Positions 1 through 46,221 of a DNA stretch of 46,221 bases are shown one piece after another. Source of the stretch: an uncultured Sphingosinicella sp. (lineage in GTDB: Bacteria; Pseudomonadota; Alphaproteobacteria; Sphingomonadales; Sphingomonadaceae); contig NZ_CADCWD010000072.1 in NCBI RefSeq assembly GCF_902806315.1, positions 1 to 46,221 of the forward strand, given 5' to 3'. A model generated the notes under the pieces. It made no database searches. It was not told the origin of the DNA and saw only the letters and a program-made list of their open reading frames with translations. Each line of letters begins with the position of its first letter. Position 1 is the first letter of the stretch. The translations under genes and the position numbers were made by a program.

Positions 1-434
1 TAGCTCTGGTGATAATCCTCGGCCGGATACCAGTCGGAGAGCGGCTCGATCGTGGTGACGATCGGGTTGGTCCAGTCGGCCTGCGAGCGCTTTATTCCTG
101 CGCCCGCGGCGGCCTCCTGCGCCTCGTCGTGCGGGAAGATGGCGGAGCGATATTGCGTGCCGACATCGTTGCCCTGTCGGTTGAGCTGGGTCGGATCGTG
201 CGTCGCGAAGAAGATGTCGAGGATCTCGTCATAGCTGATCGCGTCGATGTCGAAGGTGACCCGGATTGCTTCGGCATGGCCGGTGCCGCCGCCGCACACC
301 TGCCGGTAGGTGGGGTTTGCGACCTGCCCGCCGATATAGCCGCTCTCGACCTTCGAAACGCCGATCACGTCCTGGAACACCGCTTCGGTGCACCAGAAGC
401 AACCGCCTGCCAGTGTCGCCCGCTGTTCGGCCAT
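1..434 (-). CDS. msrA: Peptide-methionine (S)-S-oxide reductase MsrA, 3' end outside window
   Basis: Reduces methionine-S-sulfoxide in oxidised proteins in the cytoplasm, recycled by thioredoxin. The N-terminal catalytic signature GGCFWCTEA is visible, with the nucleophilic Cys at residue 12. It is followed by the family blocks [43 protein letters not shown] and YPAEDYHQ. The ATG at 434-432 has a good ribosome site (AGGAGAC) about 5 nt upstream. About 145 residues are present; the C-terminal end, which may carry resolving cysteines, lies beyond position 1. It has no evident link to the kinase gene upstream on the same strand. Confidence 0.95.
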
Positions 435-485
435 TTTCCTGTCTCCTTTGCCTCGCTCCACAGATGGGGACGCAAGGGCTCGCTG

Positions 486-2048
486 TTAAGGCTGAGCGGA
501 AGCGCTCGAGGTTGTCTCTTTCTTCGGCGGCTCCTCGCCGGCCGGAAGGGTGAAGCGGAAGATCGCGCCCTCCGGACTGTCCTCCGCCCAGATGCGGCCG
601 CCATGCGCCTCGACGATGGTGCGGCTGATGGAAAGGCCGATGCCCATGCCTCCCGGCTTGCGGCTGAAGAAGGGCGAGAAAAGTGCCTGCTCCATACCGG
701 GCGAGAGGCCGGGTCCGGTGTCGGAAACGCTGACCTCGACCATATGATCGGCCGCGGCCCTGGACGTGATCGTCACGCGGCGAAGCGAACGGCCTTCCAT
801 GGCCTGCATCGAATTGCGGACCAGATTGATCAGCACCTGCTGAATTTGAATGCCGTCAGCGCGAACCCATCGCGCTGCCGGGTCCAACTCGACCGTATGC
901 GTCACCCGGTGCGCCTGCTCGTCGATAAAGGCGAGGAGTCCGGCCTGGCTCACGATTTTGGCGAGGTCGGTAGCTTTGACGACGACATTGTTGCGGGAGA
1001 CCAGCTCGCGGAGGCTTCTGACGATCTGTCCGGCCTGGAGCGCTCCCGCTTCGGCCGCTTCCAGCGCGGAGACGACCTCATGCGACGGAGAGCCTTCCCC
1101 TTGGGCCAGGCAACGGAGGCCGCCGCGCACGTAGCTCGCCACGGCGGTCAGCGGCTGGTTCAGCTCGTGGGCAAGCGTGGATGCCATCGCGCCCATCGCG
1201 CTCAGCCTGGAAACATGGATGAGCTCCGCCTGCATGCGCTGCATCTCGGCCCCGGCGCGGTCCCGCTCGGTGAAGTCGGAGATCGCGCCGACCGCACGCA
1301 CCGATTTTCCCGCGGCGTCGCGGATGATGTAGCCGCGGTCATAAACGCTCGCATAGCTGCCGTCGGCGCAGCGGAAGCCGTAGCGCTCGCCCCAATGCGT
1401 ATCGCTCCCCGCGAACGCGCGCCGGAGGCTCTTCACAACGCGGTCGCGGTCGTCGGGGTGAACCTTGTCCTCCCACCAGCCGATGGTGGTGCGATTGCCG
1501 ATCGTGCCTTGGTATCCGAAGAACGAGCTCTCGGTGTCCAGCCAGTCGATCGTGTCCGCGTCGACATCCAGGTCCCAGATCACGTCGCTGGTGGCGAGGG
1601 CAGCCAGGCGGTAGCGCTCCTCGGTCTCCGCCCGAGCGAGTTCCGCCTGCTTCTGGTCTTCGATGTCCTTAATCGTGCCGTACCAGCGAACCACCTGGCC
1701 CTGCTCGTCCCTCAGCGCCGCCGCGCGCGTGTGGAAATGGCGATAGCATCCGTCGCGCATCCTCAGCCGATATTCGGTGAGGTGCGGCTCACCGGACTCC
1801 ACCGCGGCATGCCAGCTGTCGAGCACTTGCTGCCGATCGTCCGGATGGATCGCGTTACGGGCTGGCTCGCCGGGGGAAAGGCCCGTTAGCTCGAAAAAAG
1901 CGGGCTCCATCTGGGCACGGCCGCGCGGCTCGGCGGTCCAGACGAGTTGCTGGCTGAGCTCCAGCGTGCGCCGGTAAAGCTCGTCGCTTTCCCGCAGCCG
2001 CTCCAGCTCCTCGCGAAAGCCCTCGGCGTCCGCCGTCATCTTCAGCAT
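486..2048 (-). CDS. Cytoplasmic PAS-domain sensor histidine kinase (FixL-like)
   Basis: Sensor kinase of 520 residues with no membrane segment, so it probably senses an internal signal. Two PAS/PAC modules occupy about 20-135 and 140-265 (PAC-like ends GTIKDIEDQ and GAISDFTER). A dimerisation/phosphoacceptor domain follows, with LAHELNQPL and His294, then an ATPase domain with the N box around Asn412, G1 box DTGPG, F box FSPFFSRK and G2 box GMGIGLSIS. The arrangement and H box match the FixL/ThcS group, but nothing shown proves a haem pocket, so oxygen sensing is not claimed. It starts 10 nt after the FixJ-type regulator gene, which is its likely partner. Confidence 0.93.
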   Translation of the reverse strand: MLKMTADAEGFREELERLRESDELYRRTLELSQQLVWTAEPRGRAQMEPAFFELTGLSPGEPARNAIHPDDRQQVLDSWHAAVESGEPHLTEYRLRMRDGCYRHFHTRAAALRDEQGQVVRWYGTIKDIEDQKQAELARAETEERYRLAALATSDVIWDLDVDADTIDWLDTESSFFGYQGTIGNRTTIGWWEDKVHPDDRDRVVKSLRRAFAGSDTHWGERYGFRCADGSYASVYDRGYIIRDAAGKSVRAVGAISDFTERDRAGAEMQRMQAELIHVSRLSAMGAMASTLAHELNQPLTAVASYVRGGLRCLAQGEGSPSHEVVSALEAAEAGALQAGQIVRSLRELVSRNNVVVKATDLAKIVSQAGLLAFIDEQAHRVTHTVELDPAARWVRADGIQIQQVLINLVRNSMQAMEGRSLRRVTITSRAAADHMVEVSVSDTGPGLSPGMEQALFSPFFSRKPGGMGIGLSISRTIVEAHGGRIWAEDSPEGAIFRFTLPAGEEPPKKETTSSASAQP

Positions 2049-2058
2049 CGGTCCGGCC

Positions 2059-2682
2059 TTATTCCTGCGGCAGCGGTTCGATCCCGGCCTGGACGGCGAG
2101 GGTCAGCGCCTCGGCGAGGCTGCCAACCTGCAGCCGCTCCATCATGTTCGCGCGGTGCATCTCGACGGTGCGCAGGCTGATGTCGAGGCGACGGGCGAGC
2201 ATCTTGTTGGGCATGCCGGCCATCAGCCCGCGCAACACCTCATGCTCGCGCGTGGTGAGCACGCTCACCCGCTCTTCCGCCTCCCGCCGACGCTCGGCCT
2301 TGCCTTCGCGGTCCTTCAGCAGGGTGAAGGCGCGTTCCAGGCTGCCGAGCAGGACCTCCTCCTCGAACGGCTTTTCGAGAAAGTCCACGGCCCCTGCCTT
2401 CATGGCCCGAACCGCCACCGGGACTTCGCCATGGCCGGTCATGACGACGACGGGCCAGTTGACGCCCCGCTCCGCAAGCTCGTTCATCACCTGAAAGCCG
2501 TCCATGTCGGGCATGCGGATGTCGAGCAGCACGCAGCCCGGCTGCAATTCGTCGAGACTCTCGATGAGGTCGCTCCCGCTTGCGAAGGGGCGGGACTTGA
2601 AATCCGCAGATCCGAGCAGAAAACTCAACGAGCGACGGACGTCGCGATCATCGTCCACCACGTGCACAAATTGAACAGACAA
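2059..2682 (-). CDS. FixJ-family response regulator, receiver plus LuxR-type DNA-binding domain
   Basis: Transcription regulator of 207 residues. The receiver domain has acidic residues DDD at 10-12, phosphoacceptor Asp54 (LLDIRMPDMDG), Thr82 and Lys104 (EKPF). The C-terminal helix-turn-helix (about 145-200) contains LTTREHEVLRGLMAG and ISLRTVEMHRANMMERL, typical of FixJ/NodW proteins. The first codon appears to be TTG at 2682, preceded by AAGGA at a suitable distance; the residues that follow, VHVVDDD, match the normal FixJ start. It is the first gene of a two-gene operon with the kinase at 486-2048. The genes it controls cannot be read from this window. Confidence 0.93.
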   Translation of the reverse strand: MSVQFVHVVDDDRDVRRSLSFLLGSADFKSRPFASGSDLIESLDELQPGCVLLDIRMPDMDGFQVMNELAERGVNWPVVVMTGHGEVPVAVRAMKAGAVDFLEKPFEEEVLLGSLERAFTLLKDREGKAERRREAEERVSVLTTREHEVLRGLMAGMPNKMLARRLDISLRTVEMHRANMMERLQVGSLAEALTLAVQAGIEPLPQE

Positions 2683-2720
2683 GCAGATTCCTTCACAGTC
2701 TCAGGTCGAGACGCCCAGCC

Positions 2721-2748
2721 ATTCTGAGGCCCCAGTCCTCATAGTCAA
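2721..2748 (-). promoter_or_regulatory. Possible housekeeping promoter for the fixJ/fixL-like operon
   Basis: On the minus strand TTGACT (2748-2743) is followed after 16 nt by CAGAAT (2726-2721), about 40 nt before the TTG start at 2682. The -35 is close to consensus, the -10 matches 4 of 6 and the spacer is one short. The surrounding gap 2683-2917 holds no convincing gene; a 63-codon frame there has no recognisable family. Confidence 0.3.
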
Positions 2749-2917
2749 TCGATTGATCCAATTTAGTCCCGACCGGAAAAATAAATTCCGCCGCTGTCAA
2801 AAGGCGAGCTGCCGCAGGCGCGGAAATCGGAGCGGAAGCCTCCGGTTTTCCGTCTCCAGGGAGCCGCGACCATCCACATCTCACGGATGGGCTCGACCGA
2901 CTTTCCGAAGCGCTGCC

Positions 2918-3790
2918 CTAGAGCTCACCCGCAGGCAGGCGCTGGCGGACCTTGTGCATGTCGGCCCAAGGGTCCGGCACCTTCGCAACCCGTGCCGGCG
3001 CCGTCTGGAGCTTGAAGGCGCAAGGGTCGAGGCGCGGCACCACCTCTTCCCAAGTGAGCGGCATCGCGACCGGCGCGCCGGGGCGGGAGCGCGTGGAGTA
3101 AGGCGCCACGGCCGTGGATGTTGGGTCGTTGCGCAGATAGTCGATAAAGATGCGTCCGCTCCGCTCCGCCTTCGAGATGCGGGTGAGATACCGCTCGGGC
3201 GCGTCCGCGGCCATTTGCTCGGAAAGCAGCTTGGCGAACGCTTTGGCCTCGCGCCAGGCGGAGACCGGGTCGATGGGTACGACGACGTGGAGACCCTTGC
3301 CGCCCGTGGTTTTCACGAAGCTGGTGAGATCGAGTGTTTCGAGGCGCTCCCTCACCTCATGCGCCGCTGAGATCACGTCCTCGAAGCCGAGGCTTTCGTC
3401 CGGATCGAGATCGAAAATGATGCGGTCGGGCCTGTCGGGGATGTCGACCGTGACGCCCCACGGGTGGATTTCGAGGGTCCCCATCTGCACCATCGCGATC
3501 AGACCGGCGACATCCTCGATGTAAAGGTAAGGATCGTCGAAACCGGGAACCAGGATCTCGCGAAGCTGCGGCAGCACGCCCGAGCCGGCGTGGCGCTGGT
3601 AGAAGCACTTCTTCTCCGATCCGACGGGGCAGCGAACCATCGTCACCGGCCGCCGAGCCACATGCGGCAGCATGCGGTCCGCCACCGCCACATAATATTC
3701 GGCCAGCTCGGCCTTGGTGATCCCCTGGTCGGGATAGAGGATCTTGTCGGGATTGCTGAGGCGGACGCCCTCGACCATGGCCTCGCTCAT
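2918..3790 (-). CDS. LigD-type primase-polymerase for non-homologous end joining
   Basis: Archaeo-eukaryotic primase-fold polymerase that fills or extends DNA ends, preferring ribonucleotides, during bacterial end joining. The 290 residues correspond to the polymerase domain of LigD alone. Visible catalytic features are DLDPD with Asp127 and Asp129, the basic nucleotide-binding stretch TTGGKGLHV around His168, and the third metal ligand in SGRIFIDYLRND (Asp217). The LigD-pol hallmark NPDKILYP is near the N terminus. Its ATG overlaps the stop of the ligase gene by four bases (ATGA), implying coupled translation. No LigD nuclease domain is fused and no Ku gene is present in the window. Confidence 0.93.
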   Translation of the reverse strand: MSEAMVEGVRLSNPDKILYPDQGITKAELAEYYVAVADRMLPHVARRPVTMVRCPVGSEKKCFYQRHAGSGVLPQLREILVPGFDDPYLYIEDVAGLIAMVQMGTLEIHPWGVTVDIPDRPDRIIFDLDPDESLGFEDVISAAHEVRERLETLDLTSFVKTTGGKGLHVVVPIDPVSAWREAKAFAKLLSEQMAADAPERYLTRISKAERSGRIFIDYLRNDPTSTAVAPYSTRSRPGAPVAMPLTWEEVVPRLDPCAFKLQTAPARVAKVPDPWADMHKVRQRLPAGEL

Positions 3791-4833
3791 GCGGCGCCCT
3801 CCAGCGTCGATGCGAGCTCGGCCGGGCGCGCTTCATGCTCGAGCTGGTCCATTCGGCATTGCTCGGGGGCCTTGTCGGGCCGCCAGCGCAGGAACTTGGT
3901 ACCGTGCCGGAAGCGGTTGCCGGTCACGTGATCGTAGCGGACCTCGGCGACCAGTTCCGGCCGGAGCGGCTGCCAGTCGCCGGATCGCTCCGTGCTCCAG
4001 CGGCTCGGCCCGCCCGGCGCGTTGCCGGTGAAGCCGGGGGTCTCGACCAAAGCTTCTAGACGCTTGGTGAGCGCGGCTTTCTCTTCCGCCGGAATGGCGG
4101 AGGTGAAACCGACATGGTCGAGCTTGCCCTCCTTATTATAGAGGCCGAGCAGCAAGGAACCGACCGCCCGGCCCTTGGCGGCGTAGCGGAAGCCGCCGAC
4201 GACGCAGTCCGCGGTGCGCAGCTGCTTGATCTTGAGCATCGCGCGCTCGCCGGCTTCGTAAATGCCGTCCCGGCGCTTCGCGACCACGCCGTCGAGCGCT
4301 CCGCCCGCTTGGTCGAGCCAGGCCTGCGCAACAGTCCGATCCTCCGTATAGGGAGAAAGCTGGAGCAGCGGCTCGTCTTCCGCGCCGTAGAAGGCCTCCA
4401 GCGCGGCACGCCGTTCGGCCAGTGGCCGCTCGACCAGATCCTCGTCCGCTCTGGCAAGGCAATCGAACAGCATCAGCTGTGCCGGCGTCTGGGTCGAGAG
4501 CTTCCGGATTCGGCTCTCTGCAGGATGGAGCCGCATCTGCAATGCGTCGAACGAAAGGACGCCGCCGATCGGAATGATGAGTTCGCCGTCGATCGCGAAA
4601 CGCTCGGTCCTTAGTCGCGCGATCGCCGCCACCACTTCGGGGAAGTAGCGGCCGAGCGGCTTGCCGGCCTTGGACTGAAGTTCGATTTCGGGCCCGTCCC
4701 GAAAGACGATGCAGCGAAAGCCGTCCCATTTGGGCTCGAACTGCCAGCCGACATCTTCCGGAAGCTCATCGACCAGCTTCGCCTCCATCGGCGGCAGCCC
4801 GGGCTTGACGTGGAGGGTGTCGAATCGCGCCAT
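3787..4833 (-). CDS. ATP-dependent DNA ligase, LigD ligase-domain type
   Basis: Seals nicks or broken ends through a ligase-AMP intermediate. Motif I EPKWDGFR gives nucleophilic Lys35 with the start used here. Motif III is IDGELI (about 81-86), motif IV DGVVAKRRDG and motif V LKIKQLRTADCVVGG. A C-terminal OB fold ends in the typical FLRWRPDK stretch. The reading frame continues upstream to an ATG at 4899, adding 22 residues of low conservation; I chose MARFDTLHVKPG at 4833 because family resemblance begins there, but neither start has a strong ribosome site. It forms one coupled unit with the polymerase gene and probably acts with it in double-strand break repair. Confidence 0.92.
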   Translation of the reverse strand: MARFDTLHVKPGLPPMEAKLVDELPEDVGWQFEPKWDGFRCIVFRDGPEIELQSKAGKPLGRYFPEVVAAIARLRTERFAIDGELIIPIGGVLSFDALQMRLHPAESRIRKLSTQTPAQLMLFDCLARADEDLVERPLAERRAALEAFYGAEDEPLLQLSPYTEDRTVAQAWLDQAGGALDGVVAKRRDGIYEAGERAMLKIKQLRTADCVVGGFRYAAKGRAVGSLLLGLYNKEGKLDHVGFTSAIPAEEKAALTKRLEALVETPGFTGNAPGGPSRWSTERSGDWQPLRPELVAEVRYDHVTGNRFRHGTKFLRWRPDKAPEQCRMDQLEHEARPAELASTLEGAA

Positions 4834-5034
4834 TCCCGGCAGAGACGCGTCGCGCCCGAGCGGGGTTCCGCGCAACGCTTCGCCGCGCGCCTGTGCCATT
4901 CCGGCGCAGCCGCCAACCGGCTGTTAACGGGCTTCAGGCACGATGCGACCAACGGCACAAAAAGCGAGCCGAATCCGCGAGTCGCGGCAGCCTGTTCATT
5001 GAGGCTGCAGAACGGGTTCGATAGGATCGGAAAC

Positions 5035-5652
5035 ATGGTGATGCTTACACGCAGGAACATGATCCAGGCCGGGGCCGCCGCCGGCCTGCTCGGTGCGGTC
5101 GGCGCGCCCGCCGCGGCGCAGATGATGACGCCGCTCAAGCCCTATATCGATCCCAGGCTCAAGGCCCGGGCGCTGCTCGCGCTCGCGGCGAACCGCAGCC
5201 GGGTGCCCAATGCGGACGTTATCGGCATCGCCGACTTCAGCCGCCCGTCGCGCGATCCGCGCTTCTATATCATGGACCTGCGCAGCGGGATGCTGACCCA
5301 GCATCTGTGCGCGCACGGCCGCGGCTCCGATCCCGCGCATAGCGGCTGGCTGGAATATTTTTCCAACTCGGTGGGTTCGGAAGCGACCAGCAACGGCGCC
5401 TATGTGACGGGCGACGCTTATTTCGGCAAATACGGCCATTCGATGCGGCTGTACGGGCTCGACCACACCAACAGCAACGCGCTGGACCGGGCCATCGTCG
5501 TCCACAGCGCCTGGTATGCCGAACCGAGCGTGATCGCGGAATATGGCAAGCTCGGCCGCAGCGAGGGCTGCTTCGCGCTCCCCGGCATCAGCCACGCCGA
5601 AGCGATGACCCGCCTGGGCTCCGGCCGCCTCCTCTACGCCGACAAGGTCTGA
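5035..5652 (+). CDS. Exported murein L,D-transpeptidase catalytic domain protein (YkuD_2 type)
   Basis: Likely cross-links or edits peptidoglycan outside the inner membrane. The 205-residue product starts with a twin-arginine-like signal (TRRNMIQ, then a hydrophobic Ala/Gly/Leu stretch ending APAAAQ near residue 29). The catalytic pair is visible as His157 (VVHSAW) and Cys179 within GRSEGCFALP, characteristic of the YkuD_2 family. The ATG at 5035 follows AGGATCGG; the frame is open further upstream but that part does not look like protein. It is convergent with a second, unrelated-looking L,D-transpeptidase at 5764-7029. Confidence 0.88.
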   Translation: MVMLTRRNMIQAGAAAGLLGAVGAPAAAQMMTPLKPYIDPRLKARALLALAANRSRVPNADVIGIADFSRPSRDPRFYIMDLRSGMLTQHLCAHGRGSDPAHSGWLEYFSNSVGSEATSNGAYVTGDAYFGKYGHSMRLYGLDHTNSNALDRAIVVHSAWYAEPSVIAEYGKLGRSEGCFALPGISHAEAMTRLGSGRLLYADKV

Positions 5653-5674
5653 ACCTAATTCGCGATCAGTAGGC

Positions 5675-5756
5675 CGTCATTGCGAGGAGCGTAGCGACGA
5701 AGCAATCCAGAGCCTCCGAGGCTGCACTGGATTGCTTCGCTGCGCTCGCAATGACG
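5675..5756. repeat. Dyad repeat, CGTCATTGC family (family A)
   Basis: Two inverted arms, 5675-5710 and 5727-5756, separated by 16 nt. Each arm begins CGTC, then a hairpin closed by ATTGC/GCAAT, then CCAG. The left arm carries 6 extra bases in its loop region. The element lies between the 3' ends of two convergent genes, so it could also end transcripts. Similar dispersed GTCATTGCGAG-type repeats are common in proteobacteria (family knowledge). Confidence 0.85.
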
Positions 5757-5763
5757 AATTGGC

Positions 5764-7029
5764 TTACTTCGACGCCACCTGCGTCGTGCCGGTCTGCGCG
5801 TTCAGCGCCGTGATCACCTTGCTGTCGCGGCCGTAAATGTCCGGATAGCTGATGATGCCTTCGGCGTTCGCCTTGGCGGCAACCGTGAAGTAGGTGATGT
5901 AGACCGGCGTCGCGATCGACGCGTCGGCTTTCACCGTCTTCTTGCCCGCAATCGCCTTGTCGATCGCCGCACGGTCCCATTCGGGGTTGGCGAGCAAAGC
6001 GGCGGCGAAGTCCAGCGGGTTCTCGGTGCGGATGCAGCCGTGGCTCAGCGCGCGCGCATCGCGTTTGAAAGCGGCCTTGGACGGCGTGTCGTGGAGGTAG
6101 ATGGCGTAATTGTTCGGCATCACCACCTTCATCCGGCCGAGCGCGTTGCTCGCTCCCGGCGGCTGGCGATAGCGGACGCCGCCTTCGGGCGTCTTGACGC
6201 TGACATAGCCCTTCTTGCCGCGCACTTCCGGAGTGATGCTGGCCGGCACTTCCCACCAGGGATTGAGGATCACGCCGGTCGCGGTCGCCGTAAGCTGCGG
6301 GGTCGCGGTCTTCGGCGAGCCGACCACCGCCTTGTGGCGGGCGACCACGCGGCCGTCCTCGACCAGCGCAACCGTGTAAGCGGGCACGTTGACGATCACG
6401 TAGCGGGCGCCAAGGTCGCGCGGCAGCCAGCGCCAGCGGTCGAGATTGGTCCGCGCCTTGTCGAGCAGCGCCTTGTCCTTGGCGGTGTGGAGCAGCGCCT
6501 TCAGTTCCGCATATTGCGGATGGGTCGGCAGCAGCGAATTGAGGCTGTCATGGACGGTGCCGTTGGCGATCGCCCGCTGCATGAGCGCGAGCTGGTCGGT
6601 GCTGTTCAAATCCTGCTGGTCATGGACGTGCCAGTCCATGCGGGCGTCGCCGCGGACATGGCCGAGCGCGAGGTCGGAGGAGATCCGGAGGAAGGTGTCC
6701 GTCGCGGTCGTGCTGAGCGCCGCCTCGTCTCCAGCTGCGATCGCCGCGTTCAGCCGCTCCGGCGAGTAATCCGCCGGGTCGAGGCCTTCCTCGTTCGCCT
6801 TCGTGATGTAGGTGAGCAGGTCCATGGCGGCCGCGCGGGTCCACTTCGGCGCAGTCACTCCGGCGGGAAGAGCGCGCAGGGCCCGTTCTTCCTCGGAAAT
6901 CTTCTCGGCCGGAACCTCGCCGGAAGCAACCTGCTCCGCGGAGGCCTGCTCGCCCTTCTGCAACTGCGCGAGCGCAGGGGTGGCAGTAGCGGCGAGCAGC
7001 AGGGAAAGGGCTGCAAAGCGGGACTTCAT
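5764..7029 (-). CDS. Periplasmic L,D-transpeptidase with scaffold domain (YcbB/LdtD-like)
   Basis: Forms 3-3 cross-links in peptidoglycan. The 421-residue product has a Sec signal peptide (KSRFAALSLLLAATATPALA), a long helical scaffold region up to about residue 190, then a YkuD domain. The active-site block HDTPSKAAF...LSHGCIRTENP places the catalytic Cys near residue 332. The ATG at 7029 is preceded by a perfect AGGAGG at 8 nt; an in-frame extension to 7053 lacks this. Compared with E. coli YcbB (over 600 residues) it is short and I see no clear peptidoglycan-binding domain. It faces another L,D-transpeptidase at 5035-5652. Confidence 0.92.
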   Translation of the reverse strand: MKSRFAALSLLLAATATPALAQLQKGEQASAEQVASGEVPAEKISEEERALRALPAGVTAPKWTRAAAMDLLTYITKANEEGLDPADYSPERLNAAIAAGDEAALSTTATDTFLRISSDLALGHVRGDARMDWHVHDQQDLNSTDQLALMQRAIANGTVHDSLNSLLPTHPQYAELKALLHTAKDKALLDKARTNLDRWRWLPRDLGARYVIVNVPAYTVALVEDGRVVARHKAVVGSPKTATPQLTATATGVILNPWWEVPASITPEVRGKKGYVSVKTPEGGVRYRQPPGASNALGRMKVVMPNNYAIYLHDTPSKAAFKRDARALSHGCIRTENPLDFAAALLANPEWDRAAIDKAIAGKKTVKADASIATPVYITYFTVAAKANAEGIISYPDIYGRDSKVITALNAQTGTTQVASK

Positions 7030-7250
7030 GGACTTGGCCTCCTGTTGGCGCACATTACTGCCTCAGGGCAGCTTTCGCCAAGATGACTCGCGGTGGCGAC
7101 TTCGATTTCCGGCGAGCGGTTCCCGAAAGCAACAGTCTGAAACCCCACGCCGAATTCGCTTTGAAATTGAATTCGCGCGGACGTCAATCGCGCTGACCTG
7201 GATTAGGTTCGGCTGAGTCCTGAACTGTTGTTCGTTTGCGGTGAGTTGCA

Positions 7251-7276
7251 GGAACGCACACGGTCGCTGGCGGGTT
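7251..7276 (+). promoter_or_regulatory. Candidate EcfG-type general stress promoter
   Basis: GGAAC at 7251-7255, 17-nt spacer, GGTT at 7273-7276, about 37 nt before the ATG at 7314. The known alphaproteobacterial general-stress sigma consensus is GGAAC-N16/17-CGTT, so one base differs. The downstream genes encode DUF2382 proteins, a plausible stress class. The rest of the gap 7030-7313 shows nothing else I can support. Confidence 0.45.
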
Positions 7277-7313
7277 TGTGCTGCAACTTCCGAAAGTAAC
7301 GGAGCGGACGCCT

Positions 7314-7727
7314 ATGGCCGACGACGCATCCGACGTGCGTATTCCGCTCGTCGAGGAACGGCTCGTCACGAGTAAAAGGGAGGTCGAGACCGGCCGCGTG
7401 CGGGTGCGCACGCTTGTCGATGAAAACGAAACCCTCGTCCGCGAGACCCTCCGCCACTCGACCGTCGAGGTCGAGCGCGTCACGATCGAGCGCGAAATCG
7501 ACGAGATCCCGCCGGTCCGCGAGGAAGGCGGCGTCACCATCATTCCGGTCGTTCGCGAAGTTCTGGTTGTCCAGAAGAAGCTTATCCTGGCCGAGGAGGT
7601 CCATCTCCGCCGGCAGATCCAGATCGAAGAACAAGCTCAGCCCGTGCTGCTCAAGACGCAGCGCGCGGTGATCGAGCGTCAGCAAAGCGGCGGGGGCCTG
7701 TCTACCACCCAAGAGGAGTCTTTATAA
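7314..7727 (+). CDS. DUF2382 (YsnF/AvaK) domain protein
   Basis: Protein of 137 residues consisting almost entirely of the charged, repeated DUF2382 pattern: PLVEERLVTSKREVETGRVRV and similar stretches of alternating Glu, Arg and Val, then EERVxLRR-like segments. It has no signal peptide or membrane segment. Such proteins are known as stress-associated, with no established biochemical role. The ATG at 7314 follows GGAGCGG; an upstream GTG at 7278 is possible but has poorer support. The stop codon overlaps the next start (TAATG), so the two DUF2382 genes are co-translated, probably from the promoter at 7251. Confidence 0.85.
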   Translation: MADDASDVRIPLVEERLVTSKREVETGRVRVRTLVDENETLVRETLRHSTVEVERVTIEREIDEIPPVREEGGVTIIPVVREVLVVQKKLILAEEVHLRRQIQIEEQAQPVLLKTQRAVIERQQSGGGLSTTQEESL

Positions 7728-8818
7728 TGTCGCGAACCGTCACAGCATTGTTCGATACCCGATCCGAAGCCGAAGCGGCCAAGGCACGCCTCACATCCTC
7801 GCGTATCGACGCCGACAATATCCGCATCGTCGACAAGCAGAGCAGCGGCTCCTCGGGCGGAAGCAGCTCCTCGGGCGGCGGCTCGTCCGACGCTGGCAAC
7901 GGGCAGGGCTTCTGGGGCTCCCTCAAGGACATGTTCATGCCCGACGAGGACCGTCACGCTTATGGCGAGGGCATCAGCCGCGGCGGCTTCATGCTGTGCG
8001 CGCAGGTGGACGAGGACGAGACCGACGAGGCCATCCGCATCCTCGATGAATCCAACAGCGTCGATTTCGACAAGCGGCAGGACGAATGGCGCAGCTCCGG
8101 CTGGACTGGCTACAATAGCGACGCGGGTTCGGGCATGTTCGGCAGCGAGAACACGACCGGCACCGGCGCGACCGCGGGCGGAATGACCGGCGGCCTCGCC
8201 ACCGGCGCGACCGGCATGCCGCTCACCGGCTCCAGCTCCGGTCTCGGCACCGGCGGCGGCACCACCGGCTCGACCGGCATGACGGGTTCCAGCGGCATGG
8301 AAAGCCGCGAGCGCACCGAAACGGTCCAGGAAGAGCATATCCCGATCGTCGAGGAGCAGCTCCGGGTCGGCAAGCGCGAGGTCAATCGCGGCGGCGCGCG
8401 CGTCCGCTCCTATGTCCGCGAAGTGCCGGTCCACGAGCAGGTAAGCCTGCGCGAGGAGCATGTCAGCGTCGAACGGCGCCCGGTCAACGAGACGCTCAGT
8501 GGCGGCCAGTTCGGCGGTGCCGACGCCTTCCAGGAGCGCACCATCGACATGACCGAAACCTCCGAGGAAGCGGTTGTGGCTAAGGAAGCGCAGGTCCGCG
8601 AGGAGCTCGTCGTCAAGAAGACCGCGGAAGAGCGTGTCGAGAATGTCGATGAGACCGTGCGCCGCACCGAAGTCGATGTCGATGAAGGTCAGTCGGGAAG
8701 CGACAATCGCTCTGCCTTCGGCAGCTTCGGAAGCGGCTCGTCCGGCACCTCGGGAATGGACAGTGACCGCGAGCGCAGCGACCTCGAACGTTCGGATCGC
8801 GACAAAAGCGGCTTCTGA
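7727..8818 (+). CDS. Stress protein with N-terminal YflT/17M-like region, Gly/Ser/Thr linker and C-terminal DUF2382
   Basis: Protein of 363 residues in three parts. Residues 1-110 resemble the general-stress-protein 17M fold (TVTALFDTRSEAEAAKARL... then HAYGEGISRGGFMLCAQV), interrupted by a Ser/Gly run at about 40-55. Residues 125-195 are low-complexity Gly, Thr, Ser and Met. Residues 200-320 form a DUF2382 domain (HIPIVEEQLRVGKREV and VREVPVHEQVSLREEHV). The tail is a charged Ser/Asp/Arg/Glu stretch. Start and stop overlap with the preceding paralogous gene. The function is not known; a role in general stress survival is inferred from family and promoter. Confidence 0.85.
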   Translation: MSRTVTALFDTRSEAEAAKARLTSSRIDADNIRIVDKQSSGSSGGSSSSGGGSSDAGNGQGFWGSLKDMFMPDEDRHAYGEGISRGGFMLCAQVDEDETDEAIRILDESNSVDFDKRQDEWRSSGWTGYNSDAGSGMFGSENTTGTGATAGGMTGGLATGATGMPLTGSSSGLGTGGGTTGSTGMTGSSGMESRERTETVQEEHIPIVEEQLRVGKREVNRGGARVRSYVREVPVHEQVSLREEHVSVERRPVNETLSGGQFGGADAFQERTIDMTETSEEAVVAKEAQVREELVVKKTAEERVENVDETVRRTEVDVDEGQSGSDNRSAFGSFGSGSSGTSGMDSDRERSDLERSDRDKSGF

Positions 8819-8841
8819 CCCCGGTCGGTAAGCGAAAAGGG

Positions 8842-8871
8842 AAGGGGCGGCTGGCGACAGCCGCCCCTTTT
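8842..8871 (+). terminator. Intrinsic terminator after the DUF2382 pair
   Basis: A perfect 12-bp stem AAGGGGCGGCTG with GCGA tetraloop (8842-8869) followed by T residues, directly after the stop at 8818. The convergent gene ending at 8882 could use the same hairpin, since AAAAGG precedes it on the plus strand. Confidence 0.85.
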
Positions 8872-8881
8872 CACATGCGGA

Positions 8882-9310
8882 TCAAGCCCGGTTGTGTGCC
8901 GTGTCCACGCGGTCGCGATGGACGAAGCCGTAATAGGCGGCGGGGGCTGCCAGGAAGAGGTGCAGCCAGACGTCGTTCCCGAACAGCGGAACAAGGCCGA
9001 ACATCGTATTGAGGCCCGGGACCAGTCCGGCGACCAGCAGCACCGCATAAATGATAGCGACCGAGCGGGCGAAATTCCTGGAGGCGCCGAGGCTCTTATA
9101 AGCGAGCAGGCCCCAGACGCCGAACAACAGGTGCACGATGTTGTGCAGGATGTTGACCGGGAACAGCCCGAGAGCGTCGCCATAAAAGGCGTCCACGGCG
9201 AGCGGCGGGTGATCGGGGCCCGGCGGGTGCAACAGGCCCGGAACGAAGCCGGACGCGCCGGCCAGCAGGAAGACGATTCCCCAGACGAGCGCAAAGGTAC
9301 GGGTGTTCAT
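8882..9310 (-). CDS. DUF4383 integral membrane protein
   Basis: Protein of 142 residues with four predicted membrane helices: FALVWGIVFLLAGASGFVPG, the NILHNIVHLLFGVWGLLAY block, ARSVAIIYAVLLVAGLVPG and WLHLFLAAPAAYYGFV. The loop PFNILHNxVHLLFG-type motif (here FPVNILHNIVHLLFG) marks the DUF4383 family, whose function is not known. AGGGAGA precedes the ATG at 9310. A degenerate GGAAC-N16-CGCT lies about 60 nt upstream on the minus strand (9392-9368), weaker than the three sites listed elsewhere. It is convergent with the DUF2382 genes. Confidence 0.85.
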   Translation of the reverse strand: MNTRTFALVWGIVFLLAGASGFVPGLLHPPGPDHPPLAVDAFYGDALGLFPVNILHNIVHLLFGVWGLLAYKSLGASRNFARSVAIIYAVLLVAGLVPGLNTMFGLVPLFGNDVWLHLFLAAPAAYYGFVHRDRVDTAHNRA

Positions 9311-9420
9311 GAACGATCTCCCTTTGATCCTCAGGACGCGACGCGAACAGGTTTAGCGCCCTGACGAAGCGCTAACCATTCATTTCGGTTCCGTCAGAAC
9401 CTCGACTGTCCCGCCGCAGG

Positions 9421-10059
9421 TCAGCCCGAGCGTGCCGCAACGACCGACCATGCTTGCGTCTCACCGGTTCCGGCCAGCAGGCCCGCAATCGCTCGCGCCA
9501 TCTTCGCGCCGCCCTGCACGGAAGGCTCGATCGGGTTCGCATAATCGCCTTCCTCGTTGCAGATCAGGCGCAGGTCGATGAGCGGCAGGCCGCGGCTGAA
9601 GGCGGCGCGGGTGATGCGATCGTTGAACAGCGACAGCGCCGCCTTGATGATCCGGTGCTGCGGCGCGGAAGGCGGCGTGTCGTAGATCGTGCAGACGGTC
9701 GTGGGCAGTTCCACCGAGAGCACCGTCTCCAGCATGTCCTCATAATCGCGGGCAAAGCGGTCCTGGGCGTCCGCCAGCAGCAGCACGCCCTCGCCGACCG
9801 ATCTCACGCTTGAGCTCAGCAGATGCGAGGCACCGAGCGCGTCGTTGCCTCCGACGCTGAGGACGAGGTGGGTCGCGTCCGCCGGAACTCGCGTCATCTG
9901 CGCGGCGACGCTCCTCGTGACCGCGCCGTCCACCGCCAGCAGGCTGGCCGACCATCCGCTCGGCAGTGTCTGGCGGAGCTGCTTTACGACGTCGGGTCCG
10001 CCCGGCACGTAGACGCCGTTGTCGAAGATCGAATCGCCGAGCAGGATGATGTGCGCCAT
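9421..10059 (-). CDS. SGNH/GDSL-type hydrolase with atypical block V
   Basis: Probable esterase-like hydrolase of 212 residues. Block I is ILLGDSIFDNG with nucleophile Ser10, and block III is VGGNDALG with Asn72. The usual C-terminal DxxH is not evident: the equivalent region reads DYANPIEPSVQGGAKMARAI, with Glu where the His normally lies. There is no clear signal peptide, so it is probably cytoplasmic. GGGAGA lies just upstream of the ATG at 10059. The frame remains open for 200 codons upstream, but that part is antisense to cysQ. Substrate unknown; activity may be altered if the triad is truly incomplete. Confidence 0.8.
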   Translation of the reverse strand: MAHIILLGDSIFDNGVYVPGGPDVVKQLRQTLPSGWSASLLAVDGAVTRSVAAQMTRVPADATHLVLSVGGNDALGASHLLSSSVRSVGEGVLLLADAQDRFARDYEDMLETVLSVELPTTVCTIYDTPPSAPQHRIIKAALSLFNDRITRAAFSRGLPLIDLRLICNEEGDYANPIEPSVQGGAKMARAIAGLLAGTGETQAWSVVAARSG

Positions 10060-10861
10060 GATATCTCCCGAAAATGCGCCAACGAACGGCGCCGTGAATG
10101 GGGCCAGGGCGCACGTGCAGGATGTAACGGATGCGGAGCTTGCGGCCCGGCTGGCTGAAAGTGCGGGGCGGATCGCGCTCACGGTGCGGGACAGCGGACT
10201 GATCGAGGGCGTCGCCCTCGGCCAAGCCGGGGACCAGCTCACCAACCAGTTCATCTTGCGCGCGCTTCGGGAATTGAGGCCCGAGGACGCCATCCTTTCG
10301 GAAGAGAGCGTCGACACCGCGGAGCGGCTCGGCAAGGAGCGGGTCTGGATCGTCGATCCGCTCGACGGCACGCGCGAATATCGCGACGGGCGAGCGGATT
10401 GGGCGATCCACGTCGCGCTGACGGTCAGGGGTGAGCCGGTCGTGGCTGCCGTCGCGGTGCCGGCGCAGGCGTTGCTGCTCCGGTCTGACGCGCCTCCTCC
10501 AATCCCGCCGGCATCGTCGGCACAGCTTCGCATCGTCGTCAGCCGCACCCGCCCTCCCGCCGAAGCCGAGCCGGTCGCCCGGGCCTTGGGTGCTCGGCTG
10601 GTGCCGCTCGGTTCGGCCGGGGCCAAGGCGGCCGCGGTGCTGACCGGCGAAGCGGACATCTACCTGCATTCGGGCGGGCAGCATGAGTGGGACAATTGCG
10701 CCCCGGTCGGAGTGGCGCTCGCCGCCGGCTTCCACGCGACGCGGCTGGACGGCAGTGAGCTCGTCTATAATCGGGCGGACACTCTTGTCCCGGACCTTCT
10801 CATCTGCCGGCCGGCGCTTGCCGAGCGGGTAAGGGCGGCGCTATCCGCTCTCGGCAGATGA
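10058..10861 (+). CDS. cysQ: 3'(2'),5'-bisphosphate nucleotidase, CysQ family (inositol monophosphatase fold)
   Basis: Hydrolyses 3'-phosphoadenosine 5'-phosphate to AMP, removing the by-product of sulfate activation; magnesium dependent and cytoplasmic or membrane associated. Family motifs are EDAILSEES (metal Glu), WIVDPLDGTREY and the late block HEWDNCAPVGVALAAG. About 267 residues with the ATG at 10058; this ATG and the ATG of the divergent SGNH gene lie in the same CATG. A later GTG at 10115, just before VTDAELAARL, is a credible alternative because the first 19 residues do not resemble the family. CysQ-like enzymes can overlap with inositol phosphatases in specificity. Confidence 0.88.
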   Translation: MISPENAPTNGAVNGARAHVQDVTDAELAARLAESAGRIALTVRDSGLIEGVALGQAGDQLTNQFILRALRELRPEDAILSEESVDTAERLGKERVWIVDPLDGTREYRDGRADWAIHVALTVRGEPVVAAVAVPAQALLLRSDAPPPIPPASSAQLRIVVSRTRPPAEAEPVARALGARLVPLGSAGAKAAAVLTGEADIYLHSGGQHEWDNCAPVGVALAAGFHATRLDGSELVYNRADTLVPDLLICRPALAERVRAALSALGR

Positions 10862-10887
10862 TCGGCGCGTAAGAAGAAGAGCCCCTC

Positions 10888-11538
10888 ATGTATCTCTGGG
10901 AAATCGGCGAGACCGTCCGCAACACGCTCGCGACGCGGGAGAACGTCTTCCAGGTCCCTGCGACGGGGCTCGAGATCTTCGTGGTGCGGGGCTTCCTCGG
11001 CGAAGAGGAATGCGCCGGGCTGATCGAGCGGATCGACGCGGACCTGAAACCCTCCAAGCTCCTCGCGGACGACCCGGACCCCGAATTCCGCACCAGCCAG
11101 ACCTGCGAACTCGGCGCCGCCGATCCTCTTGTCCACCATGTCGACCAGAGGATCGCGGCCTTCATGGGCATGGACCCGAGCTTCGCCGAAACGCTGCAGG
11201 GTCAGCGCTATGCGGTCGGCCAGCAGTTCAAGCCGCACCATGATTTCTTCTACACCGATCAGCCTTATTGGCCGGCGCAGGAGAAAAGCGGCGGCCAGCG
11301 CACCTGGACAGCGATGGCCTTCCTCAATGCGCCGGAAGCGGGCGGACAGACCTTCTTCGAACGGGCCGGCGTTCGCATCACGCCCAAGGCGGGCAACCTC
11401 CTGATGTGGAACAACCTCGATCTTGCCGGCGAGCCCAACACCTACTCGCTCCACCAGGGCATGCCGGTGGAGGCGGGGGTGAAATACATCGTCACCAAGT
11501 GGTTCCGCGGACGCCGCTGGGGCTACCAGCAGGATTAG
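10888..11538 (+). CDS. 2-oxoglutarate/Fe(II)-dependent prolyl 4-hydroxylase-like oxygenase
   Basis: Non-haem iron dioxygenase of 216 residues, P4Hc type. Iron ligands are His117 and Asp119 (FKPHHDFF) and His189 (YSLHQGMPV); Lys199 (VKYIVTKWFR) is placed to bind 2-oxoglutarate. The conserved TAMAFLNAPEAGGQTFF and GNLLMWNN strands of the double-stranded beta helix are present. There is no signal peptide, so the substrate is probably cytoplasmic, but it cannot be named. It lies 26 nt after cysQ on the same strand and is followed by a dyad repeat. Confidence 0.9.
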   Translation: MYLWEIGETVRNTLATRENVFQVPATGLEIFVVRGFLGEEECAGLIERIDADLKPSKLLADDPDPEFRTSQTCELGAADPLVHHVDQRIAAFMGMDPSFAETLQGQRYAVGQQFKPHHDFFYTDQPYWPAQEKSGGQRTWTAMAFLNAPEAGGQTFFERAGVRITPKAGNLLMWNNLDLAGEPNTYSLHQGMPVEAGVKYIVTKWFRGRRWGYQQD

Positions 11539-11567
11539 GCTGCGATCATCTCAGTGTGATTACTCTC

Positions 11568-11655
11568 CGTCATCCCCGCGAAAGCGGGGATCCCGCTTCT
11601 GCTCCGTGGCGACGATGTAAGAAGAAGCGGGATTCCCGCTTTCGCGGGAATGACG
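11568..11655. repeat. ORF-less dyad of the GIY-YIG-associated repeat (family B)
   Basis: Two 33-nt inverted arms, 11568-11600 and 11623-11655, with a 22-nt centre. Each arm reads CGTC, then a stem ATTCCCGC or ATCCCCGC closed by a GAAA loop, then CCCGCTTCT. The arms differ only at two positions that pair with each other (T-A in one, C-G in the other), a compensatory change that supports hairpin formation. The arms are the same as those bounding the GIY-YIG gene at 33958-34339. It sits 29 nt after the oxygenase stop. Confidence 0.9.
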
Positions 11656-11696
11656 GCTAATACCAAACGGATCATGCGCTAGCGAACAGAGCGGCT

Positions 11697-12002
11697 TCAG
11701 CCGAGGTCGTTATATTTGGCGTAGCGGTCGTCCGTCTCGGCCGTGCCGCCCTTCTTGGCGTAATAGCGGAGGTAAAATTCGCTCTTGCGCCAGACGTCCG
11801 TCACATAGGGCGCGAATTTCGGCCACCTTTTCCCGGTCAGGAAGCCTTCCCGGAATGCGGCCTCGGTCCTGCTCATCAGCTGGCGGCGGTTGAGCTCGTC
11901 CCCCTTGGCAGCTTCGACCAAAGTCGCAGCCAGGCCTTGGACCTCGACTCCCGCGGTTTTGAGGGCGTCCTCGACGCGCTGGATTGGCGAGGATTCTGAC
12001 AA
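11697..12002 (-). CDS. Conserved-looking hypothetical protein, 101 residues
   Basis: I do not recognise the family. The product is soluble and charged, with an Ala/Leu-rich first half (IQRVEDALKTAGVEVQGLAATLVEAAKGDELNRR would form helices) and an aromatic second half (KRWPKFAPYVTDVWRKSEFYLRYYAKKGG). The start appears to be TTG at 12002 with GGAGAG 7 nt upstream. Codon use resembles the neighbouring genes, which supports a real gene. It has no operon partner: the helicase gene upstream on the same strand ends at 12125, and the gap 12003-12124 shows no clear signal. Confidence 0.65.
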   Translation of the reverse strand: MSESSPIQRVEDALKTAGVEVQGLAATLVEAAKGDELNRRQLMSRTEAAFREGFLTGKRWPKFAPYVTDVWRKSEFYLRYYAKKGGTAETDDRYAKYNDLG

Positions 12003-12124
12003 GCGGCTCTCCGGCGACCAGGCAAGGCTATGCCCTTGCGGCCACGGCAGAATGACGAGCGAAGCCTAAGGATCGATGAAGCGGACGGGCCGTGGTGCCC
12101 GCTCCACTGCTTCTTCGGCGAGGG

Positions 12125-13531
12125 CTAGCTGCCGAACCCTTGGCCCAGGAAGCTGGGCACCGGGCCGTTCCAGCCGCCTTCGTCCGCAAGCTCCAGCGCT
12201 TCCTCGCGTTGCGGTTCGGAAGCGCGCTTCGGCTTGCGCTCCTCGCTCGGCTTCGTGCGGCTTCTGGGTTCCGCCGGCTCGGCCTGGCGCTCGGGCTTCG
12301 GCTCCCGCTCGCGACCCTCGGGTTTCGGCTCCCGCTCCCGGCGCTCAGGCCTCGCCTTGCGCTCGCGGGGCTTCGGCTCGCTGGTCTCGGCCTCGGCTTC
12401 CGGCGCGGGCCTGCCGCCATCGCCGTCCATCGGCAGGATGGGCCGGCCCAGCATCTTCTCGATGGCAGCGAGCTGGTCGGCATCGGAGCTAGTGGCGAGC
12501 GTGATCGCGACGCCGGTCGCACCCGCCCGGCCCGTGCGGCCGATGCGGTGGATGTAATCGTCCGGCTGCCACGGCACGTCGTAATTGAAGACGTGGCTGA
12601 CGCCCTTGATGTCGAGCCCGCGCGCCGCGACGTCGGAAGCGACCAGGATGTTGATCTCGCCGCTCTTGAAGCGGTCGAGCTCCTTGATGCGCTCGGCCTG
12701 TTCCATGTCGCCGTGGATCTGACCGGCCTTGAAGCCGCCCCGGCGAAGGCTGGTGCTGAGGTCTCGCACCGTGGTCTTGCGATTGGAGAAGACGATCGCC
12801 GTCGTAACGTCCGGCGCGCGCAGCATGTCGGCGAGCGCGTCGCGCTTCTTCGCGGTGCTGACGCGGACCAGCCGCTGGTCGATCAGCACGTTCGACGAGG
12901 CGGGACGCGACGCCTCGATGCTCTTGGGGTTGGACAGGAACTTGTCCGCGAGCTTCTTGATCGGGGCAGGCATGGTCGCCGAGAAGAGCAGGGTCTGCCG
13001 CTGCGGCGGCAGCTTCGTGCAGATTTCCTCGATGTCGGGGATGAAGCCCATGTCGAGCATCCGGTCCGCTTCGTCGATGACGAGGAGGTTGCACCCCGTC
13101 AGCAGGATCTTGCCGCGGCCGAACAGGTCCATCAGCCGGCCCGGCGTCGCGATCAGCACGTCGACGCCCTTTTCCAGCTTCTTGATCTGGTCGGCCATGT
13201 TGGTGCCGCCGATCAGGAGCGCCATGTTGAGCTTGTGATACTTGCCGTATTTTTCGAAATTGTCGGCGACTTGCGCCGCAAGCTCGCGGGTCGGCTCCAG
13301 GATCAGCGAGCGCGGCATGCGGGCGCGGCTGCGGCCTTCGCCAAGAATATCGATCATCGGCAGCACGAAGGCGGCAGTCTTGCCGGTGCCGGTCTGGGCG
13401 ATGCCGACCAGGTCGCGGCCCATCAGCACGGACGGGATCGCCTGGCGCTGGATCGGCGTCGGCTCGTCATAGCCGGACTCCGTCACCGCGCGGAGCAATT
13501 CGTCTGAAAGGCCTAGATTGGCAAAAGTCAT
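12125..13531 (-). CDS. DEAD-box ATP-dependent RNA helicase, RhlE-like
   Basis: Unwinds or remodels RNA duplexes in ribosome assembly or RNA turnover. Core of about 375 residues: Q motif (PTPIQRQAIP), motif I AQTGTGKT (45-52), Ia PTRELAAQ, motif II DEAD at 153-156, motif III SATMP, motif IV IVFSNRK, V VASDVAARGLD, VI HRIGRTGRAG. A basic, Pro/Glu/Arg-rich tail of about 90 residues with repeated REREPKPE units follows, typical of RhlE-type RNA-binding tails. The tail ends with the GPVPSFLGQGFGS block often seen in alphaproteobacterial members. ATG at 13531. It stands alone as a transcription unit. Confidence 0.93.
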   Translation of the reverse strand: MTFANLGLSDELLRAVTESGYDEPTPIQRQAIPSVLMGRDLVGIAQTGTGKTAAFVLPMIDILGEGRSRARMPRSLILEPTRELAAQVADNFEKYGKYHKLNMALLIGGTNMADQIKKLEKGVDVLIATPGRLMDLFGRGKILLTGCNLLVIDEADRMLDMGFIPDIEEICTKLPPQRQTLLFSATMPAPIKKLADKFLSNPKSIEASRPASSNVLIDQRLVRVSTAKKRDALADMLRAPDVTTAIVFSNRKTTVRDLSTSLRRGGFKAGQIHGDMEQAERIKELDRFKSGEINILVASDVAARGLDIKGVSHVFNYDVPWQPDDYIHRIGRTGRAGATGVAITLATSSDADQLAAIEKMLGRPILPMDGDGGRPAPEAEAETSEPKPRERKARPERREREPKPEGREREPKPERQAEPAEPRSRTKPSEERKPKRASEPQREEALELADEGGWNGPVPSFLGQGFGS

Positions 13532-13620
13532 TGATGGTCCGGAAGAAAAGGAAGCGCTTCCCGTTCGAAGCTGCTTCGTGAGGCGCCTGGAAGTAGCACT
13601 AATGGCCTGTCAAGCAAAGC

Positions 13621-14070
13621 TCAGTCGCGAGCGGCCGCTCTCAGCTTGCGGAAAGCGTCGATCTCGCATTCGCCGCCGACGCGTGAGCGGATTGAATCGC
13701 GATCGGCGCAGATCTGCCCATCCGCATCGGGGCTGATGTAGAAACCGTAATAATAATCGAGCGCCGGACAGCTTCTGTCGAGCCGCGCGCGCATGCGGCT
13801 CTTGTCGCGCATGACGATGTCGAAGCTGCGGTCGCGCAGTGCCGTCGCGCCGATGATCGATCGCGCCGCCACGCACTTCGGCCCTTTGCTCTCTTTCCAT
13901 TCGATCGGCACCGGCACTTTCGCTTCCGGCTGCAGGCGGGCTGGGATGCGGATCCGGATCTGCTGGCGGATCGTCATCTGCGCGAATTCAATGGGCGCAG
14001 CCGCGTTCGGCTCGTCGGGCACGCCGCCCAACGCCGCAAGCATCAGCACCGCCGCGCTCCAATCGATCAC
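13621..14070 (-). CDS. Hypothetical secreted protein, 149 residues
   Basis: I do not recognise the family. The first 25 residues (SAAVLMLAALGG core) look like a signal peptide or lipid-facing anchor. The mature part has three cysteines (in PKCVAA, RSCPAL, QICADR) plus a fourth in GGECEIDAF, suggesting two disulfides in the periplasm. Blocks such as MTIRQQIRIRIPAR and ALDYYYGFYISPDADGQICADRD look conserved-protein-like. The start is GTG at 14070. It is divergent from the FAD-linked dehydrogenase gene at 14165. Confidence 0.7.
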   Translation of the reverse strand: MIDWSAAVLMLAALGGVPDEPNAAAPIEFAQMTIRQQIRIRIPARLQPEAKVPVPIEWKESKGPKCVAARSIIGATALRDRSFDIVMRDKSRMRARLDRSCPALDYYYGFYISPDADGQICADRDSIRSRVGGECEIDAFRKLRAAARD

Positions 14071-14164
14071 GATGTCACTTTCATTGGCGGCGGACTTTCA
14101 CGGATTCGCTTGAACATGCGATTAATTGCCCGTCTACCCGCGTCTCGCTAAGGCGCGGAGGATC

Positions 14165-15631
14165 ATGACAGGCGCCGACGATCTGCTGGAGAAGCTCGCC
14201 GCGGCTCTGGGGCCGAAGGGTTTGACCCGCGATCCCGCCGATCTTTCGCCGTGGCTCGAGGACTGGCGGAAGCGCTACCGCGGCGCCGCCCTCGCAATGG
14301 CTTCGCCGGCCAGCACACAAGAAGTAGTGCAGATCTTGAAGCTCTGCAGCGCCGCGAACGTTCCGATCGTGCCTCAGGGCGGCAACACATCGATGGTGGC
14401 GGGAGCGACGCCCTGCGAGGAGGGCCGCTCGCTGCTGCTTTCCATGCGCCGGATGAACCGGATCCGCTCCCTCTCGGCCCAGAGCAACAGCGCTGTGTGC
14501 GAAGCGGGCGTGGTGCTCTCCCACCTGCACGAAGCTGCCGAGGGGGAGGGCCGTCGCTTCCCGTTAACGCTCGGCGCGCGCGGGACCGCTACGATCGGGG
14601 GCCTCATCTCCACCAATGCAGGCGGCACACAAGTGCTGCGCTTCGGCACGATGCGCGGCCTCGTCCAGGGCCTCGAAGCCGTGCTTCCCGACGGAACGCT
14701 GTTCGAGGGCCTCACTCCTCTCAAGAAGGACAATCGCGGCTACGACGTCCGGCAACTGCTGATCGGCGCGGAAGGGACCTTGGGGATCGTCACCGCCGCC
14801 AATCTGAAGCTTGTTCCGGCGATCGGCTCCCGGTCCGTGGCCTGGGTCGGCGTCTCGTCTCCCACCAAGGCGCTCGAGCTGCTCCACCTGCTGAGCGCGG
14901 GCATGGCGAACTCGATCGAGGGATTCGAACTTGTGCCCCGCTCCGCTCTCGAGCTTGTCCTCGCCCATGTGCCGGGCACCCGGCAGCCGCTCGAAGCCAT
15001 GCACGAGTGGAATGTGCTCATCGAGGCGACCGCGCCCGTTGCTGCGCCCAGTCCCGAAGAGGCGCTGAGCGCCGCACTCGGCTCTGCCTTCGCCGCCGGT
15101 CTGGCGGAAGACGCCGCGATCGCCCCGAACGAGGCGCAGGCCGGCGCTTTCTGGCGGATCCGCGACAGCATATCGGAGGCCGAGCATAAGGACGGCCCCG
15201 CAGCGAAGCACGATCTGTCGGTCGAAGTGGCTGCGATGCCCGGCTTCATCGTCGAGGCCACGGCGGCAGTGGAGCGGCGCTTCCCCGGCTCTCGCGTGAT
15301 CGCCTTTGGCCATCTCGGCGACGGCAACGTGCACTTCAACGTTCGGGCGCCGCAGGATGCCGGGCCGGACTGGCTCCGGGACGAAGCCCCGGCAGTCACC
15401 CGCTACGTCCACGATCTGGTCGTCGCAGCCGGCGGATCCATATCCGCCGAGCATGGCATCGGGCAGATGCGGCTTTCCGAACTACACCGGCTTGCCGATC
15501 CGGCTCGGCTCGGCGTGATGCGCGCGATCAAGAACGCACTCGATCCCAAGGGCATAATGAACCCGGGCAAGCTGGTGCCGCCCTTCGACGGCGCTCAGGA
15601 GAGCCTTGCAGAAGCGACGCTTCAGCCATAG
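14165..15631 (+). CDS. FAD-linked D-2-hydroxyacid dehydrogenase (GlcD/D2HGDH family)
   Basis: VAO-type flavoprotein of 488 residues that oxidises a D-2-hydroxyacid such as D-lactate, glycolate or D-2-hydroxyglutarate; the exact substrate cannot be assigned. FAD-binding blocks PIVPQGGNTSMVAGA and GTATIGGLISTNAGGTQVLRFG are in the N-terminal half, with GAEGTLGIVT near residue 205. The C-terminal half has FGHLGDGNVHFNV (metal and substrate histidines) and SAEHGIGQ. The ATG at 14165 sits just after GGAGG. No iron-sulfur domain or GlcE/F partner is adjacent. SapC follows after 63 nt. Confidence 0.92.
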   Translation: MTGADDLLEKLAAALGPKGLTRDPADLSPWLEDWRKRYRGAALAMASPASTQEVVQILKLCSAANVPIVPQGGNTSMVAGATPCEEGRSLLLSMRRMNRIRSLSAQSNSAVCEAGVVLSHLHEAAEGEGRRFPLTLGARGTATIGGLISTNAGGTQVLRFGTMRGLVQGLEAVLPDGTLFEGLTPLKKDNRGYDVRQLLIGAEGTLGIVTAANLKLVPAIGSRSVAWVGVSSPTKALELLHLLSAGMANSIEGFELVPRSALELVLAHVPGTRQPLEAMHEWNVLIEATAPVAAPSPEEALSAALGSAFAAGLAEDAAIAPNEAQAGAFWRIRDSISEAEHKDGPAAKHDLSVEVAAMPGFIVEATAAVERRFPGSRVIAFGHLGDGNVHFNVRAPQDAGPDWLRDEAPAVTRYVHDLVVAAGGSISAEHGIGQMRLSELHRLADPARLGVMRAIKNALDPKGIMNPGKLVPPFDGAQESLAEATLQP

Positions 15632-15659
15632 ACGCGTGCGCTGAAATCGGGCGGCCGAC

Positions 15660-15673
15660 TGGGGGCGCCCCCA
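15660..15673. promoter_or_regulatory. Perfect 14-bp palindrome upstream of the SapC gene
   Basis: TGGGGGCGCCCCCA is an exact palindrome 21 nt before the SapC ATG. It could be an operator or a small RNA hairpin overlapping the leader. In GC-rich DNA such a site may also arise by chance, so functional status is open. Confidence 0.25.
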
Positions 15674-15694
15674 ATTCACTCACGGAGACGACCG

Positions 15695-16477
15695 ATGGCC
15701 AGTGCGCCGAACCAGCTGCCGCTTTTCTATAACGGGCTCGAGCCGCTTTCGAGCAACGTCCACGGCGCCTTCAAGACCCGCTCGGCCGATACCGCCCCGT
15801 TCCTCGCTCAGGCGCATGCGGTGCCGATCACGGTCGACGAGTTCGTTTCCGCGCAGCGTTACTATCCGATCGTCTTTTCGGTTGGCGACAATCCCGTGCC
15901 GCTCGCCTTGATGGGCCTCAACGAAGGCGTGAACGTTTTCGTCGACGCTCAGGGCAAGCTCCTCACCGAAACCTACGTTCCCGCCTATATCCGCCGCTAC
16001 CCCTTCATGCTCGCCCGCCTGCGCCCGGATGCCGACGAGCTCTCGCTCTGCTTCGACGGCCAGAGCGGCCTGGTAGGCGAGTTCGAAGAAGGTCAGCCGC
16101 TCTTCAACGACGGCGCCCCCAGCGAAGCCACCAACGCGATCCTAAAGTTCTGCGAGGAATTCGAGCTTTCGGCGCAGCGCACCAATGCGTTCATGAAGGA
16201 GCTGCAGGAGAGCGAACTGCTGATCGACGGCGAGGTCACGATCCAGCCGAGCAACAGCACCCAGCCTTTCATCTACCGCGGCTTCCAGATGGTGGGCGAG
16301 GACAAGGTGCGCGAGCTTCGGGGCGACACGCTGCGCAAGATGAACCAGAACGGCATGCTGCAGCTCGTGATGGCGCACCTCTTCTCGCTGCCGACCATCC
16401 GCGAGATCTTCGCCAAGCAGGTGCAGCAGGGCAAGGGTCCCCAGCTCGCCGACGCGCCGGAGCTCGCCAACGCCTAA
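15695..16477 (+). CDS. SapC-family protein
   Basis: Protein of 260 residues matching the SapC family, first linked to S-layer formation in Campylobacter but widespread and of unknown mechanism in alphaproteobacteria. Recognisable blocks are PLFYNGLEPLSSNVHGAFK, the central YVPAYIRRYPFMLAR with SLCFDGQSGLVG, and GFQMVGEDKVRELRGDTLRK near the C terminus. There is no signal peptide or membrane segment. A ribosome site (CACGGAGACGACCG) precedes the ATG. It is a single gene here; no S-layer gene is recognisable nearby. Confidence 0.9.
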   Translation: MASAPNQLPLFYNGLEPLSSNVHGAFKTRSADTAPFLAQAHAVPITVDEFVSAQRYYPIVFSVGDNPVPLALMGLNEGVNVFVDAQGKLLTETYVPAYIRRYPFMLARLRPDADELSLCFDGQSGLVGEFEEGQPLFNDGAPSEATNAILKFCEEFELSAQRTNAFMKELQESELLIDGEVTIQPSNSTQPFIYRGFQMVGEDKVRELRGDTLRKMNQNGMLQLVMAHLFSLPTIREIFAKQVQQGKGPQLADAPELANA

Positions 16478-16599
16478 CGGCGAGCGTGCCGCACTGCCTT
16501 GCCTCGCCGCGGCACCTTTAGACGCCGTTAACCTAAAGCTGCGAACAGGAAGTCTCGAATACGGGGCTTTCAGATGACGGATCGCGGCAAGTGGCTCGC

Positions 16600-17964
16600 A
16601 TGCAGATAGCAGGAACCGCCGGCGTCTACCGCGAGCGTCTGCGCATTCCGCCGACGCTTGCAAACTGGCTTTTGTGCTGGGTCGTACTTCCCAACCTTCC
16701 CTTTGCGGCGATCTGGTTCGTGGGCGGTCCACCGCGAGTGATCGAGATCTTTGCCACCGGAATGGTCGGACTGACCATCCGGCGGGCGCCGTTCTGGGTG
16801 CAATTTCCCGTCTTCCTGGCGTTGCTCGTCACTTCCCTCATGTTCTTCGTGTCGGCGCTGTTCAGCCTTTCGATAAAGGCGATGTTCTTCTCGCTGCGCT
16901 TCATCGTGGAGCTGAAGCCGTCCGCCTCCTTCGAATATGTGGTGATCGCGCTCTTTCTGCTGGTCACCGTAGCGCTCGCCTTTAAGTTCCTGCGGCGCGC
17001 GCAGGATTTCGACAAGCCGCTCCACATCATCGCCGCCGGCGCCCTTCTGTTCGGCGTCTGCGGAGTCGACATATGGGCGTCGGCGGGCACCCGCGGTTCG
17101 TACCGGGGCGTGCCTTCGGCCGACGAGCCTTTTTCTTCGGCGGCGACCCAGACCCGCTTCGACACGCTTGCGAAGGATGGCAATCATCTGGTGGTCGTGA
17201 TGGTCGAAGCGATGGGGGTCCCCCGCGATCCGGCCCTGCAAGCCAAGTTGACGCGGCGCTGGCGCGAGGCCGACATCGGCCGCGTCTATGACGTGCGGTT
17301 CGGAAGCGCGCCCTTCTGGGGGTCGACTACCTACGGCGAAATGCGCGAATTGTGCGGGCGCTGGGGGGATTATCACGAGCTGGTCGATGCTCCGGACCGC
17401 AAGTGCCTGCCGGCACGGCTGGCGGCCCAGGGCTATCGTACCACCGCCATTCACGGCTTCGACGAGAGCTTCTTCAGCCGCTCCAAATGGTATCCGAATG
17501 TCGGCTTTCAGCAGACCATGTTCCGCAAGGAGCTGCTGAAGCTCGGGGCCGAGAAATGCGGCGGCGTGTTTCCGGGCGCCTGCGACCGCAGCGTGCCCGC
17601 CTCGATCGCCGATCAGCTCAAGATCGCCAAAAACAAGCAGTTCATCTACTGGCTGACGCTCAATTCCCATATCCCAGTGCCTGCATCCGAGCAGTTGCGC
17701 ACAAAGGAGTGCCAGCGTTTCGATCCGGTGCTCGCGCGCGACCATGCGATGATCTGCCGCCTGTTCAGCCTGTGGAGCGACACCAACGAAGGTCTCGCCG
17801 CGATGCTGGCGGATCCAAACCTGCCGGCGACCGACGTGCTGATCGTGGGCGATCACGCGCCGCCCTTCTTCGATCGCAGCCAGCGCACGCAGTTCGAGCC
17901 CGGCCGGGTGAGTTGGGTGCTGCTGAAGCACCGCGGAAGCCGCGAGCTCAAAGTTACGGGTTGA
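16600..17964 (+). CDS. Membrane-anchored sulfatase-fold enzyme (LTA synthase/phosphoethanolamine transferase-like)
   Basis: Protein of about 454 residues. Four or more membrane helices lie in the first 160 residues, then an external alkaline-phosphatase-superfamily domain. Metal-site signatures are VVVMVEAMGVP (strand with acidic ligand) and LIVGDHAPPFF (Asp-His) near the C terminus; SAPFWGSTTYGEMRELCG is the likely nucleophile region (Thr or Ser). By family it would transfer or remove a phospho-group on a lipid-linked or surface glycan. The start is ATG 16600 or GTG 16591, neither with a strong ribosome site. It opens the apparent envelope glycoconjugate region running to 23586. Confidence 0.75.
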   Translation: MQIAGTAGVYRERLRIPPTLANWLLCWVVLPNLPFAAIWFVGGPPRVIEIFATGMVGLTIRRAPFWVQFPVFLALLVTSLMFFVSALFSLSIKAMFFSLRFIVELKPSASFEYVVIALFLLVTVALAFKFLRRAQDFDKPLHIIAAGALLFGVCGVDIWASAGTRGSYRGVPSADEPFSSAATQTRFDTLAKDGNHLVVVMVEAMGVPRDPALQAKLTRRWREADIGRVYDVRFGSAPFWGSTTYGEMRELCGRWGDYHELVDAPDRKCLPARLAAQGYRTTAIHGFDESFFSRSKWYPNVGFQQTMFRKELLKLGAEKCGGVFPGACDRSVPASIADQLKIAKNKQFIYWLTLNSHIPVPASEQLRTKECQRFDPVLARDHAMICRLFSLWSDTNEGLAAMLADPNLPATDVLIVGDHAPPFFDRSQRTQFEPGRVSWVLLKHRGSRELKVTG

Positions 17965-18000
17965 ATTTTGTAACGGTTGGGAGAAGGCAGCGGCGCCCCG

Positions 18001-19620
18001 ATGCCGCCCGCCGCTTCTCCCGCTCCAAGCCCTACCGACGGCCCCAACAGGCGCTGGTGGGAACATCCGTGGCTGCTGCTGGCGCTGGTGATCGCTGCGA
18101 CGGTGCCGATGATCTGGCCCCAAACTCCGCCGCTGGTAGACCTTCCCGGCCATATCGGCCGATACCGCGTGCAGCTCGGGCTCGAAGAGTCCCCGTTTCT
18201 CGGTCGCTATTATCAGTTCGACTGGGCGCTGATCGGCAACCTTGGGGTCGACCTGCTGATCGAGCCCTTCGCGCGCCTGTTCGGGCTGGAAATGGGCGTG
18301 AAACTCATCGTGCTCGCCATCCCGCCGCTGACCGTGCTTGGGTTCCTCTTGGTGGCGCGCGAGATTCACGGACGCATCCCGCCGACCGCTTTTTTCGCGC
18401 TGCCGCTGGCATATGGCTATCCCTTCCAGTTCGGGTTCGTGAACTTCGCGCTGTCGATGGCGCTGGCTTTCCTTGCCTTTCCGCTCTGGCTTCGACTGGG
18501 GCGAAGTGGGCGGTGGAAACTCCGGGCCGCGATCTTCGTGCCGATCTCCTGCCTGATCTGGGTATCCCACACTTTCGGTTGGGGCCTGCTGGGATTGCTC
18601 GCATTCGCCGGTGAGACCGCCGACCAGCGGGATCGCCATGGCGCCACGAGGCTGCAAGCATTCTTCAAAGGCGGGCTGCACTGCATTCCGCTGGCGCTTC
18701 CCTTCGTGCTGATGCTTGCGTGGCGGAGCGGGGCCGTGGCCGGGGTGAATGCGGACTGGTTCAATTGGGACGCAAAGGGGCGCTGGCTGCTCAGCATCTT
18801 GAAGGAAAGGTGGGAGACTTGGGACAAGGCCGGCGCCATCCTGCTGATGGCGCTGCCCGTGCTGGGGCTGATCCGGCTCGGCTTTAAATTCCGGCACGCG
18901 CTGGCGCTCGCGACGATCTTTCTGACGCTCATCTTCGTGCTGCTGCCGCGGATAGTGTTCGGATCGGCCTATGCCGATATGCGCCTAACGCCCTTCCTGG
19001 TCGCCGTCGCGGTGCTCGGCATCACGCCCAAGGGATGGGTCGAGCGGCGGCTCTCCGGAGCGATCGCCGTCCTGGCGCTCCTCTTTTTCGTTTCACGGAT
19101 CGCGGTGACGACCTGGACCTTCGCAGACCTCGACCAGGCTTGGCGGGGACAGCTCGCTGCGCTCGAGCAGGTGCCGCCCGGGTCCCGGGTGCTGGTGCAG
19201 GCGTCGGTGCCGTGCAACCGCGCCTGGCGGACCAACCGGATGGAGCATGTGGGCAGCCTCGCGATCGCGCGGCGCGACGCTTTCACCAACGATCAATGGG
19301 CGATGCCGGGCGCTCAGCTAATCAAGGTCAGGTATCGCGAAGGCGCGCCGTTCGTCCTGGATCCCTCCCAGATCATGCGGCCCCATCCGCGCTGCCGGAG
19401 CTATAATGAGACCATCCTGCCCCTGTTCCTGCAACTCATGCCAACCGACGGCTTCGATTATGTCTGGTTCGTCGACCTGGCGCGCCCGCTCTGGCCCGAG
19501 GACCAGCGATTGACGCCGGTATGGAACGGGGGCGCCAGGGGAATCCTCTATCGCTTGGCGGATTCGGCGACGAGCGCGAGCGAGACTCCGAACGGGAGCC
19601 GCGCGCGCCCCACAAGGTGA
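18001..19620 (+). CDS. Large polytopic membrane protein, possible GT-C glycosyltransferase
   Basis: Protein of 539 residues that I do not assign to a named family. About ten hydrophobic helices cover residues 25-390, followed by a soluble C-terminal domain of about 150 residues facing outside or inside. The first external loop after helix 1 contains PPLVDLPGHIGRYRVQLG, with an Asp and a charged cluster where GT-C glycosyltransferases carry their acidic motif; this is suggestive only. The frame is open to a TTG at 17977, but the ATG at 18001 follows GGGAGAAGG. Its last 73 bases overlap the convergent methyltransferase gene. Confidence 0.75.
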   Translation: MPPAASPAPSPTDGPNRRWWEHPWLLLALVIAATVPMIWPQTPPLVDLPGHIGRYRVQLGLEESPFLGRYYQFDWALIGNLGVDLLIEPFARLFGLEMGVKLIVLAIPPLTVLGFLLVAREIHGRIPPTAFFALPLAYGYPFQFGFVNFALSMALAFLAFPLWLRLGRSGRWKLRAAIFVPISCLIWVSHTFGWGLLGLLAFAGETADQRDRHGATRLQAFFKGGLHCIPLALPFVLMLAWRSGAVAGVNADWFNWDAKGRWLLSILKERWETWDKAGAILLMALPVLGLIRLGFKFRHALALATIFLTLIFVLLPRIVFGSAYADMRLTPFLVAVAVLGITPKGWVERRLSGAIAVLALLFFVSRIAVTTWTFADLDQAWRGQLAALEQVPPGSRVLVQASVPCNRAWRTNRMEHVGSLAIARRDAFTNDQWAMPGAQLIKVRYREGAPFVLDPSQIMRPHPRCRSYNETILPLFLQLMPTDGFDYVWFVDLARPLWPEDQRLTPVWNGGARGILYRLADSATSASETPNGSRARPTR

Positions 19621-20282
19621 CGCTCGGCCCCGAACAGCTTCGTGAGGAGGCTGTTGAGCGGCTTGGGCGGGATCGCGTCGTCGCCGCCCTCGCGCTTGAG
19701 GAGCTTGCCGGCCAGGCGGGCGCCCGCGATCAGCGGGAACAGCACGGTGTTGAAGTGGCTGCGATAACGCACCCGATAGCCCGCATCATCGAACACCCTG
19801 GTGAGGGACGCGGCGGTGTAGCGGCGGTGATGATGGTGGGCGGCGTCGTGGCTGCTCCACATCCAGGGCGAGGCAGGCACGGTGACGAGGAAGCGCCCGC
19901 CCTTGGCCAGCTTCGGGAGCAAGGCGCGCAACGTGCCGAGATCGTCCGGGATATGTTCGAGCACATCAAGCAGCACGATAAGATCGTAAGCGCCGTCATC
20001 GAGCTGCACGCCGTGCGGAAGCAGCCCGCCTTTCACTGCAATGCCGCTGCGCGCGGAGGCGAGCGCCCGGGCCTGGTCGTCAGGCTCAATGGCATCCACC
20101 CGGCCGTAGCGCATCAGCAATTCCAGGTTGGAGCCGGTGCCGGCGCCGACTTCCAGGATGCGGGCCGCTTCGCCGAGGCCGGCCTGCCGCTCGATCAGGT
20201 TGGCGATGATCTCGCGCCGGGCGGCGAACCACCAATGCTCCCCGTCGATCTCGGCCATGCGATCGAAGACGGCGCGTTCCAT
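19548..20282 (-). CDS. Class I SAM-dependent methyltransferase
   Basis: Protein of 244 residues with a Rossmann methyltransferase core: motif I ILEVGAGTGSNLE (about 41-53), acidic strand VDAIEPDD, motif IV YDLIVLLDVLEHIPDD and FLVTVPASPWMWSSHD. The N-terminal EHWWFAARREII is typical of methyltransferases encoded beside polyprenyl-phosphate glycosyltransferases. The C-terminal part is basic and amphipathic and may touch the membrane. Its ATG overlaps the GtrB-like stop (TGATG), so it belongs to the gtrA-gtrB operon. The likely substrate is a glycan or lipid-linked intermediate. The C-terminal 73 bases are antisense to the 3' end of the neighbouring gene. Confidence 0.88.
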   Translation of the reverse strand: MERAVFDRMAEIDGEHWWFAARREIIANLIERQAGLGEAARILEVGAGTGSNLELLMRYGRVDAIEPDDQARALASARSGIAVKGGLLPHGVQLDDGAYDLIVLLDVLEHIPDDLGTLRALLPKLAKGGRFLVTVPASPWMWSSHDAAHHHHRRYTAASLTRVFDDAGYRVRYRSHFNTVLFPLIAGARLAGKLLKREGGDDAIPPKPLNSLLTKLFGAERHLVGRARLPFGVSLALVAESAKR

Positions 20283-21301
20283 CAGACTTGCTCCCCTTCG
20301 ACGCCGATCTTGCGGCGGACGACGTAAATGGGGCGCTGCTTGGCCTCGATGAGGATGCGGCCGATATATTCGCCGAGCACCCCAAGCGAGATAAGCTGCA
20401 CGCCTCCAAGGAAGAGGGTCGCGACCATCAACGAGGGATAGCCCGCCACGTCGCCACCATAGAGTGCGGTCCGGACGACCAGAAATCCGGCATAGATGAG
20501 CGAGACGAGCGCGACCGTGACTCCGACATAGCTCCAGACGCGGAGCGGAAGCGTGGAGGTCGAGGTGATGCCGTCGAGCGCAAGCTGCCAAAGCTTCCAA
20601 TAGTTGAATTTGCTGCTCCCGACCTGCCGCTGGGCGCGGTCATATTCCACGGCGGTTTGCTTGAAGCCGCCCCAGGCGAACATGCCTTTCATGAAGCGGT
20701 TGCGTTCGGGCATGCGCTTGATGAGATCGACCACCATCCGATCGAGCAGGCGGAAGTCCCCGGCATGCTCCGGGATCTTGTCGTGCGAAATGTAGTTGTG
20801 GGCGCGGTAATAAAGGTCGGCCGTCAGGCGCTTCGGCAGGCTGTCGGCCCTGCGATTGCGGCGCACGCCGTAGACGACTTCATATCCTTCGCGCCACTTG
20901 GCGAGCATCTCGCCGATGACTTGGGGGGGGTCTTGGAGGTCGACGTCCATGGGGATGACAGCCGCGCCCGCAGCAAAATCCAGGCCGGCGGTCAGCGCTG
21001 CTTCCTTGCCGAAGTTGCGCGACAGCGAAACACCGTGGACGCGGCGGTCGCGCGCATTGGCGAGCTGGATCGCGGCGAGGGTCGCATCCTCGCTGCCGTC
21101 GTCGATGAAAAGGATTTCCCACGTCGGCTCACCGGACGAGGGGAGCAGCCCGTCCAGCAGCGGCGCAAGCTCGGCCACGAACGGGCCGATCGCCATCTCC
21201 TCATCCTTCACTGGCACGACCAGCGTCAGCGTCGGCCCCGCGGCCGCGCCCGCGCCCGCGGCGACGCCCGTGCCTTGATCGGTGGCGAAGGTGATCGACA
21301 T
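20282..21301 (-). CDS. GtrB/ArnC-like polyprenyl-phosphate glycosyltransferase (GT2)
   Basis: Transfers a sugar from a nucleotide sugar to undecaprenyl phosphate on the cytoplasmic face. Product of 339 residues: GT2 fold with LTLVVPVKDEE (about 25-35), FIDDGSEDAT and catalytic DVDLQDPP; FGKEAALTAGLDFA is also typical. Two C-terminal membrane helices (VWSYVGVTVALVSLIYAGFLV and LMVATLFLGGVQLISLGVLG) end in the family block GEYIGRILIEAKQRPIYVV. The ATG at 21301 lies 5 nt after the GtrA stop. The N-terminal Ala/Gly-rich stretch is unusual but short. Confidence 0.92.
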   Translation of the reverse strand: MSITFATDQGTGVAAGAGAAAGPTLTLVVPVKDEEMAIGPFVAELAPLLDGLLPSSGEPTWEILFIDDGSEDATLAAIQLANARDRRVHGVSLSRNFGKEAALTAGLDFAAGAAVIPMDVDLQDPPQVIGEMLAKWREGYEVVYGVRRNRRADSLPKRLTADLYYRAHNYISHDKIPEHAGDFRLLDRMVVDLIKRMPERNRFMKGMFAWGGFKQTAVEYDRAQRQVGSSKFNYWKLWQLALDGITSTSTLPLRVWSYVGVTVALVSLIYAGFLVVRTALYGGDVAGYPSLMVATLFLGGVQLISLGVLGEYIGRILIEAKQRPIYVVRRKIGVEGEQV

Positions 21302-21306
21302 CGGCT

Positions 21307-21720
21307 TCAACCGAACACCCACTGCCTGTTCAGCGAAAAGGTCAAGAGCGGCGTCACCAGGACGATCGGGATGACCGGCCACCAAGTGGGCCCACCGAGG
21401 CGCTCCACCAGCAGCCAGACGAAGAATTGGTTGCTCGCGAAGCCGATGCAGTTGACGGTGAAGAACTTGACCGTGCGGGAGGCCGACTGCTCGCGCGAGC
21501 CGTGGCCCTTGAAGCTGAAGCGGCTGTGAAGGACGTATCCGAGGGCGGTGAAGACCAGGAAATTCAGCGTCAGCGAAAGCATCGGATCGACGCCAAACAG
21601 GGTCGCGACTATCCAGTAGCCGCCGGCGACGAGCAAGGTCAGCAGCCCGCCCGTAAGGCCGAAGCGCACGATCTGGCCGAGAATATCGGAATGGCGCCTC
21701 AGCAGCGCTTGCGGGCTCAT
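21307..21720 (-). CDS. GtrA-like membrane protein (putative polyprenyl-phosphate sugar flippase)
   Basis: Protein of 137 residues with four membrane helices: VRFGLTGGLLTLLVAGGYWIV, LSLTLNFLVFTALGYVLHSRFSF, FFTVNCIGFASNQFFVWLLV and PVIPIVLVTPLLTFSLNRQWVF. The FxxxG at the start, the NF...GY...RFSF block and the NRxWVF ending are the GtrA signature. The family is thought to move polyprenyl-phosphate sugars across the membrane. It is the first gene of a three-gene operon with gtrB and a methyltransferase, and is divergent from the large membrane protein gene at 21793; the 72-nt gap must hold both promoters. Confidence 0.9.
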   Translation of the reverse strand: MSPQALLRRHSDILGQIVRFGLTGGLLTLLVAGGYWIVATLFGVDPMLSLTLNFLVFTALGYVLHSRFSFKGHGSREQSASRTVKFFTVNCIGFASNQFFVWLLVERLGGPTWWPVIPIVLVTPLLTFSLNRQWVFG

Positions 21721-21792
21721 GCGGGGCAGCTTGTCCTTTTCGTGGCACGGACTAATGCCCGTTCGCGGGGTTGGAAAGGTCTAAGGAAGTCG

Positions 21793-23586
21793 ATGAACGG
21801 GCAGGGGGCGAGCTGGTTCGATCGGCATTGGCGGCTGCTGGTCCTCGTCTTCTGGACCGGCGCGGTCGCGATGCTGGTCTATGAGCGCTGGCTTTCCATC
21901 CAGTGGTTCGGCCTCGGCGACACCGACGACAATCTCAGGATGATGCAGGTCCGCGGCCTGTTGGGCGGCCAGGACTGGTTCGATCTGCGCCAATATCGGC
22001 TCGATCCGCCTTACGGCGCGAGCGTCCATTGGTCGCGGATCGTCGACCTGCCGATCGCCGGCATCATCCTGTTCCTGCGCCTGTTCATGAGCGGAGCGTT
22101 GGCGGAGAAGATTGCGGTGGCCGCGGCGCCGCTGCTGCCGATGCTGGTGACGATGGGCGTCATCGCGGCGCTGACGCGGCGCACGATCGGCGGGACGGCG
22201 GTGGCCGTCGGGCTCGGCTTGCTTCTCTGCGCTCACTCGGTGCGTGGCATGTGGGCGCCGCTTCGGATCGACCATCATGGCTGGCAGCTCGCGGCACTCA
22301 GCCTTGCCATGCTTGCGCTGACGGACCGGCGGCCGGCGCGCGGCGGCGTGCTGCTGGGCGCCGCGACGGCGCTGTCGCTGTCAATTGGGCTCGAGATGCT
22401 GCTCTATTTGGCGGCTGCGGGTGGAGCCGCTGCTTCAATGTGGTTGCGCGACAGCCGCGAGGCGCCGCGGCTCGCGGCTTATGGCGCGAGCCTCGCTGCA
22501 GGCTGCGGCATCGGATATCTGCTGTTCGCGTCCAACGACAATCGCCTGGCGGTTTGCGACGCATTGTCCCCTGTCTGGCTGTCGACGCTCGCCGCCGCGG
22601 GGGCCGCTGCCGTCCTTCTGTCGCGGTTGCGCTTGGACGGCTGGGTGAAGCGGCTGCTCGCCGGGGCGGCGGCAGGAGCCGTCGTCGCAGCAATTTACGC
22701 GATCAGCTGGCCGCACTGCCTCGGCCGGCTGGAGGGCAGCACGCCGGAGCTGGAGGAAATGTGGCTGAGCCGCGTGCGCGAGGCGCTCCCCATCTACAAG
22801 CATAGCTGGATGGTGATGGCGGCGGTGTTGGCGCTGCCTGTCGCCGGCTTGATCGGCTATGGCCTGATGCTCTGGCGACATCGGCGAGACGCGGAAGCTA
22901 TGGCGCCTTGGGCGGCACTTGCCTTCGTTGCGGTCATTCCGGTGGCATTGCTGTTCTGGCAGACGCGTGCAGGCCCGGCCGCGCAATTGCTGTCGATACC
23001 CGGCGCGGCGGCGCTCGCATGGTGGCTGATCGGCAAGGCGCAGGAGCGGCCGCAGATGCTGGTACGCGTGCTCGGATCGGTGCTGGCTTTCTACTTGGTG
23101 TCCGGCTTCGCGGTGCAGAATGCGGTGCAGCTGATCCCGGAGAAGCCGAAGAAGAGCCAGCGCGCGGTCAACAACGCGAACGGCAAGTGCCCGACCCTCT
23201 ATTCGCTGCGGCCGATCGCGCGGCAGCCCAAGGGCTATGTGTTCACCCATGTCGACCTCGGGCCCCGCCTGATCACGGTCACCCACCACAATGCGATCGC
23301 CGGCCCTTACCACCGCAACCAGCAGGCCATCCTCGACGTGATGAAGGGCTTCCGCGGCACGCCGGAAGCGGCGCATGCGATGGTGACGCGGCGGGGCGTG
23401 GATTATGTGCTGATCTGCCCGGGACTGTCGGAGACGACGGTCTACACCTCGGCAGCACCCAGGGGCTTCTACGCCCAGCTTGTGAAGGGGCAGGTGCCCG
23501 CCTGGTTGACGGCGGTCGAGCTGCCCAAGGACAGCCCCTACCGGATGTGGCGCGTCGTCAAACCTGCAGGGAAAACGCCGTCGTGA
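21793..23586 (+). CDS. Large polytopic membrane protein, STT3/GT-C-like candidate
   Basis: Protein of 597 residues with about twelve hydrophobic helices up to residue 450 and a soluble C-terminal domain. The loop after helix 1 reads FGLGDTDDNLRMMQVRGLLGGQ, an acidic cluster in the position and style of GT-C and oligosaccharyltransferase active sites, then LDPPYGASVHWSRIVDLPIA. A later loop has PLRIDHHGWQ. I infer a glycosyltransferase using polyprenyl-linked sugars supplied by the adjacent GtrA/GtrB. Related sphingomonad proteins are, as I recall, often left unnamed or given misleading transporter names. ATG at 21793 after AAGGAAG; the long upstream frame is antisense to gtrA/gtrB. Confidence 0.72.
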   Translation: MNGQGASWFDRHWRLLVLVFWTGAVAMLVYERWLSIQWFGLGDTDDNLRMMQVRGLLGGQDWFDLRQYRLDPPYGASVHWSRIVDLPIAGIILFLRLFMSGALAEKIAVAAAPLLPMLVTMGVIAALTRRTIGGTAVAVGLGLLLCAHSVRGMWAPLRIDHHGWQLAALSLAMLALTDRRPARGGVLLGAATALSLSIGLEMLLYLAAAGGAAASMWLRDSREAPRLAAYGASLAAGCGIGYLLFASNDNRLAVCDALSPVWLSTLAAAGAAAVLLSRLRLDGWVKRLLAGAAAGAVVAAIYAISWPHCLGRLEGSTPELEEMWLSRVREALPIYKHSWMVMAAVLALPVAGLIGYGLMLWRHRRDAEAMAPWAALAFVAVIPVALLFWQTRAGPAAQLLSIPGAAALAWWLIGKAQERPQMLVRVLGSVLAFYLVSGFAVQNAVQLIPEKPKKSQRAVNNANGKCPTLYSLRPIARQPKGYVFTHVDLGPRLITVTHHNAIAGPYHRNQQAILDVMKGFRGTPEAAHAMVTRRGVDYVLICPGLSETTVYTSAAPRGFYAQLVKGQVPAWLTAVELPKDSPYRMWRVVKPAGKTPS

Positions 23587-24187
23587 TCCCGTCGATGACG
23601 AACTGAGCCGCGAGCGCACCGAGGATCACGCCCAGCACGCGCGTGATCATCGCTTCCACCTTCAGGCCGAGAAAACGCATCAACGGGCCGGCCGCGAGCA
23701 GTGCGACCAGCGTCAGCATGAGAATCGAGGCGAGCGCGCCCAGCACGACCAGGGACTGCTCCAGGCCTTCGCTGCGCGCCATCAGCAGCATGATCGACGC
23801 GATGGAGCCCGGCCCGGCGATCATGGGGATCGCCATGGGGAAAACCGAAATGTCCTCGATCTCGGGCGTGGCGCTGACTTCCTGAGCGCGGTTCTCGCGG
23901 CGTTGCGTACGGCGCTCGAACACCATGTCGAGCGCGATCATGAACAGCATGATACCGCCCGCGATGCGAAAGGCGGCGAGGCTGACGCCGAGCGCGCGCA
24001 GCAGGTCCTCGCCGAACAGGGCGAAGAAGAGCAGGATGCCGGACGCGATCGCAACCGAGCGAACTGCCATCGCGCGCCGGTGCGCGGGCGTGGCGCCCCC
24101 GGTGAGGCTCGCGAAGATGGGCGCGCAGCCCGGCGGGTCGATCACCACGAAGAAGGTGACGAAAGCCGAGACGAACAGCTCGATCAT
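23558..24187 (-). CDS. MarC-family integral membrane protein
   Basis: Protein of 209 residues with six membrane helices (for example LFVSAFVTFFVVIDPPGCAPIF and FPMAIPMIAGPGSIASIMLL). The DPPG near residue 20 and the PxAxPxxAGPGSI block are MarC hallmarks. Members were once tied to multiple antibiotic resistance in E. coli but no transport function is established. The start is ATG 24187. Its last 29 bases overlap the 3' end of the convergent membrane protein gene at 21793-23586. It is separated from folD by a dyad repeat. Confidence 0.92.
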   Translation of the reverse strand: MIELFVSAFVTFFVVIDPPGCAPIFASLTGGATPAHRRAMAVRSVAIASGILLFFALFGEDLLRALGVSLAAFRIAGGIMLFMIALDMVFERRTQRRENRAQEVSATPEIEDISVFPMAIPMIAGPGSIASIMLLMARSEGLEQSLVVLGALASILMLTLVALLAAGPLMRFLGLKVEAMITRVLGVILGALAAQFVIDGITTAFSLQV

Positions 24188-24233
24188 TGCGCCGGCGCGA
24201 TCAATAGAGGCGAGCTAGAGGCCTGCACCAGAG

Positions 24234-24314
24234 ATCGCTCGTCCTGAGCGTAGTCGAGGGGCGTGTGTGATGAGTAAGTGCCAGCGCCCCTTGACTTCGC
24301 TCGGGACGAGCGAT
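24234..24314. repeat. Dyad repeat, CTCGTCCTGAGC family (family C)
   Basis: Inverted arms 24234-24263 and 24285-24314 match at 27 of 30 positions across a 21-nt centre. Each arm contains CGTCC, a GAGC(G)-(A/T)AGTC core and GGGGCG. It occupies most of the 139-nt gap between folD and marC. Dispersed CGTCCTGAGC...GTCGA-type repeats are common in proteobacteria (family knowledge). It could act as a folD terminator, although no T tract follows. Confidence 0.8.
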
Positions 24315-24326
24315 GGCTTGCGAGGT

Positions 24327-25214
24327 TCACAGGCCCTCCGGAGCCCGTAAATCGTGGCGAGCATGGGCCGCGACCAGGGTGTTGCGCAGGAGCACGGCGA
24401 TGGTCATCGGGCCCACGCCTCCCGGGACGGGCGTGATCGCTCCCGCAACCTCTTTCGCGGAGTCGAAGTCGACATCGCCGACCAGCCTGGTCTTGCCGTC
24501 GCCGATCTGAATCCGGTTGATGCCGACGTCGATCACGGTGGCACCGGGCTTCAGCCAGTCGCCGCGGACGAGCTGCGGCTGGCCGACGGCGGCGATCACG
24601 ATGTCGCCGCGGCGAACCACGTCGGGCAGGTTGCGGGTGCGGCTGTGTGCGATGGTGACGGTGCAATTCTGTTGCAGCAGGAGCTGCGCCATCGGCTTGC
24701 CGACGATGTTCGAGCGGCCGAGCACGACCGCCTCGAGGCCGCTGAGATCGCCGAGCCGGTGCTTAAGGAGGGCAAGCGCGCCGAAGGGCGTGCACGGCAC
24801 CAGCGACTTCTCCCCCACCGCGAGCCGACCCGCATTCGCGACGTGGAAACCGTCGACGTCCTTGGCTGGGTCGATGGTGGCGATCACCGCCTTGTCGTCC
24901 ATGTGGCCGGGAAGGGGGAGCTGGACGAGGATGCCGTCGACGCGATCGTCGGCATTGAGCTGCTCGACCAGAGCCACCAGCTCGGCCTGGCCGCTCACCT
25001 CGGGCAGCCGGTGCTCGAAGCTTTCCATTCCCGCTTCGAGCGTCGCCTTGCCCTTGAACCGCACATAGACGCTGCTCGCCGGATCGTCGCCGACCAGCAC
25101 CACGGCAAGGCCGGGCTTGCGGCCGGTGGCATCGACGAATGCGGGAACCGCCCCGGCGACCTGCGCTCGCAGTGCGTCGGCGAAGGCTTTGCCGTCGATG
25201 ATCTCGGCGGTCAC
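24327..25214 (-). CDS. folD: Bifunctional methylenetetrahydrofolate dehydrogenase/cyclohydrolase FolD
   Basis: Converts 5,10-methylene-THF to 10-formyl-THF in two steps, supplying purine and formyl-Met synthesis. Protein of 295 residues, usual length. Family features are [20 protein letters not shown] with the catalytic Lys (YVxxK), [32 protein letters not shown], the NADP site [18 protein letters not shown], and the C-terminal [19 protein letters not shown]. The start is GTG at 25214. It follows the YggT gene by 10 nt and is probably co-transcribed. Confidence 0.97.
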
Positions 25215-25224
25215 TGCGCCCGCC

Positions 25225-25518
25225 TCAGTAAGCGAGGTCGGCGGCGAGCCCGCTCAGCAGGATCCGCACGATGTAGATGAGCAGCAGCACGACGATGGGT
25301 GAGAAATCGATGCCGCCGAAATCCGGCAGGATGCGGCGGATGGGCCGGTAGAGCGGCTCCGTGATCCGGTCGAGCGCGGCGAGGAACGAGCGGACGAAAT
25401 CATTTGAGGTGTTGATCACGTTGAACGCGACCAGCCAGGAAATGATCGCCTGCGCGATGATGATGTAGCTCAGCACCCGCAACAGCAGATCGAACACACC
25501 GAAAATGGCCAGCAGCAT
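25225..25518 (-). CDS. YggT-family membrane protein
   Basis: Protein of 97 residues with two hydrophobic segments ([21 protein letters not shown] and [19 protein letters not shown]) joined by the conserved loop [26 protein letters not shown], diagnostic for YggT/YlmG. Relatives affect osmotic tolerance and, in Gram-positives and plastids, division or nucleoid arrangement; the role here is not known. ATG at 25518 with AGGA upstream; a TTG precedes it in frame. It sits directly before folD in what looks like one operon. Confidence 0.93.
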
Positions 25519-25577
25519 CAAATCCTCCCCGCGACTGCCCGTTCATGTAGGGAAGCGCGGCAAAGGGAGCAATGCGG

Positions 25578-26234
25578 CTAATGGGCCGTGGCGGGCTTCT
25601 CCAGATCCAGGCGCCGTCCCAGGGCCACGAACAGGTAGATGAGCGGCGGGACGAGGAGGGCGGAGAGCGCCACCTTTGCGATCATCTGACCAAGCAGCAA
25701 CTCGCCGATCGGGAACACGCCGTAAAAGGCGATGGTGATGAAGAGCAGGGTGTCGACGATCTGCGACAGCACGCCCGCCACGCCCGAACGCAGCCAGAGC
25801 ATGCGCCCGCCCTCCTGCTTCAGCCGGCTGAAGATCATCACGTTAAGGATCTGCGAAATGCCATAGGCGACGATGCCGCCCATCCAGATGCGGGGCGTGG
25901 CCAGCATCATCATCTCGAACGCGCCCAGCCGCTCGGGCTCCATCTTCGATGACGCGGGCACCGCGAGCACCAGCAAGGTGAGCAGCAGGGAGGCGATGAG
26001 CGGGATAAAGCCGTAGAGGACCAGCCTGTTGGCGGTCGCGCGGCCTTGAAGCTCGGCGACCGCGCTGGAGACCACGACCAGGAGCAAAAAGGCGAAGATG
26101 CCCGCCTCCACCGCCAGCGGTCCGAGCGCGACCTGCTTGTTGCCGAGCACGCCCGCTATGCAGACCATGCCGCCATAGAAGACCGAGAAGAGGAAGAGCG
26201 ACTTCGGCACGGTGCCGGCGGGGTGTGAAGACAT
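25578..26234 (-). CDS. Queuosine precursor transporter, YhhQ/VUT family
   Basis: Inner-membrane carrier of 218 residues with about six helices, imports queuosine precursors such as preQ0 or preQ1 for tRNA modification. Family blocks visible are FYGGMVCIAGVLGNKQVALGP near the N terminus, ATPRIWMGGIVAYGISQILNVMIFSRLK in the middle and LRSGVAGVLSQIVDTLLFITIAFYG. The SQxxDT motif near residue 165 is characteristic. ATG at 26234. No queuosine synthesis gene is nearby, which fits a salvage role. It is divergent from the nucleoside transporter gene, with 105 nt between starts. Confidence 0.88.
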   Translation of the reverse strand: MSSHPAGTVPKSLFLFSVFYGGMVCIAGVLGNKQVALGPLAVEAGIFAFLLLVVVSSAVAELQGRATANRLVLYGFIPLIASLLLTLLVLAVPASSKMEPERLGAFEMMMLATPRIWMGGIVAYGISQILNVMIFSRLKQEGGRMLWLRSGVAGVLSQIVDTLLFITIAFYGVFPIGELLLGQMIAKVALSALLVPPLIYLFVALGRRLDLEKPATAH

Positions 26235-26339
26235 CAACGACCCCTATCCGCTTTCCAGCGCTTGAAAAAGGGCTTGCCGCATCGTGCCCGGACCGGGCAA
26301 GCCCTGACCCTTCGTGCCGGGGTGGGAGCGTAAACTTAT

Positions 26340-27668
26340 ATGGAGCGGAGCCTGATCAGCTTGGGCGGCATGGCCGCATTGCTGGCCATCGCCTTCTTGC
26401 TGTCGTCGGATCGGCGGGCAATCCGCCCCCGCGTCGTCGCGGCGGCCTTCGCGCTGCAGGCGGGCATTGCCGTGCTTGTGCTCTACACGCCCTGGGGCCG
26501 GGCGGGGATCCAGGGACTGTCCAATGGCGTGGCGAACCTGCTCGGCTATGCCAACAAGGGCACGGAGTTCCTGTTCGGACCGTCGGCCACCAACCCGCTC
26601 GCCAACACCTTCGCGCTCGGCGCGCTGCCGGTGATCATCTTCTTCGCCGCTCTGGTCTCGATCCTTTACTATCTCGGCATCATGCAGAAGATCGTGCGCT
26701 GGGTCGGCGGCGCGATCGGCTGGGTGACGGGCATCGGCCGCGTGGAATCCCTGGGTTCGGCTGCGAACATTTTCGTCGGCCAATCCGAATCGCCGCTGGT
26801 GGTTCGCCCGTATCTGGCGGCGCTGACGCCGCCGCAGCTTTTCACTCTGATGACGGTCGGCATGGCCGGCGTGGCGGGCACGATCCTGGCGGCTTATGCG
26901 AGCCTGCTTGGGGCGCAATATCTGCCCTTCCTACTCGCCGCCGCCTTCATGTCGGCGCCCGGGGGCATCCTGATGGCGAAGATCATGATGCCGGACAAAG
27001 TGGTGCCGCCCGAGCCGGAGCAGCTCGAGCTGCCGGCTGCGCGGATCAGCGGGGCGGGGCCTGCCGCCTTGCTGCCGGAGGCGCATCCCGGGCGGGCCGA
27101 CGATGTCGATGTTGCGGAAACGTTCGAGGAGGGCGAGCGCCCGGCGAACATCATCATGGCGGCCGCACAGGGCGCTCAGACCGGCGTGAAGCTTGCAGTG
27201 GCTGTGGGCGCGATGGTGCTTGCCTTCGTGGCGCTTGTGGCGCTCGCGAACGGCCTCCTGGGCGGCGTCGGCGGCTGGTTCGGATACCCCGATTTGAGCT
27301 TCCAGCAGATCGTCGGCTGGATCTTCCAGCCAATCATGTTCCTGATCGGCGTGCCGTGGAACGAAGCGGGGGTTGCCGGCGGCCTGTTCGGCACCAAGAT
27401 CGTCCTCAACGAATTTGTCGCCTTTATCGATCTTGGCAATGCGCAGGGGCCGGCGGCTGCGATCAGCGAGCGCACGCGCGCGATCGTCACCTTCGCGCTG
27501 TGCGGCTTTGCCAATTTCAGCTCGATCGCGATCCAGATGGCGGTGACCGGCGGTCTCGCACCCAATCAGCGGCCGGTGATCGCAAGGCTCGGCATCAAGG
27601 CGCTGATCGCCGGCTCGCTGTCGAACCTGATGAGCGCTGCGCTGGCGGGGCTGCTGCTCGCCGGCTGA
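26340..27668 (+). CDS. Concentrative nucleoside transporter, CNT/NupC family
   Basis: Ion-coupled nucleoside importer in the inner membrane, 442 residues. The N-terminal gate domain, the GSAANIFVGQSESPLVVRPYL block (substrate-binding hairpin), the MAGVAGTILAAYA helix and the C-terminal NEFVAF and FALCGFANFSSIAIQMA segments match CNT proteins. The central cytoplasmic insert (about 215-265) is Pro/Glu-rich. ATG at 26340 with GGGAGCG upstream. Sodium or proton coupling cannot be decided by eye. The neighbouring YhhQ-type gene also imports a nucleobase-like compound. Confidence 0.93.
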   Translation: MERSLISLGGMAALLAIAFLLSSDRRAIRPRVVAAAFALQAGIAVLVLYTPWGRAGIQGLSNGVANLLGYANKGTEFLFGPSATNPLANTFALGALPVIIFFAALVSILYYLGIMQKIVRWVGGAIGWVTGIGRVESLGSAANIFVGQSESPLVVRPYLAALTPPQLFTLMTVGMAGVAGTILAAYASLLGAQYLPFLLAAAFMSAPGGILMAKIMMPDKVVPPEPEQLELPAARISGAGPAALLPEAHPGRADDVDVAETFEEGERPANIIMAAAQGAQTGVKLAVAVGAMVLAFVALVALANGLLGGVGGWFGYPDLSFQQIVGWIFQPIMFLIGVPWNEAGVAGGLFGTKIVLNEFVAFIDLGNAQGPAAAISERTRAIVTFALCGFANFSSIAIQMAVTGGLAPNQRPVIARLGIKALIAGSLSNLMSAALAGLLLAG

Positions 27669-27671
27669 GTT

Positions 27672-27696
27672 GGAACGCCCCTCGCTCCGAGCGGTT
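27672..27696 (+). promoter_or_regulatory. Candidate EcfG-type general stress promoter
   Basis: GGAAC at 27672-27676, 16-nt spacer, GGTT at 27693-27696, 33 nt before the ATG of the cupin gene. It begins 4 nt after the preceding stop, so the downstream pair can be transcribed independently of the transporter gene. One base away from the published-type consensus GGAAC-N16/17-CGTT. Confidence 0.45.
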
Positions 27697-27729
27697 AAGC
27701 GTGGGGTTTTCACATGAGCGGAGGCAGCG

Positions 27730-28158
27730 ATGGCAGGCGGCAAGCAGGGCAATAACAAGAAGGGCTACCGCGACAATATCGAGGAGCTCACCCTCAACAA
27801 CGAGGATTTCCGCCGCGTTCTCTATACCGGCCAGAACATCCAGCTCGTGCTGATGACGCTCAAGCCCGGCGAGGAGATCGGTGAGGAGGTCCACGAGGAC
27901 AAGGACCAGTTCTTCCGCTTCGAATCCGGCACCGGCGAGGTTCGGATCAACGACAAGGCCAATCCGGTGGAAGACGGGATCGCGGTGATCGTGCCCGCCG
28001 GAGCCAAGCACAATGTGGTCAACACCGGCGACGACCCACTGACCATGTACACGCTCTACGGACCGCCCGATCATAAGGACAAGACCGTCCACAAGACCAA
28101 GGCGCAGGCCGAGAAGGACCACGACAACGACGAATATGATGGCAAGCCGACGGAGTAG
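27730..28158 (+). CDS. Small cupin-domain protein
   Basis: Single cupin barrel of 142 residues. Cupin motif 1 appears as GEEIGEEVHEDKDQFFRFESGTGEV (His and Glu metal ligands) and motif 2 as VIVPAGAKHNVVNTG. A charged Lys/Asp/Glu tail follows. The enzymatic function, if any, cannot be deduced; such small cupins may bind metal or a sugar. GGAGG lies upstream of the ATG. It is followed after 6 nt by a DUF3140 gene, and a general-stress-like promoter precedes the pair. Confidence 0.87.
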   Translation: MAGGKQGNNKKGYRDNIEELTLNNEDFRRVLYTGQNIQLVLMTLKPGEEIGEEVHEDKDQFFRFESGTGEVRINDKANPVEDGIAVIVPAGAKHNVVNTGDDPLTMYTLYGPPDHKDKTVHKTKAQAEKDHDNDEYDGKPTE

Positions 28159-28164
28159 CCGCGC

Positions 28165-28503
28165 ATGACCGACGAGGATCGCGAGGCGGCGGGCAAGGAG
28201 TTTTCCCGGGTCGTCAACATGTCACCGGCCGAGCTCGAAAAGTGGCTCGGAACCGAGGACAGCAAGGCCGTCGGCTGGACTCACGAAGGCGAGGGCGAGG
28301 CTGTCGGGCACCAGTCCGGCCGCCGGATCGTCGAGATCAAGCGCAAGAAGAAGACGGAGCTGACCGACGACGACTATGCCCATATGCGCAAGGTGGTCGG
28401 CTATGTTCACCGGCACATGGCGCAGGGTGGGCCCGCCGAGGACAAGGCCCACTCCAAGTGGCGCTACAGCCTGATGAACTGGGGCCACGATCCCCTGAAA
28501 TGA
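28165..28503 (+). CDS. DUF3140 domain protein
   Basis: Protein of 112 residues, basic and soluble. Family blocks are FSRVVNMSPAELEKWLGTEDSKAVGW, HQSGRRIVEIKRKKKTELTDDDYAHMRKVVGYVHRH and the C-terminal SKWRYSLMNWGHDP. The family is widespread; its members are sometimes described as DNA-binding, without firm proof. It is the second gene of the cupin operon, probably with shared stress control. Confidence 0.87.
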   Translation: MTDEDREAAGKEFSRVVNMSPAELEKWLGTEDSKAVGWTHEGEGEAVGHQSGRRIVEIKRKKKTELTDDDYAHMRKVVGYVHRHMAQGGPAEDKAHSKWRYSLMNWGHDPLK

Positions 28504-28518
28504 GGGGCGAGCGCCTGC

Positions 28519-29424
28519 TCAGGCGAGCAGGTGGGTCCGGAAGAACTCGGTGGTGCGGTTCCAGGCGAGGTTCGCCGCCGCTTGATTGTAGCGTTCGGCC
28601 GACGTGTCGTTGTGGAAAGCGTGCTCGACGCCGGGATAGACGTGGGTCGTGACGCGCTTGCCGGCGGCCTTCAGCGCTTCGCTCCAGGGAAGAGCGGTGG
28701 CGTTGACGCGGGCGTCGTTGGCGGCGAGCTGAATCAGCAAAGCGGCTTCGACTTTGGGCGCTTCCGCGGGAGCCGGGGCGGGGCCGTAGAACGGCACGCC
28801 CGCACTAAGGCTCTTGCCGGCCGCCACCGCGAGCCGGTTGACCATGCCGCCGCCCCAGCAGAAGCCGACCGCGCCGACCTTCCGCCCGCCGCCTGCGGTG
28901 GAAGAAAGCCAGTCGATCATCGCGCGCCCGTCGGCCACGGTGGCTGCGAGGTCGAGCTTGCCGATCATCTCGCGCGCCTGGTCCTGGTCGGCAGGGGTGC
29001 CGCCGGCCGGCGAGAGGAAGTCGGGCGCGATCGCAGAGAAGCCGGCGAGCGCCACGCGGCGAGCGACGTCGCGGATATGCTCGGTGAGGCCGCGATTCTC
29101 GTGGATGACGATCACTGTCGCCAAGTCCGGACGCGCGTTGGCGGGCGCAGCACCATAGCCGCTCATCTTGCGGCCAGGGATCAGCTCCCATTGCAAGCTG
29201 CGGCTCTGGATGCGCGGGTCGTTCTCGGCCACGATCGCCGCTGCCGCCGGATCGGCAGCGATGCCGAGCAGAAGCGCGTTGGCGGCGGCGGCGCTTCCAG
29301 CGATCCGGGTCAGCTCGGACATGAAGGCGCGGCGATCCATGCCTTCATGGGTGAACCGGTCGTAGAGGGCGATGGCCGCCCTTCGACGCTGCTCAGGACA
29401 GGCGGCGCGGACATTGTCGTTCAT
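28519..29424 (-). CDS. Dienelactone hydrolase-family protein, probable Tat export
   Basis: Alpha/beta hydrolase of 301 residues. The nucleophile is Cys in VGFCWGGGMVNR, the acid Asp in LAANDARVNA and the base His in YPGVEHAFHND, the dienelactone hydrolase triad. The N terminus carries MDRRAFMSELTRIAGSAAAANALLLG (from residue 29), a twin-arginine-like signal, so the enzyme may act in the periplasm; the true start could be that internal ATG's neighbour rather than 29424. The ATG at 29424 overlaps the GST stop by four bases. No aromatic degradation cluster is nearby, so the substrate is unknown. Confidence 0.9.
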   Translation of the reverse strand: MNDNVRAACPEQRRRAAIALYDRFTHEGMDRRAFMSELTRIAGSAAAANALLLGIAADPAAAAIVAENDPRIQSRSLQWELIPGRKMSGYGAAPANARPDLATVIVIHENRGLTEHIRDVARRVALAGFSAIAPDFLSPAGGTPADQDQAREMIGKLDLAATVADGRAMIDWLSSTAGGGRKVGAVGFCWGGGMVNRLAVAAGKSLSAGVPFYGPAPAPAEAPKVEAALLIQLAANDARVNATALPWSEALKAAGKRVTTHVYPGVEHAFHNDTSAERYNQAAANLAWNRTTEFFRTHLLA

Positions 29425-30056
29425 GCGGGCTGCTGCTCCTTCTTGGGCATGAGCGCCTGGTCGATTTGCTTGGCCTTGCGATAAGCAGGGCGATCGGTGA
29501 TCCGCGCCACATACTCCTCGAAGCCGGGGCGTTTCTCCATGGTCCCAAAGCCGATGCCCCAGGCGATCTGCGACCCGAGGTACACGTCGAGCGCGGTGAA
29601 GCGGTCGCCGAGCAGGTAGGGAGCGGACGCGACCAACTGCTCGAGCACGTCGAGCACCGTCGAGTAGCTTCCATAGCCGACCATCATCCGCTGTTCGGGC
29701 GTCGGGTTCCAGTTCAGGTAGTTGTTGGTGACCGCAGTCTCGACCGGGCCCGCTCCGAAGAACAGCCAGCGATAATAAGCACCGCGCAGCGGGTCGCCGG
29801 GAGGCGGGGCGAGCTGCTTGTCGGGGAACGCGTCGGCCAGATACGCGCAGATCGCCGCGCCTTCGGTCACGACAGTGTCGCCGTGCTTGATCGCCGGCAC
29901 CTTACCCATCGGGTTGATTGCGAGATATTCCGGCGCCTTCATCGTGGTGCCGTAGTCGAGGATCACCGTTTCGTAGGGCTGACCGACCTCTTCCAGCATC
30001 CAGCGGGCGATCTGCCCCCGCGACATCGGGTTGGTGTAGAAGGTGATGTCGGCCAC
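29421..30056 (-). CDS. Glutathione S-transferase family protein
   Basis: Protein of 211 residues with the N-terminal thioredoxin-like domain (ITFYTNPMSRGQIARWMLEE; catalytic Ser or Tyr near residues 7-12), the cis-Pro block GKVPAIKHGDTVVTEGAAICAYLA and a helical C-terminal domain with DRFTALDVYLGSQIAWG. It probably conjugates or reduces electrophiles with glutathione in the cytoplasm. The start is GTG at 30056 with AGGAGCA upstream. Overlap with the next gene (ATGA) indicates a two-gene operon with the dienelactone hydrolase-like enzyme. Confidence 0.93.
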   Translation of the reverse strand: MADITFYTNPMSRGQIARWMLEEVGQPYETVILDYGTTMKAPEYLAINPMGKVPAIKHGDTVVTEGAAICAYLADAFPDKQLAPPPGDPLRGAYYRWLFFGAGPVETAVTNNYLNWNPTPEQRMMVGYGSYSTVLDVLEQLVASAPYLLGDRFTALDVYLGSQIAWGIGFGTMEKRPGFEEYVARITDRPAYRKAKQIDQALMPKKEQQPA

Positions 30057-30090
30057 TTGCTGCTCCTGTTCGTCCGTGCAGCAGCAGTAA

Positions 30091-30135
30091 CGTCACTCCC
30101 CTAGAAGCGGGAGTCCCGCTTTCGCCGAAACGACG
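30091..30135. repeat. Decayed copy of the GIY-YIG-associated repeat (family B)
   Basis: Positions 30103-30135 are a 33-nt arm in the minus orientation: starting CGTC, retaining GGCGAAAGCGGGA and the CCCGCTTCT tail, but with several stem mismatches. A vestige of the opposite arm, CGTCACTCCC, lies at 30091-30100. It fills the gap between gst and clpA. Confidence 0.7.
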
Positions 30136-30136
30136 A

Positions 30137-30166
30137 AGGAGAAAGGCCGCCTCTTTCGAGACGGCC
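30137..30166 (-). terminator. Intrinsic terminator of clpA
   Basis: On the minus strand a 9-bp stem GGCCGTCTC / GAGGCGGCC (one G-U pair) with a GAAA tetraloop occupies 30166-30145, followed by TTTCTCCTT. It lies 8 nt after the clpA stop. Confidence 0.6.
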
Positions 30167-30174
30167 GTTCCTGT

Positions 30175-32535
<2,361 letters not shown>

Positions 32536-32660
32536 TTTCAACTCCTTGGCCCGCGCAACAGATTACGGGCAGCTTGACCCCAATGTCGTGCCGCCCCGGC
32601 CCGCGATCAAGCAGCCGTCTTGGATCACGTTTGATTCAACGCGGGTCGGAGCCGCGCGGT

Positions 32661-32858
32661 TCATTTCTTGAAGATCGCTTCGGCGCTCGCGCGGAAGCTG
32701 ACCGACGCATCGATCTTGGCGCGGACCCGGGCGATCTCGCCCTCCAGCGCCGCGATGCGGGCATTGAGCTCGTCGACCGACAAGGGATCGAGATCCTGGC
32801 GCGTGAGCTGCGTCAGGGGATCCTTAGGCTTGTCCGGAAAGAGTTCGTCCAGATCCAT
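32661..32858 (-). CDS. DUF1192 family small protein
   Basis: Protein of 65 residues. It begins MDLDELFPDKPKDPLTQL, continues QDLDPLSVDELNARIAALEGEIARVRAKI and ends ASAEAIFKK, which together are the DUF1192 pattern found in alphaproteobacteria. The second half should form a short coiled coil. Function not known. ATG at 32858; the larger frame reaching 33110 is antisense to the oxidoreductase gene. It lies 125 nt upstream of clpA on the same strand. Confidence 0.85.
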   Translation of the reverse strand: MDLDELFPDKPKDPLTQLTRQDLDPLSVDELNARIAALEGEIARVRAKIDASVSFRASAEAIFKK

Positions 32859-32939
32859 CGTGCAAAAGTTGACCCTGGGGGGCCTTCTGTCAACAAGGCC
32901 CCGGCGCAGCCGCGCCGAATATCCTGGGAGCGTGACCGA

Positions 32940-33941
32940 ATGAACACCGTGCCGGAGACGATGCTGGCGATCGACCCGGAGGAAGCGGGTGGCCCGGAGG
33001 TGCTGAAGGCGGTCCAGCGGCCGGTGCCGAAGCCCGGCGAGGGCGAGCTCCTGATCAAGGTCGAGGCTGCGGGCGTGAACCGGCCGGACGTGATGCAGCG
33101 CATGGGCCATTATCCGCCGCCGCCCGGGGCGCCGACGGTCCCCGGGCTGGAAATTGCCGGCCGGATCGTCGGCGTGGGCCCAGGCGAACGGCCGGTTTCG
33201 ATCGGCAAGCCGGTCTGCGCCTTGGTGTCAGGCGGCGGCTATGCCCAATATTGCACGGCGCCGGCCGGCCAGGTGCTCGCGGTCCCCGGCACGCTCAGCA
33301 TGGTGGAGGCGGCGGCGCTTCCCGAAACCTTCTTCACCGTCTGGACGAACCTGTTCCAGCGCGGACAGGCCAAGCGCGGGGAGACGGTGCTGGTCCATGG
33401 CGGAACGAGCGGCATCGGCACCACTGCGATCCTTCTGGGCGCCGCATTTGGCCTCAGCGTGATCGTGACCGCCGGCTCGGACGCGAAGTGCAAGCGGGCG
33501 CTCGAAATCGGCGCTGCGCACGCGATCAACTACAACAAGCTCGATTTCGTGGAGGCGGTGAAGTCGCTCACCAACGGGCGCGGAGTTCAGATCGTGCTGG
33601 ACATGATCGGCGGCGACTATGTGGCTCGCAACCTCGCCTGCCTGGCGGACGAGGGGCGCCATGTCTCGATCGCCGGCCAGCGCGGCGGCACGGCCGAGCT
33701 TCCGCTGTGGGAAATGATGCGCCGCCGCCTGACGCTCACCGGCTCCACCCTCCGCGCCCGCTCCGCCGAATTCAAAACCGCCCTTGCCGGCGACATTAGG
33801 CGCGAAGTCTGGCCGCACCTGGAAGCGAACCGAATCCGCCCGGTAATCGACTCCACCTTCACGCTGAAGGACGCGGCCAAGGCCCACAAGCGCATGGAGT
33901 CGAGCAAGCATGTCGGGAAGATCGTGCTCGAAGTGAGCTGA
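32940..33941 (+). CDS. NAD(P)H:quinone oxidoreductase, zinc-free MDR family (PIG3-like)
   Basis: Medium-chain reductase of 333 residues that probably reduces quinones with NADPH. The GroES-like N-terminal half has VEAAGVNRPDVMQRMGHYPPPPGAP and PGLEIAGRIVGVG. The Rossmann half has VLVHGGTSGIGTTAILLGAAFG as nucleotide-binding loop, and ALPETFFTVWTNLF is typical of PIG3-type enzymes. No catalytic zinc cysteines are present. ATG at 32940 follows GGGAGCG. Divergent from the DUF1192 gene. A GIY-YIG repeat element begins 17 nt after its stop. Confidence 0.92.
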   Translation: MNTVPETMLAIDPEEAGGPEVLKAVQRPVPKPGEGELLIKVEAAGVNRPDVMQRMGHYPPPPGAPTVPGLEIAGRIVGVGPGERPVSIGKPVCALVSGGGYAQYCTAPAGQVLAVPGTLSMVEAAALPETFFTVWTNLFQRGQAKRGETVLVHGGTSGIGTTAILLGAAFGLSVIVTAGSDAKCKRALEIGAAHAINYNKLDFVEAVKSLTNGRGVQIVLDMIGGDYVARNLACLADEGRHVSIAGQRGGTAELPLWEMMRRRLTLTGSTLRARSAEFKTALAGDIRREVWPHLEANRIRPVIDSTFTLKDAAKAHKRMESSKHVGKIVLEVS

Positions 33942-33957
33942 TGCCGCCTCGGGTTCC

Positions 33958-33987
33958 CGTCATTCCCGCGAAAGCGGGAATCCCGCT
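33958..33987 (+). repeat. Left arm, family B repeat
   Basis: 30 nt: CGTC, stem ATTCCCGC-GAAA-GCGGGAAT, then CCCGCT. It can fold as an 8-bp hairpin with GAAA loop. Confidence 0.85.
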
Positions 33988-34004
33988 GCCTTCGGGCGGC
34001 TGAG

Positions 34005-34298
34005 ATGCGAGGCGGCTGGCTCTATATGATGGCGGACCGGTATCGCGGCACGATCTACACCGGCGTCACGGCGGACATCGCCAGGCGTTCGTACCAGCAC
34101 CGCAGTGGGACTGGATCAAGATTTGTTAAGAGATATGACCTGCTCCGGCTGGTCCACGTGAAGCATTTTGATCGAATAGACGAGGCGATTGCGCGCGAGA
34201 AGGCGATCAAGAAGTGGCGTCGCGAGTGGAAGATAGAGCTTATCGAACGTGCCAATCCGGATTGGAATGACCTCTTCCCGCATGTGGTGGGTAGTTGA
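34005..34298 (+). CDS. Small GIY-YIG endonuclease-domain protein
   Basis: Single-domain nuclease of 97 residues, Uri/UPF0213-like. The two signature strands are present in variant form: GWLYMM (GIY position) and TIYTGVTADIARRSYQHRSG (YIG position, with the catalytic Arg in ARR). The conserved Glu lies in AIAREKAIKKWRREWKIELI, and the family ending NPDWNDLF is intact. Length is complete for this group. Codon use is less GC-rich than in the genes around it. It is enclosed by inverted repeat arms. Such proteins are frequent and multicopy in alphaproteobacteria; the biological role is not established. It could nick the arms, by analogy with RAYT proteins on REP sequences (inference). Confidence 0.88.
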   Translation: MRGGWLYMMADRYRGTIYTGVTADIARRSYQHRSGTGSRFVKRYDLLRLVHVKHFDRIDEAIAREKAIKKWRREWKIELIERANPDWNDLFPHVVGS

Positions 34299-34308
34299 GA
34301 ACAGAAGA

Positions 34309-34339
34309 AGCGGGAATTCCCGCTTTCGCGGGAATGACG
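34309..34339 (-). repeat. Right arm, family B repeat
   Basis: 31 nt, reverse complement of the left arm with one extra T after the stem. Ends GGGAATGACG. Same 8-bp GAAA hairpin on the minus strand. Confidence 0.85.
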
Positions 34340-34365
34340 TAAAAGGGGCGAAGGAGGGGACCTGA

Positions 34366-35091
34366 ATGTCGGCGACGCGGGTGGCCAGCATCATTCACAA
34401 GTGGCTGGCGCTGATCCTGGTCGTGCCGGTTCTCTTCTGGTTCGTCAGCGGGCTGTTCTTTGCGCTTGCGCCGATCGAGAGGGTGCGGAGCGAACATCGC
34501 ATCGCCAAGCAACCGCCGGCCCCGGTCGCATTGGAGGCGGCGGCGCTCGGCCTGGCGCGCATTTCAGCGCACGTGGGAGCGGCCGAGAAGATCGAAGTCC
34601 GGATGCTGCTCGGCCGGCCGGTCGCGGCCGTGGCGCCGGGCACGGGCCGGCCCCGCCTTTTCGACCTGGCGAGCGGGCAACCGATATCGCCGATCCAGCC
34701 CGCCGTCGCAGCCGCGGTGGCGGAGCGCGATCTCAGCGGGGATGAAAAAGCCAAGCGAGTGGAGCGGGTCACGGAGAACTCGCCGGAATATCGCGGGATT
34801 CTGCCGGCATGGCGGGTCGACTTTGAAGGCGCCAACCGCTCCATCTACGTGGCCGCGGACACGGGGCTCGTTACGTCCCGGCGCTCGACCCTGTGGCGGG
34901 TGTTCGACTTCTTCTGGGCGCTCCACATCCTCGATTTCGACGAGCATGAGAACATCAACAATCCGCTGCTGATCGTCGCTTCCGCGCTCGGGCTGCTCGT
35001 CGTGGTGAGCGGCTTTGTCCTGTTCCCGGTGCGCCTCGGCTACACAGCCTGGCGCCGCCGGCGGCGCGAGCGGCTACGAAAGTTCCTCTGA
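34366..35091 (+). CDS. PepSY-associated membrane protein
   Basis: Protein of 241 residues with an N-terminal helix (IIHKWLALILVVPVLFWFVSGLFFAL) and a C-terminal helix (NPLLIVASALGLLVVVSGFVLF). Between them lie a periplasmic PepSY-like region with RGILPAWRVDFEGANRSIYVAADTGLVTSRR and the block FFWALHILDFDEHENINNP. The HKW at the first helix and the WxLHxLDF block are typical of PepSY_TM proteins, often linked to iron or haem reduction. No siderophore receptor gene is adjacent. GGAGGGG precedes the ATG. It ends 367 nt before rplJ and is unrelated to the ribosomal operon. Confidence 0.85.
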   Translation: MSATRVASIIHKWLALILVVPVLFWFVSGLFFALAPIERVRSEHRIAKQPPAPVALEAAALGLARISAHVGAAEKIEVRMLLGRPVAAVAPGTGRPRLFDLASGQPISPIQPAVAAAVAERDLSGDEKAKRVERVTENSPEYRGILPAWRVDFEGANRSIYVAADTGLVTSRRSTLWRVFDFFWALHILDFDEHENINNPLLIVASALGLLVVVSGFVLFPVRLGYTAWRRRRRERLRKFL

Positions 35092-35458
35092 ATGATCGAG
35101 GGTGGCGCACCCGCGAACCTCGCGATCGAGAGCGCTTGAGATCGCCGACGAATTCCTTTAGGGGCCCCAAATCGCTGCAAGAGTCATGGCTTTTGCGTGC
35201 GTCCGTCCGAGACAGTGGGTGACCGGAATTCTCCGGTCTTAATCTCCCGCCTAGACGGGGAAGAGTTTTCACCGGCCGACGCGCATGTCGCTTCGCCGGG
35301 TCTGCCTGATGCGGTCAGGTTGGCAGCGCTCCCCTCGGACAATCTGGGCACTCGTCGATGCAGGTCGATGGGTCTCATCACTTGCCTGGCGGGCGTTCCG
35401 CCGGGCTGTTCGGCCGACCGGCGGTGTTCGCCGCCGGAAGGCCCATTGGAGTGCAAGC
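35092..35458 (+). promoter_or_regulatory. Long rplJ leader, probable site of L10 autoregulation
   Basis: 367 nt with no convincing gene on either strand. It contains a small hairpin ACCGGA-ATTC-TCCGGT at about 35222-35237 and several GC-rich stems nearer rplJ. In other bacteria L10-L12 binds its own mRNA leader to control translation; this is inferred here from position only. TTGAGA at 35136-35141 could be a -35, but no good -10 follows. The ribosome site GGAGTGCAAGC precedes the start at 35459. Confidence 0.4.
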
Positions 35459-35974
35459 ATGGATCGAGCTCAAAAGACCGAGCAGGTTGCCGCGCTGAAG
35501 CAGACGTTCAACGAGACCAGCGTGGTGGTTGTCACCCGCAATCTTGGCATGACGGTGGCCCAGTCCACCGCCCTGCGGATCCGGATGCGGGATGCCGGCG
35601 CCAGCTACAAGGTGTCCAAGAACACGCTCGCTCTCATTGCCGTAGAGGGCACCACCTACGCACCGATCAGCTCCATGCTGACGGGGCCGACGGCGCTCGC
35701 CACATCGACCGATCCGGTCGCGGCCGCGAAGGTTGCGGTCGATTTCGCCAAGACGACCGATCGTTTCGAGATCGTCGGCGGCGCGATGGGCGACACGCTT
35801 CTCGACGTCAACGGAGTGAAGGCGCTCGCCGAGCTTCCGTCTCTCGATGAACTGCGCGCAACGATCATCGGCCTCATCCAGGCCCCTGCATCGAAGATCG
35901 CACGCACCATCAACGAGCCGGGCGCGATGCTGGCGCGTGTCATTGGCGCATATGCCGCCAAAGAAGACGCCTGA
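35459..35974 (+). CDS. rplJ: 50S ribosomal protein L10
   Basis: Base of the ribosomal stalk, 171 residues. It begins MDRAQKTEQVAALKQTF and has the conserved RNA-binding part VTRNLGMTVAQSTALRIRMRDAGASYKVSKNTLALIA, the TGPTALATSTDP segment and the C-terminal L12-binding helix (IARTINEPGAMLARVIGAYAAK). ATG at 35459; the frame continues upstream but without family similarity. Followed after 55 nt by rplL. Not preceded by rplK-rplA in this window, unlike the common arrangement. Confidence 0.97.
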   Translation: MDRAQKTEQVAALKQTFNETSVVVVTRNLGMTVAQSTALRIRMRDAGASYKVSKNTLALIAVEGTTYAPISSMLTGPTALATSTDPVAAAKVAVDFAKTTDRFEIVGGAMGDTLLDVNGVKALAELPSLDELRATIIGLIQAPASKIARTINEPGAMLARVIGAYAAKEDA

Positions 35975-36029
35975 TTACCAACCTGAACCAACCTGAACAT
36001 CGGGGCTGAGCCCCAATCGGAGATACGAA

Positions 36030-36404
36030 ATGGCAGACATCCAATCCCTCGTCGATCAGCTTTCCGAGCTGACCGTTCTTGAAGCCGCAGACCTCGCCAA
36101 GGCGCTCGAAGAGCGTTGGGGCGTCTCGGCCGCTGCCGCGGTTGCGGCTCCGGCTGGCGGCGGCGGCGCTGCCGCTGCTCCGGTCGAAGAGAAGACCGAG
36201 TTCGACGTGATCCTCGTCAATGACGGCGGCAAGAAGATCAACGTCATCAAGGAAGTGCGTGCGATCACCGCGCTCGGCCTCGGCGAAGCCAAGGCGCTGG
36301 TCGAAGGCGCTCCCAAGGCGATCAAGGAAGGCATCTCGAAGGCCGAAGCGGAAGACCTCCGCAAGCGTCTCGAGGAAGCCGGCGCGACCGTCGAAGTCAA
36401 GTAA
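36030..36404 (+). CDS. rplL: 50S ribosomal protein L7/L12
   Basis: Stalk protein of 124 residues that recruits translation factors. N-terminal dimerisation helix region ([32 protein letters not shown]), an Ala/Gly-rich hinge at about 34-54, and the globular C-terminal domain ([45 protein letters not shown]). A good ribosome site (CGGAGATACGAA) precedes the ATG. A strong terminator follows at once, so the operon ends here instead of reading into rpoB. Confidence 0.98.
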
Positions 36405-36431
36405 TCGGCCCGGCGCGAGCCGGAACGTGAG

Positions 36432-36464
36432 AAAGGGCGGCTCCGGTCGGGGCCGCCCTTTTTT
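36432..36464 (+). terminator. Intrinsic terminator of the rplJL operon
   Basis: Stem AAGGGCGGC / GCCGCCCTT (36433-36441 with 36452-36460), 10-nt loop, then six T residues. It lies 28 nt after the rplL stop. Confidence 0.9.
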
Positions 36465-36476
36465 GTCGATGAGCCT

Positions 36477-36830
36477 ATGATGAGGGCGGTCTATCTCGCG
36501 GCTGGCATGTTGTCGCTGCTGCTGGGCGGCATCGGGCTCTTCCTACCGCTATTGCCGACCGTGCCTTTCGTGATCCTCGCCGCCTTCTGCTTTGCGCGGA
36601 GCAGTCCGCGTCTCGAGGCGTGGCTGCTGGAGCATCCGAGGCTCGGTCCTCACATCCGAGCCTGGCGCAGTTCGGGCGCGATCAGCCGGAAGGGCAAGCG
36701 CGGGGCCTTGATCGCCTTTGCGGGGAGCGCGCTCGTCGGACTTCTGTTTCTCGACCTTCCCTGGTCGCTGGTTCCACTCGCCGCCGCCTTGATCGGCGGG
36801 AGCTGGATTGCCACCCGGCCCGAAGCTTAG
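36477..36830 (+). CDS. YbaN-family (DUF454) inner-membrane protein
   Basis: Protein of 117 residues with hydrophobic segments YLAAGMLSLLLGGIGLFLPLLPTVPFVILAAFCFARSS and ALIAFAGSALVGLLFLDLPWSLVPLAAALIGG. The block LPLLPTVPFxxLAxFCFARSSPR and HPRLGPHIRxW mark DUF454. Function not known. It begins 12 nt after the rplJL terminator and is followed 46 nt later by a helicase gene, with which it may share a transcript. Confidence 0.9.
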   Translation: MMRAVYLAAGMLSLLLGGIGLFLPLLPTVPFVILAAFCFARSSPRLEAWLLEHPRLGPHIRAWRSSGAISRKGKRGALIAFAGSALVGLLFLDLPWSLVPLAAALIGGSWIATRPEA

Positions 36831-36876
36831 CACTGCGGCCTTGCTCTTCCGGCATGGCCGCCCAATTTGGACAGAC

Positions 36877-38580
36877 ATGCCTTTCAATTCACTGCCTCCG
36901 CTTCTCGCCGAAGCGCTTTCCGCTCGTGGCTATGCCGCGCCGACCCCGGTCCAGGCCGCCGTCCTTGAAGAGGAGGCGATCGGGAGGGACCTGATCGTCT
37001 CCGCGCAGACGGGCTCGGGCAAGACCGTCGCGTTCGGCCTTACCATGGCGCCGCAGCTGCTGGACGCGAACGGCGGTATGCCGTTCATCCGGGAGCCGCT
37101 CGCCCTGGTGATCGCTCCGACCCGTGAGCTCGCCCTGCAGGTCAGCCGCGAACTGGTCTGGCTCTACGGCAAGGCGGGCGCCAGGATCGCGACCTGCGTC
37201 GGTGGCATGGATGCCTCCAAGGAGCGTCGCAACCTCGCGCAAGGCGCGCATGTCGTCGTCGGCACGCCCGGGCGGCTGCGCGACCATCTCGAACGCGGAG
37301 CGCTCGACCTCTCGCAGCTTCGCGTCGCCGTGCTCGACGAGGCCGACGAGATGCTCGACATGGGCTTCCGCGAGGATCTGGAAGAGATCCTCGACGCCAC
37401 CCCGCAGGAGCGCCGGACGCTGCTATTCTCGGCGACCATGCCGAAGCCGATCGTCGCGCTCGCCAAGCGCTACCAGAAGGACGCGCTGCGCATCTCCACC
37501 GTCGGAGAGGATCGCGGCCATGGCGACATCAGCTACCAGGCGATCGCCGTGGCGCCCGCCGACATCGAAAATGCCGTCGTCAACATCCTGCGCCTTCATG
37601 ACGCCGAAACCGCAATGCTGTTCTGCGCCACGCGGGACAATGTCCGGCGTCTTCACGCCAGCCTGATCGAGCGCGGTTTCGATGCGGTGGCGCTTTCCGG
37701 CGAGCATAGCCAGAATGAGCGCAACGCCGCGCTCCAGGCGCTGCGCGACCGGCGCGCACGGGTCTGCGTGGCGACGGACGTGGCGGCGCGCGGCATCGAT
37801 CTGCCGACGCTGAGCCTGGTTGTCCATGTCGAGTTGCCGCGCGACGCGGAGACGCTCCAGCACCGCTCTGGCCGCACGGGCCGTGCCGGCAAGAAGGGCA
37901 CCGCCATCCTAATCGTGCCCTATCCGCGCCGCAAGCGGGTGGACATGATGCTGCGCGGCGCTCGTATCGCGGCCGAATGGTTGAAGGTGCCGACGCCGGA
38001 GGACATTCGGAGGAACGATCGCGAGCGGCTACTCGCCACCTTGCTCGAACCGATCGAGATCGACGAAGAGGATCGGGAGCTCGCCCAGCGGCTGCTTGCC
38101 GAGCGCTCGCCGGAGGAACTCGCAGCCGCGCTGGTCCGCGCGCACCGCGCGAAGATGCCCGCTCCGGAGGAGATGCTCGACGGAGCGCAGGCCGATGGTC
38201 CTCAGCGTCAGGAGGGCCCGCGGCCGGGCTTCGAGGACACGATCTGGTTCCGCATGGACATCGGCCGGCGCCACAATGCCGATCCGCGCTGGCTGCTGCC
38301 TCTGCTCTGCCGCCGCGGCCACATCACGCGTCAGGACATCGGCGCGATCCGCATCGCCGCCAACGAGACGATGTTCGAGGTGCCGCGCGCGGTCGCCGGC
38401 CGCTTCGCCGCGGCTGTGAAGCGCACGGCGGGCGGCGATCAGGAAGGCGAGGGCGGTGTTCGCATCGAGGCCGTTCAGGGCACTCCCCGTGAAGTCGCCA
38501 AGGTCAATCGGCGCGCGGGCCCGCCGCCGGCGCGGCACAAGGCCAAGCCGTATCGCGCGAAGCCTAACCGGCACGCGTGA
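36877..38580 (+). CDS. DEAD-box RNA helicase with DbpA-type RNA-binding domain
   Basis: RNA helicase of 567 residues. Q motif (TPVQAAVL), motif I SAQTGSGKT, Ia PTRELALQ, motif II DEADEMLDMG, III SATMP, V VATDVAARGIDLP, VI QHRSGRTGRAG. After a linker, a DbpA-like RRM (WFRMDIGRRHNADPRWLLPLLCRRGHI...IRIAANETMFEVP) lies at about 460-530. DeaD/CsdA or DbpA relatives act in ribosome assembly, consistent with a ribosomal-gene neighbourhood. The tail is basic. ATG at 36877. Its stop overlaps the next start by four bases. Confidence 0.93.
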   Translation: MPFNSLPPLLAEALSARGYAAPTPVQAAVLEEEAIGRDLIVSAQTGSGKTVAFGLTMAPQLLDANGGMPFIREPLALVIAPTRELALQVSRELVWLYGKAGARIATCVGGMDASKERRNLAQGAHVVVGTPGRLRDHLERGALDLSQLRVAVLDEADEMLDMGFREDLEEILDATPQERRTLLFSATMPKPIVALAKRYQKDALRISTVGEDRGHGDISYQAIAVAPADIENAVVNILRLHDAETAMLFCATRDNVRRLHASLIERGFDAVALSGEHSQNERNAALQALRDRRARVCVATDVAARGIDLPTLSLVVHVELPRDAETLQHRSGRTGRAGKKGTAILIVPYPRRKRVDMMLRGARIAAEWLKVPTPEDIRRNDRERLLATLLEPIEIDEEDRELAQRLLAERSPEELAAALVRAHRAKMPAPEEMLDGAQADGPQRQEGPRPGFEDTIWFRMDIGRRHNADPRWLLPLLCRRGHITRQDIGAIRIAANETMFEVPRAVAGRFAAAVKRTAGGDQEGEGGVRIEAVQGTPREVAKVNRRAGPPPARHKAKPYRAKPNRHA

Positions 38581-39047
38581 CCGGCTCGCGCATTCTGGTC
38601 GACGCCGACGCCTGTCCGGTCAAGGAGGAGATCTACAAGGTCGCCTTCCGCCACGAGGTGCCGGTCGCGATCGTCAGCAACAGCCATTTGCGTGTGCCGC
38701 AGCATCCGCTGATCGAGCGGGTGACGGTTGGCTCCGGCTTCGACGCTGCGGACAACTGGATCGCCGAAGCTGCGGGTCCGAGCACGGTGGTCGTCACGGC
38801 CGACATCCTGCTCGCCGACCGCTGCCTGAAGGCGGGCGCGGCGGTGATTTCGCCAAACGGCAAGCCCTTCACCGCCAGCTCGATCGGGGCGGCCGTCGCC
38901 ACGCGCGCCATCATGGCGGACCTTCGCGCCGGGATGGGCGAGGGAATTGGCGGGCCCGCGCCGTTCGCCAAAGCCGATCGCTCCCGCTTCCTCTCTGCGC
39001 TCGATGAGGCGCTGGTGCGGCTGAAGCGCCAGTCGGCGGCGCGCTGA
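38577..39047 (+). CDS. YaiI/YqxD (DUF188) family protein
   Basis: Protein of 156 residues of the PIN-like DUF188 family. The N-terminal block ILVDADACPVKEEIYKVAFRH carries the acidic cluster (VDADACPVK) that may bind metal; further blocks are TADILLADRCLKAGAAVISPNGKPFT and GGPAPFAKADRSRFLSALDEAL. Possible nuclease, not demonstrated. The start is GTG at 38577 overlapping the helicase stop (GTGA), so it is translationally coupled with it. Confidence 0.93.
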   Translation: MTGSRILVDADACPVKEEIYKVAFRHEVPVAIVSNSHLRVPQHPLIERVTVGSGFDAADNWIAEAAGPSTVVVTADILLADRCLKAGAAVISPNGKPFTASSIGAAVATRAIMADLRAGMGEGIGGPAPFAKADRSRFLSALDEALVRLKRQSAAR

Positions 39048-39104
39048 CGCCGGAACGAGCGACGGGCGCTCGCATGAGGCCGTTCCCGATGCTAGCGCGG
39101 CGGG

Positions 39105-39647
39105 ATGCGTCGCCTGTTGCAGCTTGATCCTGAGTCCGTTTGCGATGCGGTCGATCGCATCGAGGTGGAGGCGGTGAGGAAAGCCGAGAGGCTATCGCTG
39201 CGCTATCTCGTGTCCGGCTCGATCGACGATCTGCTGCTCCCTCGAGGCGAAGCTCCGCAGCGCGCCCACCAGCTTTGGGACCATAGCTGCTTCGAGGTCT
39301 TCCTCCGCCCGAGCGGGAGCGAGGCCTATTGCGAGTTCAATTTCGCGCCGTCGCGCCGATGGGCGGCGTATCGCTTTCGCCAGCATCGCAGCGGAATGTG
39401 TGACATCGAAGTCGCCGAGCCGGACATCGATGGCCGCGCCTCGGACGGCGGGTATGACATGCGGGTCGAGCTGGACCTAAGCGGCGTCCCCGAGCTGACG
39501 GACGGCGAACTGTGGCAGGTCAACATCTCGACCATCATCGAGGAGACGAACGGCCGCAAATCCTATTGGGCGTTGGCGCATCCGCCGGGTAAGGCTGACT
39601 TCCACAACCCGGACTGCTTCGTCCTCGACCTTCCTCCAGCCGCCTAG
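39105..39647 (+). CDS. DOMON-like domain protein
   Basis: Protein of 180 residues predicted to be mostly beta. Blocks are LSLRYLVSGSIDDLLLP, RAHQLWDHSCFEVFLRPSGSEAYCEFNFAPSRRWAAYRF and the ending KSYWALAHPPGKADFHNPDCFVLDL. These match the DOMON-like/carbohydrate-binding family 9-type fold seen in many alphaproteobacteria. No signal peptide, so probably cytoplasmic; ligand unknown. It lies 7 nt before the NamZ-like gene and is probably its operon partner. Confidence 0.83.
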   Translation: MRRLLQLDPESVCDAVDRIEVEAVRKAERLSLRYLVSGSIDDLLLPRGEAPQRAHQLWDHSCFEVFLRPSGSEAYCEFNFAPSRRWAAYRFRQHRSGMCDIEVAEPDIDGRASDGGYDMRVELDLSGVPELTDGELWQVNISTIIEETNGRKSYWALAHPPGKADFHNPDCFVLDLPPAA

Positions 39648-39654
39648 AGTGTCC

Positions 39655-40857
39655 ATGAAATTTGGCATCGACCGACTTCTCGCCGACCCCGAGCTTCGCG
39701 CGCCGTTGAAGGGCAAGCGCGTCGCGCTCCTCGCCCACCCGGCTTCGGTGACGGCGGACCTCACCCATTCCCTGGACGCGCTCGCCGGACTCGGCGATCT
39801 CAAGCTCAGCGCCGCCTTTGGCCCGCAGCACGGCATGCGCGGCGACAAGCAGGACAATATGGTGGAGACCGAGGACTTCACCGATCCGCAGCACGGCATT
39901 CCGGTCTTCAGCCTTTACGGCGAGGTCAGGCGTCCCACCGGCCAGTCGATGGGCACCTTCGACGTGCTGCTGGTCGACATGCAGGACCTTGGCTGCCGCA
40001 TTTACACCTTCATCACCACGCTGCTTTATGTCCTCGAGGCGGCCGCGCAGCACAAGAAAGCGGTGTGGGTGCTCGATCGCCCCAATCCCGCAGGGCGCCC
40101 GATCGAAGGGCTGACGCTGCTCCCGGGCTGGGAGAGCTTCGTGGGCGCGGGCCCGATACCGATGCGCCACGGCATGACGCTGGGCGAGCTCGGCCGCTGG
40201 TTCGTCGATCACTTCAAGCTCGACCTCGATTATCGGGTAATCGAGATGGAAGGCTATGAGCCCGAGGCGGCGCCGGGATACGGATGGCCGATTGGCGAGC
40301 GGGTGTGGATCAACCCAAGCCCGAACGCGCCGAACCTCTGGATGGCCCGCGCTTATGCCGGGACGGTCATGCTGGAAGGGACGACGTTGTCGGAAGGGCG
40401 GGGGACCACCCGCCCGCTCGAAATCTTCGGCGCGCCCGATATTGATACCAAGGCGGTGATCGCCGAGATGCGCAGCTTCGCCCCGCAATGGCTGGCCGGC
40501 TGCGTTCTTCGCGAGACCTGGTTCGAGCCGACCTTCCACAAGCATGTCGGCAAGCTCTGCAGCGGCGTGCATATTCATGCGGAAGGGCCCAGCTACGATC
40601 ACGAAGCCTTCAAGCCGTGGCGCGTCCAGGCGCTCGCCTTCAAGGCGATCCGCCGCCTCTATCCAGCCTACGATCTCTGGCGCGACTTCCCCTATGAATA
40701 TGAGTTCGGCAAGCTCGCCATCGACGTCATCAACGGCGGCCCGGGCTTGCGCGAATGGGTCGACGCACCGCAAACGACTGCGGCCGACCTCGACGCAGTG
40801 ACCATCCCCGACGAGCAGGCTTGGGAAGCCGAGCGGCGCCCGTACCTGCTCTACTGA
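39655..40857 (+). CDS. DUF1343/NamZ-like protein (exo-beta-N-acetylmuramidase family)
   Basis: Protein of 400 residues. Family blocks are FGIDRLLAD, KGKRVALLAHPASVT, AAFGPQHGMRGDKQDNM, FDVLLVDMQDLGCRIYTFITTL, VLDRPNPAGRPIEG, NPSPNAPNL and LEGTTLSEGRGTTRPLEIFGAP. The founder NamZ of Bacillus removes terminal N-acetylmuramic acid from cell-wall fragments; by family this protein may do the same in muropeptide recycling. There is no signal peptide, so a cytoplasmic recycling role is more likely than an external one. ATG at 39655; a GTG at 39649 is two codons earlier. Confidence 0.9.
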   Translation: MKFGIDRLLADPELRAPLKGKRVALLAHPASVTADLTHSLDALAGLGDLKLSAAFGPQHGMRGDKQDNMVETEDFTDPQHGIPVFSLYGEVRRPTGQSMGTFDVLLVDMQDLGCRIYTFITTLLYVLEAAAQHKKAVWVLDRPNPAGRPIEGLTLLPGWESFVGAGPIPMRHGMTLGELGRWFVDHFKLDLDYRVIEMEGYEPEAAPGYGWPIGERVWINPSPNAPNLWMARAYAGTVMLEGTTLSEGRGTTRPLEIFGAPDIDTKAVIAEMRSFAPQWLAGCVLRETWFEPTFHKHVGKLCSGVHIHAEGPSYDHEAFKPWRVQALAFKAIRRLYPAYDLWRDFPYEYEFGKLAIDVINGGPGLREWVDAPQTTAADLDAVTIPDEQAWEAERRPYLLY

Positions 40858-40919
40858 CGCTTACGCCCAACCAGGCGCGCCAAATCTCTTAACTTGGAGC
40901 AGGTCCGGGCCTCTGTCCC

Positions 40920-40945
40920 GGAACCAAGCCCGTCTTCACTCGGTT
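40920..40945 (+). promoter_or_regulatory. Candidate EcfG-type general stress promoter
   Basis: GGAAC at 40920-40924, 17-nt spacer, GGTTCG at 40942, 33 nt before the ATG of the alcohol dehydrogenase gene. Third occurrence of the same GGAAC-N16/17-GGTT pattern in the window. Confidence 0.45.
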
Positions 40946-40977
40946 CGTGGGACCAGCCGAGAAGACGGAGCCCCTGA

Positions 40978-42123
40978 ATGCGCGCGATGGATTACCGAGG
41001 TCCTTACCGGGTCCGCCTGGAAGAAAAGCCGATGCCGAAGATCGAGCATCCGCGCGACGCGATCGTGCGCGTCACCCGATCGTGCATCTGCGGATCCGAC
41101 CTCCATCTCTACCACGGGCTGGTGCCCGACACCCGGGTGGGCATGACGTTCGGCCACGAATTCACCGGTATCGTCGAGGAAGTCGGGGCCGAGGTGGAGA
41201 GCCTCAAGGCCGGCGACCATGTCCTCGTGCCGTTCAACATCGCCTGCGGCCAATGCCATTTCTGCAAGCAGGGGCTGTTCGGCAATTGCCATGAATCGAA
41301 CCCGCAGGCGACGGCGGTGGGCGGCATCTTCGGATACTCCCACACGGCGGGCGGCTATGACGGCGGTCAGGCGGAATATGTGCGGGTGCCCTATGCCGAC
41401 TTCGGGCCGACCTTGATCCCCGACTGGATGGACCCGGACGATGCGGTGCTGCTGACCGACGTCGTGCCCACCGGCTACCAGGCCGCCGAGATGGGCGGCA
41501 TCAAGCCGGGGGACACCGTGGTCGTGTTCGGCGCCGGACCGGTCGGGATCATGGCGGCGCGCTGCGCCTGGCTGTTTGGGGCCGGGCGGGTGATCGTTGT
41601 CGATCATCTCGAATACCGGCTGGAATTCGCGCGAACCTATTGCCCTGCCGAAGTCTACGATTTTCGTGAACTGGACGACCTAGTCGTGTTCATGAAGAAG
41701 ACGACCGGTGGGCTCGGCGCGGACGTGTGCATCGACGCCGTTGGCAACGATGCGGCGGGAAGCGCGCTTCAGACTTTGTTCGGCAAGAAGCTCAAACTGG
41801 AAGCCGGCTCCGCGATCGCGCTTCATTGGGCGATCAATTCGGTGAAGAAGGGCGGCGTCGTCTCGATCGTCGGCGTCTATGGCCCTACCGGCAACATGGT
41901 CCCGATGGGCAATGTCGTGAACAAGGGGCTGACCATCCGGGCCAACCAGGCGTCGGTGAAGCGGCTGCTGCCCCGCCTGATCGACCATGTCAAAGCCGGA
42001 CACCTCAATCCGAAGGCATTGATCACCCACAAGGTGCCGCTGGAGGAGATTTCGGACGCCTACCACATCTTCTCCGCCAAGCTGGACGGCTGCATCAAGC
42101 CGGTGCTGGTGCCCAATGGTTGA
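40978..42123 (+). CDS. Zinc-dependent alcohol dehydrogenase (formaldehyde-dehydrogenase-like MDR)
   Basis: Enzyme of 381 residues. Catalytic zinc ligands are Cys in ICGSDLHLYHG and His-Glu in FGHEFTGIVEEVG; structural zinc cysteines are in CGQCHFCKQGLFGNC. NAD-binding loop VVFGAGPVGIMAARCAWLFGAGRVIVVD. The sequence style fits the glutathione-independent formaldehyde dehydrogenase-like subgroup, but the true substrate is not evident. A stress-type promoter candidate lies just upstream, and an 8-nt overlap couples it to the hypothetical gene that follows. Confidence 0.93.
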   Translation: MRAMDYRGPYRVRLEEKPMPKIEHPRDAIVRVTRSCICGSDLHLYHGLVPDTRVGMTFGHEFTGIVEEVGAEVESLKAGDHVLVPFNIACGQCHFCKQGLFGNCHESNPQATAVGGIFGYSHTAGGYDGGQAEYVRVPYADFGPTLIPDWMDPDDAVLLTDVVPTGYQAAEMGGIKPGDTVVVFGAGPVGIMAARCAWLFGAGRVIVVDHLEYRLEFARTYCPAEVYDFRELDDLVVFMKKTTGGLGADVCIDAVGNDAAGSALQTLFGKKLKLEAGSAIALHWAINSVKKGGVVSIVGVYGPTGNMVPMGNVVNKGLTIRANQASVKRLLPRLIDHVKAGHLNPKALITHKVPLEEISDAYHIFSAKLDGCIKPVLVPNG

Positions 42124-42784
42124 GGACAGGAAGGAGCCGGCCGTGCAAAATCGGATCGCACCCGATCACCTCTCCATTCCCGGCTGGGGCGTCGATGCCG
42201 ACCCGGAGAACGACCCCACCTACCCCTATCGCGACCGCAGCCGCGACGAGGGGCTGGCGATGAACTGGGAACGGCCGCCGCTCCAGGAGCCGCATGTCGA
42301 GATCCTGCAGTCGATCGAGCATCTGAGGCAGCCGGCGGTGGTCGGCACATCCACGCCGCCGAGCGGCATCAGCGGGATCATCCGGCGCCAGGCGTTTCGC
42401 TACAGCGAATCCAACTGGTGGCACTGGCTGCTGCTCATGGGGGCGGACCGGATCAACGTCGTGGAAGGCGTGGTGCAGGACCTCGGGCGCGGCAAGGTCC
42501 CCAACATCCCCGCCGAAATGGGCGTGCGTTCCGAGTGGGCGCACAACAGAAAGGGGCTGGCGACCAAGGTTGCGGTGATGGGGGTCGTCTCGATCGGCCT
42601 CTACGCTTTGGTTCGCGGCGCGCGCGGACGGGCCGGCTATGAGGGCCCCTCGTCGAGGCAAACGTCGTACGACGCGGAGATCGCCGCGTCTTCGGACGCC
42701 GACGCTCCGGTCGTGCGGCGGGAGCCCTCGGACGACGCGGTCGAAGTGCACGACTGGAGGGACGCTCCCACATCGCAACGGTAA
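42116..42784 (+). CDS. Hypothetical protein coupled to the alcohol dehydrogenase, 222 residues
   Basis: I do not recognise a named domain. The N-terminal half is hydrophilic and Pro-rich (HLSIPGWGVDADPENDPTYPY, MNWERPPLQEPHVEILQSIEHLRQPAVVGTSTPPSG). The middle has FRYSESNWWHWLLLMGADRINVVEGVVQDL, and one helix (KVAVMGVVSIGLYALVRGARG) may enter the membrane. The tail is acidic and probably disordered. The ATG at 42116 overlaps the dehydrogenase stop by 8 nt, so the two proteins are probably made together and respond to the same stress. Confidence 0.75.
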   Translation: MVEDRKEPAVQNRIAPDHLSIPGWGVDADPENDPTYPYRDRSRDEGLAMNWERPPLQEPHVEILQSIEHLRQPAVVGTSTPPSGISGIIRRQAFRYSESNWWHWLLLMGADRINVVEGVVQDLGRGKVPNIPAEMGVRSEWAHNRKGLATKVAVMGVVSIGLYALVRGARGRAGYEGPSSRQTSYDAEIAASSDADAPVVRREPSDDAVEVHDWRDAPTSQR

Positions 42785-42806
42785 GGCGAATTACCGCCCC
42801 GACCGT

Positions 42807-42835
42807 TTGACAATAGGCCCCGCCGATCCTAGATA
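42807..42835 (+). promoter_or_regulatory. Near-consensus sigma-70 promoter for rpoB
   Basis: TTGACA at 42807-42812, exactly 17 nt, TAGATA at 42830-42835. This gives a leader of about 185 nt before the rpoB ATG. It explains how rpoB is expressed although the rplJL operon ends far upstream. Confidence 0.75.
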
Positions 42836-42924
42836 GCGCTCCTCACCCCAGACTTTCGGAACAGGACGCGCCGTCGCGCAGCGCGTTCAACGCATTGATC
42901 GACTGGGGTTTTTCACGACGCTGA

Positions 42925-42961
42925 AGCTGCGGTTTTCCTGCCGGAAGACTCGCGGCTTTTT
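42925..42961 (+). promoter_or_regulatory. Terminator-like hairpin in the rpoB leader (possible attenuator)
   Basis: AGCTGCG (42925-42931) can pair with CGCGGCT (42951-42957) across a 19-nt loop with one G-U pair, and TTTTT follows at 42957-42961. It lies between the promoter and the gene, so it could lower readthrough conditionally. The short stem and long loop make this tentative. Confidence 0.3.
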
Positions 42962-43026
42962 GCGTCTCTTGCGCACGTGATTTTTCATCCGGGCACCCCC
43001 GGCAGGCGACGAGGCGATATTTTTTC

Positions 43027-46221
<3,195 letters not shown>

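Follow-up and report, generated by a model that had tools for sequence, protein, structure and literature searches.

A gene for a GIY-YIG nuclease lies between two outward-facing, CGTC-tagged hairpins at positions 33958-34339 of the window (the whole stretch of 46,221 nucleotides analysed here, from an uncultured Sphingosinicella sp.), and both hairpins are members of the CGTC REPs (Table 1). The product of ORF 34005-34298 matches PF01541, and PF01541 only, with an E value of 6.2e-14, and the GC content over the ORF is 0.53-0.585 in 200-bp windows, against mostly 0.62-0.74 in its neighbours. The arms share 27 nt (33958-33984 on the forward strand and 34313-34339 on the reverse strand), which are 96% complementary and 328 nt apart and, together with a common inner CCCGCT, come to 30 and 31 nt; each arm is composed of CGTC, an 8-bp stem and a GAAA loop and, folded as single-stranded DNA, reaches -9.1 kcal/mol (z -3.67 and -3.81). 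An earlier note on this DNA had described a GIY-YIG gene of lowered GC, enclosed by inverted arms of 30 and 31 nt that each consist of CGTC and a GAAA-capped stem, and it was right in these respects, coordinates included.

Table 1. Features of the GIY-YIG unit and of a related REP pair in the window
Feature	Position	Strand	Remarks
Left arm	33958..33987	+	same terminal unit as other REPs of the genome
Left arm, parts	CGTC tag 33958-33961; stem 33962-33969 / 33974-33981; GAAA loop 33970-33973; inner tail CCCGCT 33982-33987		
GIY-YIG nuclease gene, 97 aa	34005..34298	+	PF01541; invariant residues; pN far below pS in 5/5 comparisons
Right arm, inverted	34309..34339	-	CGTC tag 34339-34336; stem and GAAA loop to 34316; inner tail TCCCGCT
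Gene-less REP pair (REPIN-like)	11568..11655	.	two outward-facing CGTC hairpins, family of the arms of the 34005-34298 gene

A 23-nt hairpin pattern, searched with at most three mismatches, has four matches in the window, compared with 0.00 expected from shuffles, and 26 in the whole genome assembly (2.69 Mb in 97 contigs), where the reversed-pattern control gives 0. Two of the four window matches form the gene-less pair listed last in Table 1, which the earlier note had overlooked and which is probably a non-autonomous relative of the GIY-YIG unit. The 16 other REP loci of this genome comprise 11 outward-facing pairs, whose hairpins are separated by 32-58 nt, and five singles, and the inner CCCGCT that the gene unit has at each end is present on 26 of the 27 ends of these loci. 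Because they carry the same inner CCCGCT ends, the REP pairs look like gene-less versions of the unit, much as REPINs relate to RAYT units. A single REP at L168 (G000:C55:99480-99930) has a CGTC tag on both sides, comparable to the solo palindromes of Sphingobium described below, and is possibly a collapsed pair.

CGTC REPs are a known repeat superfamily, the members of which 'apparently lack a dedicated transposase' according to the parts of the paper by Di Nocera et al. (2013; PMC3733652) that deal with them. The same parts describe the CGTC-1 REPs, which include the Neisseria dRS3 repeats, as a CGTC tag followed by an 8-bp stem opening with AT, a 4-nt loop and a short unpaired tail, mostly CCA; these units occur mostly as head-to-head pairs and have an alphaproteobacterial centre of distribution, sphingomonads included (PMC3733652). 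RAYT genes flanked by CGTC units were not found by these authors, and the parts of their paper on CGTC REPs contain no mention of GIY-YIG (PMC3733652). The window arms resemble CGTC-1 REPs in their unpaired CGTC tag, AT-opening 8-bp stem and 4-nt loop, as well as in being multi-copy and mostly head-to-head dimers (26 genome matches; 11/16 other loci paired), but differ in their tail, which is CCC instead of the usual CCA; in our collection, the tail is CCA in 177 of 257 arms.

Residues Y7, G15, Y18, G20, R28, H32, E65 and N84 of the window protein are invariant in 14 aligned homologs, and Y7, Y18, R28, H32, E65 and N84 are invariant also in 29 aligned homologs; we take Y7, Y18, R28, E65 and N84, together with H32, to be the GIY-YIG catalytic positions. 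In five comparisons, pN was 0.15-0.24 and pS 0.55-0.79, and the gene is under strong purifying selection. By profile, the closest matches among solved structures are 1zg2 (1.8e-9) and 1ywl (1.1e-5), which are both UPF0213 proteins, and the UPF0213/YhbQ-type single-domain GIY-YIG proteins belong to the same fold family as the window protein.

Among 118 related genomes, 65 contain homologs at E<=1e-10, with 131 matches between them, and the best 91 of the 131 matches yielded 92 tblastn records, 89 of which have full flanks. An arm was defined, here and in the distant set below, as a correctly oriented CGTC or TGTC hairpin within about 180 nt. By this definition, 79 of the 89 homologs from the best 91 matches have one arm or more (63 have one upstream, 72 have one downstream and 56 have both), compared with 2/89 and 4/89 in far control windows, where no homolog has hairpins on both sides. 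When only perfect stems of at least 8 bp are counted in the same 89 homologs, arms are present upstream in 50, downstream in 51, on both sides in 36 and on either side in 65, versus 0 and 3 in the far windows. A distant set, found across bacteria with a Neisseria protein and made up of the best 80 of 558 candidates, 78 of them with full flanks, has arms upstream in 44, downstream in 54, on both sides in 36 and on either side in 62/78, and the far windows contain 1/71 and 0/72; its record titles name several Pseudomonadota classes, Planctomycetota, Anaerolineae, Lentisphaeria and Kapaibacterium, although many are MAGs and single assignments may be wrong. That homologs are flanked by CGTC-hairpin arms beyond chance, which the earlier note had set out in advance as its test, is thus borne out in both sets.

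Hairpins of the opposite orientation are also common near the genes of the relatives (27/89 upstream, 32/89 downstream and 17 on both sides, from the best 91 of 131 matches). They are mostly accompanied by a correctly oriented arm (22/27 upstream and 27/32 downstream), so that the arms are often part of REP pairs. The arm search found none at 10 of the 89 homologs (best 91 of 131 matches), nor at two of the rhizobial plasmid loci examined, L150 and L326. In the same relatives, UPF0213-type single-domain genes are without arms, in contrast to genes of the window type: such a hairpin is present at 1/30 (30 of the 41 listed matches), and this sole hairpin is not REP-like in appearance. The link is therefore specific to one GIY-YIG type and does not extend to small nuclease genes generally.

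A Neisseria gonorrhoeae homolog shares 40% identity with the window protein and has seven CGTC-1/dRS3 hairpins, in mixed orientation, within 1 kb. In Sinorhizobium meliloti, arms are present at the gene and that record contains only four REP matches, all close to it, which leaves no population of REPs for comparison. Two of the records filed as plasmids look chromosomal, namely L147 (NZ_CP119142.1), 2.17 Mb of Neisseria gonorrhoeae, and L325 (CP090106.1), the 3.7 Mb 'pSymB' of Sinorhizobium meliloti with gltA and lpxB. The element is present in Rhizobium CIAT894 as well, with an IS4 transposase gene as its left neighbour and hence no clean empty site. A tandem array at L049 (G092:C5:158250-160700) contains two GIY-YIG homologs in a duplication of roughly 600 bp and further direct repeats of about 100 bp; no CGTC arm was found at this array.

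The pairing of protein and repeat was analysed in 192 records representing 190 loci (105 from relatives, 5 from plasmids and 80 from the distant set), of which 101 have both arms and 156 at least one. Within a locus, the two arms differ by a mean of 2.05 edits and are identical in 37 of the 101 pairs, compared with 7.84 edits when the partners are shuffled (minimum over 10000 shuffles, 6.50). Protein distance correlates with arm distance (r 0.31; 0/2000 permutations as high). For copies that share a genome with other armed copies, the arms resemble those of the closest protein in a different genome more than those of the other copies in 50 of 61 cases, with one tie and the reverse in 10. On the protein tree, 16 changes of loop class are counted over 150 rows, compared with a mean of 44.4 and a minimum of 36 after shuffling; for the stem-loop family, 21 changes are counted over 127 rows (without rare families and mixed loci), compared with 55.4 and a minimum of 51. 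The arm family follows the protein, not the host genome.

Copy number varies along with this pairing. The median number of family-A REPs is 7 in the 65 genomes with a homolog versus 0 in the 53 without. For families A, B and C, the cognate family, with the gene's own arms removed, has a median of 27, 10 and 11 copies (21, 13 and 12 genomes), versus 2.5, 1 and 1 where the gene has other arms or none (36, 44 and 45 genomes); the corresponding p-values (5e-5, 9e-4 and 3e-4) are indicative, because related species are not independent. The comparison covers the 57 genomes with fetched loci. In 24 of the 26 genomes with arms of exactly one of these families, this cognate family outnumbers the other two tested. 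Genomes with at least 20 family-A REPs have a GIY-YIG homolog in 22/24 cases and Y1_Tnp, the domain of RAYTs, in 6/24. A profile search at E<=0.001 found no homolog in two REP-rich genomes, G043 (26 REPs) and G079 (66 REPs), nor in G057, G083 and G115 (17, 11 and 12 REPs). A specific pairing of the GIY-YIG protein with its repeat family is well supported by these sequence comparisons.

The locus is not fixed, in line with the mobile unit that the earlier note had proposed, and unfilled sites exist. At the site after qor, the gene is present in two of 25 genomes of the genus (the window's own and G021), a gene-less CGTC hairpin in three and neither in 20; a 26th genome, G011, gave no match to the query. 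Similarity to G021, which has both qor and the element, ends exactly at the right tag, 34339, and the most similar copies in G018 and G020 are located away from their qor gene. On Sphingobium plasmids, the interval between fnrL and a response regulator gene is filled in TomTYG46, MM7A, MM15 and TYG73 (aligned) and in three more by listing, the TYG73 copy having a one-base deletion, and TYG72, TYG65 and S. herbicidovorans lack such a REP at this interval. TomTYG64 and TomTYG74 have one palindrome, tagged on both sides, at the interval, and this solo equals the filled allele minus the stretch between the 8-bp ACCCCGGG direct repeat of both arms. In TomTYG74, a gene-less REP pair has collapsed into a double-tagged solo too. 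Deletion through the stems is thus a regular route of exit; double-tagged solos could also be targets, and some unfilled sites may be losses. On Shinella plasmids, an orthologous site is filled in two and unfilled in three. These plasmid comparisons gave presence or absence and solo products; neither a target duplication nor a clean insertion junction was obtained.

Next to a REP pair in two Sphingobium plasmids (L281, about 1590-1697, and L285, about 1591-1695) lies an inverted repeat of roughly 100 bp (AGAGCGCGC... / ...GATGCTCTA), which is found in TomTYG73 and TomTYG46, is absent at the same site of TomMM7A and is another short mobile repeat; the apparent 100-bp difference beside two Sphingobium REP pairs is this other kind of inverted repeat and not a REP. 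In Shinella (L149 and L156-L159), the intergenic stretch after an amidohydrolase gene contains several well-conserved blocks without annotated feature, which could be RNA or regulatory elements.

Copies of the unit also occur within one genome. In G046, 458-bp copies that are 457/458 identical (99.8%) lie at two unrelated loci (L123 622-1079 and L124 714-1171), and G072 has 420-bp copies that are 90% identical. Identity continues past the tags by 25 and 46 bp in G046 and by 12 and 22 bp in G072, so the unit that moves may not end at the arms. The GIY-YIG gene has the same frameshift in both G046 copies, so that this copy could not move by means of its own product; another agent, perhaps a sister enzyme, or recombination moved it. 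The sequence shared by L123 and L124 ends in stretches containing GCGGAC/GTCCGC.

We consider it fairly probable that the stretch 33958-34339 represents a mobile element akin to a REPtron and belonging to the CGTC REP superfamily, with the GIY-YIG nuclease as its enzyme. The sequences show the architecture, the association across bacteria, the matching of arm to arm and of arm to protein, the link of each family to its copy number, the site polymorphism, a recent intragenomic duplication and the purifying selection on the gene. Like the RAYT (TnpA-REP) REPtrons and their REPINs, the unit combines an enzyme gene between inverted REPs of the family that the genome itself carries, further short REP pairs at other places in that genome, and a family-specific match of enzyme to repeat. 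The comparison with RAYT units made in the earlier note therefore holds for the layout but not for the enzyme, as that note had itself said: RAYT REPtrons encode a Y1/HUH tyrosine transposase and have a GTAG-type REP, whereas the window unit has a GIY-YIG nuclease and a CGTC tag. GIY-YIG homing endonucleases likewise contain a nuclease domain that could favour copying of its own gene, but the window unit is without an intron or intein and without a separate DNA-binding domain, and it is flanked by hairpin repeats.

In the mechanism that we infer, an arm would fold into a hairpin when the DNA is single-stranded (on the lagging-strand template, or during repair or uptake), and the GIY-YIG protein, recognising the hairpins of its own REP family by their tag, stem and loop, would make a hydrolytic nick at the hairpin or next to it. 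The nick would drive the spread of the repeats: the break would be repaired or joined using REP-bearing DNA, by which the gene-carrying unit or, in trans, the short REP pairs (REPINs) with common ends would be copied. Cleavage is suggested by the fold family and by the Ssn proteins, members of the GIY-YIG superfamily that cut single strands site-specifically, that reportedly act on a Neisseria repeat and for which a 2025 report in Nature Communications is said to treat cleavage and transformation. The copying step is a conjecture, and because GIY-YIG enzymes are not known to form a covalent intermediate, the joining step is without a demonstrated agent. Ssn, as reported, is like the window protein small, of the GIY-YIG type and linked to a repeat of high copy number, and the Neisseria homolog described above is a possible counterpart of the published Ssn. 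The earlier note had known of no description of GIY-YIG proteins as repeat-mobilising enzymes; this agrees with the open-access literature, in which no paper joining GIY-YIG proteins and REPs was found (subscription and other-licence papers are outside this scope), but is tempered by the reported Ssn work. Already known are the repeats and, for RAYTs, the REPtron layout, and the Ssn paper probably covers part of the enzymology.

The protein could also be a repeat-specific single-strand nuclease with a host function, for example limiting the uptake or recombination of repeat-bearing DNA, as is said of Ssn, in which case the arms would be autoregulatory or accumulated targets and the REPs would spread otherwise. 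The strong purifying selection, the hairpins of mixed orientation around the Neisseria gonorrhoeae homolog and the reported Ssn work fit such a function, and the link between gene and repeat family would be expected here too; a host function does not lead one to expect the regular pair of outward arms close against the gene, the REP pairs with the inner ends of the element, loci that change between species or a unit duplicated within a genome, and we regard it as possible rather than probable. Homing-like behaviour, in which a solo REP is cut by the nuclease and then receives the gene by copying from a filled unit, would make the solo a homing site and not a remnant. It agrees with the solo of TomTYG64 and TomTYG74 being the filled allele minus the stretch between the 8-bp repeats, but slippage deletion would leave an identical solo, and the gene-less pair of TomTYG74 that collapsed to such a solo favours deletion; we consider homing unlikely.

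That a RAYT or other tyrosine transposase moves the REPs, and that the GIY-YIG gene was captured between two of them, is suggested by the layout, which is like that of RAYT-REPtrons (PMC3733652, in the parts on these repeats), and by Y1_Tnp being present in 32/118 genomes. Y1_Tnp is absent from the window's genome, however, and its presence is unrelated to REP number (6/24 REP-rich and 26/94 REP-poor genomes; Fisher p 1.0), which led us to reject this candidate; arm families go with the GIY-YIG protein, Di Nocera et al., in the parts of their paper on CGTC REPs, found no RAYT gene with CGTC units at its sides (PMC3733652), and capture between RAYT-driven repeats is very improbable. Chance or passive accumulation, with the gene merely sitting in a REP-rich spot, could appeal to REPs being intergenic anyway and to the opposite-oriented hairpins near the genes, but most of the latter accompany a correctly oriented arm, and the far windows of both homolog sets and the UPF0213-type control led to its rejection, so that its probability is close to nil.

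Returning to the mobile element with a GIY-YIG enzyme, we see an even chance that the mobilising enzymes still missing for the entire CGTC REP superfamily are GIY-YIG nucleases. These would then form a second, independently evolved class of REPtrons, spread over several phyla and using a hydrolytic nuclease and probably copy-repair, not HUH tyrosine-transposase chemistry. Few repeats of bacterial genomes are as common as REPs, and the CGTC half of these was left without an enzyme in 2013, judging from the parts of that paper on CGTC REPs (PMC3733652). With a small nuclease gene that accompanies each REP family, is matched to it specifically and predicts its copy number, the question of the enzyme becomes directly testable. 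If the proposal is true, populations of hairpin repeats evolved twice around unrelated nucleases that act on single strands; if the nuclease does not move REPs, a repeat-specific single-stranded DNA nuclease kept in many lineages would pose a puzzle of DNA uptake or genome stability.
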